From the NCBI RefSeq assembly GCF_001425045.1, contig NZ_LMDJ01000023.1, forward strand, positions 199,420-263,419: a stretch of 64,000 nucleotides of DNA. Direction: 5' to 3'. A model generated the notes under the pieces. The model was not told the origin of the DNA. It saw only the letters and a list, made by a program, of their open reading frames with translations, and searched no databases. Position 1 is the first letter of the stretch. Every line of letters starts with the position of its first letter. The translations under genes were made by a program, and so were the position numbers. This document shows positions 1 through 64,000 of the stretch, in pieces. The stretch comes from Massilia sp. Root351. GTDB taxonomy: Bacteria > Pseudomonadota > Gammaproteobacteria > Burkholderiales > Burkholderiaceae_D.

Positions 1-60
1 CACACCTCGTTCTAAGCCAGCGCCAGCCTCACCCCTGCCGGGCTTTAACTTTCTAAAAAC

Positions 61-123
61 CAAAATGGGGTCAGGGTTAATTATCTTGTCCAAGACAAAA
101 CAATTAACCCTGACCCCATTTTG
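61..123. repeat. Long perfect inverted repeat (REP-like palindrome)
   Basis: Two perfectly complementary 22-nt arms (61-82 and 102-123) carry the core GGGGTCAGGGTTAATT and flank a 19-nt centre. The centre has its own short hairpin (TTGTC 86-90 with GACAA 94-98). The element sits just beyond the terminator of the GH43 gene. From memory, palindromes with a GGGGTCAG core are scattered in intergenic regions of Oxalobacteraceae, and some resemble REP elements mobilised by RAYT transposases; that link is inference because no transposase gene is in the window. Confidence 0.75.
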
Positions 124-127
124 CTGT

Positions 128-157
128 AAAAAAACCCAGCGGGCGGGGCCGGCTGGG
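128..157 (-). terminator. Rho-independent terminator of the GH43 operon
   Basis: Read on the minus strand, a GCCCAGC-type stem (152-157 pairing with 135-140) is followed directly by a run of seven T (134-128). It lies about 25 nt after the stop codon of the GH43 gene, so it should end the symporter-GH43 transcript. Confidence 0.7.
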
Positions 158-180
158 CGGAAGCTACGGTGTGGTCCGGG

Positions 181-1203
181 TTAGGCGGATTTGCCGTAGG
201 GAGAGATGGGGATGATCTTGCCGTCAGCGTCGTATTGCAGCTCGGTCATCTTGACCGAGCGCAGGTGGGTGACACCGTCGGACAGGCTGCTGTCGTGGTA
301 GAACAGGTACCAGCGGCCTTCGAATTCGCAGATGGAGTGGTGCGTGGTCCAGCCGATCACCGGGCTCAGGATGCGGCCCTGGTAGGTGAACGGGCCGTAT
401 GGGCTGTCGCCGGTGGCGTAGCACAGGAAGTGGGTGTCGCCGGTGGAGTAGGAGAAGTAGTACTTGCCCTTGTACTTGTGCATCCACGGGCCTTCGAAGT
501 AGCGGCGGTCGTGGTCTTCGGCCAGCAGTTCCTTGCCGTTTTGGTCCAGGATGACGACCGCGCGCGGCGCTTCGGCGAACTGCTTCATGTCGCCGCCCAG
601 GCGGGCCACGCGCGCTTGCAGCGCGGGCTGGCCGTCGGCCGGTTCTTGGTGCGCCGCGCTGTAGACGTTGTCGCGGTATTTCTGCAGCTGGCCGCCCCAG
701 ATGCCGCCGAAGTACATGTAGTGCTCGCCGCCGTCTTCGAACACCGCCGGGTCGATGGAGTAGCTGCCTTCGATCGGCGCCGCTTCGGGCACGAAGGGGC
801 CGGCCGGGCCGTCGCCGATGGCGACGCCGATCTGGAAGATGCCGTCGGCCTTCTTGGCCGGGAAGTAGAGGTAGTACTTGCCGTCCTTGAAGGCGGCATC
901 GGGCGCCCACATCTGGCGTTCGGCCCAGGGCACGTCATTCACGTGCAACGCCACGCCGTGGTCCACCGTTTCGGCGCCGGGGCGCTCCATCGACAGTACA
1001 CGGTAGTCTTCCATGGCGAAGTGGTCGCCGTTGTCGTTGAAGGCGATGCCGGCTTCGATGTCGTGCGACGGATAGACGTAGAGGCGGCCGTTGAATACAT
1101 GGGCCGACGGGTCGGCCGTGTAGATGTGCTCAACCAGGGGCTGCGAGATGGCGCGCGCCTTCAGCTGCTGCAGATCGTCCTGCTTCAATTCCTGTTCTGG
1201 CAT
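181..1203 (-). CDS. Glycoside hydrolase family 43 protein (intracellular)
   Basis: A 340-residue five-bladed beta-propeller glycosidase of the GH43 (beta-xylosidase / alpha-L-arabinofuranosidase) type. The expected acidic triad is visible: Asp31 in TADPSAHVF (base), Asp151 in SIDPAVF (pKa modulator) and Glu237 in YFEGPWMHKY (acid). There is no signal peptide, so it should act in the cytoplasm on short xylo- or arabino-oligosaccharides. It is the second gene of an operon, 34 nt after the GPH symporter, which would supply its substrate. The start is preceded by an AGGT-type ribosome site. Family assignment is firm; the exact substrate (xylosyl or arabinosyl) is not readable from the sequence. 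Confidence 0.88.
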   Translation of the reverse strand: MPEQELKQDDLQQLKARAISQPLVEHIYTADPSAHVFNGRLYVYPSHDIEAGIAFNDNGDHFAMEDYRVLSMERPGAETVDHGVALHVNDVPWAERQMWAPDAAFKDGKYYLYFPAKKADGIFQIGVAIGDGPAGPFVPEAAPIEGSYSIDPAVFEDGGEHYMYFGGIWGGQLQKYRDNVYSAAHQEPADGQPALQARVARLGGDMKQFAEAPRAVVILDQNGKELLAEDHDRRYFEGPWMHKYKGKYYFSYSTGDTHFLCYATGDSPYGPFTYQGRILSPVIGWTTHHSICEFEGRWYLFYHDSSLSDGVTHLRSVKMTELQYDADGKIIPISPYGKSA

Positions 1204-1237
1204 TTCTGTTACCTAAGTTTGTAGTGGATTGTTGTGC

Positions 1238-2725
1238 TTAGCGCTGGGCGGCGGCGCGGCGCATGCCCAGTTCTTGTTCGATGGTGCGCTCGGTGGCTTT
1301 GCGGATGTCGTAGAACACCAGGCTGGCCACGCCAAGCAGGAAGGGAATCGAGGCGTAGATGCTGACTGACAGCTTGATGCCGACCGCCACGGTTTCCGGC
1401 TGCACCGCCAGCAGGGCGTCGTAGCCGATCATGGACAGCAGCGCGGCCACCAGCGCGCCGCCGATGCTGAGGCCCGCTTTCAGGCCGAAGATCATGGCCG
1501 AGAACAGCAGCGCGGTGGCGCGGCGGTTGTTTTTCCATTCAGAGTAGTCGGCCACGTCGGCGATCATGGCCCACAGCAGCGGGATGGTGATGCCGTAGAA
1601 GAAGCCGTGCAGGGTCTGGGATACGAACACCAGGCCGATCGAGCTGGGCGCATAGAAGTAGAACGCCAGCATGAACAGGGTGGACACCAGCAGCGCGGCG
1701 CCGAACACGTCGCGCTTGCCGAAGCGGTCGGCCAGCGGCTTGGAGAAGCCGATACCGATGATCATCATCAGGATGCCGGCGGCGTTGAACAGGCTGAAGC
1801 CGGAGGTGGCGGCGTCTTCCGGCCACTGGAACTTGGTCAGGCCGACGCTGGTGAGGACCGAGTTCAGGCCGTTGATGAAGCCGATAAAGCCCACGTCGCG
1901 CAGGAAGGCGGCCAGCGACGCTTCGTCCAGATAGGTCTTGAAGTAGAAAATGTACATGCCGCCCTTCAGGGCCAGCGTGATGAACACCAGGATGGTCAGC
2001 ACCAGCATCACCACCCATGGACGGTTGCCCAGCAGGTCGATGATGTCCTGGCGGATGCTGGAGCGCTGCTCGGCGGTGGGTACGATGCGCTCCTTGGTGG
2101 TGAAGAAGGTGACCAGGAAGCACAGCGTACCGGCCACGGCGAAGATGATCATGGTGTTCTGGAAGCCTTGCACCTTGTCGCCGCCGCCCAGGATCAGCAC
2201 CAGCGGCAGCAGCAGCACCTGAATGATGAACTGCGCCACCATCACGGCCACGAAGCGGTAGGCCGACAGGCTGTTGCGCTGTTCCATGCTGCCGGTAAGC
2301 ACGCCGCTGAGGGCGGAGTAGGGCAGGTTGTTGGCCGAATAGATCAGCATCAGCAGCACATAGGTCAGTGTGGCGTAGATGACTTTGCCCTGCGCGCCGA
2401 GGTCGGGCACGCTGAAGGCGAGGATGGCGACCAGGCCGAAGGGCACCGAGGTCCACAGTATCCAGGGGCGGAACTTGCCCCAGCGCGTGACGGTGCGGTC
2501 GGCGATCAGGCCCATGATGGGGTTGAAGCAGGCGCCCACCAGGCCGCCGGCGAAGATGATGCTGGCCGCCGCGTTGGGGGAGATCTTCGCCACGTCCGTG
2601 TAGAAGAAGGCGATGAAGGTCAGCAGGGTCTGGAAGATCAGGTTGGCCGCCAGGTCGCCCAGGCTGTAGCCGATTTTCTCCAACGTCCCCAGTTTCGCCG
2701 TGGAGCTGTCTGCGATGCTTGTCAT
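1238..2725 (-). CDS. GPH-family sugar:cation symporter (MFS)
   Basis: A 495-residue, twelve-helix transporter of the glycoside-pentoside-hexuronide:cation symporter family (MelB/XynP/XylP relatives). Hallmarks are the N-terminal YSLGDLAANLIF segment and the GKFRPWIL loop after helix 3. An extra stretch around residues 265-300 contains a short hydrophobic piece and a polar loop not typical of MelB. It is first in an operon with the downstream GH43 glycosidase, which suggests uptake of xylo-oligosaccharides or similar. Transcription probably starts just upstream under the operator at 2764-2780. Confidence 0.88.
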   Translation of the reverse strand: MTSIADSSTAKLGTLEKIGYSLGDLAANLIFQTLLTFIAFFYTDVAKISPNAAASIIFAGGLVGACFNPIMGLIADRTVTRWGKFRPWILWTSVPFGLVAILAFSVPDLGAQGKVIYATLTYVLLMLIYSANNLPYSALSGVLTGSMEQRNSLSAYRFVAVMVAQFIIQVLLLPLVLILGGGDKVQGFQNTMIIFAVAGTLCFLVTFFTTKERIVPTAEQRSSIRQDIIDLLGNRPWVVMLVLTILVFITLALKGGMYIFYFKTYLDEASLAAFLRDVGFIGFINGLNSVLTSVGLTKFQWPEDAATSGFSLFNAAGILMMIIGIGFSKPLADRFGKRDVFGAALLVSTLFMLAFYFYAPSSIGLVFVSQTLHGFFYGITIPLLWAMIADVADYSEWKNNRRATALLFSAMIFGLKAGLSIGGALVAALLSMIGYDALLAVQPETVAVGIKLSVSIYASIPFLLGVASLVFYDIRKATERTIEQELGMRRAAAQR

Positions 2726-2763
2726 GTTGTCTCGTATTTATCGTTATCAGTGCGCGATTCGAA

Positions 2764-2780
2764 ATGAATAGCGCTACCAT
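2764..2780 (-). promoter_or_regulatory. Probable LacI-family operator (xyl-box-like)
   Basis: On the minus strand the site reads ATGGTAGCGCTATTCAT, with the AGCGCT palindromic core typical of LacI/GalR operators. Its first ten bases after the initial A match the xyl-box TGGTAGCGCT known upstream of xylan-utilisation genes in Xanthomonas. It lies 39-55 nt upstream of the symporter start, well placed for repression. No LacI regulator gene is inside the window. Confidence 0.55.
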
Positions 2781-2948
2781 TTCGTGATGTTGAACCATTT
2801 GGCGGTGGTCGTCAACTGTGCCGCGCCGCTCACTGTTCTGTCGATGGGACGCTGAGTTGGGAAACTAGTGGCTAGTGGCGGCATTGTTCCGGGAATAGCA
2901 TCGGTGCAGTGCGGTTTCGCACGAGCCAACTTTCCAAGGAGACTAGAA

Positions 2949-3638
2949 ATGAGTATGCCGAACAATATCGCCAACTGCGGCGGCACGCGCCCTGTGATTG
3001 ACCCGGCCGACGCGGCGATGCTGCTGATTGACCATCAGAGCGGCCTGTTCCAGACTGTCAACGACATGCCGATGCCGCGCTTGCGCGCCCACGCCGCGGC
3101 GCTGGCGAAGATGGCCGCGCTGGCCAAGCTGCCGGTGATCACCACGGCGTCCGTGCCGCAGGGGCCGAACGGTCCGCTGATCCCGGAGATTCATGCCAAC
3201 GCGCCGCACGCGCAGTACGTGGCGCGGCGCGGCGAGATCAATGCCTGGGACAACCCGGATTTCGTGGCGGCGGTCAAGGCGACGGGACGCAAGACACTGA
3301 TCATCGCCGGCACCATTACCAGCGTATGCATGGCGTTTCCGGCGATTAGCGCGGTTTGCGACGGCTACAAGGTGTTCGCCGTGGTCGATGCGTCAGGCAC
3401 GTATTCCAAGATGGCGCAGGAGATTACGCTGGCCCGCGTGGTGCAGGCCGGTGTGGTGCCGATGGACACGGCGGCGGTGGCGGCGGAACTGCAGAAGACC
3501 TGGCACCGCGACGATGCGCAGGAGTGGGCTGCCATTTACTCCCGGATCTTCCCCGAGTACCAATTGCTGAGCGAGAGCTACAGCAAGGCCCAGGAGGTGA
3601 TCAGCAAGGGCGAGCAGCTGGATTCCGCGCGCCCTTGA
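2949..3638 (+). CDS. YcaC-like isochorismatase-family hydrolase
   Basis: A 229-residue cysteine hydrolase of the isochorismatase superfamily, closest in pattern to E. coli YcaC. Conserved features are [10 protein letters not shown] with Asp28, the [10 protein letters not shown] and INAWDNPDF blocks, and the nucleophile Cys127 in TSVCMAFPA. Members are cytosolic oligomers of uncertain physiological substrate. The start at 2949 is chosen because AAGGAG sits eight bases upstream; an in-frame upstream ATG at 2868 would add an unconserved tail. The gene is divergent from the sugar symporter and stands alone. Family call is strong; substrate unknown. Confidence 0.85.
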
Positions 3639-3662
3639 TGCAAGGATTGCTTACACGGCCGC

Positions 3663-3821
3663 TCAGGCTGGCGGGTAGCCGTCCATGTATGGCCGGCCCA
3701 TGTGCTCGATGATCTTGCGCAGCTTGGCACGCAGGAAACGGGTCCAGAGACGCACGTCGGATGGCGATGGGCCGTAGGTGACTTGACTTACGGCGTAGGG
3801 TGGGTAGGGTGGGAAATTCAT
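3663..3821 (-). CDS. Small hypothetical protein, 52 aa
   Basis: Encodes a 52-residue protein with an N-terminal tyrosine/proline segment (MNFPPYPPYAV) and a basic helical middle (RFLRAKLRKIIEHM). A good Shine-Dalgarno AGGAG lies upstream of this ATG; the frame extends further upstream without a better ribosome site. It has no signal peptide or membrane segment, and I do not recognise a family. It is transcribed divergently from another small gene across an AT-rich spacer, which supports a real promoter region. Confidence 0.5.
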   Translation of the reverse strand: MNFPPYPPYAVSQVTYGPSPSDVRLWTRFLRAKLRKIIEHMGRPYMDGYPPA

Positions 3822-4045
3822 GTTGTTCTCCTGCATGTAGGATTGCGATGAGTTCATATTAGTGCGCTGCAGCATATAAATCCAATTGCAAATACCGATG
3901 CCAGACATTCGAATTGTGAATGTTGCTAAAAGATAGATACCCGTATTGATATCGCTTATAAGAAATTATGAATTGGTAAGATATGCGCCGGCCTCCTAAG
4001 ATGAAATCCGCAATGTGAGCGGTTTGTTTGGATCAGGAGACAAAG
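3822..4045. other. AT-rich divergent intergenic region
   Basis: A 224-nt spacer between two divergent small genes. It is clearly more AT-rich than its surroundings, with segments such as ATATCGCTTATAAG and GAATTGTGAATG. TTGATA at 3946-3951 and TAAGAT at 3977-3982 look like promoter hexamers but are not at ideal spacing. It probably carries both promoters; no operator could be fixed. Confidence 0.4.
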
Positions 4046-4228
4046 ATGGGACAGCAGCAACAGCCGAGCAAAGAGCAGATTCGGCAATACATGGAAACGC
4101 GGCAGGCACAGCAGTGTCCGCCGCCGTCGATGCCCGAGATCCGGCGCCAGCTGGGCTGGGGCCTGGTTGCGGCGAACCAGGGGGAGGACGTTGCCTATTG
4201 CGAGCTGGTGCTGCGCGGCACGGAGTGA
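4046..4228 (+). CDS. Small hypothetical protein, 60 aa
   Basis: A 60-residue hydrophilic protein beginning MGQQQQPSKEQIRQYMETRQ, with a proline patch (CPPPSMPEIRRQLGWGL) and a C-terminal VAYCELVLRG strand. AGGAG lies seven bases upstream of this ATG, which is why it is preferred over the in-frame ATG at 4028. No known domain, signal or membrane segment. It resembles short uncharacterised proteins common in Oxalobacteraceae, but I cannot name a function. Confidence 0.55.
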   Translation: MGQQQQPSKEQIRQYMETRQAQQCPPPSMPEIRRQLGWGLVAANQGEDVAYCELVLRGTE

Positions 4229-4258
4229 CTTCCGTGCTTGTATTGGGTGGATGGCCGT

Positions 4259-4300
4259 TACAGTTAAGTCGACTTTGCGATAAAGTGTATCGGTACTGTA
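4259..4300 (+). promoter_or_regulatory. Candidate operator/promoter of the LysE exporter
   Basis: TACAGT (4259-4264) and ACTGTA (4295-4300) form a spaced inverted repeat in the 116-nt leader of the exporter gene, with TTGCGA between them as a possible -35. This could be a regulator site for the exporter, but the arms are only six bases and the assignment is weak. Confidence 0.25.
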
Positions 4301-4344
4301 TTGGAGGGGTGCGCTAGCATGGGGGCCTTGATAAGGAGAATCCC

Positions 4345-4944
4345 ATGGACTTGCTGCTGCCGCTGGCCCCGCTGATGACGTTTGCCTTCGTTTCGTCCAT
4401 CACGCCCGGTCCCAACAACATCATGCTGGCCTCGTCCGGCATCTGGTTCGGCTTCCGCCGTTCCATTCCGCATATGCTGGGCATCACCATCGGCTTCGGG
4501 GTGCTGCTGGCGATTTGCGCGGTGGGCATCGGCACGCTGGTGATGGCGGTGCCGGCCATGCAGACCCTGCTGAAGGTGGCCGGCTCGGCCTATCTGCTGT
4601 ATCTGGCCTGGCAGATGCGCGCCATGAGTTTCGACCGGGAGGCCGAGAAAACGCACCGGCCCATGAGTTTCCTGGGCGCGGCCATCTTCCAGTTCGCCAA
4701 TCCGAAGGCGTGGATCATGGCCATCACCGGCGGCTCGGCCTTCCTGCCGCAGATGGCGCCGGTGTCGCTGGCGATCGCCGTGTACTGCCTGGTGTTTTGC
4801 GCGGTGAACCTGCCCTGCATTTCGCTGTGGGCCGGCGCGGGGGCGCTGTTGCGCCGTTACCTGGCCGATCCGTTCTGGCAAAAGGCGTTTTGCTTCACCA
4901 TGATTGCGCTGACGGCGTATTCCGCGCTGGCGGTGTGGCTGTAA
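4345..4944 (+). CDS. LysE/RhtB-family amino-acid exporter
   Basis: A 199-residue inner-membrane protein with about six hydrophobic helices and the LysE/RhtB signature near the N-terminus (TPGPNNIMLASSG), plus the QFANPKAWIMA motif before the fourth helix. Family members export amino acids or their derivatives such as threonine and homoserine. An AAGGAG ribosome site precedes the ATG. It is monocistronic, and no neighbouring regulator of the usual LysR or MocR type is present. The substrate cannot be told from the sequence. Confidence 0.87.
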   Translation: MDLLLPLAPLMTFAFVSSITPGPNNIMLASSGIWFGFRRSIPHMLGITIGFGVLLAICAVGIGTLVMAVPAMQTLLKVAGSAYLLYLAWQMRAMSFDREAEKTHRPMSFLGAAIFQFANPKAWIMAITGGSAFLPQMAPVSLAIAVYCLVFCAVNLPCISLWAGAGALLRRYLADPFWQKAFCFTMIALTAYSALAVWL

Positions 4945-5032
4945 GGCGGACCGCGCGCCTCTGAGGGCTAGCGTACAGAATGGCTGCGGCCTCGGCGCTA
5001 CCCTGAGCCATTACTTTGGCAAGGAGGACGCG

Positions 5033-5464
5033 ATGAATTCCTGCACGAATCGCTATATCAGCAAGCCCGCGCGCACCATGCAGGCGGCCGCGCTGACGGT
5101 AGCATTGACACTGAGCAGCGCTTTGGCCAGCGCCCAGGAGGCCGAATACATTACCGGCGGCGTGGGCGCGGAACAGCGCGAGGAAATGAAGGCGCAGCGG
5201 GATCAGTACAACCTGCTGCTGACCTTTGCCGACCGCAACGGCGAAATGCAGGCCGGCGTGGCCGTCACCGTGCGCGACCGGCGCGGGCGCACGGTGCTTG
5301 AACTGCCCGATGCCGGTCCCATGGTGTATGCCAAGCTACCCCCGGGCAGCTACCGCATCATCGCCAACGTCGACGGCCGGCAGCAAGTACGGTCGGCCAA
5401 CGTCGGCCATGGGCCGCGCGAGGTGTCGTTCCACTGGGCGGCGGAGATGGCCAGCGCGCGCTGA
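5033..5464 (+). CDS. Secreted carboxypeptidase-regulatory-like domain protein
   Basis: A 143-residue protein with a signal peptide (hydrophobic AAALTVALTLSSALASAQ, cleavage near residue 35) and a single beta-sandwich domain. The domain has the pattern VTVRDRRGRTVLELPDAGP...YAKLPPGSYRIIANVDG, typical of carboxypeptidase-regulatory-like/transthyretin-like folds. Such small periplasmic proteins have no established enzymatic role. A good AAGGAGG lies upstream. It stands alone between an exporter and a DUF1003 gene. Confidence 0.7.
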   Translation: MNSCTNRYISKPARTMQAAALTVALTLSSALASAQEAEYITGGVGAEQREEMKAQRDQYNLLLTFADRNGEMQAGVAVTVRDRRGRTVLELPDAGPMVYAKLPPGSYRIIANVDGRQQVRSANVGHGPREVSFHWAAEMASAR

Positions 5465-5532
5465 GCGGGAGCGGCCGTGCCACGCTTGCGCACAGTTTGC
5501 CTGCACGGCCGCTTAGTATTACTCTTAACAGT

Positions 5533-6108
5533 ATGAAAAAATCGATGCCTGCAGTCTCTTCGCCGCCCGTGCCGCCGTCCGCCGCCGAGCCTTCTCAAGC
5601 CGAACTGGATGCCGCATGCAAGCGGGTAGCCCGCCAATTGGCGGCGCGCCAGCACGTTTCGCGCAACCTGGCGCAGGAGGGCGACCAGCAAGCCACGCGC
5701 GGCCAGAAGGCGGCCGACGCGGTGGCCGCCTTTGGCGGTTCGTGGACCTTCATCGGCTTGTTCATGGCTACACTGCTGGCCTGGGTGGTGCTGAACTCGG
5801 TCATCCTGGTGCGGCATGGCAAGCCCTTCGACCCTTACCCCTACATCCTGCTGAACCTGTTCCTGTCCATGCTGGCCTCGGTGCAGGCGCCCATTATCCT
5901 GATGTCACAAAACCGCCAGGCGCAGAAAGACAGGATGACCGTGGAGCACGACTACGAAGTGAACCTGAAGGCAGAAGTGGAGATCCTGCTGCTGCATGAA
6001 AAGCTGGACCATCTGCGCGAGGAGCAGTGGCGCGAACTGGTGGCCATGCAGCAAAAGCAGATCGACATGCTGACCAGGATATGCGAGCAGCGCGCCGCCG
6101 AGGAATAG
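5533..6108 (+). CDS. DUF1003 family membrane protein
   Basis: A 191-residue protein with a proline-rich N-terminus, a polar helix ending NLAQEGDQQATRGQKAADAVA, two closely spaced membrane helices (GGSWTFIGLFMATLLAWVVL and the ILLNLFLSMLASVQAPIILM region) and a C-terminal coiled-coil tail. The block SMLASVQAPIILMSQNRQ followed by KDRMTVEHDYEVNLKAE is diagnostic of DUF1003. Function in the family is unknown. The start is uncertain: there is no clear ribosome site, and an in-frame TTG at 5497 and ATG at 5545 are alternatives. Confidence 0.8.
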   Translation: MKKSMPAVSSPPVPPSAAEPSQAELDAACKRVARQLAARQHVSRNLAQEGDQQATRGQKAADAVAAFGGSWTFIGLFMATLLAWVVLNSVILVRHGKPFDPYPYILLNLFLSMLASVQAPIILMSQNRQAQKDRMTVEHDYEVNLKAEVEILLLHEKLDHLREEQWRELVAMQQKQIDMLTRICEQRAAEE

Positions 6109-6225
6109 CACGCGGCGGTAGAGCCGCAGCTCAGCCAGAAGGAAGAGGTAGCGCATCATTGCTTTAGTTCGGCCCGGAATAGTCCAATAATGTTGTTTGC
6201 AGGCGAACAACAACCCGGGGGGGTG

Positions 6226-6687
6226 ATGATGAGCTATGTAATCAACGTGAACGGCAAGAGCCGGACCGCCGACGTGGAGGGGGACACGCCGCTGCTGTGG
6301 GTGCTGCGCGACGTGTGGCAGATGACCGGCACCAAGTTCGGCTGCGGCATGGCGCTGTGCGGCGCCTGCACGGTGCACCTGAACGGGCAGGCGGTACGCT
6401 CCTGCGTCACCCCCGTCGGCAGCGTTGGCAAGGGCAAGGTGGTGACGATAGAAGCGGCCGGCGCCACCCCGGCCGGCAAGCGTATCCAGCAAGCCTGGGT
6501 GGCGCACGAGGTGCCGCAATGCGGCTACTGCCAATCCGGCCAGATCATGTCGGCCACGGCGCTGCTGGCGGCCAATCCCAGGCCCAGCGACAGCGACATT
6601 GAACAGGCCATGTCCGGCAATGTGTGCCGCTGCGGCACTTACGGCCGCATCCGCGCCGCCATCAAGACCGCCGCGCAGAAAGGATGA
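6226..6687 (+). CDS. (2Fe-2S)-binding subunit of a molybdenum hydroxylase (IorA-like)
   Basis: A 153-residue small subunit carrying two [2Fe-2S] clusters. The plant-ferredoxin-type cluster is bound by [14 protein letters not shown] plus a later cysteine (RSCVTP). The second is bound by [10 protein letters not shown] and [10 protein letters not shown]. It transfers electrons from the molybdopterin subunit encoded immediately downstream, with which it overlaps or abuts. Adjacent ATGs at 6226 and 6229 are both possible; a G-rich ribosome site precedes them. The pair resembles isoquinoline 1-oxidoreductase. Confidence 0.88.
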
Positions 6688-6692
6688 CCGCC

Positions 6693-8873
6693 ATGGACGC
6701 ATCCGACCTGCGTAACGATAAGCATGCGACGCCACGCACTGCGGCGCGGCGCGCCTTCCTGAAGACCGGTCTTGGCGCTGCCGGCGGCCTGCTGCTGTCG
6801 TTCTGCCTGCCGTCCGCCGGTGCTGCGGCAAAGATGGCGCCCGGCCCCGCATTCGCGCCCAACGCCTATTTGCGCATCGGCGCCGACAACAGCGTGACGG
6901 TGGTCTGCCCATTCGTGGAAATGGGGCAGGGCGCTTACACGTCTATTCCCATGCTGCTGGCCGAGGAACTGGAAGTGGACCTGGCCAACGTGCGCGTGGA
7001 GCACGCCCCGGCCGACGAAAAACTGTACGGCCACCCGCTGTTCGGCGCGCAATTGACGGGCGCTTCGGCCAGCGTGCGCGGCGCGTGGGAGCCGATGCGC
7101 AAGGCCGGCGCGTCGGCGCGCCTCATGCTGGTGTCGGCCGCAGCGTCCACCTGGGGCGTGGAGCCGGGCAGCTGCACGGTAGCGCAAGGCGTGGTGACGC
7201 ACCAGGCCAGCGGCCGCAAGCTGACATACGGCGAACTGGCGGCCAAGGCGGCAACCATGCCGCCGCCCACGGAGGTGCCGCTCAAGCCCGCGTCGGCCTT
7301 CCGCCTGGTGGGCACGCCGGCCAAGCGGCTGGACATTGCCGCCAAGGTGAACGGCACGGCCAAATTCGGCATCGACGCGCAGGCGCCGGGCATGAAGGTG
7401 GCGGCGGTGGCGGCCTGCCCGGTCTTCGGCGGCAAGCTGGCGTCGGTGGACGACAGCAAGGCGCGCGCGGTCAAGGGCGTGCGCAAGGTGGTCAAGCTGG
7501 ACGATGCGGTGGCGGTCATCGCCGACCACACCGGCGCCGCCCGCAAGGGCCTGGCCGCGCTGGCCATCACCTGGGACGAGGGACCGAACGCCAGGTTCTC
7601 GGGAGCCGAATGGGAGCGCCAGCTGGAAGCGGCCATGAACGGCAAGGGCCTGCTGGCGGTGAACGAAGGCGGCTACGCCAAGCTGGTCGAGGGCGGCGCG
7701 CGCCAGGTGGAGGCGGTTTATATGATGCCTTTCCTGGCCCACGCCACCATGGAGCCGATGAACTGCACCGCGCACGTGCGCAAGGACGGCGTGGACATCT
7801 GGACCGGCACCCAGGCGGCGGGCCGGGCGCAGGACTTCGTGGCCAAGGCGCTGAACGTGGACCCGGGCACGGTGCGCATCAATAACTTCCTGCTGGGCGG
7901 CGGTTTCGGGCGCAGGCTGGAGGTGGACTACATCGTGCAGGCGGCGCTGATCGCGCGCCAGGTGAGTTACCCGGTGAAGGTGGTGTGGAGCCGGGAAGAG
8001 GACATGCAGCACGATTATTTCCGTCCGCTATACCGCGACGAGCTGGCCATGGCGCTGGACGCAAAGGGCAAGCCGGTGGGCTTCCGCCACCGCTTCGCCG
8101 GCTCGGCCGTCGAGGCGCGCTACGCGCCGGCATGGATGAAGGACGGCATCGACACGGATGCCATCGACGCCGCCGCCAGCCCCTACGACTTTGCCCACAA
8201 GGTGGTGGAATTCCACCCGGTGGAGACGGCGGTGCCGACCGGCTTCTGGCGCGGTGTCGGGCCTACCCACAACACCTTCGTCATCGAGGGCTTCATGGAT
8301 GAACTGGCGGCCGGCGCCAAGGCCGACCCGCTGGCCTATCGGCGCGCCGTGCTGAGCAAGGAGCCGCGCGCGCTGGCGGTGCTGGAGCTGGCGGCGCAAA
8401 AGGCTGGCTGGGGCAAGACCATGGCGCCGGGGACCGGCATGGGGCTGGCGCTGGCAGTGGCCTGGGGCAGCTATGCCGCCTGCGTGGTGGAAGCGGCGGT
8501 GGACGCGGCGGGCCAGGTCAATCTGAAACGGGTGGTGTCGGCCATCGATTGCGGCCAGGCTGTAAATACCGACGGGGTGATCGCGCAGATCGAGAGCGGC
8601 AGCGTGTACGGGCTGACGGCCGCCTTGTACGGCAAGCTGACGCTGGAGAACGGGCGCGTCATGCAGGGTAACTTCCACGACTATCCGGTGCTGCGCATGA
8701 ACGAAGTGCCGCCCATCGAGGTGCACCTGGTGCAGAATGGCCTGGCGCCGGGGGGCGTGGGCGAGATCGGCTGCGCCATGGTGGCGCCAGCGCTGGTGAA
8801 CGCGGTGTTCGCGGCTACCGGAAAACGGCTGCGCCGCCTGCCGGTGGAGGCGGAGCAGCTGAAACAGGCTTAG
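6693..8873 (+). CDS. Molybdopterin-binding large subunit, isoquinoline 1-oxidoreductase beta type
   Basis: A 726-residue xanthine-dehydrogenase-family hydroxylase catalytic subunit. The N-terminus has a twin-arginine signal (RRAFLKTGLGAAGG) for Tat export, expected for the IorB-type single-chain form. Typical blocks include FVEMGQGAYT, LLGGGFGRRLEVDY, GFWRGVGPTHNTFVIEGFMDELA and, near the end, the GGVGEIGCAMVAPA segment with the likely catalytic Glu. The start at 6693 has AAAGGA eight bases upstream; ATG 6684, overlapping the upstream stop as ATGA, is the alternative. No FAD subunit or cytochrome c subunit is adjacent, so its electron acceptor is encoded elsewhere. The substrate is unknown (aldehyde or N-heterocycle). 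Confidence 0.87.
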   Translation: MDASDLRNDKHATPRTAARRAFLKTGLGAAGGLLLSFCLPSAGAAAKMAPGPAFAPNAYLRIGADNSVTVVCPFVEMGQGAYTSIPMLLAEELEVDLANVRVEHAPADEKLYGHPLFGAQLTGASASVRGAWEPMRKAGASARLMLVSAAASTWGVEPGSCTVAQGVVTHQASGRKLTYGELAAKAATMPPPTEVPLKPASAFRLVGTPAKRLDIAAKVNGTAKFGIDAQAPGMKVAAVAACPVFGGKLASVDDSKARAVKGVRKVVKLDDAVAVIADHTGAARKGLAALAITWDEGPNARFSGAEWERQLEAAMNGKGLLAVNEGGYAKLVEGGARQVEAVYMMPFLAHATMEPMNCTAHVRKDGVDIWTGTQAAGRAQDFVAKALNVDPGTVRINNFLLGGGFGRRLEVDYIVQAALIARQVSYPVKVVWSREEDMQHDYFRPLYRDELAMALDAKGKPVGFRHRFAGSAVEARYAPAWMKDGIDTDAIDAAASPYDFAHKVVEFHPVETAVPTGFWRGVGPTHNTFVIEGFMDELAAGAKADPLAYRRAVLSKEPRALAVLELAAQKAGWGKTMAPGTGMGLALAVAWGSYAACVVEAAVDAAGQVNLKRVVSAIDCGQAVNTDGVIAQIESGSVYGLTAALYGKLTLENGRVMQGNFHDYPVLRMNEVPPIEVHLVQNGLAPGGVGEIGCAMVAPALVNAVFAATGKRLRRLPVEAEQLKQA

Positions 8874-8913
8874 CGGGCTGAGGGGCAGGCGCGGCGCTTG
8901 TGCGGGATGGTGC

Positions 8914-9321
8914 TTAGTCCGCCGGGGCGGCCGGCAGTTGCGCCAGTACCTTGCGCAGCGCGCCATGCGCCATGGCGACCTCGGGCGAATCGTGCAGCAT
9001 GGCGCTGTAGCGCAGGCGGAAATCCTCGTCCGTGGCCGGCAGGGGGCCGACCAGGCCTTCGACCTCGGCGCGGAAGCGGCGTTCCAGGTCGACCACCAGG
9101 GCTTCCTCGTCGTCCAGGCATTCGTCCAGCGTGCTGATGATGCCGGACAGCTTTTGCAGCCAGGCGAAATGCGGGTGGCTGGTGACCAGTTGCAGGTGTT
9201 CGAGAGCGCTGCCGACGTTGCCGAAATACTGGGTTTCGACGTCCAGCAGCGCTTTGTGCAGCGTCCTGAGCGCGCGCGACAGGTGTTGCAGGTCGCTGCG
9301 CAGGGTTTTTCCTTCTATCAT
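8914..9321 (-). CDS. Hypothetical protein, 135 aa, helical
   Basis: A 135-residue, largely alpha-helical acidic protein (LQHLSRALRTLHKALLDVETQY, TSHPHFAWLQKLSGIISTLDE). It has no signal peptide or membrane span. GGAG lies upstream of the ATG, and the gene converges tightly on the molybdenum hydroxylase gene with 40 nt between stops. I do not recognise a named domain; similar short helical proteins occur as conserved hypotheticals in the family. Function not assignable. Confidence 0.6.
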   Translation of the reverse strand: MIEGKTLRSDLQHLSRALRTLHKALLDVETQYFGNVGSALEHLQLVTSHPHFAWLQKLSGIISTLDECLDDEEALVVDLERRFRAEVEGLVGPLPATDEDFRLRYSAMLHDSPEVAMAHGALRKVLAQLPAAPAD

Positions 9322-9396
9322 TTCCGGCTCCGGCTGATGTGATTGTCAAATACGTAAACCGTCATCATAAGCCATTGCCGGAAATCCGGCGCTCTG

Positions 9397-10815
9397 CTAT
9401 TTGGCAGGGAGGCCGGCGGGCGCCGTTTGGTTCAGCAGCGAGTGGTGGCGGGCATAGCCGAAGTACACCACCAGGCCGATGGCCAGCCAGATGCCGAAGG
9501 CGACCCAGGTGAACCAGGCCAGGAAGCTCATCAGCGCCAGGCACAGCACCACCGCCAGCGCCGGCACCACCGGCACGCCGGGGCAGCGGAAGGCGCGGTG
9601 CAGGTCGGGGCGCTTCTTGCGCAGCACGATCACGGCGACCGACACCAGGCAGAAGGCGGCCAGCGTGCCGATGTTGATCAGCTCGGTCAGCACGTTTAGC
9701 GGCACCAGGGCGGCGATACCGCCGAAGATCAGGCCCACCATCCACGTGGCGAAGAACGGCGTGTGGTGCTTGGGGTGCACTTCCGACAGTTTTTTCGGCA
9801 GCAGGCCGTCGCGCGACATGGCGAAGATGATGCGGGTCTGGCCGTAGGCCATCACCAGGATCACCGTCGTCATGCCGAGGATGGCGCCCAGGTTGACGAA
9901 GCGCGCCACCCAGTTTTCGCCCGCATATTCCAGCGCCAGGGTGACCGGATGGTCCACGCCCAGGAATTTCTGGTAAGGCACGATGCCGGTCATGATGGCC
10001 GAGACGATCACGTACAGCACGGCGCAGGCGGCCAGCGAGCCGATAATGCCGATCGGCAAGTCGCGCTCGGGGCGCTTGACTTCCTCGGCGGCCGAGGTCA
10101 CCGCGTCGAAGCCAATGAAGGCGAAAAACACCAGCGCGGCGGCGCTCATGATGCCGGTGGCGCCGAACGGCGCGTACGGCTGCCAGTTGCTCGGCTCCAC
10201 GTGGCCGATGCCGACCGCGATGAACAGCAGCACCACGCCGATCTTGATGGCGACCATGATGTTGTTGACGCGGGCCGATTCGCGCACGCCCAGCGACAGC
10301 ATGGCCGTCAGCACCAGCATGATGAGCAGCGCGGGCAGGTTGAACCAGGTGCTCACGCCGGGCACGGCGCCGGGCGCGGCGGTCAGCTCCACCGGCAGGC
10401 GGAAACCGACGCTGGCCAGCAGCGACTGCAGGTAGCCGGACCAGCCGACCGACACGGCGGAAGTGGCCAGGCCGTATTCCAGCAGCAAGTCCCAGCCTAT
10501 CATCCAGGCCACCACTTCGCCCAGGGTGGCGTAGCTGTAGGTGTAGATGGAGCCGGCAACCGGCACCGAGGAGGCAAATTCAGCGTAACAGAGGGCGGCG
10601 AAGCCGCAGGCGATGGCGGCGATCACGAAGGAGATGGTCAGGGCCGGACCGGCGGTCAGCGCCCCGGTACCGGTCAGCACGAAGATGCCGGTGCCGACAA
10701 TGGCGCCTATGCCCATCAGGATGAGGTCGAAGGGGCCGAGTACTTTGGCCAGGCCGCCCGGTTTGCGGCTGGCGGCGACCATGTCGTCTAGATTCTTGGT
10801 TCTAAAGATGCTCAC
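9397..10815 (-). CDS. APC-superfamily amino-acid permease (cationic amino acid transporter type)
   Basis: A 472-residue permease with twelve predicted membrane helices. The first helix has the GAIVGTGIFVLTG signature, and the middle has FFAFIGFDAVTSAAEEVKRPERDLPIG, both typical of the CAT/YfnA branch of the APC superfamily. It carries out proton-coupled uptake or exchange of amino acids across the inner membrane. The start codon is GTG with GGAGAAAC about ten bases upstream. It is monocistronic. The substrate is not resolved; basic or branched amino acids are both represented in the family. Confidence 0.87.
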   Translation of the reverse strand: MSIFRTKNLDDMVAASRKPGGLAKVLGPFDLILMGIGAIVGTGIFVLTGTGALTAGPALTISFVIAAIACGFAALCYAEFASSVPVAGSIYTYSYATLGEVVAWMIGWDLLLEYGLATSAVSVGWSGYLQSLLASVGFRLPVELTAAPGAVPGVSTWFNLPALLIMLVLTAMLSLGVRESARVNNIMVAIKIGVVLLFIAVGIGHVEPSNWQPYAPFGATGIMSAAALVFFAFIGFDAVTSAAEEVKRPERDLPIGIIGSLAACAVLYVIVSAIMTGIVPYQKFLGVDHPVTLALEYAGENWVARFVNLGAILGMTTVILVMAYGQTRIIFAMSRDGLLPKKLSEVHPKHHTPFFATWMVGLIFGGIAALVPLNVLTELINIGTLAAFCLVSVAVIVLRKKRPDLHRAFRCPGVPVVPALAVVLCLALMSFLAWFTWVAFGIWLAIGLVVYFGYARHHSLLNQTAPAGLPAK

Positions 10816-10962
10816 TATCGTGTTTCTCCAATGTGTCTCTGTCTTGAGATTTTTTAAGTATGGGCGCCTGGCCAGATCATGGCTGGACGCTGCCGCATAC
10901 TAGCACAAGGCGCCTTGTTGGCACCATGGCAAGGACGGAGACGTGGAGAGGGGTTGCGGCGA

Positions 10963-11187
10963 TTAGTGCAGCAGGCGGCCGGCGCGGTCGACGTAGCGGC
11001 TGGCGGCCGGCATCGGGGCAGCCGAGGCGGCGGCGGTGCGGTCCAACCGGGCCTGCACCAGCTTCTGCCAGGCACTCACCCAGCGCGACGCAACCACGCA
11101 TTCTTCAGTAGACCTGGCGCCGAGCGTGCGCTCGACAGCGAGTTTCTGGCGTTTCAGGGCGTACAGGGCTTGGGAGTAGTTGTCCAT
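10963..11187 (-). CDS. Small hypothetical protein, 74 aa
   Basis: A 74-residue basic protein starting MDNYSQALYALKRQKLAVERT, with a likely amphipathic helix, an SRWVSAWQKLVQARLDR segment and an Ala/Pro-rich tail. No ribosome site is strong, and the frame continues upstream to 11226. It has no signal peptide or recognised domain. It lies between the permease and the Crp/Fnr gene on the opposite strand to the latter. Coding status is plausible but not certain. Confidence 0.4.
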   Translation of the reverse strand: MDNYSQALYALKRQKLAVERTLGARSTEECVVASRWVSAWQKLVQARLDRTAAASAAPMPAASRYVDRAGRLLH

Positions 11188-11405
11188 CTGGTGTCGTCGA
11201 ACAGTAGTGGGGCGGTGCGCTGCCATGGGTCTATTATCGGCGAGCCGGGAATGGCTGAATGTGCGTTACCTCTCACTACGTAGGAATAAGATGACATTTT
11301 CGCCTGCTGATGTACTACACGCGGCGATCTTCTGGTCCGATACTGCTGAGCTGCCGGCGCTATTAAAGTAGAGCCTGAAGAAAACAACAACAGATCAGGT
11401 GTCCC
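11188..11405 (+). other. Intergenic promoter region of the Crp/Fnr gene
   Basis: 218 nt between the divergent small hypothetical gene and the Crp/Fnr regulator. It contains a short open frame with its own ribosome site (see 11291-11371). I see no convincing -35/-10 pair or Fnr-type dyad. Confidence 0.35.
11291..11371 (+). CDS. Possible 26-aa leader peptide
   Basis: A 26-codon frame (begins MTFSPADVLHAAIFW, ends PALLK) with an AGGA ribosome site six to seven bases upstream of ATG, ending 34 nt before the Crp/Fnr start. It could be a small protein or an upstream leader; there is no run of one amino acid suggesting attenuation. Offered as a weak candidate only. Confidence 0.2.
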   Translation: MTFSPADVLHAAIFWSDTAELPALLK

Positions 11406-12167
11406 ATGTTCCCAGCCGCTCACAATAGTGTCATCGCCCCTCCCCCAGCCGTGCGCCGTCCGGCCGCCGCGCCTGCCATGTCGCTGGCCGGCGCCCGCCA
11501 GAACGAGCTGCTGCGGGCCCTGCCCGAGGCCGACCTGGAGCGCCTGTTCGGGCACATGGAGCTGGTGCCGCTGAAGCCCGGCCAATGCCTGTACGACTTC
11601 GGCGACGAACTCGAATACTGCTACTTCCCCACCAACGCCATCGTCTCGCTGCAATATATTAACGAGGAGGGCGCCACCACCGAGATCGCCGTGGTCGGCC
11701 GCGAAGGCGTGGCCGGCGTGGCCGTCTACCGTGGCGAGCGCGCCAGCAACACCGCCGTGGTCACCGGCGCCGGCTACGGCTACCGCCTGCATGCCGAGGC
11801 GCTGCGCGGCATGTTCGCCGAGGGTGGCATGCTGGCCCAGCAGCTGATGCGCTACACCAGCAGCATGTTTACCCAGCTGGCCCAGAACGTGGTGAGCAGC
11901 CGCCACAGCAGCATCGACCAGAAACTGTGCCGCTGGCTGCTGGAGCGCCTGGACCGCTCCATCGGTACTGAATTGAAAGCCACGCAGGAGAACATCGCCA
12001 ACCTGCTGGGCGTGCGCCGCGAAAGCATTACCGCCAGCGCCGCCAAGCTGCAGGCCGAAGGGGCGATCCAGTGCCGCCGCGGCGTGATCGACGTGCTGGA
12101 CCGCACCATCCTGGAAAACAATGCGGGCGCATGCTACTTCGCGCCGCGCCTGGCCTTGCCGGAGTAG
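11406..12167 (+). CDS. Crp/Fnr-family transcriptional regulator
   Basis: A 253-residue regulator. The cNMP-binding-like beta-barrel covers roughly residues 40-150 (LKPGQCLYDFGDELEYCYFPTNA, ATTEIAVVGREGVAG). It is followed by the long dimer helix and a C-terminal winged helix (ATQENIANLLGVRRESITASAAKLQAEGAI). It lacks the Fnr N-terminal cysteine cluster, so it is not an oxygen sensor of that type; the effector is unknown. The gene lies 15 nt before the hybrid histidine kinase gene and is probably co-transcribed with it. Related regulators in this family are often linked to stress or light control, which is only context. Confidence 0.85.
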   Translation: MFPAAHNSVIAPPPAVRRPAAAPAMSLAGARQNELLRALPEADLERLFGHMELVPLKPGQCLYDFGDELEYCYFPTNAIVSLQYINEEGATTEIAVVGREGVAGVAVYRGERASNTAVVTGAGYGYRLHAEALRGMFAEGGMLAQQLMRYTSSMFTQLAQNVVSSRHSSIDQKLCRWLLERLDRSIGTELKATQENIANLLGVRRESITASAAKLQAEGAIQCRRGVIDVLDRTILENNAGACYFAPRLALPE

Positions 12168-12182
12168 CCTCCCAACCGTGAA

Positions 12183-14444
12183 ATGTTAGTCCCATCCCGT
12201 GTCCCGGTACGGCTGCGCCATTTGCTGGTGCTGCTGACCGCGATCGGCTTTATTCCGCTGATCCTGATTGGCGCCTGGGGCGTCAAGATGACGGCCGACC
12301 ATCAGCGGCGCGAACTGGAGCGCTCGATGCTGGATTTGTCGCGCGCGCTCTCCAGCGCCGTCGATGCGGAACTGGACGGCTGGGTCGGCACGCTGCGCAC
12401 CATGGCGCGCACTCCCGCGCTGGGCAGCGGCGACATGCGCGCCTTCTACGACTTCGCCAAGGAACAGGTGCACATGCAATCCGACTGGTCCAGCGTGGTG
12501 CTGACCGACGCCAACGGCGCAGTCGTGTTCAAGACCGTGCTGCCCTACGGCTCCCAGGACGGGTGGGTGATCGATCCGGACAGCCTGCAGCGCGCCATGT
12601 CCTTGCGCCAGCCTGTGATCGGCCGCATCGCGCACGGCCAGGCGGCGCAGCCGGCCTTCCCGGTGCGGGTGCCGGTGACCGACAACCAGAACAATCTCTA
12701 TGTGCTGACGGCGGCGATCCAGCCCAGCCGCATTCTCAAGCTGGTGCAGCGCCAGCGCAATCCGGACGGCTGGGTGATCTCGGTGCATGACAGCAGCGGC
12801 CTGCGGGTGGCGCGTTCGCTGGACCACGAGCGCACCATCGGCACCGGACCCAGCGCCAGCCTGGCGCAGCTGATGCAGAACGGGCCGATGGAAGGCGTGG
12901 GCGTGACGCGCACGCTGGAAAACGTGGAAGTGGTGTCGGCCTACACGCGCCTGTCGCGCTACGGCTGGACCGTGGCGGTCGGCGCGCCGACCGCCGCGCT
13001 AACCGGCATCCTGGCCCAAAGCGCGGCGGTGTACGCGGGCGCCATCATCGCTTCGCTGCTGCTGTGCACCGGGCTGGCGGTGCTGATCGCGCGCCGCATG
13101 GTGGCGGCGATCGGTGCGCTGCAGGAGCAGGCGGTGCGGCTGGGGCGCGGCGAGCCGGTGCAGATTGCGCCGTCCGGCATCTATGAAGTGAACATGATGG
13201 GGTTGGCGCTGGAGGCGGCGGCGCACCAGCGCACCGGCCATGAACGCGAGCGCGGACACTTGCTGGCGTCGCTGGAACAGGCGCTGAAGGCGCAGGAGGA
13301 GGCGCTGGCGCGCGCCGAGAGCGCCAGCCGCGCCAAGGACGACTTTCTGGCCGTGCTGGGACATGAGCTGCGCAATCCTTTAAGTCCGATCGTCAGCGCG
13401 CTGGACCTGATGTCGGCGCGCGAGCAGGGCGTGTACCAGCGCGAGCGCGACGTGATGCGGCGCCAGGTGGTGCACCTGAAGCGGCTGGTGGACGATTTGC
13501 TGGACGTGTCGCGCATCACGCGCGGCAAGCTGGAACTGGTCATGGCGCCGGTGAACCTGTGCCAGGTGGTGGCCCAGGCGGTGGACGCGGCCAACGGCGC
13601 CAAGCTGCGCGGGCCCGCCATCGGCGTGCGCATGCCGGAGAGCGCCTGGGTCATGGGCGATGAAAGCCGGCTGGTGCAGGTGCTGACCAATTTGCTGTCG
13701 AACGCGGTGCGTTTCGGCGGCGATGGCGCCATTGCGGTAACGCTGGAAGTGGTGTCCGGGCAGGCCCGCCTGCAGGTGCGCGACCACGGCGTCGGCATGC
13801 ATCCGGGCATGCTGGAGCATATTTTCGAGCCATTCTACCAGGCCCCTCAGCCGCTGGCGCGGGCGGCCGGCGGCTTGGGGCTGGGCCTGGCCATTGCCCG
13901 CAATATCGTGGAACGGCACGGCGGGCGCATCGGCGCCATCAGCCCTGGGCAGGCGCAGGGCAGCACTTTCGAAGTGCTGTTGCCTGCCATCGCCGCGCCC
14001 AGGCTGGGACTGCCTGCCGACGGCGCGCCGGAACATGAGCCGGATGCCGGCGCCGCGCATGCCGATGCGACATCGTCAGAGCCGGCGCGCCGCCGCATCC
14101 TGGTGGTGGACGACAACCAGGACGCCGCGAAGGGCTTGCAGGCCCTGCTGGAATTGAGCGGCCACGAGGTGGTGGCAGTCCATAGCGCCTGCGCCGCGCT
14201 CGACAGTTTCGCTGCGGAGCAGCCCGAGGTGGCCATTGTCGATATCGGCCTGCCGGACATGAACGGCTACCAGCTGGCCGGCGCGCTGCGCGCCCGCAGC
14301 CGCGGCGCCTTGCGCCTGATCGCGCTGACCGGCTACGGCCAGGCCGCCGACAAGCAGCGCGCCGAAGCGGCGGGATTCGACCTGCACCTGACCAAGCCGG
14401 CCGGCATCACCGAGCTGCAGCGCGCGATCGCCGACGTGGAATGA
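12183..14444 (+). CDS. Hybrid sensor histidine kinase / response regulator
   Basis: A 753-residue membrane kinase. A first transmembrane helix (about 12-30) is followed by a periplasmic cache-like sensor domain (about 33-275) and a second helix (about 278-300). A short linker coiled coil leads to HisKA with phospho-His394 (GHELRNPL) and a HATPase domain with LLSNAVRFG and GLGLGLAIARNIVERHGG. A C-terminal receiver from about residue 638 has acceptor Asp687 (VDIGLPDMNGYQ) and the LTKPAG lysine. No separate output regulator is adjacent, and the upstream Crp/Fnr gene is the nearest candidate partner. No clear ribosome site; translation may be coupled. The signal is unknown. Confidence 0.88.
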   Translation: MLVPSRVPVRLRHLLVLLTAIGFIPLILIGAWGVKMTADHQRRELERSMLDLSRALSSAVDAELDGWVGTLRTMARTPALGSGDMRAFYDFAKEQVHMQSDWSSVVLTDANGAVVFKTVLPYGSQDGWVIDPDSLQRAMSLRQPVIGRIAHGQAAQPAFPVRVPVTDNQNNLYVLTAAIQPSRILKLVQRQRNPDGWVISVHDSSGLRVARSLDHERTIGTGPSASLAQLMQNGPMEGVGVTRTLENVEVVSAYTRLSRYGWTVAVGAPTAALTGILAQSAAVYAGAIIASLLLCTGLAVLIARRMVAAIGALQEQAVRLGRGEPVQIAPSGIYEVNMMGLALEAAAHQRTGHERERGHLLASLEQALKAQEEALARAESASRAKDDFLAVLGHELRNPLSPIVSALDLMSAREQGVYQRERDVMRRQVVHLKRLVDDLLDVSRITRGKLELVMAPVNLCQVVAQAVDAANGAKLRGPAIGVRMPESAWVMGDESRLVQVLTNLLSNAVRFGGDGAIAVTLEVVSGQARLQVRDHGVGMHPGMLEHIFEPFYQAPQPLARAAGGLGLGLAIARNIVERHGGRIGAISPGQAQGSTFEVLLPAIAAPRLGLPADGAPEHEPDAGAAHADATSSEPARRRILVVDDNQDAAKGLQALLELSGHEVVAVHSACAALDSFAAEQPEVAIVDIGLPDMNGYQLAGALRARSRGALRLIALTGYGQAADKQRAEAAGFDLHLTKPAGITELQRAIADVE

Positions 14445-14446
14445 GT

Positions 14447-14472
14447 AAAGCCCCTGGCGGGGCAGGGGCTTT
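14447..14472. terminator. Bidirectional rho-independent terminator
   Basis: A 9-bp stem AAAGCCCCT (14447-14455) / AGGGGCTTT (14464-14472) with an 8-nt loop sits between the convergent hybrid kinase and ferredoxin-NADP reductase genes. A/T ends on both sides allow it to serve both strands. Confidence 0.75.
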
Positions 14473-14507
14473 CGGGACTGGCTTTCGGTGCCCTGGCGGG
14501 CGCCGGA

Positions 14508-15281
14508 TTATTTCTCGGCGAAGGCGCGCTCGATGACGAAGTCGCCCGGCGTGGAGGTATTGCCTTCCTTGAAGCCGCGCGCTTCCAGCATTTCCTTCAG
14601 GTCGCGCAGCATGTCCGAGCTGCCGCAGATCATCACGCGGTCTTCGTTCGGGTTCAGTTCCGGCACGCCCAGGTCTTCGAACAGCTTGCCGCTTTCGATC
14701 AGCGCGGTCACGCGGCCCATGTTCTTGTACTCTTCACGGGTCACGGTCGGGTAGTAGCGCAGCTTGCTGGTCACCAGTTCGCCCAGGAACTCGTGGTTGG
14801 GCAAGTGCTCCACCAGCATGTCGTGGTAGGCCAGCTCGTCGACCTGGCGCACGCCGTGCACCAGGATCAGCTGGTCGAACTTCTCGTAGATTTCCGGATC
14901 GCGCACAATGCTCAGGAACGGCGCCAGGCCGGTGCCGGTCGACAGCATGTACAGGCGCTTGCCCGGCAGCAGATAGTCGGACACCAGCGTGCCGGTCGGC
15001 TTGCGGCCGACGATCACGGTGTCGCCCACCTGCAGGTGCTGCAGGCGCGAGGTCAGCGGGCCGCCCGGAACCTTGATGCTGAAGAATTCCAGGTGGTCTT
15101 CGTAGTTGGCGCTGGCGATGCTGTAGGCGCGCAGCAGCGGCTTGCCGTCGACGCGCAGGCCGATCATGGTGAAGTGGCCGTTGGAAAAGCGCAAGGCAGG
15201 GTCGCGCGTGGTGGTAAAGGAGAACAGGGTGTCCGTCCAGTGGTGCACGCTTAAAACCTTCTCCTCGTTCATGTTGCTCAT
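14508..15281 (-). CDS. fpr: Ferredoxin--NADP(+) reductase
   Basis: A 257-residue flavoprotein of the bacterial Fpr subclass. FAD is bound through RAYSIASANYEDHLEF and the following GGPLTS loop. The NADP site is marked by STGTGLAPFLS and by VMICGSSDMLRDLK, and the C-terminus FVIERAFAEK matches the subclass. It passes electrons between NADPH and ferredoxin or flavodoxin in the cytoplasm, often in oxidative stress defence. The start at 15281 gives the standard family length; the frame extends upstream to 15398 without conservation. Transcribed towards the kinase terminator. Confidence 0.92.
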   Translation of the reverse strand: MSNMNEEKVLSVHHWTDTLFSFTTTRDPALRFSNGHFTMIGLRVDGKPLLRAYSIASANYEDHLEFFSIKVPGGPLTSRLQHLQVGDTVIVGRKPTGTLVSDYLLPGKRLYMLSTGTGLAPFLSIVRDPEIYEKFDQLILVHGVRQVDELAYHDMLVEHLPNHEFLGELVTSKLRYYPTVTREEYKNMGRVTALIESGKLFEDLGVPELNPNEDRVMICGSSDMLRDLKEMLEARGFKEGNTSTPGDFVIERAFAEK

Positions 15282-15519
15282 TGTCTGATCCCGATTGACT
15301 AAAAAGTGAAAGCACCAGGCCCCGCGCGGTGGGCGTTTGCTTGGCAATCGGCTGAGCAGGGGGATGGCGCCGTAGAAAATTAGTGGCGTAACTGACATTG
15401 TAACGGATCGCGGGCCATCCTGTCTTGCAGGGCAAGCGACAGCTTAATCATATGCTTATGCGGTAGCGCAAGGGGTTTGCGTGGCATGATGGCGGTTTGA
15501 TAATCATTGTCCCGGTCCC
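15282..15519. other. Divergent intergenic region fpr / mscS
   Basis: 238 nt separating the divergent fpr and mechanosensitive-channel genes. It is less GC-rich near 15440-15515 (CTTAATCATATGCTTATG and GGTTTGATAATCATTG), the likely promoter zone for the channel gene. No SoxR- or OxyR-type dyad was recognised. Confidence 0.4.
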
Positions 15520-17262
15520 ATGCCCGCTTTTTCTCGTTCCACACCGCTGCCTGTTCTGCCGCTGCTGTCGCTGCTGTTACTACTGGCGCTGCTGTCCCTG
15601 CCGCTGACGCCGCGCGCCGCCGAGCCGCCGCAGCTTGTCGCTGGCGCGCCAGCCGCCGCAGCAGCCCCAGCCGGCCAGGTTCCCGGCGCGGCGCCGGGGC
15701 CGGTCCTGCCCGCGCCCACCTCGGCACTGGTCTTCGCCAATCGCAGCGTGTTCGTGTTCCGCGCCCCGCTGGCGGGCTATCCGCCGTCGGACCGCGCCGC
15801 CGGCGCGCTGCGCCGACTGGAGGCCGCCATGGCCAGGGGCGGGCCGCTGAAGCCTGCCATCCGCAGCATCCCCGAAGGCACGCAAGTGCTGCTGGACGGC
15901 ATGCAACTGTTCGTGGTGACGCCGGCCGACATCAACCTGCTGGCCGGCGACAGCACCGACAGCGTGGCCGGCGCCGCCGCCGCGCACCTGGGCATGGCGC
16001 TGGCGGAGCACCAGGAGCAGGGCAGCTTGCGCTACCTGGCCGTGGCGGCCGCCTACTGCGCCGGCGCCACGCTGGTGTATGCGCTGCTGCTGCGCGGCCT
16101 GTCGCTGCTGCACCGCTGGGCCGCGCGCCGCAGCGCCGCGCTGCTGGGCATGCGGCTGCGCGACGTGCGCCTGAAGAATGTGCGCGTGCTGGACGCCGAA
16201 CACTACATCGTCTTCGCGCGCCACCTGCTCAACGCCGCGCTTTGGCTGCTGTTCCTGATGGCCACCTACCTGTGGCTGGCCTTCGTGCTGGGCCGCGTGC
16301 CCTACACCCGCGCGTGGGGCGAGCGCCTGAGCGGCTACCTGCTGGACGTGGCGGGCGACGTCGGCCGCGCCGTGGCCGGCGCGCTGCCCGGCATGGTGCT
16401 GGTGCTGATCATCTTCGCCTGCGCGCGCCTGGTGGCGCTGACCGCCTCGTCCTTCTTCAAGCGCTTTGAAAGCGGCGAGCTGCAAATGGGCTGGCTGGAC
16501 CGCGACACCGCACTGCCCACGCGCCGCATCGCCAGCGTGGTGATCTGGCTGTTCGCGCTGGCCATGGCCTATCCCTATCTTCCCGGCGCGCACACGGCTG
16601 CGTTCCAGGGCTTGTCGGTGCTGGTGGGGCTGATGGTGTCGATCGGCGCGTCCAGCGTGGTCGGCCAGGGCGCCAGCGGCCTGATACTGATGTATACACG
16701 CGCGCTGCGCAAGGGCGAGTACGTCAAGGTCGGCGACAGCGAAGGCACGGTGCTGGAAGTGGGCATGTTCGAAACCCGCCTGCGCACCGGCCTGGGCGAG
16801 GAACTGGCGCTGCCCAACGCCTGGGTCATGGGCCAGACCACCAAGAACTACTCGCGCGCCCACACCGGCACCGGTTTCGTGCTCGACGCCAGCGTCACCA
16901 TCGGCTACAACACGCCGTGGCGCCAGGTGCACGCCATGCTGGAACTGGCGGCCGCGCGCACCGAGGATGTGGCGCCGTCGCCCAAGCCCTACGTGATGCA
17001 GGTGGCCTTGCATGACTACTATGTGGAGTACCGGCTGGTGGCGTACGCCAAGGCGGAAGCGCCGCGCAAGCGTGTGGAAGTATTGAACCAGCTGCACCAG
17101 CACATTATCGACGTGTTCAACGAGTTCGGCGTGCAGATGATGTCGCCGCACTATATGGCGGATCCGCCGGCGCCGATGGTGGTGCCGAAGGAGGACTGGC
17201 ACCTGGCGCCCGCCAGGCGGCCGGACCACAATCCGGCCGGCGCCAGTCCCGGGAAGGATTAA
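15520..17262 (+). CDS. MscS-family mechanosensitive ion channel protein
   Basis: A 580-residue protein with a signal peptide, a periplasmic region (about 35-165), several membrane helices and the conserved MscS pore and beta domain near residues 365-460. Diagnostic pieces are GLMVSIGASSVVGQGASGLIL (pore-lining helix into beta domain) and LRKGEYVKVGDSEGTVLEVG, followed by LPNAWVMGQTTKNYS. The C-terminal alpha/beta vestibule domain ends with VFNEFGVQMMSPHY. It should open under membrane tension in the inner membrane. Its stop overlaps the stop of the convergent permease gene by four bases, so no terminator separates them. Confidence 0.87.
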   Translation: MPAFSRSTPLPVLPLLSLLLLLALLSLPLTPRAAEPPQLVAGAPAAAAAPAGQVPGAAPGPVLPAPTSALVFANRSVFVFRAPLAGYPPSDRAAGALRRLEAAMARGGPLKPAIRSIPEGTQVLLDGMQLFVVTPADINLLAGDSTDSVAGAAAAHLGMALAEHQEQGSLRYLAVAAAYCAGATLVYALLLRGLSLLHRWAARRSAALLGMRLRDVRLKNVRVLDAEHYIVFARHLLNAALWLLFLMATYLWLAFVLGRVPYTRAWGERLSGYLLDVAGDVGRAVAGALPGMVLVLIIFACARLVALTASSFFKRFESGELQMGWLDRDTALPTRRIASVVIWLFALAMAYPYLPGAHTAAFQGLSVLVGLMVSIGASSVVGQGASGLILMYTRALRKGEYVKVGDSEGTVLEVGMFETRLRTGLGEELALPNAWVMGQTTKNYSRAHTGTGFVLDASVTIGYNTPWRQVHAMLELAAARTEDVAPSPKPYVMQVALHDYYVEYRLVAYAKAEAPRKRVEVLNQLHQHIIDVFNEFGVQMMSPHYMADPPAPMVVPKEDWHLAPARRPDHNPAGASPGKD

Positions 17263-18623
17263 GCGCTGGCAGCCTGGGTGCCGCGCTGCTTGCTCCAGTA
17301 GCCCACGCCCAGCACCAGCAGCCAGGCTGGAATCAGGTAGACCGACAGGCGCAGGTCCGGCGTCAGATACATTACCACCAGGATGGCGGCCAGGAAGGCC
17401 AGGCACAGGTAATTGGTGAGCGGGTAGCCCAGGCTGCGGAAGCCGGTGACCTTGCCTTCGAGCTGCTTTTGCGCGCGGAAGCGCAGGTGAATCCAGCTGA
17501 TCATGCCCCAGTTGATGATCAGCGCCGAGACCACCAGGCCCATCAGCATGCCGAAGGCTTGGCCCGGCAGGAAGTAGTTGACCACCACGCAGATGCCGGT
17601 GGCCACCGCCGACACGCCCAGCGCCGCCAGCGGCACGCCGCGCTGGTTCACCTTGAGCAGCGAGCGCGGCGCGTTGCCTTGCTTGGCCAGGCCGAACAGC
17701 ATGCGGCTGTTGCAGTATACGCAGCTGTTATATACCGACAGTGCTGCCGTCAGCACCACGATGTTGAGCGCATTGGCCACCACGTTGCTGTTCAGCGCGT
17801 GGAAGATCAGCACGAAGGGGCTGCCGCCGGTGACCACCTTGGTCCATGGGTACAGCGACAGCAGCACGCCCAGTGCGCCGATGTAGAAGATCAGGATGCG
17901 GTAGATGGCCTGGTTGGTGGCCTTCGGGATGGTCTCGGACGGGTTGGCCGCTTCGGCGGCGGTAATGCCCACCAGTTCCAGGCCGCCAAAGGAGAACATG
18001 ATGACCGCCATGGCCATCACCAGTCCCGAAATCCCGTTCGGGAAGAAGCCGCCGTGCTGCCACAGGTTGGCGACACCCGCTTCCGGGCCGGCACTGCCAG
18101 ATACCAGCAGGTAGACACCGAAGCCGATCATGGCCACGATGGCGACCACCTTGATGATGGCGAACCAGAACTCCATCTCGCCGAACGCTTTCACGTTGGC
18201 CAGGCTGATGCTGTTGATGATGACGAAGAAGGCCAGCGCCGACACCCAGGTCGGAATGGCGGGCCACCAGTACTGCACGTAGATGCCGACCGCGGTCAGC
18301 TCGGCCATGCTCACCAGCACGTACAGCACCCAGTAATTCCAGCCGGCGACGAAGCCTGCCATGTTGCCGCAGTATTTGTCGGCGAAGTAGGCAAAGGAGC
18401 CGGCCACCGGCTCGTCCACCACCATCTCGCCCAACTGGCGCATGATCAGGAACGCGATAAAACCCGCCACTGCATAGCCCAGCAGCACCGAGGGACCGGC
18501 CATCTGGATGGTCTGCGCAATGCCCAGGAACAGGCCGGTGCCGATGGCGCCGCCCAGCGCGATCAGCTGGATGTGGCGGCTCTTCAGGCCGCGCTTCAGT
18601 TCATTCTTCCCGTCTTCAATCAT
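17259..18623 (-). CDS. Amino-acid permease, AAT family (AroP/PheP/ProY type)
   Basis: A 454-residue, twelve-helix amino-acid:proton symporter of the AAT family. It begins with the conserved LKSRHIQLIALGGAIGTGLF and contains the VDEPVAGSFAYFADKY loop and the SVYNSCVYCNSRMLFGLA block shared by the AroP, PheP, ProY and GabP permeases. It lies in the inner membrane. The exact substrate (aromatic amino acids, proline or GABA) cannot be fixed. It is monocistronic, divergent from the DUF4132 cluster with 173 nt between starts. Confidence 0.87.
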   Translation of the reverse strand: MIEDGKNELKRGLKSRHIQLIALGGAIGTGLFLGIAQTIQMAGPSVLLGYAVAGFIAFLIMRQLGEMVVDEPVAGSFAYFADKYCGNMAGFVAGWNYWVLYVLVSMAELTAVGIYVQYWWPAIPTWVSALAFFVIINSISLANVKAFGEMEFWFAIIKVVAIVAMIGFGVYLLVSGSAGPEAGVANLWQHGGFFPNGISGLVMAMAVIMFSFGGLELVGITAAEAANPSETIPKATNQAIYRILIFYIGALGVLLSLYPWTKVVTGGSPFVLIFHALNSNVVANALNIVVLTAALSVYNSCVYCNSRMLFGLAKQGNAPRSLLKVNQRGVPLAALGVSAVATGICVVVNYFLPGQAFGMLMGLVVSALIINWGMISWIHLRFRAQKQLEGKVTGFRSLGYPLTNYLCLAFLAAILVVMYLTPDLRLSVYLIPAWLLVLGVGYWSKQRGTQAASA

Positions 18624-18737
18624 GTCTCATGGTCCCTGATCGTTTTAAAGGCGCGTTGATGTGGATATTCATGCAACACGCGGAAGCCAGTGATTCTAAA
18701 GCATAGCCGTGCCGTGCGGTGGACTCAAATCAGTCAC

Positions 18738-18770
18738 TGTAGAATGCTGGCAACATGGTTTTTTTGCTAA
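18738..18770 (+). repeat. Upstream element copy 1 (before first DUF4132 gene)
   Basis: A 33-nt segment beginning TGTAGAATG, containing GGCAACATG and ending TTTGCTAA, 26 nt upstream of the first DUF4132 start. The same segment, gap-free and mostly identical, occurs at 22462-22494 before the second gene. TAGAAT inside it could be a -10 hexamer. Confidence 0.65.
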
Positions 18771-18796
18771 GTTAAATATATCATCAGGAGATGGCA

Positions 18797-21700
18797 ATGC
18801 TTGACATGGCGCAGCAGGCTGCATGGACTTCGGAGAGCGGCACTGAGGCCTGGGCCGCTAGCCTGCATGGGCAGTTGGCGGGACTCGAGTCGCGCTACGG
18901 CGCCCGCGCGGGCCTGGAGCGCGATATCGCCGGCTACGTGCTGACTGGCCAGCCGCGCACGGTGCCGGCGGAACTGAAGACGGCGGTGCGCGCGCTCGGC
19001 CAGCAACTGCGCCTGTGCGGCCTGCCGCCGCCGCTGGACGAGGAGGCGCTGCGCGGGTTTTACGCCGGCTTCAGCAGCCTGCCCCCTGCCGTGGCCCTGC
19101 GCTGGACACAGGTGCTGGACGCCGGCTGGAATGACGGCGCCGCGCGTCATCACGGCTTGGCCATGCCGGACGGCAGCCACTGGGCGGAGCATTTGCTGGT
19201 GCATGCAGCGACCGAGGCGAAGGGACAGGCCGGCCAGCGCGACCGGGCCGTCGGTCCCAGCGCAAGCTGCATGGAAGCGCTGCTGTCTGAAACCGGCCTG
19301 CCGCCGCAAGCGCTGCTGCTGGCGGCGTTCACCGTGCCGGCCGAGGTGTACTCCTGGGTGCGGCGGGCCGCGTTGCTGGTGACCGACCTGCCAGGTTTCC
19401 CACAGCAGCTGCAGCGCAACCTGGCGCTGGTGCGGCCGCTGCTGTCCGCGCCGTCGGCGGAGCAGCGCGCCCTGCTGGCCGAACTGCTGGCGCAGGCCGA
19501 TCCGGCCACACTGGCCGAACTGGCGCCCGAAGTCACCGAGTTTGCCACCTGCGGCAGCAAGCAGGTGCGGGGCGCAGCCGAAGCGCTGCTGTTCAAGGGC
19601 GGCATGCTGCTGGTACCGGCACTGCACAAGCTGGCCGTCAAGGGGAAGACCGAGCAGCGTTTGCATGCGCTGCGCGGCTTGTGGCTGATCGCCGGCCAGC
19701 AGGGCGACGCCGGACTGCGGGCGGCCGCGCTCGCGCTGGCCCAGGCGGACAAGGCCGGCGCGGTGCAGGCGCTGGCCGCCGAATGGAGCAGCAGCGCCGC
19801 CGCAGCAGCGGCGCCGCCCGCCGCGCCGCCAGCCATGCAGTGGTCGCTGCCGTTGACAGCGGAACTGGACGCGGCCCTGGCCGACCTCGCGGACGCTATA
19901 TATATAGCGGTGCGCGAACGCAACGATGAAGCGATACAGGAGTCCGGAAAGAAAGGCGCGCCGCCGCTGGAATTGTGGGATTACCTCACCGATGCCGACG
20001 CCGCCACCTTGCGCGGCTTCCTGGGCGAGCACGCCCTGGCGGCGCCGCCGCTCGAAGGACGCTATGGCTGGAGCCCGTTCGGCGAACCGCTGCAGGCCTT
20101 CGCCGCCAGGCCGGGCGTCACGCCGGCAGCCGTGGTCAAGCTGCTGCTGGCGTTTGCCCCCGCCAAGGCCGCGGCCGGGAAGATCCTGGTCAAATTGCTG
20201 GAAACGGCGCACCGTGCCAATGGCAGGCCGTCGCTGCTTGAATTGCAGCAGTTGCTCGAACCGGCCGGCGTCACGGCCGAACAGGTGTTCGACGATTATT
20301 TCCACACTTGGAGCGGCTTGCAGTTCGACTGGCTGCCGCACGAAATCTGGCCTTTCCTGGAGCAGCACCAGGACCTGGTGCGCCGCAAGCTGGCAGCGCC
20401 TGCCGAAGACCGCTATGGTTTCGACCGCATGAAGCTGTACCGCGCCCTTGCCATGCTGCCGCGCATGGGAGCGGCCTATGCCGACGTGCTGTTCGAGCAG
20501 GCGCTGGGGGCGCAAAAATCCTGGCGCTTGCCGGCGCAGGACGCGCTGGCTGCTTTCGAGGGCAAGGTGGAGCGCATCCTGGCGGCTCTGGCAAGCAGCA
20601 AGGCCGATGCGCGCACGGCCGCCGCGAACTGGCTGATGCGGCTGAACCACGCGCCGGCGGTGGCCGCGCTGGAAGCGGCCGTGGCCAGGGAAAAGCACGA
20701 TGTGGCCAAGGGCGCCATGCTGGACGCCTTGCAGCGCTTCGGCCAGCCGGTTGAAAAGTACCTGGACCCCGACGCGCTGCTCAAGGAGGCGAGGAAAACG
20801 CAGAAGGACATACACCAGGACCTGGCCTGGTTCCCCTGGGGCGCCATGCCGCAAGTGGCGTGGGCCGGCAGCGCTGCTCCGGTTGCGCCGGATATCCTGA
20901 AATTTCTGCTGGTGCAGGCCTTCAAACAGAAGAATCCCGAGCCGAACGCGGTGCTGCGCAAGTTCTGCGGCATGTTCGAGCCGGCCGGGCGCGACTGTTT
21001 CGGCCAGTTCGTGCTGGAATGCTGGCTGGCGCAGGATGTGAGCACCGTGTCGCAGGCCGATGCCGCCGCCATGGCGATACACGACGGCCGCGCGCTGCAC
21101 GCCGACATGCAGCAGATCCCGGGGTTGTACCAGGGACATCCGATGGAGGGCCGTTCCGAGCCGGAACTGATCGCCTGGTGCCTGAAACAGCGATTGTCGC
21201 AGCCGGCCGGAAACGCCGTTGCCAGCAAAGGCGTATTGGCCGTTGCTGCGGCCTGCGCCGGGGCGCGCGCCGCAGCGCCGGTGGAGCGCTACCTGAAAGC
21301 CTGGTACGGCACCCGCCCTTCCCAGGGCAAGTCCCTGATCGCCATGCTGGCCTGGATCGACCAGCCGTCGGCCATCCAGCTGGTGCTGGCCGTGGGCAGC
21401 CGCTTCCGCACCCGCAGCTTCCAGGAGGAAGCCAGCCGTCAGATCGAGGCGCTGGCCGAGCGCAAGGGATGGAGCGTAGCCGAACTGGCCGACCGCACCG
21501 TGCCGGGAGCGGGATTCGACGAGGCTGGCGTGCTCGAGCTGCCGTTCGGAGCGGGCGAAGGCAGCCGCGTGTTCACTGCGCGCCTCGGCCCGGACTTCAA
21601 GGTGGCGCTGTTCAATGAGGAAGGCAAGGCCATCGCCGCGCTGCCGGAGCCGCGCGCGGGCGAGGATGCCGCACTGGCCAAGGACGCCAGGTCCGCGCTG

Positions 21701-22471
21701 GCGGCTGCGAAAAAGGAGCTCAAGACGGTCGTGTCGCAGCAGGCCGACCGCTTGTACGAAGCGCTGTGCGTCGAGCGGGAGTGGCAGTTCGAGGACTGGC
21801 AGCTGTACCTGAACCGGCACCCCATCGTGCGGCGCCTGGCGCAGCAGCTGGTCTGGGCCGAGGTCGAGGGCGCAGAGGGCGGCGCGCGCGTGGTGCGGAC
21901 CTTCCGCCCGCTTGACGACGGCACGCTCACCAGCCGGCACGAGGAAGCCGTGCGGCCCGCTCCGGCCGCGCGCATCCGGCTGGCACACGATACCATCCTG
22001 GCGCAAGAGGAAGTGGCCGGATGGCTGGCCCACCTTGCCGACTACGAGGTGGCCGCGCTGTTCCCGCAGCTTGGCAAGGGCGTCTATGCCTTGCCGGAAG
22101 CGCTGCGGCACGCGGCCGGCATCGACGACTTCAAGGGCCACGCCATCAAGGCCTTTGCCTTGCGCACCCGTGCGCAGAAGCTAGGCTATGCGCGCGGCGC
22201 CACGCAGGACGGCGGCTGGTTCTATTCCTACGACAGGCGCTTCGCTGCGCTGGGCCTGACCGCGCATGTCGAATTTACGGGAAACAGCCTGCCCGAGGCG
22301 GACCGGGAGACCGTGCTGACGCGGCTGTCGTTTACCGACAACCGCAGCGGCTCGGCGGCGCCGCTGGGCAAAATTCCCGCCGTGCTGCTGTCCGAGTGCT
22401 ATCACGACATGCGGCTGCTGGCCGCCGCCGGCAGCGGCCATACCGAGAAGCGGGAAGCCAATGTAGAATGA
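18797..22471 (+). CDS. DUF4132 protein, tandem copy 1 (YehI/MolR-like)
   Basis: A giant cytoplasmic protein of 1224 residues. The N-terminal two thirds are helical and HEAT-repeat-like (e.g. ALAKLPEVTEFATCGSKQVRGAAEAL-type repeats near 230-270 and GAMLDALQRFGQPVEKYLD near 640). The C-terminal third carries the DUF4132 signature: FEDWQLYLNRHPIVRRL, FRPLDDGTLTS, EEVAGWLAHLADYEVAALFPQLGKGVY and LLSECYHDMRLLA. E. coli YehI (also called MolR) is of similar length and architecture. The start at 18797 follows AGGAG by six bases. The gene heads a six-gene cluster whose later members correspond to YehL, YehM, YehP and YehQ. Molecular function is unknown; a scaffold or substrate-binding role for the downstream AAA+ ATPase is inference. 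Confidence 0.82.
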   Translation: MLDMAQQAAWTSESGTEAWAASLHGQLAGLESRYGARAGLERDIAGYVLTGQPRTVPAELKTAVRALGQQLRLCGLPPPLDEEALRGFYAGFSSLPPAVALRWTQVLDAGWNDGAARHHGLAMPDGSHWAEHLLVHAATEAKGQAGQRDRAVGPSASCMEALLSETGLPPQALLLAAFTVPAEVYSWVRRAALLVTDLPGFPQQLQRNLALVRPLLSAPSAEQRALLAELLAQADPATLAELAPEVTEFATCGSKQVRGAAEALLFKGGMLLVPALHKLAVKGKTEQRLHALRGLWLIAGQQGDAGLRAAALALAQADKAGAVQALAAEWSSSAAAAAAPPAAPPAMQWSLPLTAELDAALADLADAIYIAVRERNDEAIQESGKKGAPPLELWDYLTDADAATLRGFLGEHALAAPPLEGRYGWSPFGEPLQAFAARPGVTPAAVVKLLLAFAPAKAAAGKILVKLLETAHRANGRPSLLELQQLLEPAGVTAEQVFDDYFHTWSGLQFDWLPHEIWPFLEQHQDLVRRKLAAPAEDRYGFDRMKLYRALAMLPRMGAAYADVLFEQALGAQKSWRLPAQDALAAFEGKVERILAALASSKADARTAAANWLMRLNHAPAVAALEAAVAREKHDVAKGAMLDALQRFGQPVEKYLDPDALLKEARKTQKDIHQDLAWFPWGAMPQVAWAGSAAPVAPDILKFLLVQAFKQKNPEPNAVLRKFCGMFEPAGRDCFGQFVLECWLAQDVSTVSQADAAAMAIHDGRALHADMQQIPGLYQGHPMEGRSEPELIAWCLKQRLSQPAGNAVASKGVLAVAAACAGARAAAPVERYLKAWYGTRPSQGKSLIAMLAWIDQPSAIQLVLAVGSRFRTRSFQEEASRQIEALAERKGWSVAELADRTVPGAGFDEAGVLELPFGAGEGSRVFTARLGPDFKVALFNEEGKAIAALPEPRAGEDAALAKDARSALAAAKKELKTVVSQQADRLYEALCVEREWQFEDWQLYLNRHPIVRRLAQQLVWAEVEGAEGGARVVRTFRPLDDGTLTSRHEEAVRPAPAARIRLAHDTILAQEEVAGWLAHLADYEVAALFPQLGKGVYALPEALRHAAGIDDFKGHAIKAFALRTRAQKLGYARGATQDGGWFYSYDRRFAALGLTAHVEFTGNSLPEADRETVLTRLSFTDNRSGSAAPLGKIPAVLLSECYHDMRLLAAAGSGHTEKREANVE

Positions 22472-22494
22472 GGGCAACATGTCCGATTTGCTAA
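22462..22494 (+). repeat. Upstream element copy 2 (before second DUF4132 gene)
   Basis: Second copy of the 33-nt segment at 18738-18770. It overlaps the last codons and stop (GAATGA) of the first DUF4132 gene and ends 27 nt before the second start, almost the same distance as in copy 1 (26 nt). This indicates that the tandem duplication unit included the upstream control region. Confidence 0.65.
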
Positions 22495-22521
22495 CGGCCG
22501 GACCATTTTTGAGGAGCGACA

Positions 22522-25500
22522 ATGCGCAGTGCAGCAGTGCAGGAGCAACAGGCGGCCCCGCCGGACCACGACAACGCCGCCGCGTGGCTGGTGCATTTGC
22601 GGCGCGCGCTTGAAGGGCTGGACCAGCGTCCCGGCGCACGCGCCGGGCTGGCGGCCGACATCGAATCCTACCTGCTGCGCGGCGAGCCGCGCGCCGTGCT
22701 GGGCGAGGCGGCCTGGCTGTCGCCGGTCAGCAGCCAGTTGCACCTGGATGTCGACCGCGAAGAGGCTGGCCGGGACGAACTGGGGCGTTTCTACCAGGCC
22801 CTGTGCCAGGCCGGCAGCGCCACGGGTTTGCGTTGGGCGCACCTGCTGGAGTCGGCCGGCACCGACGCCGGCGTTGAGTGCTATGGCATCGTCATGCCGG
22901 ACGGCAGCCACTGGGCCGAGGCCTTGATGACACACGCGCGAGGCCTTATCTGCCGTGGGTTACGCTGGCCCACGCCAGCCATGCGGGGCCTGAGCGCGGC
23001 CGGAGTCGAGGGCCTGCTGACCGAGGCCGGGCTTGCGGCGGACGCCTTGCTGCTGGGCGTCTTCGGCACACCGGCGGAGCACAATTTCCACACCGGGCAC
23101 CGTGTGCCCGGCGTGACGGAGCTTGAAGGGTATGCGGACTACGTGCAGCGGCACGTGGAGTCGGTAAGGCCATTGCTGGATGCCGGCGACACCAAGCGGC
23201 GCGTGATGAGCATGGAACTACTAAGGCCATGCGGCGACGCGACGCTGGCCTCCCTTGCTCCCGAACTGGCGGGCCTGGCCACTTGCGGCAGCAAGCAGGT
23301 GCGCGTTGCAGCCGAACCGCTGGCGCGCAGGGCCGCAATAGCGGTATCGCCCGAGCTGGTGAGGCTGGCAACGAGTGGCAAGCCGGACCAGCGCCTGCAC
23401 GCGTTGCGGCTGCTGCGGCAGGTGGGCGCGGATCGCGGCGATGCGGCCCTGATGGAACAGGCACGCGGCCTGGCCGCAGCCGACAAGGCCGCAACCGTGC
23501 AAGCCTTGCTGGGCGAATGGGAAAGCGCGGCCGTGCCGCACAGCGACGCCTGCGCGTACACGATGCCGGTGATCGGCTGGTCCACGGCGCTGACGCCTGA
23601 ACTGGATGCCGCGCTGGAGGCATTGTGGGCAAGCATCGGCGAGCGCATCGTGCTGCGCAACCAGGAGCGCACCGAGTGGCACGCGAAGTCGGCGGCCCGT
23701 GGCCACAACTGGAAACTGGAGCTGGAACCGCCGCTGCCTGCGTCCAGCCTGGAGCGCCTGCGGGCCTATCTTGCCGAGGCAGGCATTGCCGGGCGCCCCG
23801 GCGCAGGCATCTGCGAGCTGCATTTTTCCAGCGATGCGCTGGCGACGTTTGCCGTTCAGCCGGGCGTGACGCCGGCGGTACTGGCCAAGACGGCCATGAC
23901 GTTCACGGAAAAGCGCGACGTCCTGCTCAATTCCAATGTGACGCCGGCGTTCGATGCGCTGTACCGCGCCACCGGCCATCCCACGCTGCTGGAATACCAG
24001 CTGCTGGCCGAAGGGGCGGGGAGCACCGCGCGCGATGTGCTGGACAATTACTGCGCTGGCTGGTGCGCGGTCGGCGCCAACATGGCTGCCGAAGATGTGT
24101 GGCCCTTCCTCGCCCATAACCGGGATTTGCTGGTTCAGCGCATCCTCTCTCCGGGCGACGACGACTACCGTTTCGAGCGCCGCAAGCTGTATGCGGCGCT
24201 GAAGACTTTCCCGGTGCTGCCGCCGCAGGTCGCCGATGCCCTGTTCGAGCTGGCGTTGAGCTCCTTGAAGAGCGCGCGTCCCGGTGCGCAGGAAGCGCTG
24301 GACGGCTTTCCGGGCAAGGAAGCACGCATCACGGCCGCACTGGCCAGCGGCAAGGCCGAGGTACGTGCGGTCGCCGCGCAGTGGCTGATGCGGCTCGGCC
24401 ACAGCGCCGCCGTGCCGCAGCTCGAAGCGGCCGTAGCGAAAGAGAAGCACGACCTGGCCAAGGGCGCCATGCTGGACGCGTTGCAGCGCTTCGGCCAGCC
24501 GGTGGAAAAATACCTGGACCGCGCAGCGCTGCTGAAGGAAGCCGGCAAGACGCTGGAGAAGGGCATCCACAAGGACTTGGCATGGTTCCCCTGGGAGCAC
24601 CTGCCGGCGGTGGCGTGGGCCGACAACAGCACCGCCGTGCCGCATGAGGTGCTGAAGCTGCTGCTGGTGCAGGCCTTCAAGCAGAAGTCCCCGGAACCCA
24701 ACGCGGTGCTGCGCAAATTTTGCGTCATGTTCGCGCCGCAGGGCCGGGAGGCGCTGGGGCAGTTCGTGCTGGAGGCGTGGCTGGAGGAGGACGTGCGGCC
24801 GATACCGGCCTCGGTGGCCGCCGAACTGGCCGCCTCGGACGGCGCTACGCTACTTCACGGCATGCAGAACTGGCCGCAGTACTACGAGAACCATCCTTTG
24901 CTGGGGCGGCCGCTGCCGGACCTGGTGGCCAGCGCGCTGCCGCGCCGGCTGCGCCAGCCGGCCGGCAGCGCCATTGCCAGCAAGGGCCTGCTGGCGATAG
25001 CGTCGGCCTGCGCGGGCGGGCGCGCGGCCGCGCCGGTGGCGGCTTACCTGAAGCAGTGGTACGGTACCCGCGCTGCGCACGGCAAGGCGCTGATCGCCAT
25101 GCTGGCCTGGATCGATCATCCCGGCGCCACCCAGCTGATGCTGTCGGTGGGGAACCGCTTCCGCACCCGCAGCTTCCAGGAGGAAGCCACGCTGCAGGCC
25201 GAGGCGCTGGCCGAGCGCAAGGGCTGGACGCTGTCGGAACTGGCCGATCGCACCATCCCCGCCGGCGGCTTCGACGAACACGGCGTGCTGGAGCTGAGCT
25301 ACGGCGAGCGCGCGTTTACCGCGCGCCTCATGCCCGACTTCAAGGTTGAGCTGTTCAATCCGGAAGGCAAAGCCATCGGCGCGCTGCCCGAGCCGCGCGC
25401 CGACGACGACGCGGCGCTGGCCAAGGAGTCCAAGGCGGCGCTGTCGGCTGCGAAGAAGGAAATCAAGGGCATCGTCAAATTGCAGGGCGAGCGCCTGTAC

Positions 25501-26217
25501 GAAGCGTTGTGCACGGAGCGCGACTGGGCTTTCGAGGACTGGCAGCAGTACTTGAACCAGCACGCCATCGTGCGCCGCCTGATCCAGCGCCTGGTGTGGG
25601 TGGAAATGCAAGACGGCGTGGCCGTGCGTTCGTTCCGGCCGCTGGACGATGGCACGCTCACCGACCGCGATGACAATCCGGTATCGCTGGCCCCGGCCGC
25701 CCGCATTCGCGTCGCGCACGATTCCTGCCTGCCGGCCGAAGAGGTGGCGGGCTGGCTGCAGCACATGGCCGACTACGAAGTGGCGCCGCTGTTCCAGCAG
25801 CTGGGCAAAGGCGTCTACTCGCTGCCGCAGGGGCAGCAGGACGCCACCGGCATCGAGGACCACAAGGGCCATATGATAGAGACCTTCGCCTTGCGCAACC
25901 GCGCGCTCAAGCTGGGCTACACGCGCGGCGCCGCGGAGGACGGCGGCTGGTTCTATGTCTACGAGAAGCGCTTTCCCACGCAAGGGGTGACCGCGCTGAT
26001 CGAATTCACCGGCAACGGCCTGCCCGAGGAGAACCGCAAGGTGGCGCTGCTGAAGGTCGCCTTTGCCGGCCCGGGCGGCGGGCGCGGCGGGGCGGCGGGC
26101 CTGCCCCTGAGTTCGATCCCGAAAGTGCTGATCTCCGAGTGCTACAACGACATGCGCCTGATTGCTTCCGACGGCAGCGGCTTCCATGCCGACTGGCAGT
26201 CGCTCAGCAACTACTAA
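22522..26217 (+). CDS. DUF4132 protein, tandem copy 2 (YehI/MolR-like)
   Basis: A 1231-residue paralogue of the preceding protein, co-linear over its whole length. The middle and C-terminus are closely alike, with shared runs such as GAMLDALQRFGQPVEKYLD, LLVQAFKQK and VGNRFRTRSFQEEA. The N-terminal quarter has diverged far more. A GAGGAG ribosome site lies just upstream. The C-terminal tail adds a glycine-rich loop (GPGGGRGGAAG) absent from copy 1. The MoxR-type ATPase gene begins 23 nt after its stop. Retention of two diverged copies side by side suggests distinct partners or substrates. Confidence 0.82.
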   Translation: MRSAAVQEQQAAPPDHDNAAAWLVHLRRALEGLDQRPGARAGLAADIESYLLRGEPRAVLGEAAWLSPVSSQLHLDVDREEAGRDELGRFYQALCQAGSATGLRWAHLLESAGTDAGVECYGIVMPDGSHWAEALMTHARGLICRGLRWPTPAMRGLSAAGVEGLLTEAGLAADALLLGVFGTPAEHNFHTGHRVPGVTELEGYADYVQRHVESVRPLLDAGDTKRRVMSMELLRPCGDATLASLAPELAGLATCGSKQVRVAAEPLARRAAIAVSPELVRLATSGKPDQRLHALRLLRQVGADRGDAALMEQARGLAAADKAATVQALLGEWESAAVPHSDACAYTMPVIGWSTALTPELDAALEALWASIGERIVLRNQERTEWHAKSAARGHNWKLELEPPLPASSLERLRAYLAEAGIAGRPGAGICELHFSSDALATFAVQPGVTPAVLAKTAMTFTEKRDVLLNSNVTPAFDALYRATGHPTLLEYQLLAEGAGSTARDVLDNYCAGWCAVGANMAAEDVWPFLAHNRDLLVQRILSPGDDDYRFERRKLYAALKTFPVLPPQVADALFELALSSLKSARPGAQEALDGFPGKEARITAALASGKAEVRAVAAQWLMRLGHSAAVPQLEAAVAKEKHDLAKGAMLDALQRFGQPVEKYLDRAALLKEAGKTLEKGIHKDLAWFPWEHLPAVAWADNSTAVPHEVLKLLLVQAFKQKSPEPNAVLRKFCVMFAPQGREALGQFVLEAWLEEDVRPIPASVAAELAASDGATLLHGMQNWPQYYENHPLLGRPLPDLVASALPRRLRQPAGSAIASKGLLAIASACAGGRAAAPVAAYLKQWYGTRAAHGKALIAMLAWIDHPGATQLMLSVGNRFRTRSFQEEATLQAEALAERKGWTLSELADRTIPAGGFDEHGVLELSYGERAFTARLMPDFKVELFNPEGKAIGALPEPRADDDAALAKESKAALSAAKKEIKGIVKLQGERLYEALCTERDWAFEDWQQYLNQHAIVRRLIQRLVWVEMQDGVAVRSFRPLDDGTLTDRDDNPVSLAPAARIRVAHDSCLPAEEVAGWLQHMADYEVAPLFQQLGKGVYSLPQGQQDATGIEDHKGHMIETFALRNRALKLGYTRGAAEDGGWFYVYEKRFPTQGVTALIEFTGNGLPEENRKVALLKVAFAGPGGGRGGAAGLPLSSIPKVLISECYNDMRLIASDGSGFHADWQSLSNY

Positions 26218-26240
26218 AACAAGCAGCAAAGCGAGCCCTG

Positions 26241-27371
26241 ATGAATACCATTCCACCTGTATTTCCGCAAGGCACGGAGCCGCATCGTGCGGTGCTGCGC
26301 GCCCCGGCCGAGCAAGTGCACGCGGCCGACCTGGCCCGCCTGGCCGAACGCGACAGCGGGCCGCGCCCGCCGGGCTGGCGGATGTCGCCGCGCGCAGTGC
26401 GCAGTTTCATCATCGGCGACGACAGGCTGGACGTACGCCGCAAGTTCTATGGCGACGACGCCCTGATCGACCGTTGCATCGTCACGCTGATGAGTCAGCG
26501 CGGCCTGCTGCTGGTGGGCGAGCCCGGAACGGCCAAATCCATGCTGTCGGAACTGCTGGCGGCGGCCATCTCGGGGCAATCGGCGTGCACCGTCCAGGGC
26601 ACGGCCGGCACTTCCGAAGAGCAGATCAAGTACAGCTGGAACTACGCGCTGCTGCTGGCGGAAGGGCCGACGCAGCGCGCGCTGGTGCCCGGGCCGATGT
26701 ACCAGGCCATGCGCGGCGGCTGGCTGTGCCGCTTCGAGGAAGTGACGCGGGTGCAGCCCGAGATCCAGGACTGTTTAATCAGCCTGCTGTCCGACAAGGT
26801 GATCCACGTGGCCGAGCTGAACGGCGAGGATGGCACGCTGTACGCTGCCAGGGGCTTCAATGTGCTGGCCACGGCCAACCTCCGGGACCGGGGCGTGCAT
26901 GAAATGTCCAGCGCCCTGAAGCGCCGCTTCAATTTTGAAACGGTGCGGCCGATCGCGGACCGGCAGCTGGAACTGAAACTGGTGCGCGAGCAGACCGAGG
27001 CCTTGTTGCGGCACGCGCAGGTGGAGGTCGAGCTGGCGCCGGAAGTGATGGAGCTGCTGGTGACGGCGTTCCAGGACATGCGGGAGGGCGCGACGGCGGA
27101 AGGCGTGGTGCTGGAGCGCGCGACGGCGGTGATGTCGTCCGCCGAAGCGGTGGCGGTGGCTTACGCGGCTTGCCTGGACGCCCACTATTTCGGCGACGGC
27201 GCCGTGGGCGGGGAGCACGTGGCGCGCCAGCTGATCGGCACGGTACTGAAGGACAATCCCGACGACGGCAAGAAGCTGCGCCATTACTTCGACGTGGTGG
27301 TCAAGCAGCGCGCCCAGCGCAGCGCGCAATGGAAGCGCGTGCTCGAAGCGCGCCGGGAACTGGAGCGCTGA
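26241..27371 (+). CDS. yehL: MoxR-family AAA+ ATPase (YehL-like)
   Basis: A 376-residue cytosolic ATPase. Walker A is GEPGTAKSM (about residues 93-101), Walker B is CRFEEVTRVQPEIQ, sensor 1 is VLATANLRDRG and the arginine-finger region is SSALKRRFNFET; the nucleotide site is intact. The lid and C-terminal helices end HYFDVVVKQRAQRSAQWKRV. MoxR ATPases remodel client proteins together with VWA-domain partners, and a VWA gene lies two genes downstream. Its stop overlaps the next start (TGATG), so translation is coupled. The start at 26241 is chosen by position after the upstream gene; no strong ribosome site. Equivalent of E. coli yehL by order and domain. Confidence 0.85.
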   Translation: MNTIPPVFPQGTEPHRAVLRAPAEQVHAADLARLAERDSGPRPPGWRMSPRAVRSFIIGDDRLDVRRKFYGDDALIDRCIVTLMSQRGLLLVGEPGTAKSMLSELLAAAISGQSACTVQGTAGTSEEQIKYSWNYALLLAEGPTQRALVPGPMYQAMRGGWLCRFEEVTRVQPEIQDCLISLLSDKVIHVAELNGEDGTLYAARGFNVLATANLRDRGVHEMSSALKRRFNFETVRPIADRQLELKLVREQTEALLRHAQVEVELAPEVMELLVTAFQDMREGATAEGVVLERATAVMSSAEAVAVAYAACLDAHYFGDGAVGGEHVARQLIGTVLKDNPDDGKKLRHYFDVVVKQRAQRSAQWKRVLEARRELER

Positions 27372-29896
27372 TGACGCATCCGGCGGACCCGCCTGGCGTG
27401 GCTGCGCTTGCCGAGGCCATGCTGGACGTGCCTGGCCTGACCCGGTTGGGCGAGTCCTTGCTGTCCGACGAGCTGGTGCTGTTCCCCGTGCGTCACCACA
27501 GTCCCGCCTGCGCGCTGCAGCTGCAGCGGCTGTTCGCCGCGCGCGGTCCGAGCATGGTGCTGGTGGAGGGGCCGGCGTCCTTCACGCCGCTGATACCGGC
27601 GCTGACGGCGCCGGAAGCGCAGGCCCCGCTGGCAATCTACACCTACGCCGTGCTGCAGGGCGGGCAGCGCCATGCTGCCTACTATCCATTTTGCGACTAT
27701 TCGCCGGAGTTGCTGGCGCTGCGCGAGGCGCGCCGGCTGGGCATACCGGCGCGCTTTGTCGACCTCGATTTCGTCCAGCAGCTCCGCTTCAGCGCGGCGC
27801 ACGACGATGGGCCCGACAGCGGCGGGCGCTCGCTGCTGGATGAACGGCACTACCGGCACAGCCGGTACCTCGCTGAACTGGCCAGCCGTGCCGGCTGCCG
27901 CGACCACGAGGAATTGTGGGAGCACCTGTTCGAACAGCCCGCGCCCGGCCTGGCGCTGGAGCAGCACGTCGCGAACGTGGCGGCCTATTGCGCACTGGCC
28001 CGTGCCAACGCATCCAGCGAGGAATTGATGGCGGACGGCACGCTGGCGCGGGAAGATGGCATGGCCGCCCGCATCCTTTCGGCGCTGTCCGAGCGCCGCC
28101 GGGGAGACGGGCCGGTGGTCGCCGTGCTTGGGGGCTTTCATGCCGTCGCCATGCCGGCGCTGCTGCAAGAGCGCCGCCTGCAAGCCGGCCGGTTTCCGCA
28201 AGCAGCGGAAACCGGCGTGCTGGACGCCGCCGACGCCCTGATCCGCTACAGCTTTGAACGACTGGACCGCTTGAACGGCTATGCGGCCGGCATCACCTCG
28301 CCCGGCTGGCACCAGCGCATCTGGGACCTGTTGCAGAAGCACGAGCGCGCAGGCGTGGCGGGCAAAGCGCGGGTGCGGCAGGAAGCCGCGCTGTCCACCC
28401 TGTACGAGCTGGCCGCGCAACTGCGCGAGAGCCACGGCGTCGCAGTTCCCATGCCCGCGCTGGCGGCCGCCTATGAACAGGCGCTGGGCCTGGCCGCACT
28501 GCGCGGCCGCTCCGGGCCGGTGCGGGACGACGTGATGGACGCCGTCACCAGTTGCTATATCAAGGGCGACGCGGACGCGGAAGGCCGCCTGGTGCGCCAG
28601 GCAGCGCAGCGCTTGATGTGCGGCGAGCGCATGGGGACGGCGCCGCCCGGTGGCGCAGCACCGCCGCTGGTGCGCGACGTGGAGCAGCGGGCGCTGCGGC
28701 TGCGGCTCAAACTGCAGGCGGGCGGCATCCGGCGCGTGGTGCTGGACATTTACCGCCGCAGCGAACACCGCGCCACCAGCCGTCTGCTGCACGGTCTGGC
28801 CCTGCTTGAGGTGCCATTCGCCGTGCGCACGGCGGGGCCGGATTTCGTTGCCGGGCATGGGCTGGAGCGCTTGCAGGAGCACTGGGAGTACGCCTATACG
28901 CCGATGACGGAGGCGGCCCTGGTGGAAGCCTCGGTCTACGGCATGACACTGCCGCAGGCCGTCGCCAGCCGCTACGCGGCACAGCTGCAGCGCCTGCACG
29001 ACAACGGCGCGGCGGATGCCGCGGCGGCCGCCGGCGCCCTGGCGCAAGGGTGCGTGTTGGGCTTGCATGCCGAGCTGCCGCGCGTACTGGCCTTGCTGCG
29101 CCAGTCGGTGGCGGCGGATGCGCGGTACGAACGCGTCACCAGCGCCGCTGTCGCCATCGCCCTGCTGTGGGAGGCGCGCGAACCGCTGGAAGCGCGGCAC
29201 GCAAGCGAACTGCCGCTGGTGTTGGGCGCCGCCTACGAACGGGCCATCTACCTGGCCACGGCCAGCGCCAGCGATCCTGCCGGCGGCGCTGCAGGCAGTT
29301 CGGGTGGCGGCGCAGCGCACGACGCGCAGGCTTCTGCGCTGATGCGCTTGCGGGAACTGCTTGCCAGCGAGGCCGGCCGGGGGCTGGACGCTGCACTATT
29401 CTGGAACATGGCGCAACATGCTTTCCGCCGCCATCCCTCCGCCATGCTGCGCGGCGCCGCCGCAGGCGTGCTGTTCGGCGGCGGATACCTGGATGACGCC
29501 GCGCTGGCGGCCTCGCTGCGCGGCCACCTGGAAGGCTTGCTGGCGCCGCCCGAAGCCGTGGCCTTCCTGCGTGGCTTGCTGAGCAGTGCGCGCGAGGCGG
29601 CCTGGCAGCTGCCGGCCTTGCTGGAATCGGTCAACGGCATGCTGGCGCGCTGGCCGGAGGCCGAGTTCATCGGCTGCCTGCCGGAACTGCGCCTGGCCTT
29701 CGCCGCCATGACGCCGCGCGAGACCGGCCGCATCGCCGAAGCGGTGGCCGCGCTGCACGGCGGACAGAGTCTTGGCCAGCTGGTCCACCACGGCGTAACG
29801 GAGCGCCAGTTGCAGGCCAATCTCGCGCTGTCGCAGGCGGTGCGCACAGCGCTGGAGCAGGATGGCCTGGCCGGATGGGGAGCGGGGCATGACTAG
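27371..29896 (+). CDS. yehM: DUF5682 family protein (YehM-like)
   Basis: An 841-residue cytosolic protein of the DUF5682 family, the YehM counterpart of the yeh cluster. Near the N-terminus are FPVRHHSPACALQLQRL and SMVLVEGPASFTPLI, and around residue 255 VVAVLGGFHAVAMPALL. The spacing of these His and Glu motifs recalls the EreA/ChaN/TraB hydrolase superfamily, a link I infer from pattern only. The rest is helical, with a poorly conserved Ala/Gly-rich linker near residues 635-655. Start ATG overlaps the ATPase stop by one base; the end overlaps the VWA gene by eight bases. Biochemical function unknown. Confidence 0.75.
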   Translation: MTHPADPPGVAALAEAMLDVPGLTRLGESLLSDELVLFPVRHHSPACALQLQRLFAARGPSMVLVEGPASFTPLIPALTAPEAQAPLAIYTYAVLQGGQRHAAYYPFCDYSPELLALREARRLGIPARFVDLDFVQQLRFSAAHDDGPDSGGRSLLDERHYRHSRYLAELASRAGCRDHEELWEHLFEQPAPGLALEQHVANVAAYCALARANASSEELMADGTLAREDGMAARILSALSERRRGDGPVVAVLGGFHAVAMPALLQERRLQAGRFPQAAETGVLDAADALIRYSFERLDRLNGYAAGITSPGWHQRIWDLLQKHERAGVAGKARVRQEAALSTLYELAAQLRESHGVAVPMPALAAAYEQALGLAALRGRSGPVRDDVMDAVTSCYIKGDADAEGRLVRQAAQRLMCGERMGTAPPGGAAPPLVRDVEQRALRLRLKLQAGGIRRVVLDIYRRSEHRATSRLLHGLALLEVPFAVRTAGPDFVAGHGLERLQEHWEYAYTPMTEAALVEASVYGMTLPQAVASRYAAQLQRLHDNGAADAAAAAGALAQGCVLGLHAELPRVLALLRQSVAADARYERVTSAAVAIALLWEAREPLEARHASELPLVLGAAYERAIYLATASASDPAGGAAGSSGGGAAHDAQASALMRLRELLASEAGRGLDAALFWNMAQHAFRRHPSAMLRGAAAGVLFGGGYLDDAALAASLRGHLEGLLAPPEAVAFLRGLLSSAREAAWQLPALLESVNGMLARWPEAEFIGCLPELRLAFAAMTPRETGRIAEAVAALHGGQSLGQLVHHGVTERQLQANLALSQAVRTALEQDGLAGWGAGHD

Positions 29897-30989
29897 CCAG
29901 CGCTGGCGCCTGGTGCTGGGCAAATACGCCGAAGACAGCTTGCCGGGCGGGGCGCTGGAGGGGGCGCATAGCCGCATGGACCACGCGCTGGAGTATCTTT
30001 ACGGCCGCGAATACGGCGGCCGGGGCGTGCGTCCAGGCTCCCTGGACGCGACCCAGCTTACGGTGGTGAACTGGCTGGGCGAGGTGCGCGCGCTGTTCCC
30101 GCGCGAGACGGTGGAAATCATCGAGAAGCACGCGCTGGACCGTTACGGCATGACCGAGCTGGTGACCGATCCCGACACGCTGGCGCGGCTGGAGCCCAAC
30201 CAACAGCTGCTGCGCACCTTGCTGGCTTTGCGCGGCCATCTGAAAGGCGAGGTGCTGGAGATGGCGCGCCGCATCGTACGACAGGTGGTGGAGGAAATCC
30301 GCCGCAAGCTGGAGCCGGAAGTGCGCCGGACCCTGTCCGGCCGCCGCAACCGGTTCCGCCATTCGCCCATGGCACAGGCCAGCAATTTCGACGCGGCAGG
30401 CACCTTGCGCCGCAACCTGAAGCACTACAGCCTGGAACGGCGCCAGATCGTGCTGGAGCAGTTGCTGTTCTTTGAACGCAACGCGCGCCGTCTTCCTTGG
30501 GACATCATCCTGTGCGTGGACCAGAGTGGCAGCATGGCCGATTCGGTGATCCACAGCGCGGTGATGGCGGGCATATTGGCGGGTTTGCCGGCTTTCCGCG
30601 TCAAGCTGGTGGTATTCGATACCAGCGTAGTGGACCTGTCCGAGGCGGCGGACGATCCGGTGGAAACGTTGATGCGCGTGCAGTTGGGCGGCGGCACGGA
30701 TATCGGCCAGGCGCTGCGCTATTGCAGCCAGCTGGTTGAAAATCCGCTGCGCACGGTGCTGGTACTGGTGACGGACTTTTGCGAAGGGGCGCCGCCGGGC
30801 GAACTGGTACGCGCAGTGCAGAAGCTGGCCGAAGCCCGCGTGCGGCTGCTTGGACTGGCGGCGCTGGACGGCAGCGCCAATCCGGTCTATGACAGACAGA
30901 TGGCCGACACGCTGGCGGCATCCGGCATGGAGATCGCCGCGCTGACGCCGCAGCGCCTGGCGCACTGGCTGGTGAAAGTGGTCTCGTGA
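29889..30989 (+). CDS. yehP: VWA-domain protein (YehP-like)
   Basis: A 366-residue protein with a helical N-terminal half (EVLEMARRIVRQVVEEIRRKLE) and a C-terminal von Willebrand A domain from about residue 205. The metal-ion-dependent adhesion site is complete: DQSGSMADS (DxSxS), the GGGTD threonine and VTDFCEG. In MoxR systems the VWA partner binds the AAA+ ring and presents substrate or metal, and here the ATPase gene is two genes upstream. Both ends overlap neighbouring genes (eight bases upstream, four downstream), indicating coupled synthesis in fixed ratio. Confidence 0.85.
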   Translation: MTSQRWRLVLGKYAEDSLPGGALEGAHSRMDHALEYLYGREYGGRGVRPGSLDATQLTVVNWLGEVRALFPRETVEIIEKHALDRYGMTELVTDPDTLARLEPNQQLLRTLLALRGHLKGEVLEMARRIVRQVVEEIRRKLEPEVRRTLSGRRNRFRHSPMAQASNFDAAGTLRRNLKHYSLERRQIVLEQLLFFERNARRLPWDIILCVDQSGSMADSVIHSAVMAGILAGLPAFRVKLVVFDTSVVDLSEAADDPVETLMRVQLGGGTDIGQALRYCSQLVENPLRTVLVLVTDFCEGAPPGELVRAVQKLAEARVRLLGLAALDGSANPVYDRQMADTLAASGMEIAALTPQRLAHWLVKVVS

Positions 30990-33193
30990 GCACGCGCCAT
31001 CCTTTGCTCGGCGCGCTGGCGGCCCAGCTGGCGCGCTTTGACGACGACGCCTGGGTTGCGCTGGCAAATCGCGGCCTGTTGCGCCGCGCGCTGAAGGACC
31101 TGGAGACGCAGCAAGCCGAGATTGTGGATGACGGCGGTGCCGACCCGGCCACGCTGGCGGTGAGCATGGGCGGGCAGCACATCCTGTTCGACGTGCGCGG
31201 GCCGGCGCAGGCACGCTGCAGCTGCCCGGCGGCCGGCGTCTGCCAGCACATCCTGGCTGCCGCAATCGGCCTGCAGCGGATCACGGCCGGTACGCTGTCC
31301 ACGGCTCCTGCGCCGCCTGGCGTGCCTCTGCCGGCCCAGGCGCCAGCCGGGGAAGGACAGGCCGAATCGGGTGACGGGCCCGTGGCGGCAGCGGACCCGG
31401 ATGGTCTGGATCTCCTCGCCGCGGAGCTGCTCGCCTTGCCGGCCGAGGCCCTGACGGCGCACGCGGGCTTGGCCGGCTATCGATGGGCGTGGGAGTACGT
31501 CCAGGCGCTGGACCTGCGGCGCGGCCTGACGGTGTCCGGCGACCGCAGCATCGTGCTGGCGCTGCGCCATCCCCGTATCACCTTGCGCTACATGGGCGGC
31601 GGGCTGGCGGCGATGGTAGCCGGCAGCGCCACGACACACTTGCCCCGGATGCAGGTCGCCGCGGCGCTGGCCTTCCGCCGCCTGAACGGGGTCGAGGATG
31701 CGCCCGCCGCCGCACGGTCCGCCAAACCGTCCGCCACACTGTCCGCTTCGTCCGCCGCCGACGCCCCGCGCAGGCCGCCGCTGCAATCCAGGCAGGATGA
31801 ATCGCGGCGCAGGCTGCTCGCGGCGGTGTGCGGCGCCGCCGAGGATTGCTTGAGCCTGGGCCTGTCGCACCTGTCCGACAACACGCAGCAACGCTTCAAC
31901 ACCCTGGCCGTGTGGGCGCAGGGCGCGGACTGTTACCGCCTGGCGCTGCTGCTGCGCCGGATCGCCGACCATGCGGCTGCGTTGCTGGCGCGCGGCGCCG
32001 GCGCCGACGAGCACCGGCTGCTGGAGCAGCTTGCACTGGCCGTCGGGTTGGCGCGCGCGCTGCAGGCGGCGGGCGAGCGGCCGCCGCAGCATTTGCTGGG
32101 CAGGGCGCGCAGCAGTTACGAGGGCGGCGGCACGCTGGATTTGCTGGGCCTGGGCGCGCACGCATGGCGCACGCCGGCCGGATACACCGGTTTGACGATG
32201 CTGTTCTGGTCCGAGTCCAGCCGCGAGTTCACCGCCTGCACCGAGGCACGCCCGGTACTGCAACGGGGGTTCAATCCGCTTGCGCGCTACCGCGCACCGG
32301 GGCCCTGGCAGGGCCTGCACGCGCCGGCGGCGGCGACCGGGCGGCTGGTCCGGCTGGTCAATCCGCAGCTCAACGACACGGGCCGGCTGTCGCCCGCCGA
32401 GCGCACCACAGCCAGCGTGGAGACAGCGGCTGGCTTCGCGGCCCGTCTGCCGGCGCGCGCGCGCTGGGCCGATATCGCGGCGGAGCGGGCGCAGTGGGGA
32501 CGCAGTCTGCTGGCGGAACCGGACCCGATGCGCGACTGGTGCGTGCTGGCGCCGCGCCGCTGGGGCTTGCCCGTGTTCGACGCGGCACGCCAGACGCTGT
32601 GCTGGACGGTGTATGACAGCCTGGATGCGCCGCTGGTGCTGGAACTGGCGTATTCGCCCTTCAACATGGCGGCCATCGAACGCATCGAGCTGCATGCGGC
32701 GCGCGGAATCGCGCCGGGCACGCTGCTGGTGGCGCGAATCGCCGATACGGCCGGGGGGCTGCTGGGCGAGCCGCTCAGCCTGGTATTGCAGGGCGACGAT
32801 GGCATGCCGGTGGATTGCCTGCACTTTCCGCAGCCCGAGGCCGGCGCGGTCGCCGCAGCCGAGGGGGCTTTGCCCGCCGGGCCGCGCGGATCGGCAGCGG
32901 CAGTGGCAGGCAGCGCACGCCTGTCGCGCGGGCCGCAGCCTGCGCTGCAGCCGCTGCGCGAGTTCCGGCACTGGCTGAACCGGCAGGCCGAGCGCGGGCT
33001 GCAGGAGCACAGGCTGCCGGCCTTCGGCCGCGAGTACGCCGTCCGCAGTGCGCAGCTTGCCGCCCAAGGCCACTCGCTGTTTCAGCGCGGCGGGCCGGCA
33101 ACGCCGGAGTTGCTGCTGTGGGCCTGCTATCGCTGCATGCAGCTCGACCAGCTGGCCGAGCACAGGCCCGCTGGCGCAGACCCGGACAGCTAG
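30986..33193 (+). CDS. yehQ: SWIM zinc-finger domain protein (YehQ-like)
   Basis: A 735-residue protein starting with GTG in a GTGA overlap with the upstream stop. Near residue 75-86 it has a compact SWIM finger, [11 protein letters not shown] (CxCx5CxH), a zinc-binding motif for DNA or protein contacts. The remainder is helical with a low-complexity Ala/Ser/Pro stretch near 235-260 and another Ala-rich linker near 625-655, and has no recognised catalytic motif. It closes the yehI-L-M-P-Q-like cluster. Its stop overlaps that of the convergent chemoreceptor gene. Role unknown; substrate recognition for the MoxR/VWA pair is a guess. Confidence 0.78.
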
Positions 33194-35169
33194 CGGAGCA
33201 GCCCCGGACCGGGGCGCCGTGCGCTGTCGCCCATGCGGAACTCGCCCACCAGCGCCACCAGCATGGCGGCCTGGTCCTGCAGGCTTTCGGCAGCGGCCGC
33301 CGCCTGTTCCACCAGCGCCGCATTCTGCTGGGTCACATCGTCCATCTGCACGATGGCCTGGTTGACCTGGGCGATGCCGGTGCTCTGCTCGGCGCTGGCG
33401 TTGGCGATTTCGCCGATAATGGATGTCACCCGGCCCACGCTGGCCACCACCTCGTCCATGGTGCTGCCGGCGTTGGCCACCAGCCTGCTGCCGGCCTCCA
33501 CCTGCGTCACCGAGGCGTTGATCAGTTCCTTGATCTCCTTGGCGGCACTGGCGCTGCGCTGCGCCAGGTTGCGCACTTCAGAGGCCACGACCGCGAAACC
33601 GCGCCCCTGCTCGCCGGCGCGCGCCGCTTCCACGGCCGCGTTCAGCGCCAGGATATTGGTCTGGAAGGCGATGCCGTCGATCACGCTGATGATGTCCACC
33701 ACCCGCCTTGACGAGTGGTTGATGGACTCCATGGTCTGCACCACTTGCGCCACCACGCCGCCGCCGCGCACCGCCACCTCGGAGGCGGAGGTGGCCAGCT
33801 GGCTGGCCTGGCGCGCATTGTCGGCGTTCTGCTTGACGGTGCTGGTCAGCTCTTCCATCGAGGCGGCGGTCTCCTCCAGCGAACTGGCTTGCTGCTCGGT
33901 GCGGGCCGACAATGCCGCGTTGCCCTGGCTGATCTCGGTGCTGGCGGTGGCCACGCTGCCGGAGGCCACGCACACCTGGGACAGCACGCCGTGGATCTTG
34001 CCGACGAACTGGTTGAAGCCGTTGCCGATGACGGCCAGTTCATCCTGGCCCTGCACGCTCAGGCGCGCGCCCAGGTCGGCATTGCCGCTGGCCAGGCCTG
34101 TCATGGCCGCGCCCAGTGTGCGCAGCGGACGCGTGAGGCGGTTGACCAGCATGATCAGCAGCGCCGCCGTGGCCAGCGCGCACAGCACCGACACCACCAG
34201 CGTATAGCCCAGCAGCTCGCGCGCCGGCGCCTTGGCCACGGCGCGCGGGAAGCTCAGCTTCACTGCCCATGGCGCGATGTCGGCGTGCAGGTACAGCGGC
34301 TGCAGCAGGTGCACCAGGCCGCTGGCGTCCTCGTATTGGTAGGGTTTGCCCTGGCGCACCTGCTCGATGCCGGCGGCAGGGATGTCGCTGGCCGGCTTGC
34401 CGGTGAGCTGCGCGTCCGGGTTGCTGGCGTACAGGCCGCCGTTCGACACCAGCGCCAGCTGGCCGCCTTCGATGGTCTTCAGTTCGGCCAAAATCTTGGC
34501 CAGCCGGGTCAGCATGAAGTCGGCGCTGGAGACGCCAATGAACTTGCCGTCCACCAGGATGGGTGCGACCAGCGACGCCATCAGCACGTCCTTGCCGTTG
34601 ACAGGATAGGCATACGGCTCGGTGAAGTAGACCTTGCCGCTGCGCTTGGGAATGTCGTACCAGTCGTTGGCGCCGGGTTTGGGATCGAACACGATGGGTT
34701 CCACCGACACGGCCGAGCCATTCCGGGTCCAGTACGGCATGTAGCGGCCGGTGTCGTCGTAATGCGGCTTTTTGCCAGCGTAGTCGGCGTCCTTGCCGTC
34801 GAGGGCGTTCGGCTCGAAGGTGACAGCGGCGCCCAGCAGGTCTTCCGAGCCGAGCAAGGTGGCCTTGCTCATTTCGCCGATCTGCTCGCGCGCCAGCGGC
34901 ACGCCGGCGGCCTTGGTTGCGCGCAGGGCGCCGCCGGCGTTGATCACGGCCGACAGGTTGCTGCCGATGCGGCCTTGCACGGCGGCGGCCGCTTCGCGCG
35001 CGGCGGTGTGGGCCAGCTCCATGGCGGCCGCTTCGGCCGAACTGCTGCTCTTGATGCCGGTGACGGTGGCCGTGACGGCCAGGCTGAGCACCACCAGCGC
35101 GGTGGCTGCGGCGCAGATTTTGGCGTTCAGGGACAGGGCGGCGTAGGCCTGCTTCGGACTCATGCTCAT
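33190..35169 (-). CDS. Methyl-accepting chemotaxis protein with double-cache sensor
   Basis: A 659-residue chemoreceptor. An N-terminal membrane helix (about 15-35) precedes a large periplasmic cache sensor (about 40-305), with a [18 protein letters not shown] block and [13 protein letters not shown] typical of dCache folds. A second helix (about 310-335) leads to HAMP and the cytoplasmic signalling hairpin, whose tip reads [32 protein letters not shown]. No C-terminal CheR/CheB pentapeptide is present. It senses an extracellular small molecule and controls CheA. Sixteen bases downstream of a TorF-like porin gene on the same strand, so the two may be co-transcribed. Confidence 0.9.
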
Positions 35170-35184
35170 GCGTGTCGCCTTTCT

Positions 35185-35994
35185 TTAGAAGACTTTGGTG
35201 AGGGACAGGACTACCGTGCCGCGCGCGACGTTGGAGATGTCGAAGGCGCCGGACCGGTTCGGTATGCCCAGCGTGTAGATATCGTAGGCGTTGGTGGCGC
35301 CCTTGGCGCGGGTGTAGGCGCCGCTGATGCTCCAACCGTCCTCGAGCGCCTTGGTGAGGCCGACCTTGCCGTCCTTCCAGTCCCAGATGTGGTTGCCCGC
35401 GCCGGCCACGCGGCCGTCGCCGTAGTGCAGGTTCAGGGTGTGGCCGCCGCCCACTTCGACATTGGCGCCCAGGTCCAGGTAGCCGGTGCCGCGCGCGTCC
35501 GGAATGCCAAAGAAGTCGCGTGAAATGGTGCGGTTGTACTTGGCGTACAGGGCCCGGTAGGTCAGGCCCAGCGATACTTCGTTGTAGTGGTATCTGGTGC
35601 CCGTGGCGCGGTAGATGGCGTTCGGGTAGCGGTAAACGTAGAGCATGGCGCTGTAGCCGACGCCGCCCACGGCGCCGCTGTAGCCGCCGTAGATGTCCCA
35701 CTCGACGGTAGCGCTTTCGACGAACTTGTCGCTGATGGCGGAGGCCCAGGTGCCGGCCGACAAGCCGCTGGGATGCACGTAGTCCAGCCCGCCTTGCAAG
35801 GCCGGCTTGTCCCAGGTCTGGCGGATGCCGCGCGAGACGTACTGGCTGGCCAGGGTGATGTTGGCAGTGACGGCCGGAACGGCCGGTGCCGGTGCATCGC
35901 CGGCTGCTGCGGATTCTGCCGCAGATGCAGCCTGGGCACACAGGCCGAGATAGAGCGCGGCACAGGCGTGCGCGCAGGTTTGGTGGTACGTCAT
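35185..35994 (-). CDS. TorF-family putative porin
   Basis: A 269-residue outer-membrane protein. A signal peptide ends near residue 26 (AASAAESAA) and is followed by a Pro/Ala-rich spacer. The beta-barrel body begins ANITLASQYVSRGIRQTWDKPALQGGLDY, the hallmark of the TorF/TIGR02001 porin family, with alternating aromatic strands and a terminal aromatic residue (LTKVF). Family members are thought to admit small solutes. It lies 15 nt upstream of the chemoreceptor gene, so the pair may link uptake and sensing of the same compound; this is inferred from context only. Confidence 0.8.
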   Translation of the reverse strand: MTYHQTCAHACAALYLGLCAQAASAAESAAAGDAPAPAVPAVTANITLASQYVSRGIRQTWDKPALQGGLDYVHPSGLSAGTWASAISDKFVESATVEWDIYGGYSGAVGGVGYSAMLYVYRYPNAIYRATGTRYHYNEVSLGLTYRALYAKYNRTISRDFFGIPDARGTGYLDLGANVEVGGGHTLNLHYGDGRVAGAGNHIWDWKDGKVGLTKALEDGWSISGAYTRAKGATNAYDIYTLGIPNRSGAFDISNVARGTVVLSLTKVF

Positions 35995-36114
35995 GAAGAT
36001 GCCCCTGGCTGAATTGTGTTAACTGCAAGCGGGGTTGGGGCTTGGCGTAGAGCAAAATTTTACAGGCTGGACAAGGAATTGGCGAATGGCCTGTTTACGG
36101 AACGCAACAGTGTG

Positions 36115-37038
36115 TCAGGAAGTCTGCCGCGGCTCCATTGCCGCGCCGGCGGTGATCGCGGCGATCAGTGCGCGGCAGGCGGCGGACAGGCTGCGGTGCG
36201 GCGGATAGATCAGCGAAAAGCGGCGGCTGCGGCCCCAATGCTGCGGCAGCACCGGCACAAGCTCGCCGCTGCGCAGGCGCTCGTCGGCGATGAAGCGGTA
36301 AGTCTGGCAGATGCCCAGGCCCTGCCGGGCCAGCGTGACCACGCCCAGCACGTCGTCAGTGATGTGCATGCGCGCCGCAGGCAGCCAGTCCACGTCGCCG
36401 CCGCCATCGCGCAGCGGCCATGGCGCCGCCTTGCCGGTGCTGGGCATGGTGAACGGCAGGCAGGCGTGCCCGGCCAGGTCGGCTATGCTGGCGGGTGTGC
36501 CGGCGCGGGCCAGGTAGCCGGGCGAGGCCACCAGGCACAGTTGCGCATCTTCCAGCGGCCGGGCGATCAGGCCGCTATCGGGCAGCGTGCCCTGGCGGAT
36601 GGCCATGTCATAGCCTTCCTGCACCAGGTCCACATTGCGGTTGGAGATGCTCAGTTCGACCAGGACGCGCGGATGCTGCTCCATGAACGGCTGCAGCAGC
36701 GCCGGCAGGCGGTAGTGGCCGTAGGTGGTGGGGGCGCTCAGGCGCACGGTGCCGGACAGTTCGCCGCCCTGGTCGCGCATCGAGCGTTCGGCGTCCGCCA
36801 TCAGGCCGAAGGCGCTGCGGGCCTGGTCCAGGTAAGCCTTCCCCGCGTCGGTCAGACTGAGGCGGCGGGTGGTGCGGCGCATCAGTTGCACGCCCAGGCG
36901 GGCTTCCAGCCGGGCCACCGCGCGGCTCAGCACGGAGGCGGTCGTGCCCAGGGACACTGCGGCGGCGCTGATGGTGCCCTTGTCGGCGATGACGAGGAAG
37001 GCTTCCACGTCGCCCAGGTAGTCGAATTGGCGAGGCAT
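36115..37038 (-). CDS. LysR-family transcriptional regulator
   Basis: A 307-residue LysR-type regulator. The winged helix-turn-helix is at residues 1-65 (FLVIADKGTISAAAVSLGTTASVLSRAVARLEARLGVQLMRR-type block) and the periplasmic-binding-like effector domain follows (GTVRLSAPTTYGHYRLPALL). It is divergent from the exported DJ-1/PfpI gene across 103 nt, the classical arrangement for a LysR regulator and its target. The co-inducer is unknown. Confidence 0.88.
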   Translation of the reverse strand: MPRQFDYLGDVEAFLVIADKGTISAAAVSLGTTASVLSRAVARLEARLGVQLMRRTTRRLSLTDAGKAYLDQARSAFGLMADAERSMRDQGGELSGTVRLSAPTTYGHYRLPALLQPFMEQHPRVLVELSISNRNVDLVQEGYDMAIRQGTLPDSGLIARPLEDAQLCLVASPGYLARAGTPASIADLAGHACLPFTMPSTGKAAPWPLRDGGGDVDWLPAARMHITDDVLGVVTLARQGLGICQTYRFIADERLRSGELVPVLPQHWGRSRRFSLIYPPHRSLSAACRALIAAITAGAAMEPRQTS

Positions 37039-37141
37039 TAAGCTCTTTCAAGAACAAATGATTTGAATTGGTGGCAGTTTATTGTCTCTGGCAATGGGAA
37101 TAGAGTAGCGCTTATCCACTTAGCCCACAAGGAGTTTTGCC
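37039..37141. promoter_or_regulatory. Divergent promoter region, LysR / DJ-1-like gene
   Basis: 103 nt between divergent starts, locally AT-rich (AAATGATTTGAATTGG, then TTTATTGTC). LysR sites of T-N11-A type can be drawn in several registers, so no single operator is proposed. AAGGAG for the DJ-1-like gene lies at its right end. Confidence 0.4.
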
Positions 37142-38011
37142 ATGAAAGCTGTCATTCCTACCGCTGCTGCCCTTGCCTCGGCCGCCGTGCTCGGCCTTTG
37201 CGCCGCCGGCGCGCAAGCCGCCAACGTGCTGGTTGTGTTGTCGGACGCGTCGACGCTGGCGTTGCGCGGCCAGCGCGTCTATGAAACCGGCTTCTACGCC
37301 AACGAACTGATGCAGCCTGTCAAAAAACTGATGGACGCCGGCCACAGCATCACGTTCGCCACACCGCTGGGCAAGGCGCCCGCCGTCGACCGCAATTCGC
37401 TGGACGCCTCGCTGTTCGGCGGCGAAGCAGCCATGCGGGAACATCTGGCGCTGCTGGCGCAGCTCAAGCTGACCTCGGTATCCGCCTCGCCGGTGCTCAG
37501 CCTGGCCCGCGTGGAGCAGGGCGGCTACGCCCAGTATGACGCGGTCTATATACCGGGCGGCCACGCGCCGATGCAGGATTTGATCCGCAGCCCGGCGGTC
37601 GGCCGTTTGCTGGCCCATTTCCACAGCAGCGCCAAGCCTACCGCGCTGGTCTGCCACGGCCCGGCCGCGCTGGTGGCCGCGCTGGACCGGCCCGAAGCAT
37701 TCGTTGCCAAGCTGGAATCGGGCGCCAGGGTGGACGGCAAGGGCTGGATCTATGCCGGCTACCGCATGACGGTGATCAGCAATGCGGAAGAGGAGGCCGG
37801 CAAGGGCTACCTGAATGGCGGCGTGATGAAACTGACGCCGCAGACGGCGCTGGAGCGCGCGGGCGGCAAGTACAGCAGCGGCCCGAACTGGGCGCCGCAT
37901 ATCGTTTCGGACCGCGAACTGATCACCGGCCAGAATCCGGCCTCGGCCGTCGGTGTGGCCGATCTGCTACTGGCCCGCTTGCCGGCAGCCGCACTGAACA
38001 CTACTAAATAG
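37142..38011 (+). CDS. Exported DJ-1/PfpI-family protein (type 1 glutamine amidotransferase-like)
   Basis: A 289-residue protein of the DJ-1/PfpI/Hsp31 superfamily. The nucleophile elbow is ALVCHGPAALVAAL (Cys about residue 172), preceded by AVYIPGGHAPMQDL, and the domain resembles the Hsp31-type glyoxalase/chaperone branch. An N-terminal signal peptide (MKAVIPTAAALASAAVLGL, AAGAQA cleavage) predicts a periplasmic location, unusual for this mostly cytosolic family. Strong AAGGAG upstream. Probably controlled by the divergent LysR gene. Enzymatic activity is not determinable. Confidence 0.82.
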   Translation: MKAVIPTAAALASAAVLGLCAAGAQAANVLVVLSDASTLALRGQRVYETGFYANELMQPVKKLMDAGHSITFATPLGKAPAVDRNSLDASLFGGEAAMREHLALLAQLKLTSVSASPVLSLARVEQGGYAQYDAVYIPGGHAPMQDLIRSPAVGRLLAHFHSSAKPTALVCHGPAALVAALDRPEAFVAKLESGARVDGKGWIYAGYRMTVISNAEEEAGKGYLNGGVMKLTPQTALERAGGKYSSGPNWAPHIVSDRELITGQNPASAVGVADLLLARLPAAALNTTK

Positions 38012-38162
38012 CGGATTGGTATTAACATTTTGGCCCGGCTCGTGCTACTATTTCCAGCACTGTCCAGAACAGCGTACCAAGCGCCCAAACCGCAGCGCGT
38101 CCTCCGTGCAGAGCAAGCACATGCCTACCCAGCTCCGTAGGCAGCCCGAGGGAGTCAGTACT

Positions 38163-38345
38163 ATGAGCAGCTGCAAGCGAAACAACCACGACCTGGCCAA
38201 GGTGATCGAAGAGGGCCGGCGTATAGACGCGGCCCAAGGCGCCGCGAACGCCTGGGCCTACCTGCTGGCCCATTCCGTCGACCCCAAGACCATACTGCGC
38301 GTCCTCACCGGCAATGCCGTGCGGCGCGACGCCGGTTTGCACTAG
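38163..38345 (+). CDS. Small hypothetical protein, 60 aa
   Basis: A 60-residue protein (begins MSSCKRNNHDLAKVIEEGRR) that is mostly helical with a ANAWAYLLAHSVDPKTILRVL core. GGGAG about nine bases upstream supports this start; the frame stays open further upstream without a better site. No known domain. Its stop codon overlaps that of the convergent secreted Cys-rich gene. Similar small helical proteins occur in Oxalobacteraceae without assigned function. Confidence 0.5.
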   Translation: MSSCKRNNHDLAKVIEEGRRIDAAQGAANAWAYLLAHSVDPKTILRVLTGNAVRRDAGLH

Positions 38346-38716
38346 CGGGCAGGGATGCCGGCCGCTGCGGCAGGCTCACCGCCGACCAGGCGTTTCATGG
38401 CTTGGGACACCGCGCCCATTTTGTCGTCCTGCTGGTTGATATCCGAGCAACTTTCCTGCAGCGTTCTTTCGGAGGACTGCGCCGGATAGCGGCCCAACAG
38501 GCTGGAGCAGTCACAGCGCAGGCGGGCCTTCAGCTTCTTCGACTTGCGCTCCCTTAGCTCGGCGACCCAGCAGCTGTCGGCGCAGCCGCACGATTTGTAG
38601 GTCAGCACTTCCGATGCTACCGCCCACGGCACGGCATAGGTGGCTGGGGCACTGCTCGCCGAGGCGGGGTTGGCAAGCGTCAGAAGCAGCAGGGCGGCGA
38701 ACAATCTCAGGGACAT
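38342..38716 (-). CDS. Secreted cysteine-rich hypothetical protein
   Basis: A 124-residue protein with a clear signal peptide (MSLRLFAALLLLTLANPASA). The mature part has six cysteines, grouped as SCGCADSC, RCDC and ESC, compatible with disulfides or metal binding in the periplasm. The basic helix RERKSKKLKARLRCD is notable. It stands between a small gene and the MHS transporter terminator. No family recognised. Confidence 0.55.
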   Translation of the reverse strand: MSLRLFAALLLLTLANPASASSAPATYAVPWAVASEVLTYKSCGCADSCWVAELRERKSKKLKARLRCDCSSLLGRYPAQSSERTLQESCSDINQQDDKMGAVSQAMKRLVGGEPAAAAGIPAR

Positions 38717-38760
38717 ATTTTCCGGATTTTCATATCGGCGGCAAACGGCGCCTTCGAAAG

Positions 38761-38794
38761 CCAGGGGCCCGCGGCTTGCGCCGGGAGCCCCTGG
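38761..38794 (-). terminator. Terminator downstream of the MHS transporter gene
   Basis: An 8-bp GC stem CCAGGGGC (38761-38768) / GCCCCTGG (38787-38794) with an 18-nt loop lies 27 nt past the stop of the minus-strand transporter gene. It is followed on that strand by CTTTCG, a weak U-tract. Confidence 0.5.
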
Positions 38795-38820
38795 GATGCT
38801 GGCTGTTCAGGCGGCGGCGC

Positions 38821-40170
38821 TTAGTCGCGGATTTCCAGCGCGCGGTTCAGGCTCAGTGCGGCCAGGGAGCCGACAGCGCCGGACAGCAGGTACAGGCTGA
38901 CATAGGCCAGGCCGAAGTTGGCCGACAAGCCCAGCGCCACCAGCGGGGCGAAGCCCGCGCCCACCAGCCAGGCCAGGTCGGACGTCAGGGCCGCGCCGGT
39001 GTAGCGGTACTTGGTCTGGAAGTTGGCGGTCACGGCGCCGGCGGCCTGGCCGTACGACAGGCCCAGCAGCAGGAAGCCCACCATCAGGAAGATGTTCTGG
39101 CCGCTCTCGCCGCCGTCCATCAGCATCGGCACGAAGCCGCTGAACACGGCGATCAGCGCGGCCAGGGTGCCCAGCGTGGTGCGGCGGCCGAAGCGGTCGG
39201 CCAGCAGGCCGGAGACGATGATGCCGAACGCGGCCAGCACCGCGCCTATCATCTGCAGCCCCAGGAAGTCGCTCAGCGAACGGGTCGAGTACAGATTGAT
39301 CCACGACAGCGGGAACACCGTCACCAGGTGGAACAGCGCGTAGCTGGCCAGCGCGGCCAGCGCGCCGATCAGCACGTTGCGGCCTTGTGAGCGGGCCAGT
39401 TCCATGACCGGGGTTGGATCCAGCTCATGCTCGTCCAGCAGCTTGGTGTATTCCGTGGTGGAAACCAGGCGCAGGCGGGCAAACAGGGCCACCACGTTGA
39501 TGGCGAAGGCCACATAGAACGGGTAGCGCCAGCCCCAGCCCAGAAATTCCAGCGTGTTCAGCTCGGCCAGCAGGAAGGCGAACAGCCCGGCGGCCAGGAT
39601 GAAGCCGACCGGCGCCCCCAGCTGGCCCAGCATGGCGTACCAGCCGCGCTTGTTCTTCGGCGCGCTCAGCGCCAGCAGCGACGGCAGGCCGTCCCACGAG
39701 CCGCCCTGCGCCACGCCCTGGCCGATGCGCAGCACCGACAGCATGATGATGGCCGTCATGCCCCAGTCCGCATACTCGGGCAGGAAGGCGATGCCGGCGG
39801 TGGAGGTGCCCAACAAGAACAGGGCGGCGGTGAGCTTGGCTTCGCGTCCGAAGTGCCGCTGCAGCGTCATGAACAGGATGGAGCCGAGCGGACGTGCGAT
39901 AAAGGCGAACGAGAAAATGACAAAGGAGTACAGTGTGCCGTCGAGGCGGCTTTCGAAGGGGAAGAAGACTTGCGGGAAGACCAGCACCGAGGCGATGGCG
40001 TAGACGAAGAAGTCGAAGTATTCGGATGCTCGGCCTATCACAACCCCGATCGCTATCTCTCCGGGTTCGATGTGCCCATCCCTGGCATTAATATTCCGCG
40101 CCCCCTGACTGGTCTGGCGCGATGGATGTTCGGCGGGAAGATCGCCGTTGAATGTTGTCGTCGTGGCCAT
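38821..40170 (-). CDS. MFS transporter, metabolite:H+ symporter (MHS) type
   Basis: A 449-residue, twelve-helix transporter. The EIAIGVVIGRASEYFDFFVYAIASVLVFP opening and RPLGSILFMTLQRHFGREAKL loop are characteristic of the MHS branch (citrate, shikimate, proline/betaine and alpha-ketoglutarate permeases). The start MATTTTF is chosen because an AAGGA lies just upstream; the frame continues to 40233 without conservation. It imports a carboxylate or zwitterion with protons; the substrate is unknown. Divergent from the cyo operon. Confidence 0.85.
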   Translation of the reverse strand: MATTTTFNGDLPAEHPSRQTSQGARNINARDGHIEPGEIAIGVVIGRASEYFDFFVYAIASVLVFPQVFFPFESRLDGTLYSFVIFSFAFIARPLGSILFMTLQRHFGREAKLTAALFLLGTSTAGIAFLPEYADWGMTAIIMLSVLRIGQGVAQGGSWDGLPSLLALSAPKNKRGWYAMLGQLGAPVGFILAAGLFAFLLAELNTLEFLGWGWRYPFYVAFAINVVALFARLRLVSTTEYTKLLDEHELDPTPVMELARSQGRNVLIGALAALASYALFHLVTVFPLSWINLYSTRSLSDFLGLQMIGAVLAAFGIIVSGLLADRFGRRTTLGTLAALIAVFSGFVPMLMDGGESGQNIFLMVGFLLLGLSYGQAAGAVTANFQTKYRYTGAALTSDLAWLVGAGFAPLVALGLSANFGLAYVSLYLLSGAVGSLAALSLNRALEIRD

Positions 40171-40277
40171 ATTCCTTGTCTCGCTTATTAGTTGTACAAC
40201 GGTCCATCCCCGGGGGTAGGACAAAGTGTCCAATGTCCAGGAGCAGCCGTTGTGGTTACAGTACCATGTTATTCATT

Positions 40278-40294
40278 TTATGTAACGTACATAA
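40278..40294 (+). promoter_or_regulatory. Palindromic candidate operator at the cyoA start
   Basis: A 7-bp dyad TTATGTA (40278-40284) / TACATAA (40288-40294) with a 3-nt centre lies four bases before the preferred cyoA ATG, in place of a ribosome site. It could be a repressor operator or an RNA hairpin that masks translation start. It does not match the Fnr consensus. Confidence 0.45.
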
Positions 40295-40298
40295 CCGC

Positions 40299-41300
40299 AT
40301 GAAATCTCCCTTGAACCATCGTGGATTGGCTCTTTTGCCACTGTTGTTGCTTGCAGGCTGCAACACCGTGGTGATGAACCCGTCCGGCGATATCGCCGCG
40401 CAGCAGGCCCGCCTTGTGGTGGTGTCCACCTTGCTGATGCTGCTGATTGTCGTCCCAGTCATCGCACTGACCCTGTTCTTTGCGTGGAAGTATCGCCAAA
40501 GCAACACTAAAGCCAAATATGAACCCGATTGGGATCATTCCACCAAGCTCGAACTGGTGATCTGGGGCGCACCGCTGCTGATCATCATCGTGCTGGGCCT
40601 GCTGACCTGGATCAGCACCCACAAGCTGGACCCCTACCGTCCGCTGGACCGCATTGACGAGAAGCGTCCGCTGGCCGCCGGCGTCAAGCCGCTGGAAGTG
40701 CAGGTGGTGGCGCTGGACTGGAAATGGCTGTTCATTTATCCGGAGCAGGGCATCGCCACGGTGAATGAGCTGGTGACGCCGGTCGATGTGCCTGTACGTT
40801 TCAAGATTACCGCCTCGAACGTGATGAATGCCTTCTATGTGCCAGCGCTGGCCGGCATGATTTACGCGATGCCGAGCATGGAGACGCAGCTGAACGCCAT
40901 CATCAACAAGCCTGGCGTATACGACGGCTTCTCGGCCAACTTCAGCGGCGCCGGCTTCTCGCACATGCGTTTCAAGTACCACGGCGTGAGCAACGCGGAC
41001 TTCGACACCTGGGTGGCCAAGGTCAAGGCCTCCGGCGCCACCGGCAGCGTCGCGCTGGACCGCGCCAACTACCAGGTGCTGGAAAAGCCGAGCGAAAAAG
41101 AGCCGGTGCGCTACTACCCGACCGTTTCTGCAGACCTGTACGACGCGATCCTGAACCGCTGCGTCGGCGACGGCACCACCTGCATGAACAAGATGATGGC
41201 GGATGACATCGTGCGCGCGAAAACCGCGGCCGAGCTGTGCAATACGCCGACTCCCGTGCCTAATCTTTCCATGAAGAGCAACAATGCAACACGATACTGA
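40299..41300 (+). CDS. cyoA: Cytochrome bo3 ubiquinol oxidase subunit II
   Basis: A 333-residue lipoprotein subunit. The signal peptide ends in lipobox LLAGC, then two membrane helices ([20 protein letters not shown] and [13 protein letters not shown]) and a periplasmic cupredoxin-like domain. [26 protein letters not shown] is typical of quinol oxidase subunit II, and the CuA ligand set of cytochrome c oxidases is absent. It caps the oxidase on the periplasmic side. Start choice is uncertain: no clear ribosome site, and an in-frame ATG at 40266 is possible. The stop overlaps the cyoB start region. Confidence 0.92.
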
Positions 41301-43278
41301 TCTCATCTTCGGACGGCTGAGCTGGGAAGCGATTCCCTTCCACGAGCCTATCCTGCTGGCGACCTTCGCCGGCGTAGTGCTGGGCGGCATAGGCCTGCTC
41401 GGCGCCATTTCCTACTTCCGCCTGTGGGGCAACCTGTGGACGAACTGGATCACCAGTATCGACCACAAGAAAATCGGCATCATGTACATGATCCTGGGCC
41501 TGATCATGCTGCTGCGCGGCTTCGCCGACGCGCTGATGATGCGCGCCCAGCAAGCCATGTCCTTCGGCGACTCGGCCGGCTTCCTGCCGCCGCACCACTA
41601 CGACCAGGTCTTCACCGCCCACGGCGTGATCATGATCTTCTTCGTGGCGATGCCGTTCGTGACCGGCCTGATGAACTACGTGGTGCCGCTGCAGATCGGC
41701 GCGCGCGACGTGGCCTTCCCGTTCCTGAACAACTTCTCCTTCTGGATGACCGCCTTCGGCGCGATCCTGGTGATGGCGTCGCTGTTCGTGGGCGAATTCG
41801 CCCGCACCGGCTGGCTGGCCTATCCGCCGCTGTCGGGCATCCTGGCTTCGCCCGACGTCGGGGTGGACTATTACATCTGGTCATTACAGGTGGCCGGGGT
41901 GGGGACGCTGCTGTCCGGCGTCAACCTGGTGGTCACCATCGTGAAGATGCGCGCGCCCGGCATGGACATGATGAAGATGCCGGTGTTCACCTGGACCGCC
42001 CTGTGCACCAACGCGCTGATCGTGGCCGTGTTCCCTGTGCTGACCGCCGTGCTGGGCATGCTGTCGCTGGACCGCACCTTCGGCACCAACTTCTTCACCA
42101 ACGAGCTGGGCGGCAACCCCATGCTGTACGTGAACCTGATCTGGATCTGGGGCCACCCCGAGGTGTACATCCTGGTGCTGCCGGTGTTCGGCGTGTTCTC
42201 GGAAATCGTCTCGACCTACTGCGGCAAGCGCCTGTTCGGCTACACCTCCATGGTGTATGCGACCGTTGTGATCACCATCCTGTCCTACCTGGTCTGGCTG
42301 CACCACTTCTTCACCATGGGCTCCGGCGCCAGCGTGAACTCATTCTTCGGCATTACCACGATGATTATCTCGATCCCGACCGGGGCCAAGATCTTCAACT
42401 GGCTATTTACCATGTACCGCGGCCGCATCCGCTTTGAAGTGCCGATGCTGTGGACCATCGGTTTCATCATCACCTTCGTCATCGGCGGCATGACCGGCGT
42501 GCTGCTGGCCGTGCCTCCGGCCGACTTCGTGCTGCACAACTCGCTGTTCCTGATTGCGCACTTCCACAACGTCATCATCGGCGGCGTGGTGTTTGGCGTG
42601 TTCGCCGCCATCAACTACTGGTTCCCGAAAGCGTTCGGCTACAAGCTCAACGAGTACTGGGGCAAGTGGTCGTTCTGGCTGTGGTTCGTGGGCTTCTACT
42701 TCGCCTTCATGCCGCTGTACGTGCTGGGCCTGATGGGCGTGACCCGCCGCATGAGCCACTTCGACGATCCATCGCTGCAGATCTGGTTCCAGATCGCCGC
42801 CGTGGGCGCGGTGATGATCGCCGGCGGTATTGGCGCCATGCTGATGCAGTTCTGGGTTTCGTTCCGCGACCGCAAGCAGAACCTGGACGTCACCGGCGAC
42901 CCATGGAACGGCCGCACGCTGGAATGGTCGACCTCGTCGCCGCCGCCGGACTACAACTTCGCGTTCACCCCGCGTGTGCATGACAACGACACCTGGGCCG
43001 ACATGAAGAAGAACGGCTACCAGCGTCCGCTGAAGGACTACGTGGCGATCCACATGCCCAAGAACACCTGGGCCGGCTTCGCCATCGCGGCGATCAGCGG
43101 CCTGGTCGGCTTCGCGCTGATCTGGCAGATGTGGATCCTGGCAGGGCTGTCGTTCGCCGCCATGCTGGCAACCATCATTGTTCACACGTTTAACTACAAA
43201 CGCGATTACTACATTCCTGCGGACGAAGTGGTCCGCACCGAAAATGCTCGCACCCAACTGCTGAATGCCCATGTCTGA
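41284..43278 (+). CDS. cyoB: Cytochrome bo3 ubiquinol oxidase subunit I
   Basis: The 664-residue catalytic heme-copper subunit with about fifteen helices. Heme and CuB ligands are seen in [11 protein letters not shown] (low-spin heme His), [12 protein letters not shown] (CuB His and cross-linked Tyr), [10 protein letters not shown] (two CuB His) and [11 protein letters not shown] (heme ligands). It oxidises ubiquinol and reduces oxygen to water while pumping protons. Overlaps cyoA by 17 bases and cyoC by eight. Confidence 0.95.
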
Positions 43279-43882
43279 CGCCACTTTGAACCCAAGCTCG
43301 CGCTACTTCGTGCGCGAGCACCATCCGGAAAACGGCACCTTGCTCGGTTTCTGGATCTACCTGATGAGCGATTGCCTGATCTTCGCCGTCCTGTTTGCAA
43401 CCTACGCCGTGCTGGGCCGCAACTACGCGGGCGGCCCGACCGGCGCCGAGCTGTTCGACCTGAAGCTGGTGGCATTGAACACCTCGATGCTGCTGCTGTC
43501 GTCGATCACCTACGGCTTCGCCATGCTGGAAGCGGGCCGCAAACGCCTGGGCGCCACCATGGGCTGGCTGATCGTCACCGGCCTGTTCGGTGCGGCCTTC
43601 ATCTCGCTGGAACTGTACGAATTCATGCACCTGCTGCATGAAAACGCCGGTCCGCAGCGCAGCGCCTTCCTGACCTCGTTCTGGGCGCTGGTGGCCACCC
43701 ACGGCCTGCACGTGACGTTCGGCATCGTGTGGCTGGTCACGCTGCTGTTCCAGCTGAAAAAGCACGGCCTGACGCATGAAAACATGCGCCGCATGACCTG
43801 CCTGTCGATGTTCTGGCACTTCCTGGACGTGGTCTGGATCGGCGTGTTCACCTTTGTTTACCTGATGGGAGTTCTGCCATGA
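43271..43882 (+). CDS. cyoC: Cytochrome bo3 ubiquinol oxidase subunit III
   Basis: A 203-residue, five-helix subunit III. The [23 protein letters not shown] first helix and the [13 protein letters not shown] and [21 protein letters not shown] blocks are standard for CyoC. It stabilises the catalytic subunit. The ATG at 43271 overlaps the cyoB stop; an in-frame ATG at 43265 is the alternative. Overlaps cyoD by four bases. Confidence 0.93.
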
Positions 43883-44277
43883 GCGATCACAATCACGAGC
43901 ACCATGGCCATGACGATCACGGCCACCACGGCCATGGCGACCACAACCACGGCAGCCTGAAGTCGTACACCATCGGCTTCATCCTGTCGGTGATCCTGAC
44001 CGCCATTCCGTTCTGGCTGGTGATGGGCAATGTGTTCGCCAACCCGGCCACCACCGCCTTCACCATCCTCGGCTTCGCCGCCGTGCAGATCGTGGTCCAC
44101 ATGGTCTACTTCCTGCACATGAACGCCAAAGTGGAGGGCGGCTGGTCGATGCTGGCCATGATGTTCACGCTGATCCTGGTGGTCATCGTGCTGGCCGGCT
44201 CGATCTGGGTCATGTACCACATGAACACCAACATGATGCCGGGCATGGACGCGCACCAAATGCGCAACATGCCATGA
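43879..44277 (+). CDS. cyoD: Cytochrome bo3 ubiquinol oxidase subunit IV, His-rich N-terminus
   Basis: A 132-residue subunit IV with three membrane helices (TIGFILSVILTAIPFWLVMG, ATTAFTILGFAAVQIVVHMVYFLHM and the final MFTLILVVIVLAGSIWVMYHMN). The N-terminal 25 residues are dominated by His, Asp and Gly (about eleven histidines), much richer than the classical E. coli subunit, and may bind Cu or Zn at the cytoplasmic face. Four-base ATGA overlap with both cyoC and the SURF1 gene. Confidence 0.92.
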   Translation: MSDHNHEHHGHDDHGHHGHGDHNHGSLKSYTIGFILSVILTAIPFWLVMGNVFANPATTAFTILGFAAVQIVVHMVYFLHMNAKVEGGWSMLAMMFTLILVVIVLAGSIWVMYHMNTNMMPGMDAHQMRNMP

Positions 44278-45131
44278 TGTCCGCACCGCGCACCCCCGCC
44301 GCGCTGCGTCTGCGTTCCGCAGGCCTGCGCTACACGCTGGTGGGCTGCGCGGTGCTCGTTATTGCGGTACTGCTCGCGCTGGGCACCTGGCAAGTCCAGC
44401 GCCTGCAATGGAAACTGGCTCTGATCGAACGCGTCAACGCGCGCGTGCACGCGGAGCCGGTGCCCGCCCCCGGCCAGCAGGACTGGGCCAAGGTCTCTGC
44501 GCAGGCCGATGAATACAAGCATGTCCACCTGACGGGCATGCTGCTCCCCGAATACTCCACCAAAGCGCAGGCGACCACCGAACGTGGCCCTGGCTATTGG
44601 CTGCTGACGCCGCTGTGCCTGGCGGACGGCAGCAACGGCGTCAGCATTGTCATGGTCAACCGCGGCTTCCTGCCGCTGGACGCTGCTGCCCGAGTCGAAT
44701 CCAGCCTGTCCAACAGCGTGCCCGCCGGCAGCGACGCCTGTGCCGCCGCCGCGCTGGCCGGCCGCGCTGCGGTGCGCCTGAACGGCTTGCTGCGCATCAG
44801 CGAAGTGGGCAAGGGCCCGATGGGCCTGCGCGCCAACGAGCCGGCGCAAAACCGCTGGTACGCGCGCGACGTGCACGCCATGGCGGCCGCGCGCGGCTTG
44901 CACACGGCGCGCGTGGCGCCTTACTTCGTCGATGTCGACGCCGGCCAGTACGTGGCCGACCTGGACCCGGCCGCGCGCCCTTACGGCGGCATGACGGTTA
45001 TTTCTTTCCCCAACAATCATCTGGTTTATGCTCTCACCTGGTACGCGCTGGCTGTTATGATGGCGGCCGCGCTGGCGTGGGTGATCCGCGACGAGCGCCG
45101 CCGCGCGCGCAGGGACGGCGCGGACGCATAA
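44274..45131 (+). CDS. SURF1-family oxidase assembly protein
   Basis: A 285-residue inner-membrane protein with the SURF1 topology: an N-terminal helix followed by GTWQVQRLQWKLALIERV, a periplasmic domain and a C-terminal helix with NNHLVYALTWYALAVM. SURF1 proteins help insert heme into heme-copper oxidases. Its overlap with cyoD implies it serves the bo3 oxidase encoded upstream. The C-terminal tail is basic (RDERRRARRDG), as expected for the cytoplasmic side. Confidence 0.9.
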   Translation: MMSAPRTPAALRLRSAGLRYTLVGCAVLVIAVLLALGTWQVQRLQWKLALIERVNARVHAEPVPAPGQQDWAKVSAQADEYKHVHLTGMLLPEYSTKAQATTERGPGYWLLTPLCLADGSNGVSIVMVNRGFLPLDAAARVESSLSNSVPAGSDACAAAALAGRAAVRLNGLLRISEVGKGPMGLRANEPAQNRWYARDVHAMAAARGLHTARVAPYFVDVDAGQYVADLDPAARPYGGMTVISFPNNHLVYALTWYALAVMMAAALAWVIRDERRRARRDGADA

Positions 45132-45143
45132 ACCGGGCGAGGG

Positions 45144-46466
45144 ATGATGTCGGGCCAAATACTTTCGATAGCAAAATTGCCGTCCTTCCTGGCCCAGGCC
45201 AGCGCGGGACAGGCGGCAGGGCACCAGAACATGCAGCAGCTGATCCAGCTGCGCTGGATCGCCGTGGTCGGCCAGGTGACCACCATCGCGGTGGTGGCCT
45301 GGGGCTTCGGCATCAAGCTGCCGCTGGTGTATATGCTGGAAGTGCTGGCCTGCCTGATCGCCTTCAACGTGGCCAGCCAGCTGCGCTGGCATGAAAAATG
45401 GGCGGTGTCGAACGCCGAACTGTTCATCGCCATGCTGGTGGACGTGGCCAGTCTCACGGCCCAGCTCTACCTGAGCGGCGGCACCTCCAATCCCTTCGTC
45501 TACCTCTACCTGCTGCAGGTGATCCTGAGCGCGGTGCTGCTGGAGGCGTGGTCGACCTGGACCATCGTCGCCATCGCCAGCGCCTGCCTGGCCGGGCTGT
45601 CGGTGTGGTCCAAGCCGATCGCGCTGCCGCTGTTCCACGAGCGCGGCTACTTCAGCCTGTACATCCAGGGCATGCTGATCTGCTTCGCGCTCAACGCGGC
45701 GCTGCTGGTGGTGTTCATCACCCGCATCATGAGCAATCTGCGCGCCGGCGACGCCATGCTGGCCAGCATGCGCCAGCGCGCCGCCGAGGAAGAGCACATT
45801 GTCCGCATGGGCCTGCTCGCCTCGGGCGCCGCGCACGAACTGGGCACGCCGCTGGCCACCTTGTCGGTCATACTGGGGGACTGGCGCCGCATGCCCGAAT
45901 TTAGCAAGCATCCCGAACTGCTGGAGGAAATCGGCGAAATGCAGGCCCAGCTGGCGCGCTGCAAGTCCATCGTCAGCGGCATTTTGCTGTCGGCGGGCGA
46001 GGCGCGCGGGGAGTCGTCGGCGCGCACCACCATCAACACCTTCCTTGACGAACTGGTGCAGGAGTGGCGCGCCAGCCGCCCGGTGGCCGCGTTCGAGTAC
46101 GATAACCGGATCGCGGACTTGCCGGTGGTGTTCGACTCGGCGCTGAAACAAATGATCTGCAATGTGCTGGACAATGCGCTGGAAGCGTCGCCGGAATGGA
46201 TCAGGCTGGAAGCCGCCTGCGACGATGGCGCGCTGAAGCTGCTGGTCAGCGACAACGGCCCGGGCTTCGCGCCCGGGATCCTGGAGCAGTTCGGCAAGCC
46301 CTACAATTCGAGCAAAGAGGCGCCCGGCCGCGGCCTGGGGCTGTTCCTGACGGTGAACGTGGCGCGCACCCTGGGCGGCACGGTTAGCGCCAGCAACCGT
46401 CCCGAAGGCGGCGCGGCCGTCCAGTTGAGCTTGCCGCTTACGGCCATCGCAGTGGAAGAGGAATAG
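45144..46466 (+). CDS. regB: Redox sensor histidine kinase RegB/PrrB
   Basis: A 440-residue membrane kinase. An N-terminal six-helix sensor contains the quinone-binding heptad GGTSNPF after the third helix, diagnostic of RegB/PrrB. The H-box AAHELGTPLATLSV carries the phosphorylated His, and LARCKSIVSGIL carries the redox-active cysteine. The HATPase domain ends GRGLGLFLTVNVARTLGG. It senses ubiquinone-pool redox state and phosphorylates RegA. It sits 12 nt after the SURF1 gene and two bases before regA, so oxidase and regulator are probably one transcriptional unit. Confidence 0.9.
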   Translation: MMSGQILSIAKLPSFLAQASAGQAAGHQNMQQLIQLRWIAVVGQVTTIAVVAWGFGIKLPLVYMLEVLACLIAFNVASQLRWHEKWAVSNAELFIAMLVDVASLTAQLYLSGGTSNPFVYLYLLQVILSAVLLEAWSTWTIVAIASACLAGLSVWSKPIALPLFHERGYFSLYIQGMLICFALNAALLVVFITRIMSNLRAGDAMLASMRQRAAEEEHIVRMGLLASGAAHELGTPLATLSVILGDWRRMPEFSKHPELLEEIGEMQAQLARCKSIVSGILLSAGEARGESSARTTINTFLDELVQEWRASRPVAAFEYDNRIADLPVVFDSALKQMICNVLDNALEASPEWIRLEAACDDGALKLLVSDNGPGFAPGILEQFGKPYNSSKEAPGRGLGLFLTVNVARTLGGTVSASNRPEGGAAVQLSLPLTAIAVEEE

Positions 46467-46468
46467 GC

Positions 46469-47035
46469 ATGAGCGCAGAAGAGGCATCAGGGCAGGAAGC
46501 GGCTGAGGTACGCCAGCTCATCATTATCGAAGACGACGCTGCCTTCGCGCGCACGCTGGGCCGTTCGTTCGAGCGGCGCGGCTACCAGGTGCTGCTGGCG
46601 GCCAGCCTGGAGGAAGCCGAAGCGCTGCTGGAGGAGCATTCGCCCGGCTACGCGGTGGTCGATCTCAAGCTCAAGAACAACACGTCCGGCCTGCTGTGCG
46701 TGCAGATGCTGCACGCGCACGACCCGGACATGCTGATCGTGGTGCTGACCGGCTTCGCCAGCATCAACACGGCGGTTGAGGCAATCAAGCTGGGCGCCTG
46801 CCAATACCTGGCCAAGCCCTCCAACACGGACGACATCGAAGCGGCCTTCGCCCACGTGGCCGGCAGCGCCGGCGTCGAGATGACCAACCGCTCCACGTCG
46901 ATCAAGACGCTGGAGTGGGAGCGCATCCACGAAGTGCTGGCCGAGACCGACTTCAACATCTCCGAAGCGGCGCGCCGCCTCGGCATGCACCGCCGCACGC
47001 TGGCGCGCAAGCTGGAAAAGCAGCGCGTCAAGTAG
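46469..47035 (+). CDS. regA: Response regulator RegA/PrrA (ActR family)
   Basis: A 188-residue response regulator. The receiver has acidic pocket IIEDDAAFA, acceptor Asp in AVVDLKLKNNTSG and LAKPSNTDD. A short linker leads to a Fis-type helix-turn-helix at the extreme C-terminus (DFNISEAARRLGMHRRTLARKLEK), near-invariant in RegA/PrrA/ActR. It controls respiratory and redox genes, plausibly including the cyo operon upstream. Two bases downstream of regB. Confidence 0.92.
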   Translation: MSAEEASGQEAAEVRQLIIIEDDAAFARTLGRSFERRGYQVLLAASLEEAEALLEEHSPGYAVVDLKLKNNTSGLLCVQMLHAHDPDMLIVVLTGFASINTAVEAIKLGACQYLAKPSNTDDIEAAFAHVAGSAGVEMTNRSTSIKTLEWERIHEVLAETDFNISEAARRLGMHRRTLARKLEKQRVK

Positions 47036-47053
47036 GCGCCTGGCGCGGCGCCT
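47034..47053. terminator. GC hairpin between convergent genes
   Basis: A 7-bp stem AGGCGCC (47034-47040) / GGCGCCT (47047-47053) with a 6-nt loop overlaps the stop codons of regA and of the convergent hypothetical gene. There is no T-run on the plus side, so termination strength is uncertain. Confidence 0.45.
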
Positions 47054-47567
47054 AAGCCTTGCCCTCGGCGCCGCCCTCCATGCGGGCCCGCGCCAGCGCC
47101 CATTCAAAGTCCTGCACCATGTCGTTCAGGCCGCGCGCGGTCACTTGCGGCAAGTCGGACTCCATCAGCGGCGCCGGCGCGGCGACCGGCCCCTTGGCGT
47201 ACACGATTTCCCCACCCGTCGCCTTGGACAGTTCGGCCAGCCGCGTTGTGGCCAGCGGCAGGCCATAGCCGTCTTGCGTCAGCTTGACCCCGAGCTTGTG
47301 CACCGTGCCGGCGGCGCCCGACGCATACACGGTGGCCACCACCTCGCCGTTGGTGACGATCTGCGCGTAGACCCGATCCGGGTTGTCCCTGGCGTGGCGC
47401 ACCGCGGCCGCTTCGCGGGCCTGCATCTGCGCCTCGCGCAGCTGCAATTCCGCCACCTGCTCGGGCGTGGCGGGCAGCACGAAGCCCGGCTTGTCTTTGG
47501 CCAGGTCGGCGATGGAGGCCACAGGGCCTTGCACGCGGAAGGAATTGCTGGATTCGATACGGGACAT
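47052..47567 (-). CDS. Hypothetical protein, 171 aa
   Basis: A 171-residue soluble protein with a helical, Gln/Ala-rich middle (AELQLREAQMQAREAAAVRHARDNPDRV) followed by a beta-rich part (YAQIVTNGEVVATVYASGAAG) and an acidic-basic C-terminus. GGGAG eight bases before ATG 47567 fixes the start; the frame runs on to 47627. No signal peptide or known domain. Convergent on regA, and I see no functional link. Confidence 0.6.
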   Translation of the reverse strand: MSRIESSNSFRVQGPVASIADLAKDKPGFVLPATPEQVAELQLREAQMQAREAAAVRHARDNPDRVYAQIVTNGEVVATVYASGAAGTVHKLGVKLTQDGYGLPLATTRLAELSKATGGEIVYAKGPVAAPAPLMESDLPQVTARGLNDMVQDFEWALARARMEGGAEGKA

Positions 47568-47680
47568 ACGGCCATCTCCCTGATTGTCTGGTAACGGAAA
47601 GTGTACATCGATTCCAGCGGTGGACAAGCGGTCATTCTTCCGGGTAAGATGATTTTTTTGCTAACTACGCGGAGACGAGC

Positions 47681-49012
47681 TTGATCAGCCAAAAACTGAG
47701 GCATCCAGCCGCCGTGGCGCTGCTGGCGATGGCCGGCCTGCAAGGACAGGCGCTGGCAGCCGATCAGGCCCGGGCCAAAGGCGCCGGCGGCGCGGCGCCG
47801 ACTGCCGCCGTTGCCGATTTCAGCCAGTGCGACAAGCCTGTCTGGCCGCAGGAAGCCTTGCGCCGCGAGCAGACCGGGGTGGTGACGATGGCGTTCAAGA
47901 TCGGCGCCGACGGCAGCGTCGAGGAATCCAAGGTCACCAAGTCCAGCGGCTACCCGCTGCTGGACGAGGCGGCGCGCTTCGGCATTGCAAAATGCAAGTT
48001 TCAGCCAGGCACCCACAACGGCAAGCCGCAGTCCGCGTGGATGCAGATGCAGTACGTGTGGACGCTGAAGGATGATGCCAAGGACCCGGCGGCGCAGGCG
48101 GTCTATGCCGAGACCCGCGCGGCCGCTGAAGCGGGCGATGGCGACGCGCAGCTCAAGCTGGGCATGATGCTCCAGCAAGGCAAGGGCGTGCAGCGCGACG
48201 ACGTACAGGCGCTGGAGTGGCTGAGCAAAGCGGCCGAGGCCGGCAGCGCAGAGGCGCAGTTCAGGATCGCCTCGCTGTTCCTGGCCCGGGAAAGCGGAGC
48301 GGTCACCGCCCAGCAGGCGCATGCGTGGCTGCTGAAGGCTGCCGAACAAGGCCACGCGATGGCCATGATGGGCCTGGCCGGACTGTACGCGACCGGAAAA
48401 GGCACGGCCAGGGACCCGGAGCAAGCCTTCGTCTGGCTGCGCAAGGCGGCGGACGCCGGCGTGATCCGCGCCTATGCCGCGCTGGCCTGGGCTTACCAGA
48501 CCGGCAACGGCGTCGAGCGCGACCCTGAAGAGGCGCTGCGCCTGCTGCGCCAGGGCGCAGAGCTGGACGATCCGGTGGCGGTGCAGGGGCTGGGGTTCGA
48601 ACTGTACCGCTCCCAGTCGCCGCGCGACCACGAGGAAGCCGTGCCGCTGCTGCAGAAGGCGGCCGACAAGGGCTGGGCTCCCGCGCAGACCTTGCTGGGC
48701 AAGGCCTACCGCGAAGGGCGCGGCGTGCCGGCCGACACCGAGCTGGGCAGCGAATGGATCCGCAAGGCCGCAGCGCAAAGCCACCTCGAGGCGCAGTACC
48801 TGATGGCCGAGCTGCTGGAGCAGGGCAGCGGCGTGCGCAAGGATGACGCGGAGGCGCTGCGCCTGTACGAGCTGGCGGCGAAACGCGGCTGGGCGCCGGC
48901 CGTGCTGCGCATGGTCAAAGTGGCCGAGCGCGGCGAACTGGGCCGGCCGGTGGACGTGGCCGCTGCGGCGCAGTGGCGCGGGCGGCTGCCCGCCGCGCGG
49001 GCCCCGCAATAG
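47681..49012 (+). CDS. TonB C-terminal-like plus Sel1-repeat secreted protein
   Basis: A 443-residue protein starting with TTG, preceded by GGAGACGAGC. A signal peptide (MISQKLRHPAAVALLAMAGLQGQALA) is followed by a TonB_C-like domain at about residues 45-125 (WPQEALRREQTGVVTMAFKIGADGSVEESKV, LLDEAARFGIAKCKF), then about eight Sel1-type repeats to residue 420 (YATGKGTARDPEQAFVWLRKAADAG style). There is no transmembrane anchor as in true TonB, so it is likely a periplasmic scaffold. Co-directional with a glutaredoxin gene nine bases on. Confidence 0.8.
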   Translation: MISQKLRHPAAVALLAMAGLQGQALAADQARAKGAGGAAPTAAVADFSQCDKPVWPQEALRREQTGVVTMAFKIGADGSVEESKVTKSSGYPLLDEAARFGIAKCKFQPGTHNGKPQSAWMQMQYVWTLKDDAKDPAAQAVYAETRAAAEAGDGDAQLKLGMMLQQGKGVQRDDVQALEWLSKAAEAGSAEAQFRIASLFLARESGAVTAQQAHAWLLKAAEQGHAMAMMGLAGLYATGKGTARDPEQAFVWLRKAADAGVIRAYAALAWAYQTGNGVERDPEEALRLLRQGAELDDPVAVQGLGFELYRSQSPRDHEEAVPLLQKAADKGWAPAQTLLGKAYREGRGVPADTELGSEWIRKAAAQSHLEAQYLMAELLEQGSGVRKDDAEALRLYELAAKRGWAPAVLRMVKVAERGELGRPVDVAAAAQWRGRLPAARAPQ

Positions 49013-49021
49013 GGACGGACC

Positions 49022-49459
49022 ATGGGGCCGCCGTCGCCTAAGCCGTTGCGCTCCGCGCCGTGGATCGCGGCCGGCGCGCTGGCCGCGCTGGCCGCGCTGG
49101 CCGCCGGCGCCGCCGTTTCGCTGGGCGGCGCCGGCGAACTGCGCGCGCAACTGCGCAGCCTGCTGGAAGACGAAGCAACGCCGGCCCAGACCGCCGCGCT
49201 GGCCGCGCAAGTGCGGCCGGGCGACGTGATGCTCTACACCGCCGACGGCTGCCTGTACTGCAACCTCGCCAAGGACTGGCTGGAGCAGCGCAGCTTTGCC
49301 TATACCGAGTGCAATATCAGCGTCTCCAGTGCCTGCGCCAGGGCCTTCCAGGCCTATGGCGCCAGGGGAACACCGTTCCTGCTGGTGCGCGGCGCGCCGA
49401 TGCGGGAAGGCTTCCAGCCCGGCGTCTTCCTGAAACTGTTGCGCCAGCAGCCGACCTGA
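49022..49459 (+). CDS. Membrane-anchored glutaredoxin-family protein
   Basis: A 145-residue protein with an N-terminal hydrophobic anchor (AAGALAALAALAAGAAVSL, about 16-36) and a C-terminal glutaredoxin/thioredoxin-like domain. The redox motif is CLYC (about residues 80-83) in MLYTADGCLYCNLAKDWLEQ, with a TPFLLVRG cis-Pro loop. It likely acts on protein disulfides or glutathione mixed disulfides at the outer face of the inner membrane. Nine bases after the Sel1 gene. Confidence 0.8.
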   Translation: MGPPSPKPLRSAPWIAAGALAALAALAAGAAVSLGGAGELRAQLRSLLEDEATPAQTAALAAQVRPGDVMLYTADGCLYCNLAKDWLEQRSFAYTECNISVSSACARAFQAYGARGTPFLLVRGAPMREGFQPGVFLKLLRQQPT

Positions 49460-49507
49460 CCGGAAAGTGCTATCCTTTTCGCCGGATTGTAAAACGGAGC
49501 GGTATCG

Positions 49508-50347
49508 ATGCAAGACTTTCTGGATGCGTACTGCGCGCGCATAGGCTACAGCGGCGCGCGCGCGCCCACGCTGGAGACCCTGCGCGCCTTGCAGCAGCTG
49601 CACCCGGCCGCCATTCCCTTTGAAGCCCTGGACCCGCTGCTGCACCAGCCGGTGGACCTGTCGCCGCAGGCCGTGGACGCCAAGCTGATCGCGGCACGGC
49701 GCGGCGGCTACTGTTTCGAGCAGAACAGCCTTTTCCAGCGCGTGCTGGAGGCGATGGGATTCAGCGTGGAAGGCCTGATCGCCCAGGTGCGCTGGCAGCT
49801 CGGCCCGGAAGCGGCGCTGCGGCCGCGCACGCACATGGTGCTGCGCGTGACCATAGACGGCACGCCCTGGCTGGCCGACGTGGGCTTCGGCAGCTGCGTG
49901 CTGACCGCGCCGCTGCGCTTCGACCGCGACGGCCCGCAGGAAACGCCGCACGAGCGCTTCCGCCTGCGCGCGGCCGGCAACGAGCAGCTGCTCGAAGTCG
50001 AGACTGGGAATGGCGACGGCGCCGCGTGGCAGCCCGTGTACCGGATTTCGCCGGCGCTGCAGACGGCGGGCGATTACGAGATGGCGAACTACTACACGGC
50101 CACGCATCCGGACTCGCATTTCCGCCACAAGCTGATCGTGGCGCGCACCACGCCGCAGGCGCGCCACGCACTGCTGCAGAACCGCCTGACGACACGGGAC
50201 AGCGACGGCAACGCCACGCGCAGCTATCTCGATGCGGATGGACTCGAGCAGGCGCTGCGCGAGGTGTTCCTGCTGCCGGTGGCGCCCGCGTTGCGCCCGG
50301 TGCTGGAGGCCGCCGCTGCCACCGTCTGGGACGACGCCGCGCGCTGA
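49508..50347 (+). CDS. nat: Arylamine N-acetyltransferase
   Basis: A 279-residue cytosolic NAT. The cysteine-protease-like triad is visible: Cys69 in RGGYCFEQN, His109 in RTHMVLRV and Asp124 in LADVGFG. It transfers acetyl from acetyl-CoA to arylamines and hydrazines, giving tolerance to aromatic xenobiotics. GGAGCGGT precedes the ATG. It forms the end of a co-directional run with the glutaredoxin gene and converges on the protease gene. Confidence 0.93.
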   Translation: MQDFLDAYCARIGYSGARAPTLETLRALQQLHPAAIPFEALDPLLHQPVDLSPQAVDAKLIAARRGGYCFEQNSLFQRVLEAMGFSVEGLIAQVRWQLGPEAALRPRTHMVLRVTIDGTPWLADVGFGSCVLTAPLRFDRDGPQETPHERFRLRAAGNEQLLEVETGNGDGAAWQPVYRISPALQTAGDYEMANYYTATHPDSHFRHKLIVARTTPQARHALLQNRLTTRDSDGNATRSYLDADGLEQALREVFLLPVAPALRPVLEAAAATVWDDAAR

Positions 50348-50371
50348 CGCGGCGGCGCCGGGGCTGGCGCG

Positions 50372-51139
50372 TCAGCAGCCTTGCGCGGTGCACAGCGCGG
50401 CGATGTTGCCGCTGGTGAAGCGCGGACCGTTGAAGGTCTGTCCGAAGGTGCCGGTGCAGGTGGAGCCGTCGTAGCCGTGCACCACCGAGTCGACATGGTT
50501 GCCGCCACGGTAGTCGCGCAGCCACGGCCCGCCGCTAGAGCCGAAGGTCATCGAGCAGCCGGTGTTGAGTACCGAGGTGCCACCGCAGCTGCCGCCGGGG
50601 CTGAAGCTCTCGGAGGCGCACAGCTGCAGCGTGTTGCCGCCGCCCAGGTTGCCCGGGTAGCCCAGCGCGTGCTGGCTGAGCACGCTGCCATAGTTCCATG
50701 AACGTCCCAGCCAGCCGGTGTAGAAGGTGACGCCACGGCCGGCCGCGTCCGGCTGCAGGGCGATCAGGCAGACGTCGGAGGCCACGTCGCCGTTGTTGAT
50801 CCAGCTGGTCAGGATGCGGGCCTGCGACCAGCTGAACACGCCGAAGGGCGCGTTGCCGCTGTTGTAGGCCGGGGCGAAGGCCCAGCCGCCTATCCAGTTG
50901 CCGCGGCCACGGTCGTAGCAGCAGTGTGCCGCCGTGACTATGATGTTGTTGCCGCTGATGACGGAGGCGGAGCAGCTGCCGGCGTTGGTAAACAGCTTGC
51001 CGATCGCGCGCGGGGTGTTGTTGTTGGCAGTTTCCTGGTATTGGGTGAAGATGTCGGCTGTCGCATGCGCCGGGCCAGCCCGGCCCAGCGCGGCCACGCC
51101 GGCCAGCGCGGCCAGCGCCATGATGGTGTACTTGTCCAT
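50372..51139 (-). CDS. Secreted trypsin-like serine protease
   Basis: A 255-residue protein with a signal peptide (cleavage near AHATA, residue 27) and an S1-type protease domain. The triad is seen in IIVTAAHCCYD (His), DVASDVCLIAL (Asp) and FGSSGGPW (Ser). Eight or more cysteines suggest several disulfides in the exported enzyme. No propeptide of alpha-lytic type is evident. It stands between the NAT gene and a small secreted protein on the same strand, to which it may be linked in expression. Specificity is not readable with confidence. Confidence 0.85.
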   Translation of the reverse strand: MDKYTIMALAALAGVAALGRAGPAHATADIFTQYQETANNNTPRAIGKLFTNAGSCSASVISGNNIIVTAAHCCYDRGRGNWIGGWAFAPAYNSGNAPFGVFSWSQARILTSWINNGDVASDVCLIALQPDAAGRGVTFYTGWLGRSWNYGSVLSQHALGYPGNLGGGNTLQLCASESFSPGGSCGGTSVLNTGCSMTFGSSGGPWLRDYRGGNHVDSVVHGYDGSTCTGTFGQTFNGPRFTSGNIAALCTAQGC

Positions 51140-51163
51140 GTCGGATCTCCCTGCCGGGTTCGG

Positions 51164-51514
51164 CTAGCGTTGTTGATCGGGGGCTTTCCAGTCGTCGGGA
51201 TGCAGGCGCCGCGCTTCCTCGTCGGCCTTGGGATCGGGCGCGCCGCCTTCGGTGTGCTCGGCCTTGGCGCCGGCCTGCGCCTTGCGTTCGGCCGCCGTCT
51301 GCGTCTTGCGCTTGGGCTTGCCCTTGGTGGCGTTCCAGTCCAGCGGCCTGGCGTTCAGGCGTTCTTCGCGGGTCTGGTAGGACGGCTCGGCCAGGGAACG
51401 GGCCGGGTCGCTGTCGCGCTTGATGCTGGTGGTGGGCTCTTGCGGCGCTGCGGTGGCGGGGCCGGCCATGAACAGGGCGGCCAGTGCAGCGAGGGATGTG
51501 GCTGTGGTCGACAT
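51164..51514 (-). CDS. Small secreted hypothetical protein, charged
   Basis: A 116-residue protein with a signal peptide (LAALAALFMAGPATAAP) and a mature part that is strongly charged and probably disordered (KGKPKRKTQTAAERKAQAG, DPKADEEARRLHPDDW). A very strong ribosome site, AAAGGAGG, lies just before the ATG. It lies 24 nt upstream of the serine protease gene on the same strand, suggesting a shared transcript; a chaperone or inhibitor role would be speculation. Confidence 0.6.
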   Translation of the reverse strand: MSTTATSLAALAALFMAGPATAAPQEPTTSIKRDSDPARSLAEPSYQTREERLNARPLDWNATKGKPKRKTQTAAERKAQAGAKAEHTEGGAPDPKADEEARRLHPDDWKAPDQQR

Positions 51515-51532
51515 ATGCGCCTCCTTTAGGTG

Positions 51533-51555
51533 AAGCGGGCGGTCCGGCCCCGCTT
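51533..51555 (-). terminator. Hairpin in the leader of the small secreted protein gene
   Basis: A 7-bp stem AAGCGGG (51533-51539) / CCCGCTT (51549-51555) with a 9-nt loop lies between the hybrid kinase stop (51622) and the AAAGGAGG ribosome site of the next gene. There is no T-run, so it is either a weak terminator of the stressosome operon or a leader structure. Confidence 0.35.
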
Positions 51556-51621
51556 GCTAAAGTTCAGCCTAGGCCGCCGCCGCCGATATGCAATGGTTTG
51601 CTGGAACAGGATTGACGCAGG

Positions 51622-53139
51622 TCATGGCGCGTCCAGTTCGCGCACGGCCGCTTCCAGCGCCTCGAACGTGGCCGGCTTGGTCAGGTGGCGGTCGAAGCCT
51701 GCCGCCAGGGCGTTGTCGCGGTCGCGTGCCTGGCCGTAGCCGCTCAGCGCCACCAGGCGGATGCCGTCCAGTTCGGGCAGCCTGCGGATGGCGCTGGCCA
51801 CCTCGGTGCCGGGCATGTCCGGCAGGCCGATGTCGAGAAAGACCAGCTGCGGCCGGAACGCCAGCGCCTGGCGGAGCGCGTCCGCGCCGGTGTGGGCCGT
51901 GGCTACCTGGTGGCCGCTAAAGCCCAGCAGCGAGGCCACCATGTCGGCTGAATCCACGCTGTCGTCCACCACCAGGATGCGGCGCGGCGGCCGCGCCGCG
52001 CCGGAAGCGGACCCGGCGGCAATGTCGCCGGCGCCGGCGGCGGGCGGGGCGCACAGCGGCAGCCGGATCTCGAACGCGGCGCCCTGGCCTTCGCCGGCGC
52101 TGCTGGCCGCCACGCTGCCGCCGTGCAGGTCCACCAGGGTCTTGACCAGCGACAGGCCGATGCCGAGCCCGTCCTGCACCCGGTCGGCGCTGTGGCCGGC
52201 CTGCGCGAAGAGGGTGAAGATGCTGTCGAGCTGTTCGGGCGGGATGCCGATGCCGTTGTCGCTGATGCGTATCAGCGCGCTGTCGCCTTCGCGCGCCAGG
52301 ATGGCCTCGATGGCGCCGCCCAGCGCGGTAAACTTGCAGGCGTTGTTGAGCAGGTTGCCGGTGACCTGCGCCAGGCGCACCGCATCGCCGGCCACCCACA
52401 GCGGCTCGCCGGGCAGCCGGGACGACAGCGTCTGGCTGCGCCGAGCGGCGTTGTCGGAAGCGGTCTCGAGCACCGAGCGCAGCAGCTCGCCCAGCTCCAC
52501 CGGCGCCACCCGCAGCACGATCTTGCCCTGGGAAATGCGGGACACGTCCAGCAGGTCGTCCACCAGGCGCACCATGTGGTCGGTCTGGCGGATGATCATC
52601 TGGCGCGCCCCTTCCTGCGGCGGCGGGGCGTAGGGGTCGAGGTTGCGCAGCAGCTCGACCGCGTTGCGGATCGGGCCCAGCGGGTTGCGCAGCTCGTGCG
52701 CCAGGATGGCCAGGAACTCGTCCTTCCGGCGATTGACCTCGCGCAGCTCGCGCTCGGCCTTGGCCAGGCGCAGCAGGGCGCGCACATTGGCCACCAGCTC
52801 TTCCGGTTCGATCGGCTCGATCAGGTAATTGTCGGCGCCGCTGTCCAGCGCGCGCACGCGGTCCGGCGAGGCCACGTAGGAGGCCGAGGTCTGCAGCACC
52901 AGCACCATGGCGGTGTGCGGATTCTGCTTCAGGCGGCGGCACACGTCGAAGCCACTGAGGTCGGGCAGCTTGGTGTCGAGCAGGACCAGGGCGGGGTTTT
53001 CGCTGGCGGCCTTGGCCAGCGCTTCGCCGCCGCTGGCCGCCTCGATCACCTGGAATCCGGCGCGCTGCAGGATGCGCGATTTGGCGTAGCGCGCCGCTTC
53101 GGTGTCGTCTACATTGAGGATCAGGTCGTGCGCCATCAT
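51622..53139 (-). CDS. Hybrid histidine kinase REC-HisKA-HATPase-REC
   Basis: A 505-residue cytosolic kinase with no membrane helix. The N-terminal receiver (residues 4-125, acceptor in LLDTKLPDLSGFDVC) is followed by HisKA (EFLAILAHELRNPLGPI), HATPase (NLLNNACKF, DGLGIGLSLVKTLVDLHGG) and a second receiver (LVFLDIGLPDMPGTEV, LTKPATFE). Its ATG overlaps the stop of the upstream kinase gene. It is the last gene of the stressosome-linked operon and is probably the phosphorelay output stage. No DNA-binding regulator is adjacent. Confidence 0.88.
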   Translation of the reverse strand: MMAHDLILNVDDTEAARYAKSRILQRAGFQVIEAASGGEALAKAASENPALVLLDTKLPDLSGFDVCRRLKQNPHTAMVLVLQTSASYVASPDRVRALDSGADNYLIEPIEPEELVANVRALLRLAKAERELREVNRRKDEFLAILAHELRNPLGPIRNAVELLRNLDPYAPPPQEGARQMIIRQTDHMVRLVDDLLDVSRISQGKIVLRVAPVELGELLRSVLETASDNAARRSQTLSSRLPGEPLWVAGDAVRLAQVTGNLLNNACKFTALGGAIEAILAREGDSALIRISDNGIGIPPEQLDSIFTLFAQAGHSADRVQDGLGIGLSLVKTLVDLHGGSVAASSAGEGQGAAFEIRLPLCAPPAAGAGDIAAGSASGAARPPRRILVVDDSVDSADMVASLLGFSGHQVATAHTGADALRQALAFRPQLVFLDIGLPDMPGTEVASAIRRLPELDGIRLVALSGYGQARDRDNALAAGFDRHLTKPATFEALEAAVRELDAP

Positions 53140-54962
53140 GGGGCCTCGCGCAGTTTGGGGGACGGCGCGCCGGCGCCGGAAGCGGCCAGGTACAGGGCGT
53201 TGAGCTGCGCCAGCAGCTCGGCGCGCGGCACCGGCTTGACGAAGTAGGCGTCCGCGCCCAGCGCGTAGGCCTTCTGGCGGTCCGCCACTTCGGAGGCGAT
53301 GATCACCGGCACGTGGCGGCGCCGCTCGTCGTTCTTGGTCTGCGTCAGCCAGCGCCAGGTGTCGGTGCCGTTCAGGTAGAGGTCCAGGATGATGGCGGCC
53401 GGCGCGCCGCTATTCCAGATCTGTTCGGCTTCCCACAGGCTGCGCGCCCACACGGCGCGGTAGGGCGTGTTGCGGAAGAAGCTGCGGTACAGCAGCATGG
53501 CGGTACGGTCGTCCTCGACCACCAGCACCGGGATGCCGCCGTCGCCGGCCGGGTTGGCCGCTGCGGAAACGTCCGCGCCGCCGGCCGCGGCCAGGCTGTC
53601 CGGCAGGCCGGCGCCGGACTGGCGCAGCTTGAGCGGCAGCGTGGCGAAGAAGGTCGAACCCTGGCCGGGGGTGCTGCTCAGGCTCACCCTGCCGCCCAGC
53701 AGCGCGGCCAGCTTGCGGCACAGCGGCAGGCCCAGTCCGGTGCCCTTGGCGCTGCGCTGCAGGTGGCTGGGCACCTGGCTGAATTCTTCGAAGATCAACT
53801 GCTGGTCCCCGGCGGCGATGCCGATGCCGCTGTCCTGCACGGCAAAGCGCACCCCGGCGCCGTCCGGCAGCAGCTGGGCCGACACGCGCACCTGGCCGGC
53901 CTCGGTGAACTTCAGGGCGTTGGAGATGAAGTTGCGCAGGATTTGCGACACCTTGCCCTCGTCGCTGAGCATGAGCAGGGGGGCGGCCGGCATCTCGAAC
54001 AGCAGTTCCACCTTGGCGCTCACCAGCAGCGGGCGCAGCATGCCGCGCAGGGCGCTGAACATGTCGGCCACGTCGAACGGCTCGGCGCGGATGTCGATCT
54101 TGCCGGCCTCGATCTTGGCCAGGTCGAGCAGGTCATCGACCAGCTCGGCCAGCGAGTCGGCGCTTTTCAGGATGTAGCCGACCTGTTTTTCCTGCTCGCC
54201 GCCCAGCTCGCCGTCGGTGCGGTCCAGCAGCAGCTTGGACAGGGCGCGGATCGAGTTCAGCGGGGTGCGGAACTCGTGGCTCATATTGGACAGGAAGCGC
54301 GTTTTCATTTCATCGGCGCCGCGCAGATGCTCGGCCTGCTGGTCCAGTTCGGCGTACAGGGCCACCACGCCGCGGTTGGTGTCCTCCAGTTCGCGCGTGA
54401 GCTTGAGCAGCTCCTCCTGCCGCACGTTCAGTTCGGCCAGCGTGGTCAGCAGTTCCTTGTTCTGCTGTTGCATCTCGGACAGCGCGGCGCCGGGAGGCAG
54501 CGCGTGCAGCTCGGCGCCCAGCGCGCCGACGGCGGCCGCCGTGAGCATGGGCGCGTCGGCCGGCAGCAGCTTCTTGAGCAGGATCACGGTGCCCTTGCCG
54601 GGCGCGGTCTCGATGTCGCACTGGTCCATCAGGCGGCGGGCACCCAGGATGCCCATGCCCATGCCGGTGCTGGACTGGTAGCGCCCGGACAGTACCAGCG
54701 GCAGGTCGGCGATGCCAGGCCCCTGGTCCTCCACGCGGATCACCAGCAGCTGCGGCGCGGTGGCGCCTTCCACACTGAATTCGATGCGGCCGCTGCCGGC
54801 GTAGCTGTAGACGTTGCGCGCCAGTTCGGACACGGCGGTGGCGATGCGGGTCTGGTCCTGGCCGCCGAATCCGCACAGCGCGCCGATCTGGCGCGCGCGC
54901 TGGCGCGACGCCACCACGTCCACTTCGGCCACGATGGCCAGGCTGAGGATACGCAAGCTCAT
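53136..54962 (-). CDS. Histidine kinase with N-terminal RsbT-like ATPase and C-terminal receiver
   Basis: A 608-residue soluble kinase. Residues 1-140 form an RsbT/RsbW-type GHKL domain (RIATAVSELARNVYSYAGSG, EDQGPGIADLP, GMGMGILGARRLMD). A coiled coil (about 160-230) leads to HisKA (FLSNMSHEFRTPLNSIRA) and a second GHKL domain (NFISNALKFTE, GTGLGLPLCRKL). A C-terminal receiver follows with acceptor in ILDLYLNGTD. The ATG lies in a four-base ATGA overlap with the phosphatase gene. Two ATP sites in one protein suggest that stressosome-released signals feed directly into a phosphorelay. Confidence 0.85.
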   Translation of the reverse strand: MSLRILSLAIVAEVDVVASRQRARQIGALCGFGGQDQTRIATAVSELARNVYSYAGSGRIEFSVEGATAPQLLVIRVEDQGPGIADLPLVLSGRYQSSTGMGMGILGARRLMDQCDIETAPGKGTVILLKKLLPADAPMLTAAAVGALGAELHALPPGAALSEMQQQNKELLTTLAELNVRQEELLKLTRELEDTNRGVVALYAELDQQAEHLRGADEMKTRFLSNMSHEFRTPLNSIRALSKLLLDRTDGELGGEQEKQVGYILKSADSLAELVDDLLDLAKIEAGKIDIRAEPFDVADMFSALRGMLRPLLVSAKVELLFEMPAAPLLMLSDEGKVSQILRNFISNALKFTEAGQVRVSAQLLPDGAGVRFAVQDSGIGIAAGDQQLIFEEFSQVPSHLQRSAKGTGLGLPLCRKLAALLGGRVSLSSTPGQGSTFFATLPLKLRQSGAGLPDSLAAAGGADVSAAANPAGDGGIPVLVVEDDRTAMLLYRSFFRNTPYRAVWARSLWEAEQIWNSGAPAAIILDLYLNGTDTWRWLTQTKNDERRRHVPVIIASEVADRQKAYALGADAYFVKPVPRAELLAQLNALYLAASGAGAPSPKLREAP

Positions 54963-56089
54963 GGCTGGCCTCCCTGGCGGTCGCGCAGCACCAGCACGGT
55001 GACGTCGTCCCGCCCGCGCGAGAAATCGCGGTACAGCACGGCGGCGATGACGGCCGGGTGGCGCCCGGCCAGGCCGGGATAGTCGTCCAGGTTCCAGCGC
55101 GTGGCCAGGCCGTCGCTGTGCAGGATCAGCATGCCGCCGTGGTCCCAGGGCGCGCCGAATTCCTGCACCTTGCGCATATTGCTGCCGACAATGCCGTTGT
55201 GCGACACCAGCTGGCGGCGCGCCTCGGCGCTCCAGGCGTGGCAGGCGATGTTGCCGACCCCGGCCAGCTGCACCTGTCCTGCCAGCATGTCGATGCGGAC
55301 CACGGCGGCGGCGGCGCCACGCGTGGCGCGCAGCGCGGTGTGCGCGTCCTGCAGCAGCACGGCGGCGGGCAGGGCGGGATTGGCCAGCACCGTATGCGCC
55401 GCCAGGCGCGACGCGTCGGCCGCCAGCGGGCCGTGGCCCAGGCCGTCGGCCACCAGCACGGTGGCGCTGGTGGCGTCGCACGCCAGGGCCCAGCTGTCGC
55501 CGCAGATGGTCTCGCCGTGCATGGGCTGGCACACCACGCCCACCTCCAGCGCCATGACCGGCTGCGTGCCGTCCCCCATGCCCTGCTGTGACGGCTGCGC
55601 CTGCAACGCCTGCAACGGCTGCTGCAACTGCTGCGACTGCGGCGGCGGCTGTCCATGCTGCCCCGGCGGCGCTTGCTGCCACAGCGTCATCCAGACCACG
55701 CTACCCTGGCCCGGCGCGCTGTAGGCGTCGAAGCGGGTCGACAGGCGCTGCATGGCGCCCAGGCCCACGCCGTAGCTGCCGGCCGTGGTGCGGCCGTCCT
55801 GCAGGCTGGCGGCCAGGCTGGCCATGCCGGGGCCGGCGTCCAGCGCCAGCACTTCCACGCCCGCGGCGCCGCGGGCCGAGTGCAGCGGGCGCAGCAGGAT
55901 CTCGCCGTGCCCGGCGTGCTTGAGGATGTTGCTGGCCGCCTCGGTCACCACGATGGCCAGTTCGCCGGCGCGCACCGCGTCCATGCCGGCGCGCGCGCCC
56001 AGCTCGGCGGCGGCGCGGCGCACGGCCGCCACGTGGGTGGGGTCGGATACCGGGCAGCACAGCTGCAGCGGATTTAGTATGGTTTCCAT
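54959..56089 (-). CDS. ATP-binding SpoIIE-type phosphatase (RsbX-like)
   Basis: A 376-residue protein. Residues 1-137 are an anti-sigma-factor-type GHKL domain (ELAIVVTEAASNILKHAGHG, LDAGPGMASL, YGVGLGAMQRLS). A Gln/Pro-rich linker (138-172) leads to a PP2C/SpoIIE phosphatase domain with GDSWALA, LVADGLGHGPLAADAS and GRDDVTVLVLR metal-site motifs. In stressosomes RsbX removes phosphate from RsbR and RsbS to reset the complex; the added ATPase domain is a fusion not in Bacillus RsbX. It overlaps the rsbT gene by 16 bases and the next kinase gene by four. Confidence 0.85.
   Translation of the reverse strand: METILNPLQLCCPVSDPTHVAAVRRAAAELGARAGMDAVRAGELAIVVTEAASNILKHAGHGEILLRPLHSARGAAGVEVLALDAGPGMASLAASLQDGRTTAGSYGVGLGAMQRLSTRFDAYSAPGQGSVVWMTLWQQAPPGQHGQPPPQSQQLQQPLQALQAQPSQQGMGDGTQPVMALEVGVVCQPMHGETICGDSWALACDATSATVLVADGLGHGPLAADASRLAAHTVLANPALPAAVLLQDAHTALRATRGAAAAVVRIDMLAGQVQLAGVGNIACHAWSAEARRQLVSHNGIVGSNMRKVQEFGAPWDHGGMLILHSDGLATRWNLDDYPGLAGRHPAVIAAVLYRDFSRGRDDVTVLVLRDRQGGQP
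55574..55678 (-). repeat. Low-complexity CTGCAAC-type repeat encoding a Gln/Pro linker
   Basis: Short imperfect tandem repeats of CTG/CAA units (visible as CTGCAACGCCTGCAACGG on the plus strand) encode the Q/P/L-rich linker between the ATPase and phosphatase domains. Such tracts are prone to length change; frame is maintained here. Confidence 0.5.
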
Positions 56090-56490
56090 TTGGTGATGCT
56101 AACGGTAGTGCCGGCGCCGGGCGCCGACGTGATGTCAAACTCGTCCGCCAGCCGCTTGGCGCCGGACAGTCCCAGGCCCATGCCGCCGCCGCTGGTGTAG
56201 CCATCGGTGAGGGCGCGGGGAATGTCGTCGATGCCGGGTCCATCGTCCGTGAAAACCAGCTGCAGCCCGCGCCGCATGCCGTTGGCCACGTGCAGCAGGT
56301 GCGCTTCGCCGCCGCCGCCGTAGCGCAGCGTGTTGCGCGCCAGCTCGCTGGCCGCCGTCACCATCTTGGTCTGGTCGATCAGGCTGAAGCCCTGCGCCAC
56401 CAGCTGCTCGCGCACCTGCTGGCGCAGGCGCACCATGTCTTCGTCCAGCCGCAGCGGCACCACCATGGCGCCGGGCGCGGGGGCGTTCAT
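56074..56490 (-). CDS. rsbT: RsbT-like serine/threonine kinase (switch kinase)
   Basis: A 138-residue GHKL kinase of the RsbT type. The ATP site is marked by KMVTAASELARNTLRYGG, FTDDGPGIDDI and SGGGMGLGLSGAKRLADEF. In Bacillus RsbT phosphorylates RsbR and RsbS and is then released to activate its partner. Four-base overlap (ATGA) with rsbS upstream and 16-base overlap with the phosphatase gene. Confidence 0.9.
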   Translation of the reverse strand: MNAPAPGAMVVPLRLDEDMVRLRQQVREQLVAQGFSLIDQTKMVTAASELARNTLRYGGGGEAHLLHVANGMRRGLQLVFTDDGPGIDDIPRALTDGYTSGGGMGLGLSGAKRLADEFDITSAPGAGTTVSITKWKPY

Positions 56491-56843
56491 GCGATCTGGC
56501 GTTGAAGCAGCAGCACGCCCTTTTCCACGTTGAGCGCGGTTTGCACGCCTTCCAGCTTCAGGCCCAGCTCCACCAGCGTGATGGCCACGGCCGGCTGCAT
56601 GCCCACCAGCACCGTGTGCGCATCGAGCACGCGCGCCATGGCGGCGGTGTTGCTGATCATGCGGCCGATAAAGGAGTCCACCATGTCCAGCGTGGAAATG
56701 TCGATCAGCACGCCGCGCGCGCGGTCCTGCACGATGCGCGAGGTCAGGTCGTCCTGCAAGGTCATGGCCAGCCTGTCGTGCATGTCGACCTGGATAGTCA
56801 CCAGCAGCAGCTGGCCCATCTTGAGTATCGGGATGCGCTCCAT
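56487..56843 (-). CDS. rsbS: RsbS-like STAS protein
   Basis: A 118-residue single STAS domain. The segment LIDISTLDMVDSFIGRMI matches Bacillus RsbS around its phosphorylated Ser59, so the target serine is conserved. It forms the stressosome core with RsbR and holds RsbT. It begins seven bases after the rsbR stop and overlaps rsbT by four bases. Confidence 0.92.
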   Translation of the reverse strand: MERIPILKMGQLLLVTIQVDMHDRLAMTLQDDLTSRIVQDRARGVLIDISTLDMVDSFIGRMISNTAAMARVLDAHTVLVGMQPAVAITLVELGLKLEGVQTALNVEKGVLLLQRQIA

Positions 56844-56850
56844 GCCTGCC

Positions 56851-57714
56851 TCACGCCGCCTGGCCGTAGGTGACCGAGGCGCCCAGCCGCTTCATGGCGG
56901 TCTGGAAGGCGTCGGCCAGCGTGGCCTTGGTGGTCACGTCCTCCAGGTTCACGCCCAGGTGGACGATGGTTTGCGCGATCTGCGGGCGGATGCCGCTGAT
57001 GATGCAGTCGGCCCCCATCAGGCGCGCGGCGGCCACGGTCTTGAGCAAATGCTGCGCCACCAGGGTGTCCACGGTGGGCACGCCGGTGATGTCGATGATG
57101 GCGATGGAGGCGCCGGTGTCGATGATCTTCTGCAGCAGGTTTTCCATCACCACCTGGGTGCGGGCGCTGTCGAGGGTGCCGATCAAGGGCAGGGCCAGCA
57201 CGTCGCGCCACAGTTGCACCACCGGGGTGGACAGTTCCAGCAGCTCCTGCTGCTGGCGCAGGATCACGCCTTCGCGGTTGCGCTGGTATTCCTCGACGGT
57301 GTACAGGCCCAGGCGGTCGAACAGGGCGCCGGTGTCGGCCAGCTCCGCGCCCAGCGCGGCGCCGTCGTGGGCCAGCTCGGCGCGCAGGCCGGCGAACAGC
57401 GGCTCCTTCAGGGCGAACACGAAGGTGGCCGTCTCGGTGGGCGTGTAGCCCTGGCGCACGCGCGACGCGGAGATTTCCCTGAGCAGCTGGCGTACTTCGG
57501 TCCAGGCCGCGCCGTCGATCTCGTAGCTGGCGCCGGCCGGGGTGGCCTGGATCAGCAGCGGCAGCAGGCGCGCGGCCTGCTGGCGCATCTCGCTTTCGGC
57601 GCCTTTGTCGCGGCGCACCGTGCGCGACAGCATGGCGCTGAGCCAGCTTTCCAGCAGCGCCTCCTGGTTTTTGCTGAGGATGTTGGCGAGATGCCCGCTG
57701 CTCTGCTTGCTCAT
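56851..57714 (-). CDS. rsbR: RsbR-like STAS protein with RsbRD-type N-terminal domain
   Basis: A 287-residue RsbR paralogue. The N-terminal half (about 10-160) is helical and of the RsbRD_N type (WLSAMLSRTVRRDKG, GYTPTETATFVFALKEPLF), not a globin or PAS sensor. The C-terminal STAS domain (about 165-280) holds IIDITGVPTVDTLVAQH and IRPQIAQTIVHLGV, matching the two phosphorylated threonines (Thr171 and Thr205 in Bacillus RsbR). GGAG precedes ATG. First gene of the stressosome operon; the input signal is unknown. Confidence 0.9.
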   Translation of the reverse strand: MSKQSSGHLANILSKNQEALLESWLSAMLSRTVRRDKGAESEMRQQAARLLPLLIQATPAGASYEIDGAAWTEVRQLLREISASRVRQGYTPTETATFVFALKEPLFAGLRAELAHDGAALGAELADTGALFDRLGLYTVEEYQRNREGVILRQQQELLELSTPVVQLWRDVLALPLIGTLDSARTQVVMENLLQKIIDTGASIAIIDITGVPTVDTLVAQHLLKTVAAARLMGADCIISGIRPQIAQTIVHLGVNLEDVTTKATLADAFQTAMKRLGASVTYGQAA

Positions 57715-57807
57715 GCGTACTCCACTAAGAATGGATTTAGGAGGAGCCAGTCTAACAGCTAATGTTGAAAATCATGATTAATTTGAAACGAGGCGTGCGG
57801 CGCGGAA

Positions 57808-57829
57808 CCGGCAGCGCGCACGCTGCCGG
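57808..57829 (-). terminator. GC hairpin downstream of the TonB receptor gene
   Basis: A 9-bp stem CCGGCAGCG (57808-57816) / CGCTGCCGG (57821-57829) with a 4-nt loop begins 23 nt after the receptor stop codon on the minus strand. There is no clean T-run, so it is a likely but not certain terminator separating the receptor from rsbR. Confidence 0.5.
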
Positions 57830-57851
57830 GCCGGGAGGGGGAGGGAGCGGC

Positions 57852-59957
57852 TTACAGCTTGTAGCTGGCCTGCAGCGAGAAGGTGCGGCCGGCCATCGGC
57901 AAGTCGAACGGCAGGGTCAGGCCGGGCGCCACGCTGGGTTCGCGCACGTCGGCGTTGAAGGCGTTGCGCACGGAGGCCGAGAAGTTCCACTGGTTCTTGC
58001 CGCGCCGTGTGGACACGGTCAGGTCCAGCGTGCGGTAGTCGGCGATCGGGGCGCGCAGGTCGCCGGCCGGACGCTCGCGGTCCGCCACCCAGTTCAGCTG
58101 CGGCGACAAGGTGTAGCCGCCGCCGAACTGCCAGTCCGCGCGGGCGTACACGTGGTGGTGCGGCGCATAGCCGGCATCGCGCTGGGTAGTCTTGTCCACC
58201 GAGCGCTGCCAGGCGTAGTTGCCCACCAGGCGCAGGTCGCGGTTCACATTCCAGTTGCCTTCCAGCTCCAGGCCGTGGCCGGTCTGGCTGCCCTGGTTGG
58301 CGTAGGTGGAGCCGGTGCCGGCCACCGGGTTGGGCAGCAGGCGGATGATGTCGTCCATGGCGTAGCGGAACAGCGTCAGGTTCACCTGCGCGTCGGCCTG
58401 CGCCTGCCAGGCCAGCGCCGCCTCGAGCGTGTGGTCGGTTTCCGGCTTCAGGTTGGGGTTGCCCAGCGCCACCGGATTGGTTTCGCCGTAGGCTTCGTTG
58501 AAGGCCGGCGCGCGGAAGGCGCGCCCGTACATCAGCTTGGCGGTCAGGTCGAAGCTGGCGTCCCACACCAGCGCCACGCGCGGATTGGTGGTGCCGCCGA
58601 AGTCGGAATAGCGGTCGTGGCGCACGCCCGCCGTCAGGTTCCAGTCCTTGGCCAGGCGCCACTCGTCCTGCAGGTAAAGATAGTCGATGCGGCGCCGGTG
58701 CGGGCGCAGGAAGGTGCCTGCGTGGCTGAAATCGGCCACCGAGGGCAGCGGAATCGGGCTGCCGTTCGGCGCGTAGGTGAAGTTGCGGCGCTCGCGCGTG
58801 CGGTACAGGTGCAGGTCGTCGTGGCCGGCGCCGATGCGGATGTGGTGGTCGGCGAAGCCGCTGTAGTCGGCGAAGGCGGTGGCGCGCACGTTGCGCTCCC
58901 AGGTCTCCGGCGCGCCTATCATGCCGTTCGGGAACAGGCCGGTCGGCAGCCGCGCGCCGGGCGGCAGCAGATAATAGGCCACCGGGATTTCCTGCGAATA
59001 CTGCTGCGTGCTGACGCTCGCGCCCAGGCCCCAGTCCCTGCTGAACTGCGGGCTGGCCCAGGCCAGGCTGGAGGTGATGCGTTCGCTGCGGCCTTCGCCC
59101 ACCGGGTCCAGCGCCGAGGCGATGCCGGCGCCGCTTTGCACCTTGTCGCGCAGCTTGTAGCCGAAGCGCGCGCGCCACTGGCCGTAGGCCAGCTCGAGGT
59201 TGCCGTCGATGGCGTCGCTGCCGGCGTTCATGGGCCCGGGGGCCAGGCTGGCGCGCGTGCCCAGCAGGGTGTCGTTGCGGGTCTGGCCGTCGGCCGCGAT
59301 GGTGCCGTCCGGGCCGCCCGTGGTGCCCACGCGGACGAAGGCCGCCACATCGAGCGGACCGAGCTTGCCGCCGTGCTGGAACCAGGCGTCGCGCGTGGAC
59401 AGCGAGCCGATGCTCGCGCCCACTTCGGTGCCGGCCGCCTCGGCCGGGCCCTTGGTGATGATGTTGATGACGCCGGAGAAGGCGTCCGAGCCGTACAGCG
59501 CCGAACCGGGGCCGCGTATGACTTCGATGCGCGAGATGTGCTCGACCGGGAAGTTGCCCCAGAAATTGCCCTTGTTGCCGATGAACAGCGTGGTCACCGG
59601 CACGCCGTTCTGCAGCACCAGCAGTTGCGGCGTGAACTGGCTGAAGATGCCGCGCACGATATAGAGGGATGAATAGCTGTTGCCGCCGTGGCCCACGTGC
59701 AGGCCGGCCACCGATTCGAGCACCTGGTCCAAGTCGGTGGCGCCCATGGCGGCGATGTCGGACGCCGTGATCACCGACGCCACGGCCGGGGCGCGCCGCA
59801 GGGTCTGCAGGCTGCCGGTGGCGATGCTGACGGAGTCGCTGTCGCCGTACACCAAGGTCAGTTCGTCTTCTTCGCTGGGCGGGGCGGCCCAGGCCAGTGC
59901 CGCCGGCAGTGTCAAGGCCACCGCCAGGCAGATACGGGTTGCGCGGGAGGACTTCAA
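57852..59957 (-). CDS. TonB-dependent outer-membrane receptor
   Basis: A 701-residue receptor. A signal peptide (cleavage near AWAAPP, residue 25) precedes a probable TonB box (ELTLVYGD), the plug domain (ASVITASDIAAMGATDLDQVLESVAGLHVG, IRGPGSALYGSDAFSGVINIITK) and a 22-strand barrel ending in TFSLQASYKL. It would import a ligand across the outer membrane using TonB energy; siderophore, vitamin or sugar ligands are all possible. It lies 88 nt downstream of the citrate-synthase-like pair on the same strand. Its C-terminus (FNADVREPSVAPGL) is almost the same as that of the partial receptor at 63848-64000, so the two are paralogues. Confidence 0.9.
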   Translation of the reverse strand: MKSSRATRICLAVALTLPAALAWAAPPSEEDELTLVYGDSDSVSIATGSLQTLRRAPAVASVITASDIAAMGATDLDQVLESVAGLHVGHGGNSYSSLYIVRGIFSQFTPQLLVLQNGVPVTTLFIGNKGNFWGNFPVEHISRIEVIRGPGSALYGSDAFSGVINIITKGPAEAAGTEVGASIGSLSTRDAWFQHGGKLGPLDVAAFVRVGTTGGPDGTIAADGQTRNDTLLGTRASLAPGPMNAGSDAIDGNLELAYGQWRARFGYKLRDKVQSGAGIASALDPVGEGRSERITSSLAWASPQFSRDWGLGASVSTQQYSQEIPVAYYLLPPGARLPTGLFPNGMIGAPETWERNVRATAFADYSGFADHHIRIGAGHDDLHLYRTRERRNFTYAPNGSPIPLPSVADFSHAGTFLRPHRRRIDYLYLQDEWRLAKDWNLTAGVRHDRYSDFGGTTNPRVALVWDASFDLTAKLMYGRAFRAPAFNEAYGETNPVALGNPNLKPETDHTLEAALAWQAQADAQVNLTLFRYAMDDIIRLLPNPVAGTGSTYANQGSQTGHGLELEGNWNVNRDLRLVGNYAWQRSVDKTTQRDAGYAPHHHVYARADWQFGGGYTLSPQLNWVADRERPAGDLRAPIADYRTLDLTVSTRRGKNQWNFSASVRNAFNADVREPSVAPGLTLPFDLPMAGRTFSLQASYKL

Positions 59958-60045
59958 AGGCTATCTCCAGATGTCTATTTTTGCCATTGTAGCGTGGGGT
60001 TTCGTTGCCATGGGTAAAATCGCCACAAGTGTTGCTAGCCTGCTG

Positions 60046-60906
60046 CTATGCACGTCCCGGTGCGCTGTTGCGCCCCTTCCAGCTTCGGGGCGCGGCGCCG
60101 GCATAGGCCACCCCGCTGCAGGGCGTGGCGAACAGCGTGCCTTCGGGCTTTTCGGCCGCTTCCGCCTGGCACGGCGCCATGCCCGCCACGAAGGACGGCA
60201 CGCGCAGCAGCTGGTATTCGCGCACGGACAGGCCCATGTCCGCGATCATGGCGGCCTGCAGCGCGGCATAGTTCATGCGCAGCTGCGGGTAGCGCGTGAG
60301 CAGCACCGCTTCGATCTCGAAGGCCAGCTTCAGGTGGGGCCCGTCGTGCAGGCCCAGCCGCCTGGCCAAGTCCATGATCCAGGGCAGGCGCTCGTCGGTG
60401 GAGTTGATCGGGCGGCCGTAGCCGTAGATCTTGCTGCGTCCGGTTTCGGTCCATACCACGTCGGCCAGGCTGGCGCCGGCCTGCACCTGGGCCAGCGCCG
60501 ACTGCAGGAAGGCCATGCACATCAGGCCGGCGTGGCCGCCGTACACCTTGGCCTCCGACACCGCCATGCCGGCCACCAGGCCCAGCGCGGCGCTGCTGCG
60601 CGCGCTGCCTGCCAGCGCCGCCACGCGGTTGTTCCACAGGCGCGCATCCGGGTAGCTGGTGTGGGTCCACAGCGCCTGCACCATCTCGGCCTGCGCCGTG
60701 CTCAGGCGGCGGCCGGTGATGCCGAAGGCGTACAGCTCTATCCACTGCAGGTGGCGCAGGTCGCGGTGCAGGTCGTGGCCGCGGAACACCGCGTGGCTGC
60801 CCGGGAAGGCGGCGCCGGCCCGCGTGCGCAGGCGGCCGGCGAACTGCTGCAGCAGGGCCGGACCGCGCGCGGGCGCGGCGGGCTGGTAGTGCAAGGCGGC
60901 GCTCAT
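60046..60906 (-). CDS. Citrate-synthase-fold protein A (divergent)
   Basis: A 286-residue protein of the citrate synthase / citryl-CoA lyase superfamily, shorter than typical 370-430-residue enzymes. Recognisable blocks are SSAALGLVAGMAVSEAKVYGGHAG, equivalent to the first catalytic-His loop (His kept), and KIYGYGRPINSTDERLPW, equivalent to the GxGHxxY...DPR motif but with Arg where His is expected. The usual Asp region reads MNYAALQAAMIADMGL with no Asp in place. It therefore probably lacks normal citrate synthase chemistry alone. It overlaps its paralogue gene by four bases. May form a mixed dimer with protein B; the function is unknown. Confidence 0.7.
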   Translation of the reverse strand: MSAALHYQPAAPARGPALLQQFAGRLRTRAGAAFPGSHAVFRGHDLHRDLRHLQWIELYAFGITGRRLSTAQAEMVQALWTHTSYPDARLWNNRVAALAGSARSSAALGLVAGMAVSEAKVYGGHAGLMCMAFLQSALAQVQAGASLADVVWTETGRSKIYGYGRPINSTDERLPWIMDLARRLGLHDGPHLKLAFEIEAVLLTRYPQLRMNYAALQAAMIADMGLSVREYQLLRVPSFVAGMAPCQAEAAEKPEGTLFATPCSGVAYAGAAPRSWKGRNSAPGRA

Positions 60907-61766
60907 GCGGCCTCCCGCAGCTGCATGGACGGCGTGGCGGCCGGATCGAGCTCCAGTTTATAGAAGGGGAAGTGCTTGAAGCCGGTGCGGCCCTGTTCCA
61001 GCGCGTGGGCGGCGGCGCCGGGCAGGCGCAGCAGCAGGTACAGCATCTCGCCCTCGTCGGGGCTGAAGCCGAGGTCGTTGAACACGCAGGCGGCCACGCC
61101 GCTGACGGCCAGCGGCAGGCCGACGGCGGCGCGCGCATGGTCTTCGCGGCCGAGCGACACTTGCGCGTGCAGCCAGGCGGTGTAGGGACCGGCGCCCAGC
61201 TCGGTCAGCGTGGCCAGCAGCTGGCGCACCGGCAGCGCGGTGCTCACGCCGTGCGGGTCGAAGCCGGGCACGTGGGCGGCCTCGGGCCAGACGTCGACCA
61301 CGTCCTGGCGGCGGCCGGCAAGATAGGCGGCCCAGGCCGACAGGTCGGGGCCGCAGCTGCGCCACATGGTCATGGCGTCGTGCACTTCGCGCGCGCCGCC
61401 GCTGCGGCCGGCGCCCACGGCCAGCGCCGCCATCAGGGCGGAGGCGGCGGACGAGCCGCCCACGCCGGCGCACATGGCCGCGTGCACCGAGGCGTCGCGC
61501 GGGCCGGGATTGGCCAGCGCCACGGCCAGCGCTTCAAGCGCGTCGAGCTGCGGGCGGGCCGGCAGTTCGCTGCGCAGCAGCAGCCACAGCATCTCCACCC
61601 AGCGCGCGTTGCCCACCATTTCGCCGTACACGTCGTAGCCGCGCAGGCGCGCGCTGCGGGTGGCGAAGGCGTTGTCGGCCTCCGGCGCTTCATCCCAGAT
61701 GGCGGTGTGGATCAAATCCTTGGGCGAGGGCGCCGGCGCCGCGTGCAGGTTCTGCTGCGCCATCAC
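60903..61766 (-). CDS. Citrate-synthase-fold protein B (divergent)
   Basis: A 287-residue protein of the same superfamily as its downstream neighbour. The block RDASVHAAMCAGVGGSSAASALMAAL and the end LAVSGVAACVFNDLGFSPDEGEMLYLLLRLPGAAAHALE follow citryl-CoA lyase patterns closely. The first catalytic-His loop reads GAGRSGGARE (His absent), and the Asp position in the LNVDG-type motif is Ser (LAVSG). It is translationally coupled by four-base overlaps to both the upstream ThDP enzyme and protein A. Likely acts in concert with them on a 2-oxoacid-derived substrate; this is inference. Confidence 0.7.
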   Translation of the reverse strand: MMAQQNLHAAPAPSPKDLIHTAIWDEAPEADNAFATRSARLRGYDVYGEMVGNARWVEMLWLLLRSELPARPQLDALEALAVALANPGPRDASVHAAMCAGVGGSSAASALMAALAVGAGRSGGAREVHDAMTMWRSCGPDLSAWAAYLAGRRQDVVDVWPEAAHVPGFDPHGVSTALPVRQLLATLTELGAGPYTAWLHAQVSLGREDHARAAVGLPLAVSGVAACVFNDLGFSPDEGEMLYLLLRLPGAAAHALEQGRTGFKHFPFYKLELDPAATPSMQLREAA

Positions 61767-63649
61767 TCGCCTCCGTTGAGCAGGACCCGCAGGCGGCTGC
61801 CCATGGGCGGCACTTCCTCCGGGTCGATCTGGATGTCGAGCAGCGTGGGGCCGGGATAGTTGCAGATGGCCTTGATGTCGAGCGCCTCCAGCTCGGCCGC
61901 CGAGCGGATGGTGTGGCCGCGCCCGCCCAGCGCGCGGGCCAGGCCGGCGAAATCAGTTTGCGGCAGGGCGAAGGCGATCGGCTCGCCGCCGCCCAGGCGC
62001 TGGCCGTGCTTGACCATGCCCAGCGCCGCGTCGTTAAGAATGACGAACACCACGCACTGCTGCTCGGCCACCGCCACGGACAGCTCCTGGCCGCTCATCA
62101 GCATGCTGCCGTCGCCGGTGATGCACACCACCGGCGCCGAGGCGTTGCCGGCCGCCGTGCCGACGGCCGCGCCGATGGCCCAGCCCATGGGGGCGAAGTG
62201 GGACGTCAGGCGCAGCCAGCCGCCGGCGCTGCGGCGCTTGCCCAGTTGGCGCGACCGGTCGCTGTTGCCGGCGCGGCGTTCGCCCATGCGGCGGTCGCGC
62301 GGCTGCAGGTAGTGGATGGCCCAGGCGGCGCTGCTGCCGGCGTCTGCCAGGAAGCGGGTGCTGGGCGGGAACATGCGGCCCAGCTCCTTCATCAGGCGCT
62401 GCGGCTTGATCGGCACCGCGTCGCTGTCGTAGGCGGCCTGGGAGTCGAGCATGGAAGCCGGCTCCCAGCGGTGGCTGGCCAGCTCGCGCTTGTGGCGGCG
62501 CTTGGCGCGCGCGGACACGCCCAGGTGGCCCTGGCCCAGCATGGTGGCCTGCTCGTGGGCGATGCCGTCGACCAGGCGCTCGAACACGGCGGCCAGGCTG
62601 CCGCGCACGTGCAGGCCGGCCATCGGCGTGCGCGCGAGGTGCTCCTCGCAGTCGCCGACGTGCACCAGGCGGCCGTTCAGCAGGCTCTCGCTCCAGCCGC
62701 CGGTGTCCCATTCGCCCATGCTGCAGCCGACTGCCAGGATCAGGTCCACCGAGCTCTCGCGCAGGGCCGCGTCGGCCGTGGCGTGGCCGCCGAAGCCGAA
62801 GGTGCCGCGGTACAGCGGATGCTGCGGACTGACCAGGCCCTTGCCGTCGGTGGTGGTGATGAAGGTGGCGCCCTCCAGGTCGGCGAACTGCAGGATGGAG
62901 TGGATGGCGTCGGTGCAGCCGGCGCCGATCAGCATCACCACGTTGCGCGCGCCGGCCAGCAGCGAGCGCAGCTTTTCCACCGCGCCGTCGTCCATCAGGC
63001 CGGCCGCGCCATGCAGGGCGGACAGGTCGTAGCTGGGCGCCGGCTGCGGGCTGGCGGCGCGGAACACGTCGGACGGCACGCTCAGGTGCACCGGGCCGGG
63101 CGCGCTGCGGGTGGCGTGCTGCAGCGCGGTGACCAGTTTCCATTCCAGCTGGGCGGGGTGGGACACCATGGTGTTGTAGCGCGTGCAGTGGCGGAACATG
63201 GCCAGCACGTCGATGCCGGTGCAGGACGATTCCTGCAGCGTCACCTTGCCGAAGGAGGGCAGATTGGGCTGAGCGGTGATGACCAGCACCGGCACGCCGT
63301 TGGCGTGGGAGTTGGCCACGGCGGTGAGCATATTGGTGGCGCCCGGGCCGGAGGTGGAGATGCAGACGCCGAGCTTGCCGGTTTCGCGGGCGTAGCCGTC
63401 GGCCATGAAGGCGGCGCCGGCCTCGTTGCGCGCCACGATCTGGCTCAGGTTGCCGCCGTTGCGCAGGTTGCGGGCGATGGCGTTGTACAGCGGCTCGATG
63501 GCGCCGCCGGGCACGCCGAACACGTAGTCGACCCCCATCTGCTCCAGGTAGGCCACCAGCAGGTCGGCGGTGTCGGTGATGTGCAGGGTGGGATTGGCGG
63601 CGGCAGGGCGTGACTTCTCCTGTCGTTCAAACTCGACATTGTCAAACAT
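61763..63649 (-). CDS. Acetolactate-synthase-like ThDP-dependent enzyme
   Basis: A 628-residue thiamine diphosphate enzyme. The N-terminal domain has VFGVPGGAIEPLYNAI and the catalytic Glu in ARNEAGAAFMADGYAR. The C-terminal ThDP motif is GDGSMLMSGQELS...FVILND. Compared with acetolactate synthase it has a basic insertion near residues 450-478 (ERRAGNSDRSRQLGKRR) before the SHFAPMGWAIGAAVG block. GGAG lies before ATG 63649. First gene of the coupled trio with the citrate-synthase-like pair. It is not near ilv genes, so it is unlikely to be the housekeeping enzyme; it may decarboxylate pyruvate or another 2-oxoacid for a specialised product. Confidence 0.82.
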   Translation of the reverse strand: MFDNVEFERQEKSRPAAANPTLHITDTADLLVAYLEQMGVDYVFGVPGGAIEPLYNAIARNLRNGGNLSQIVARNEAGAAFMADGYARETGKLGVCISTSGPGATNMLTAVANSHANGVPVLVITAQPNLPSFGKVTLQESSCTGIDVLAMFRHCTRYNTMVSHPAQLEWKLVTALQHATRSAPGPVHLSVPSDVFRAASPQPAPSYDLSALHGAAGLMDDGAVEKLRSLLAGARNVVMLIGAGCTDAIHSILQFADLEGATFITTTDGKGLVSPQHPLYRGTFGFGGHATADAALRESSVDLILAVGCSMGEWDTGGWSESLLNGRLVHVGDCEEHLARTPMAGLHVRGSLAAVFERLVDGIAHEQATMLGQGHLGVSARAKRRHKRELASHRWEPASMLDSQAAYDSDAVPIKPQRLMKELGRMFPPSTRFLADAGSSAAWAIHYLQPRDRRMGERRAGNSDRSRQLGKRRSAGGWLRLTSHFAPMGWAIGAAVGTAAGNASAPVVCITGDGSMLMSGQELSVAVAEQQCVVFVILNDAALGMVKHGQRLGGGEPIAFALPQTDFAGLARALGGRGHTIRSAAELEALDIKAICNYPGPTLLDIQIDPEEVPPMGSRLRVLLNGGE

Positions 63650-63847
63650 ATAAGCTCCTAATATGGGCGAAATCGGCTTGTCCGATAAGCCGATATTAAC
63701 TAGCAAGATTGCAACGTTGAGTGCTCAAATGCAATAAATGTTGCAGTGCGAGATAATAGCTTAAATTTCAGGCAATGTGTGAGATTTGGTGATAATTAGT
63801 GAAAAAATTCTATTGCCGCTTTCGTAATAACGATTGCTGCAATGAAA
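63650..63847 (-). other. AT-rich leader/promoter region of the ThDP-enzyme operon
   Basis: 198 nt between the paralogous receptor (stop at 63848) and the ThDP-enzyme start, more AT-rich than the genes. It holds the hairpins at 63672-63694 and a separated TTGCAAC / GTTGCA repeat (63709-63715, 63740-63745). TAATAG and TTGTGATAATT-like stretches may be promoter elements; none is certain. Confidence 0.4.
63672..63694 (-). promoter_or_regulatory. Leader hairpin(s) upstream of the ThDP enzyme gene
   Basis: ATCGGCTT (63672-63679) pairs with AAGCCGAT (63687-63694) around a 7-nt loop, 23 nt before the start codon. CCGAT is repeated (63682-63686), so ATCGG could instead pair with the nearer copy, giving two mutually exclusive stems. 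It may be a protein-binding dyad or a small leader switch. Confidence 0.35.
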
Positions 63848-64000
63848 TTACAAGGTGAACAAGGCCCGCAGGTAGACCGAGCGCGGGGCCATGGGCAGGT
63901 CGTTGGGGATGAGACCGGGCGCCAGGCTGGGCTCGCGCACGTCGGCGTTGAAGACGTTGCGCAGCGCGAGCGACAGTTCGCAATGGCGCAGCAGGCGGCC
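63848..64000 (-). CDS. C-terminus of a second TonB-dependent receptor (partial)
   Basis: The final 50 codons of a minus-strand gene that continues beyond the window. The translated end contains RNVFNADVREPSLAPGL and finishes YLRALFTL, matching the C-terminus of the receptor at 57852-59957 (RNAFNADVREPSVAPGL, ending SLQASYKL). The terminal hydrophobic/aromatic strand is the outer-membrane insertion signal. It lies upstream of the ThDP-enzyme operon on the same strand, so paralogous receptors bracket that operon. Confidence 0.8.
   Translation of the reverse strand, partial: GRLLRHCELSLALRNVFNADVREPSLAPGLIPNDLPMAPRSVYLRALFTL

Follow-up and report, generated by a model that had tools for sequence, protein, structure and literature searches.

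We identified in Massilia sp. Root351 a unit of three genes, hereafter the trio, encoding a ThDP-dependent enzyme and two citrate-synthase-like proteins (CS1 and CS2), which recurs elsewhere in the Pseudomonadota beside TonB-dependent receptors, PF04392 periplasmic binding proteins and membrane sensors. We give about equal weight for and against the view that this is a candidate chemical-signalling system, in which the trio would synthesise a small molecule that comes back in by way of the receptor, attaches to the binding protein and is read by a kinase or c-di-GMP sensor. Slightly more tentative is the fuller proposal of an undescribed cell-to-cell signalling system in Pseudomonadota, where the ThDP enzyme and a heteromeric, remodelled CS-fold pair would produce a new signal class with reduced and sulfated variants, entering by the TonB receptor and passing from an orphan binding protein to a kinase or c-di-GMP receptor of the same operon. 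No description of the trio or of the signalling set was found in the open-access literature, which agrees with the earlier note on this DNA, whose author model knew of no characterised pathway with these genes.

The stretch of DNA analysed (the window) comprises 64,000 nt. Inside it, the ThDP enzyme (61763-63649), CS1 (60903-61766, 287 aa) and CS2 (60046-60906, 286 aa) are encoded by three minus-strand ORFs, with 4 nt shared between adjacent ones. The AHAS-like ThDP enzyme has about 628 aa when read from the ATG at 63649, the start chosen because it matches the MFD/MYD start of orthologues; the earliest possible start is a TTG at 63706 (ORF 61763-63706), and initiation there is possible. Directly downstream of CS2 lies a 701-aa TonB-dependent receptor with Pfam Plug and barrel domains (57852-59957, minus strand), and upstream of the trio a second minus-strand receptor has its end inside the window (63848-64000; whole gene L131:148-2286, that is, G000:C23:263267-265405). 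The two receptors are paralogues, sharing 56% identity across 445 compared residues; ORFs, Pfam domains and this identity thus bear out the arrangement first noted here, a trio with 4-nt overlaps between paralogous TonB receptors. Past the window edge, the same strand completes the second receptor and then encodes a 1498-aa hybrid kinase-GGDEF-EAL sensor (L131:2307-6803), followed by two PF04392 binding proteins, at L131:6837-8039 and at L131:8221-9228. A promoter and terminator scan of 57600-64000 gave one promoter-like and no terminator-like sites, not above shuffled sequence.

The ThDP protein contains all three TPP-enzyme Pfam domains (N, M and C), and its catalytic Glu95 (numbered from TTG 63706) and GDG...N motif were invariant in 53 homologues. 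It shares the ThDP fold and motif with acetolactate/acetohydroxyacid synthase and with BbmA, CsmA and ScyA-type enzymes, but its scores stayed below the thresholds of the listed models for acetolactate synthase and ScyA: the model for biosynthetic acetolactate synthase, TIGR00118, gave 284.6 bits against a cut-off of 538.35. The nearest solved chains were BbmA and CsmA, followed by AHAS. A search of the open-access literature for BbmA and CsmA found no paper, and therefore no function could be transferred from them. As judged from these scores the protein is not a typical acetolactate synthase, in line with the earlier note.

In the case of CS1, Pfam returned one weak match, to Citrate_synt (28.8 bits, cut-off 27), and the CS2 search gave no match at E ≤ 0.1. 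Citryl-CoA lyase was the nearest NCBIfam assignment for both proteins, far below cut-offs (PRK06224 group, at most 74.7 bits against 193-261). Profile comparison matched CS1 (E = 1.6e-22) and CS2 (E = 6.3e-17) to the citryl-CoA lyase 6hxp. The predicted models, which are helical and of modest confidence (pLDDT 58 for CS1 and 64 for CS2), gave VIA Z scores, by themselves weak evidence, of 13.4 to 6hxp for CS1, and of 15.0 to 6nzy_A and 14.6 to 6hxp for CS2. Profiles and models together indicate that CS1 and CS2 share the citrate synthase/citryl-CoA-lyase fold, and in both fold and length they resemble citryl-CoA lyase and the lyase module of ATP-citrate lyase. They differ from these enzymes in occurring as two paralogues together, with different invariant residues and with the catalytic set replaced. 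That set is His/His/Asp in citrate synthase and citryl-CoA lyase. At the three sites, located by HMMER alignment, all 61 CS2 sequences carried Tyr/Phe, Arg and Ala/Gly/Thr/Asn/Ser, respectively, and seven residues were invariant. CS1 retained His at the first site in 9 of 57 sequences, had Pro/Ser/Ala/Lys at the second in all 57 (with a neighbouring His in 43) and mostly Ser/Thr at the third. The aligned residues thus indicate that the catalytic set is largely gone from both proteins, and ordinary citrate chemistry is therefore unlikely. The idea that the trio handles a hydroxy-polycarboxylate through citrate-synthase catalysis, raised when the locus was first described, loses its footing here. 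Distances among the three proteins over 52 sequences were correlated (ThDP-CS1 0.55, ThDP-CS2 0.67, CS1-CS2 0.89), values that include species relatedness and carry little weight.

Occurrence of the trio is patchy, within the Gammaproteobacteria as well as in further classes of the phylum, with the genes permuted in places and ThDP and CS1 once fused; one carrier is Rugamonas rubra ATCC 43154 (locus L021). The check named in advance as able to refute the earlier note, conservation of the three genes together elsewhere, was thus passed. CS1 and CS2 lay on the same strand in 57 of 57 pairs, with an overlap of exactly 4 nt in 28. The conserved order is ThDP-(SDR)-CS1-CS2-receptor-binding protein-sensor, and an orthologue of the 57852-59957 receptor follows CS2 in many loci. 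Four of the eight genomes opened from other classes had the order receptor-CS1-CS2-ThDP-binding protein-kinase, and four of the eight loci outside the class had neither receptor nor binding protein. We compared 56 case loci with 20 control stretches by Fisher test. TonB receptors were present at 49/56 case loci and 0/20 controls, and PF04392 binding proteins at 38/56 and 0/20. The p values of the case-control comparison are optimistic, since these two profiles were derived from the case loci and the loci are related. The tie between trio and TonB receptors is the one that had been anticipated. Contig ends cut some of the 18 case loci lacking the binding protein. Signalling domains of any kind were found at 50/56 case loci (none in the other six) compared with 9/20 controls, including GGDEF (41/56, 5/20), EAL (35/56, 3/20) and HATPase (38/56, 5/20). 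Among the 38 loci with a binding-protein gene, 36 have it abutting a sensor kinase or GGDEF/EAL gene of equal orientation, and some sensors carry HAMP together with sCache/CHASE8-type periplasmic domains. A chance neighbourhood is disfavoured by the control stretches and by the recurrence of the trio. Other flanking families (lytic transglycosylase, poly(A) polymerase-like, GST, Band_7, NfeD, aminotransferase, L-PSP and EamA) occurred in few loci each.

As regards ABC import, genes for ABC ATPases were not enriched (9/56 case loci, 3/20 controls). Four such genes sit less than 2 kb from the core, and a scan of L097, L106 and L109 among them showed two ABC_tran stretches and ABC_tran_Xtn in each; we take these three to be ABC-F proteins and not transporters. 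None of the ABC ATPases scored in the Massilia genome (150 of 212 candidates) lay around the trio locus (C23:144,871-278,730), and both binding proteins of this genome look orphan by this search. An MFS search, in which two of the three queries probably had wrong-frame ends, found none at 56 case loci and 20 controls and is given no weight here.

Downstream of the 57852-59957 receptor, Pfam identified minus-strand genes of stressosome/partner-switching type (51622-57714), namely RsbRD_N-STAS (56851-57714), STAS (56487-56843), HATPase (56074-56490), HATPase-SpoIIE (54959-56089) and two histidine kinases with receivers (53136-54986 and 51622-53139). These genes are a possible local output of the cassette; RsbR- and RsbS-like genes adjoin receptors in G017 (L133) as well.

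The signalling proposal builds on observed gene content, order and conservation, on the fold assignment and on the residue replacement. The ThDP enzyme would take an activated aldehyde unit from a 2-oxoacid and link it to an acceptor, and the CS1/CS2 pair, probably a heteromer, would perform a non-citrate step with its remodelled active site. In some lineages the product may be tailored by the SDR, or by APS kinase and sulfotransferase. Once exported, it would return through the TonB receptor of the operon to the periplasm, where the orphan PF04392 protein would bind it and the adjacent membrane sensor would read the bound form by contact with the binding protein. Output would consist of a phosphorelay and c-di-GMP, with SpoIIE-type partner switching in some lineages.

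Binding proteins that work with membrane sensors are known. NspS-MbaA of Vibrio cholerae is a polyamine-binding protein with a GGDEF-EAL receptor, and LuxP-LuxQ likewise pairs a binding protein with a membrane sensor. In papers on NspS-MbaA, the gene of a periplasmic binding protein accompanies that of a membrane sensor with c-di-GMP or phosphorelay output (PMC8967002, PMC9993111, PMC11113362). A binding protein beside a c-di-GMP or kinase sensor, as in the trio loci, thus has a precedent. The trio loci differ from both systems in their PF04392 binding protein, the added TonB receptor and the presumed synthesis genes in the same operon. In the CqsA/LqsA alpha-hydroxyketone autoinducer systems, the gene of the synthase, a PLP enzyme, lies beside that of a sensor kinase. 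The trio loci share the pairing of synthase gene and sensor gene, and a hydroxyketone product is possible for them too; unlike the trio loci, CqsA/LqsA systems are not known to include a TonB receptor, a binding protein or a CS-fold pair.

Nutrient or metallophore sensing would yield much of the same layout, and against the signalling reading it must be said that the binding protein or any signalling domain is lacking at some case loci, that half of the eight loci outside the class have neither receptor nor binding protein, that sulfotransferase and APS kinase are rare and that signalling genes are common anyway, as the controls indicate. The trio might instead make a metallophore or another bioactive, antibiotic-like metabolite, secreted, recovered by the TonB receptor and detected on its return by binding protein and sensor. 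TonB receptors typically import metallophores, their frequent position beside the biosynthesis genes fits, and the tailoring genes suit any secondary metabolite; but the ABC ATPase searches recognised no inner-membrane importer in the unit, these genes being neither enriched nor, in three of the four close cases, apparent transporters, and c-di-GMP output would be unusual for metal uptake. We consider this explanation unlikely. Somewhat less probable still is catabolism with sensing, in which the receptor would import an environmental compound, binding protein and sensor would detect it and the trio would degrade it by lyase-type reactions. Lyases among the CS-fold relatives, the ability of ThDP enzymes to cleave and a plausible nutrient-sensing layout of receptor, binding protein and sensor agree with it, but the ABC ATPase searches recognised no inner-membrane transporter in the unit, the lyase catalytic residues appear lost from CS1 and CS2, and sulfotransferase (7/56 case loci) and APS kinase (5/56) are anabolic. 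These two genes and SDR (14/56) make synthesis likelier than breakdown, to judge from gene content.

Superfamily assignments alone would also allow an extra acetolactate synthase with degenerate citrate-synthase paralogues beside unrelated receptors. We regard this as highly improbable: the set recurs across classes, scores fall well short of the equivalog cut-offs, other ThDP genes of the same genome are 28-31% identical to that of the trio, and the CS-like proteins have invariant non-canonical residues. Scores, replaced residues and synteny led us to reject ordinary ilv/TCA paralogues. The earlier note had left synthesis or breakdown of a metallophore, signal or nutrient side by side; synthesis and, from the neighbouring genes, a signal are now favoured over the other options.

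If the signalling proposal is true, environmental proteobacteria of many families would have a new signal class, received by a route that leads from a TonB receptor over a binding protein to a sensor, and would put the citrate synthase fold to a new use. Even if the product were a metallophore, paired CS-fold proteins that appear to lack the citrate-synthase residues and are tied to a ThDP enzyme would constitute unexplained enzymology.

The earlier note had described three overlapping genes bracketed by paralogous TonB receptors, and both observations held: the genes of the ThDP enzyme (61763-63649) and of the citrate-synthase-like proteins CS1 (60903-61766) and CS2 (60046-60906) lie on the minus strand with 4-nt overlaps, and the receptors share 56% identity across 445 residues. 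The start of the ThDP enzyme is best placed at ATG 63649, because orthologues start MFD/MYD..VEFE. The unit extends past the end of the window (G000:C23:199420-263419 in our numbering). There, on the same strand as the trio, the gene of the second TonB receptor is completed, and further genes encode a 1498-aa sCache-HAMP-HisKA-HATPase-receiver-Hpt-GGDEF-EAL protein and a pair of PF04392 (ABC_sub_bind) periplasmic binding proteins. This pair accounts for two of the three PF04392 matches in the 7.2-Mb genome, and a search of C23:144,871-278,730 revealed no ABC ATPase (150 of 212 genome candidates scored). Directly behind the downstream receptor, starting 138 nt beyond it, there is a stressosome-like cluster on the minus strand (RsbR, RsbS, RsbT, HATPase-SpoIIE and histidine kinases; 51622-57714). 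RsbR/RsbS relatives also occur near the TonB receptors of genome G017 (locus L133), so this adjacency is common to a relative.

The occurrence of CS2 was patchy across family, class and phylum. In the family, 36 of 294 genomes gave matches (30 at E <1e-50, own genome included, and 6 weak), and in the class 44 of 369 did so (41 at E <1e-20, own genome included). In the phylum, the CS2 profile A1 matched 43 of 398 genomes, 10 of them at E <1e-50, with G412 and our own genome among these; the remaining 33 matches reached E 3e-20 at best and are probably other CS-fold proteins. The named carriers (11 loci) comprised five Rugamonas, two Pseudoduganella, one Massilia, one Janthinobacterium and two family-level records.

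We then compared 56 loci bearing CS2 with 20 control stretches of 20 kb drawn from 20 of the case genomes. The case loci came from 55 genomes: of those with strong matches, 22 of 30 in the family and 28 of the other 40 in the class, and in addition 5 reached via the ThDP search. Contig ends cut many case loci, our own being the longest (36 kb). The TonB receptor, binding protein, SDR, sulfotransferase and APS kinase profiles were made from genes recurring in case loci, and single stretches of loci L131, L091 and L141 served as signalling-domain queries. CS1 (54/56), the ThDP gene (50/56), sulfotransferase (7/56), APS kinase (5/56) and SpoIIE (4/56) were present in case loci and in 0/20 controls, and SDR in 14/56 versus 2/20. 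For the remaining genes the Fisher p values are optimistic, because case loci are related: TonB receptor, 49/56 versus 0/20 (p 8e-13); binding protein, 38/56 versus 0/20 (6e-8); GGDEF, 41/56 versus 5/20 (3e-4); EAL, 35/56 versus 3/20 (5e-4); HATPase, 38/56 versus 5/20 (1.4e-3); any signalling domain, 50/56 versus 9/20 (1.6e-4).

A common order was ThDP-(SDR)-CS1-CS2-TonB receptor-(sulfotransferase-APS kinase)-binding protein-sensor. CS1 and CS2 shared the strand in 57/57 pairs, with an exact 4-nt overlap in 28, and the ThDP-CS1 gap was SDR-sized (700-1300 nt) in 16 of 53 same-strand cases. A signalling gene adjoined the binding protein, as the next recognised gene on the same strand with stop-to-stop frames <300 nt apart, in 36 of the 38 case loci bearing the latter. 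Sensors were kinase-GGDEF-EAL hybrids, HAMP-GGDEF-EAL, a separate kinase plus receiver-PAS-GGDEF-EAL, receiver-SpoIIE or receiver-GGDEF proteins, and MCP and CheW genes lay near some loci. APS kinase genes adjoin the unit at L027:4332-4979, together with an SDR-like gene and a downstream second TonB receptor, and at L121:12013-12648, together with a sulfotransferase.

Additional loci were kept apart from the 56. Among nine class genomes, the TonB receptor was found in 7/9 and the binding protein in 4/9; L196 and L197, where CS2 matches were weak, had neither. Among eight genomes from outside the class, four (L181, L186, L187, L188) showed the order TonB receptor-CS1-CS2-ThDP-binding protein-kinase, and four from another class (L182-L185) showed ThDP-CS1-CS2 without receptor or binding protein. 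In L182, L184 and L185 a giant multidomain protein and a response regulator follow on the trio strand, and L183 carries a related fragment on the opposite strand. The giant protein of L184 has the architecture Ser/Thr kinase-AAA-GAF-histidine kinase, and the L184 regulator includes a LuxR-type domain. FkbH-like, MaoC-SDR or AMP-ligase genes lie near these four trios.

A single 886-aa ORF (L104:7276-9936) matched the ThDP profile at 11-594 and the CS1 profile at 609-875; having been seen in one genome only, this fusion is possibly an assembly error. The ThDP enzyme was searched again (E<=1e-60) in 16 genomes, picked mostly for no ThDP gene seen beside CS2, and matched in 11: strongly in G462, G519, G523, G671, G633, G403 and G663, more weakly in G397, G505 and G527, and as a broken gene in G360. 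No match at this threshold was obtained in G454, G172, G378, G681 and G474, of which G454 alone has a strong CS2. The G360 unit (L195, G360:C1:3407500-3427400) looks decayed, with stops in the ThDP frame and CS2 in two pieces. In G462 (L102, L198), CS2 is split over two distant sites of one chromosome, its front part remaining beside ThDP-SDR-CS1, as if broken through rearrangement. L134 (G017:C66:12500-32400) holds a second ThDP relative (55% identity to that of the window, one in-frame stop), near which neither CS1 nor CS2 was recognised. In L116 (G568:C1:3144000-3163900) the ThDP gene and the TonB receptor each occur twice, alongside CS1, CS2 and an SDR; the doubled genes possibly correspond to two products.

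The ThDP protein kept Glu95, the GDG motif and Asn558 in 53/53 sequences, its closest solved chains being those deposited as BbmA (E 6e-74) and CsmA (2e-62), and then AHAS (1e-55). The citryl-CoA-lyase fold is predicted for CS1 and CS2 both from profiles and from structure models of modest confidence (pLDDT 58 and 64). The three catalytic sites were mapped by HMMER alignment to the citryl-CoA lyase structure 6hxp. CS2 (n=61) has Tyr (58) or Phe (3) at the first site, Arg in 61/61 at the second and Ala (45), Gly (8), Thr (3), Asn (3) or Ser (2) at the third. In CS1 (n=57), the first site is mixed (His in 9/57), the second is Pro (47), Ser (5), Ala (4) or Lys (1), and the third chiefly Ser/Thr; His172 adjoins the second site in 43/57 and might substitute there. 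Invariant residues are Arg89, Trp91, Asn93, Arg165, Asp171, Glu172 and Arg173 in CS2 (61/61) and Asn86, Arg90, His254 and Glu257 in CS1 (57/57). We infer a functional site of different chemistry rather than decay.

PDB relatives of PF04392 include 3lkv and 3lft, which bind aromatic amino acids. ScyA-type enzymes couple arylpyruvates. By analogy with both, our guess is that the product would be an aromatic acyloin. Synthesis and signalling are favoured because the sulfotransferase with APS kinase, and the SDR, are tailoring enzymes, because a search for ABC ATPases revealed no inner-membrane importer belonging to the unit and because the majority of the accompanying genes sense and relay. Sensors encoded next to binding proteins have precedent (PMC8967002, PMC9993111, PMC11113362). 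Trio, receptor, binding protein and sensor may form an undescribed cell-to-cell signalling system, to which we give slightly less than an even chance.
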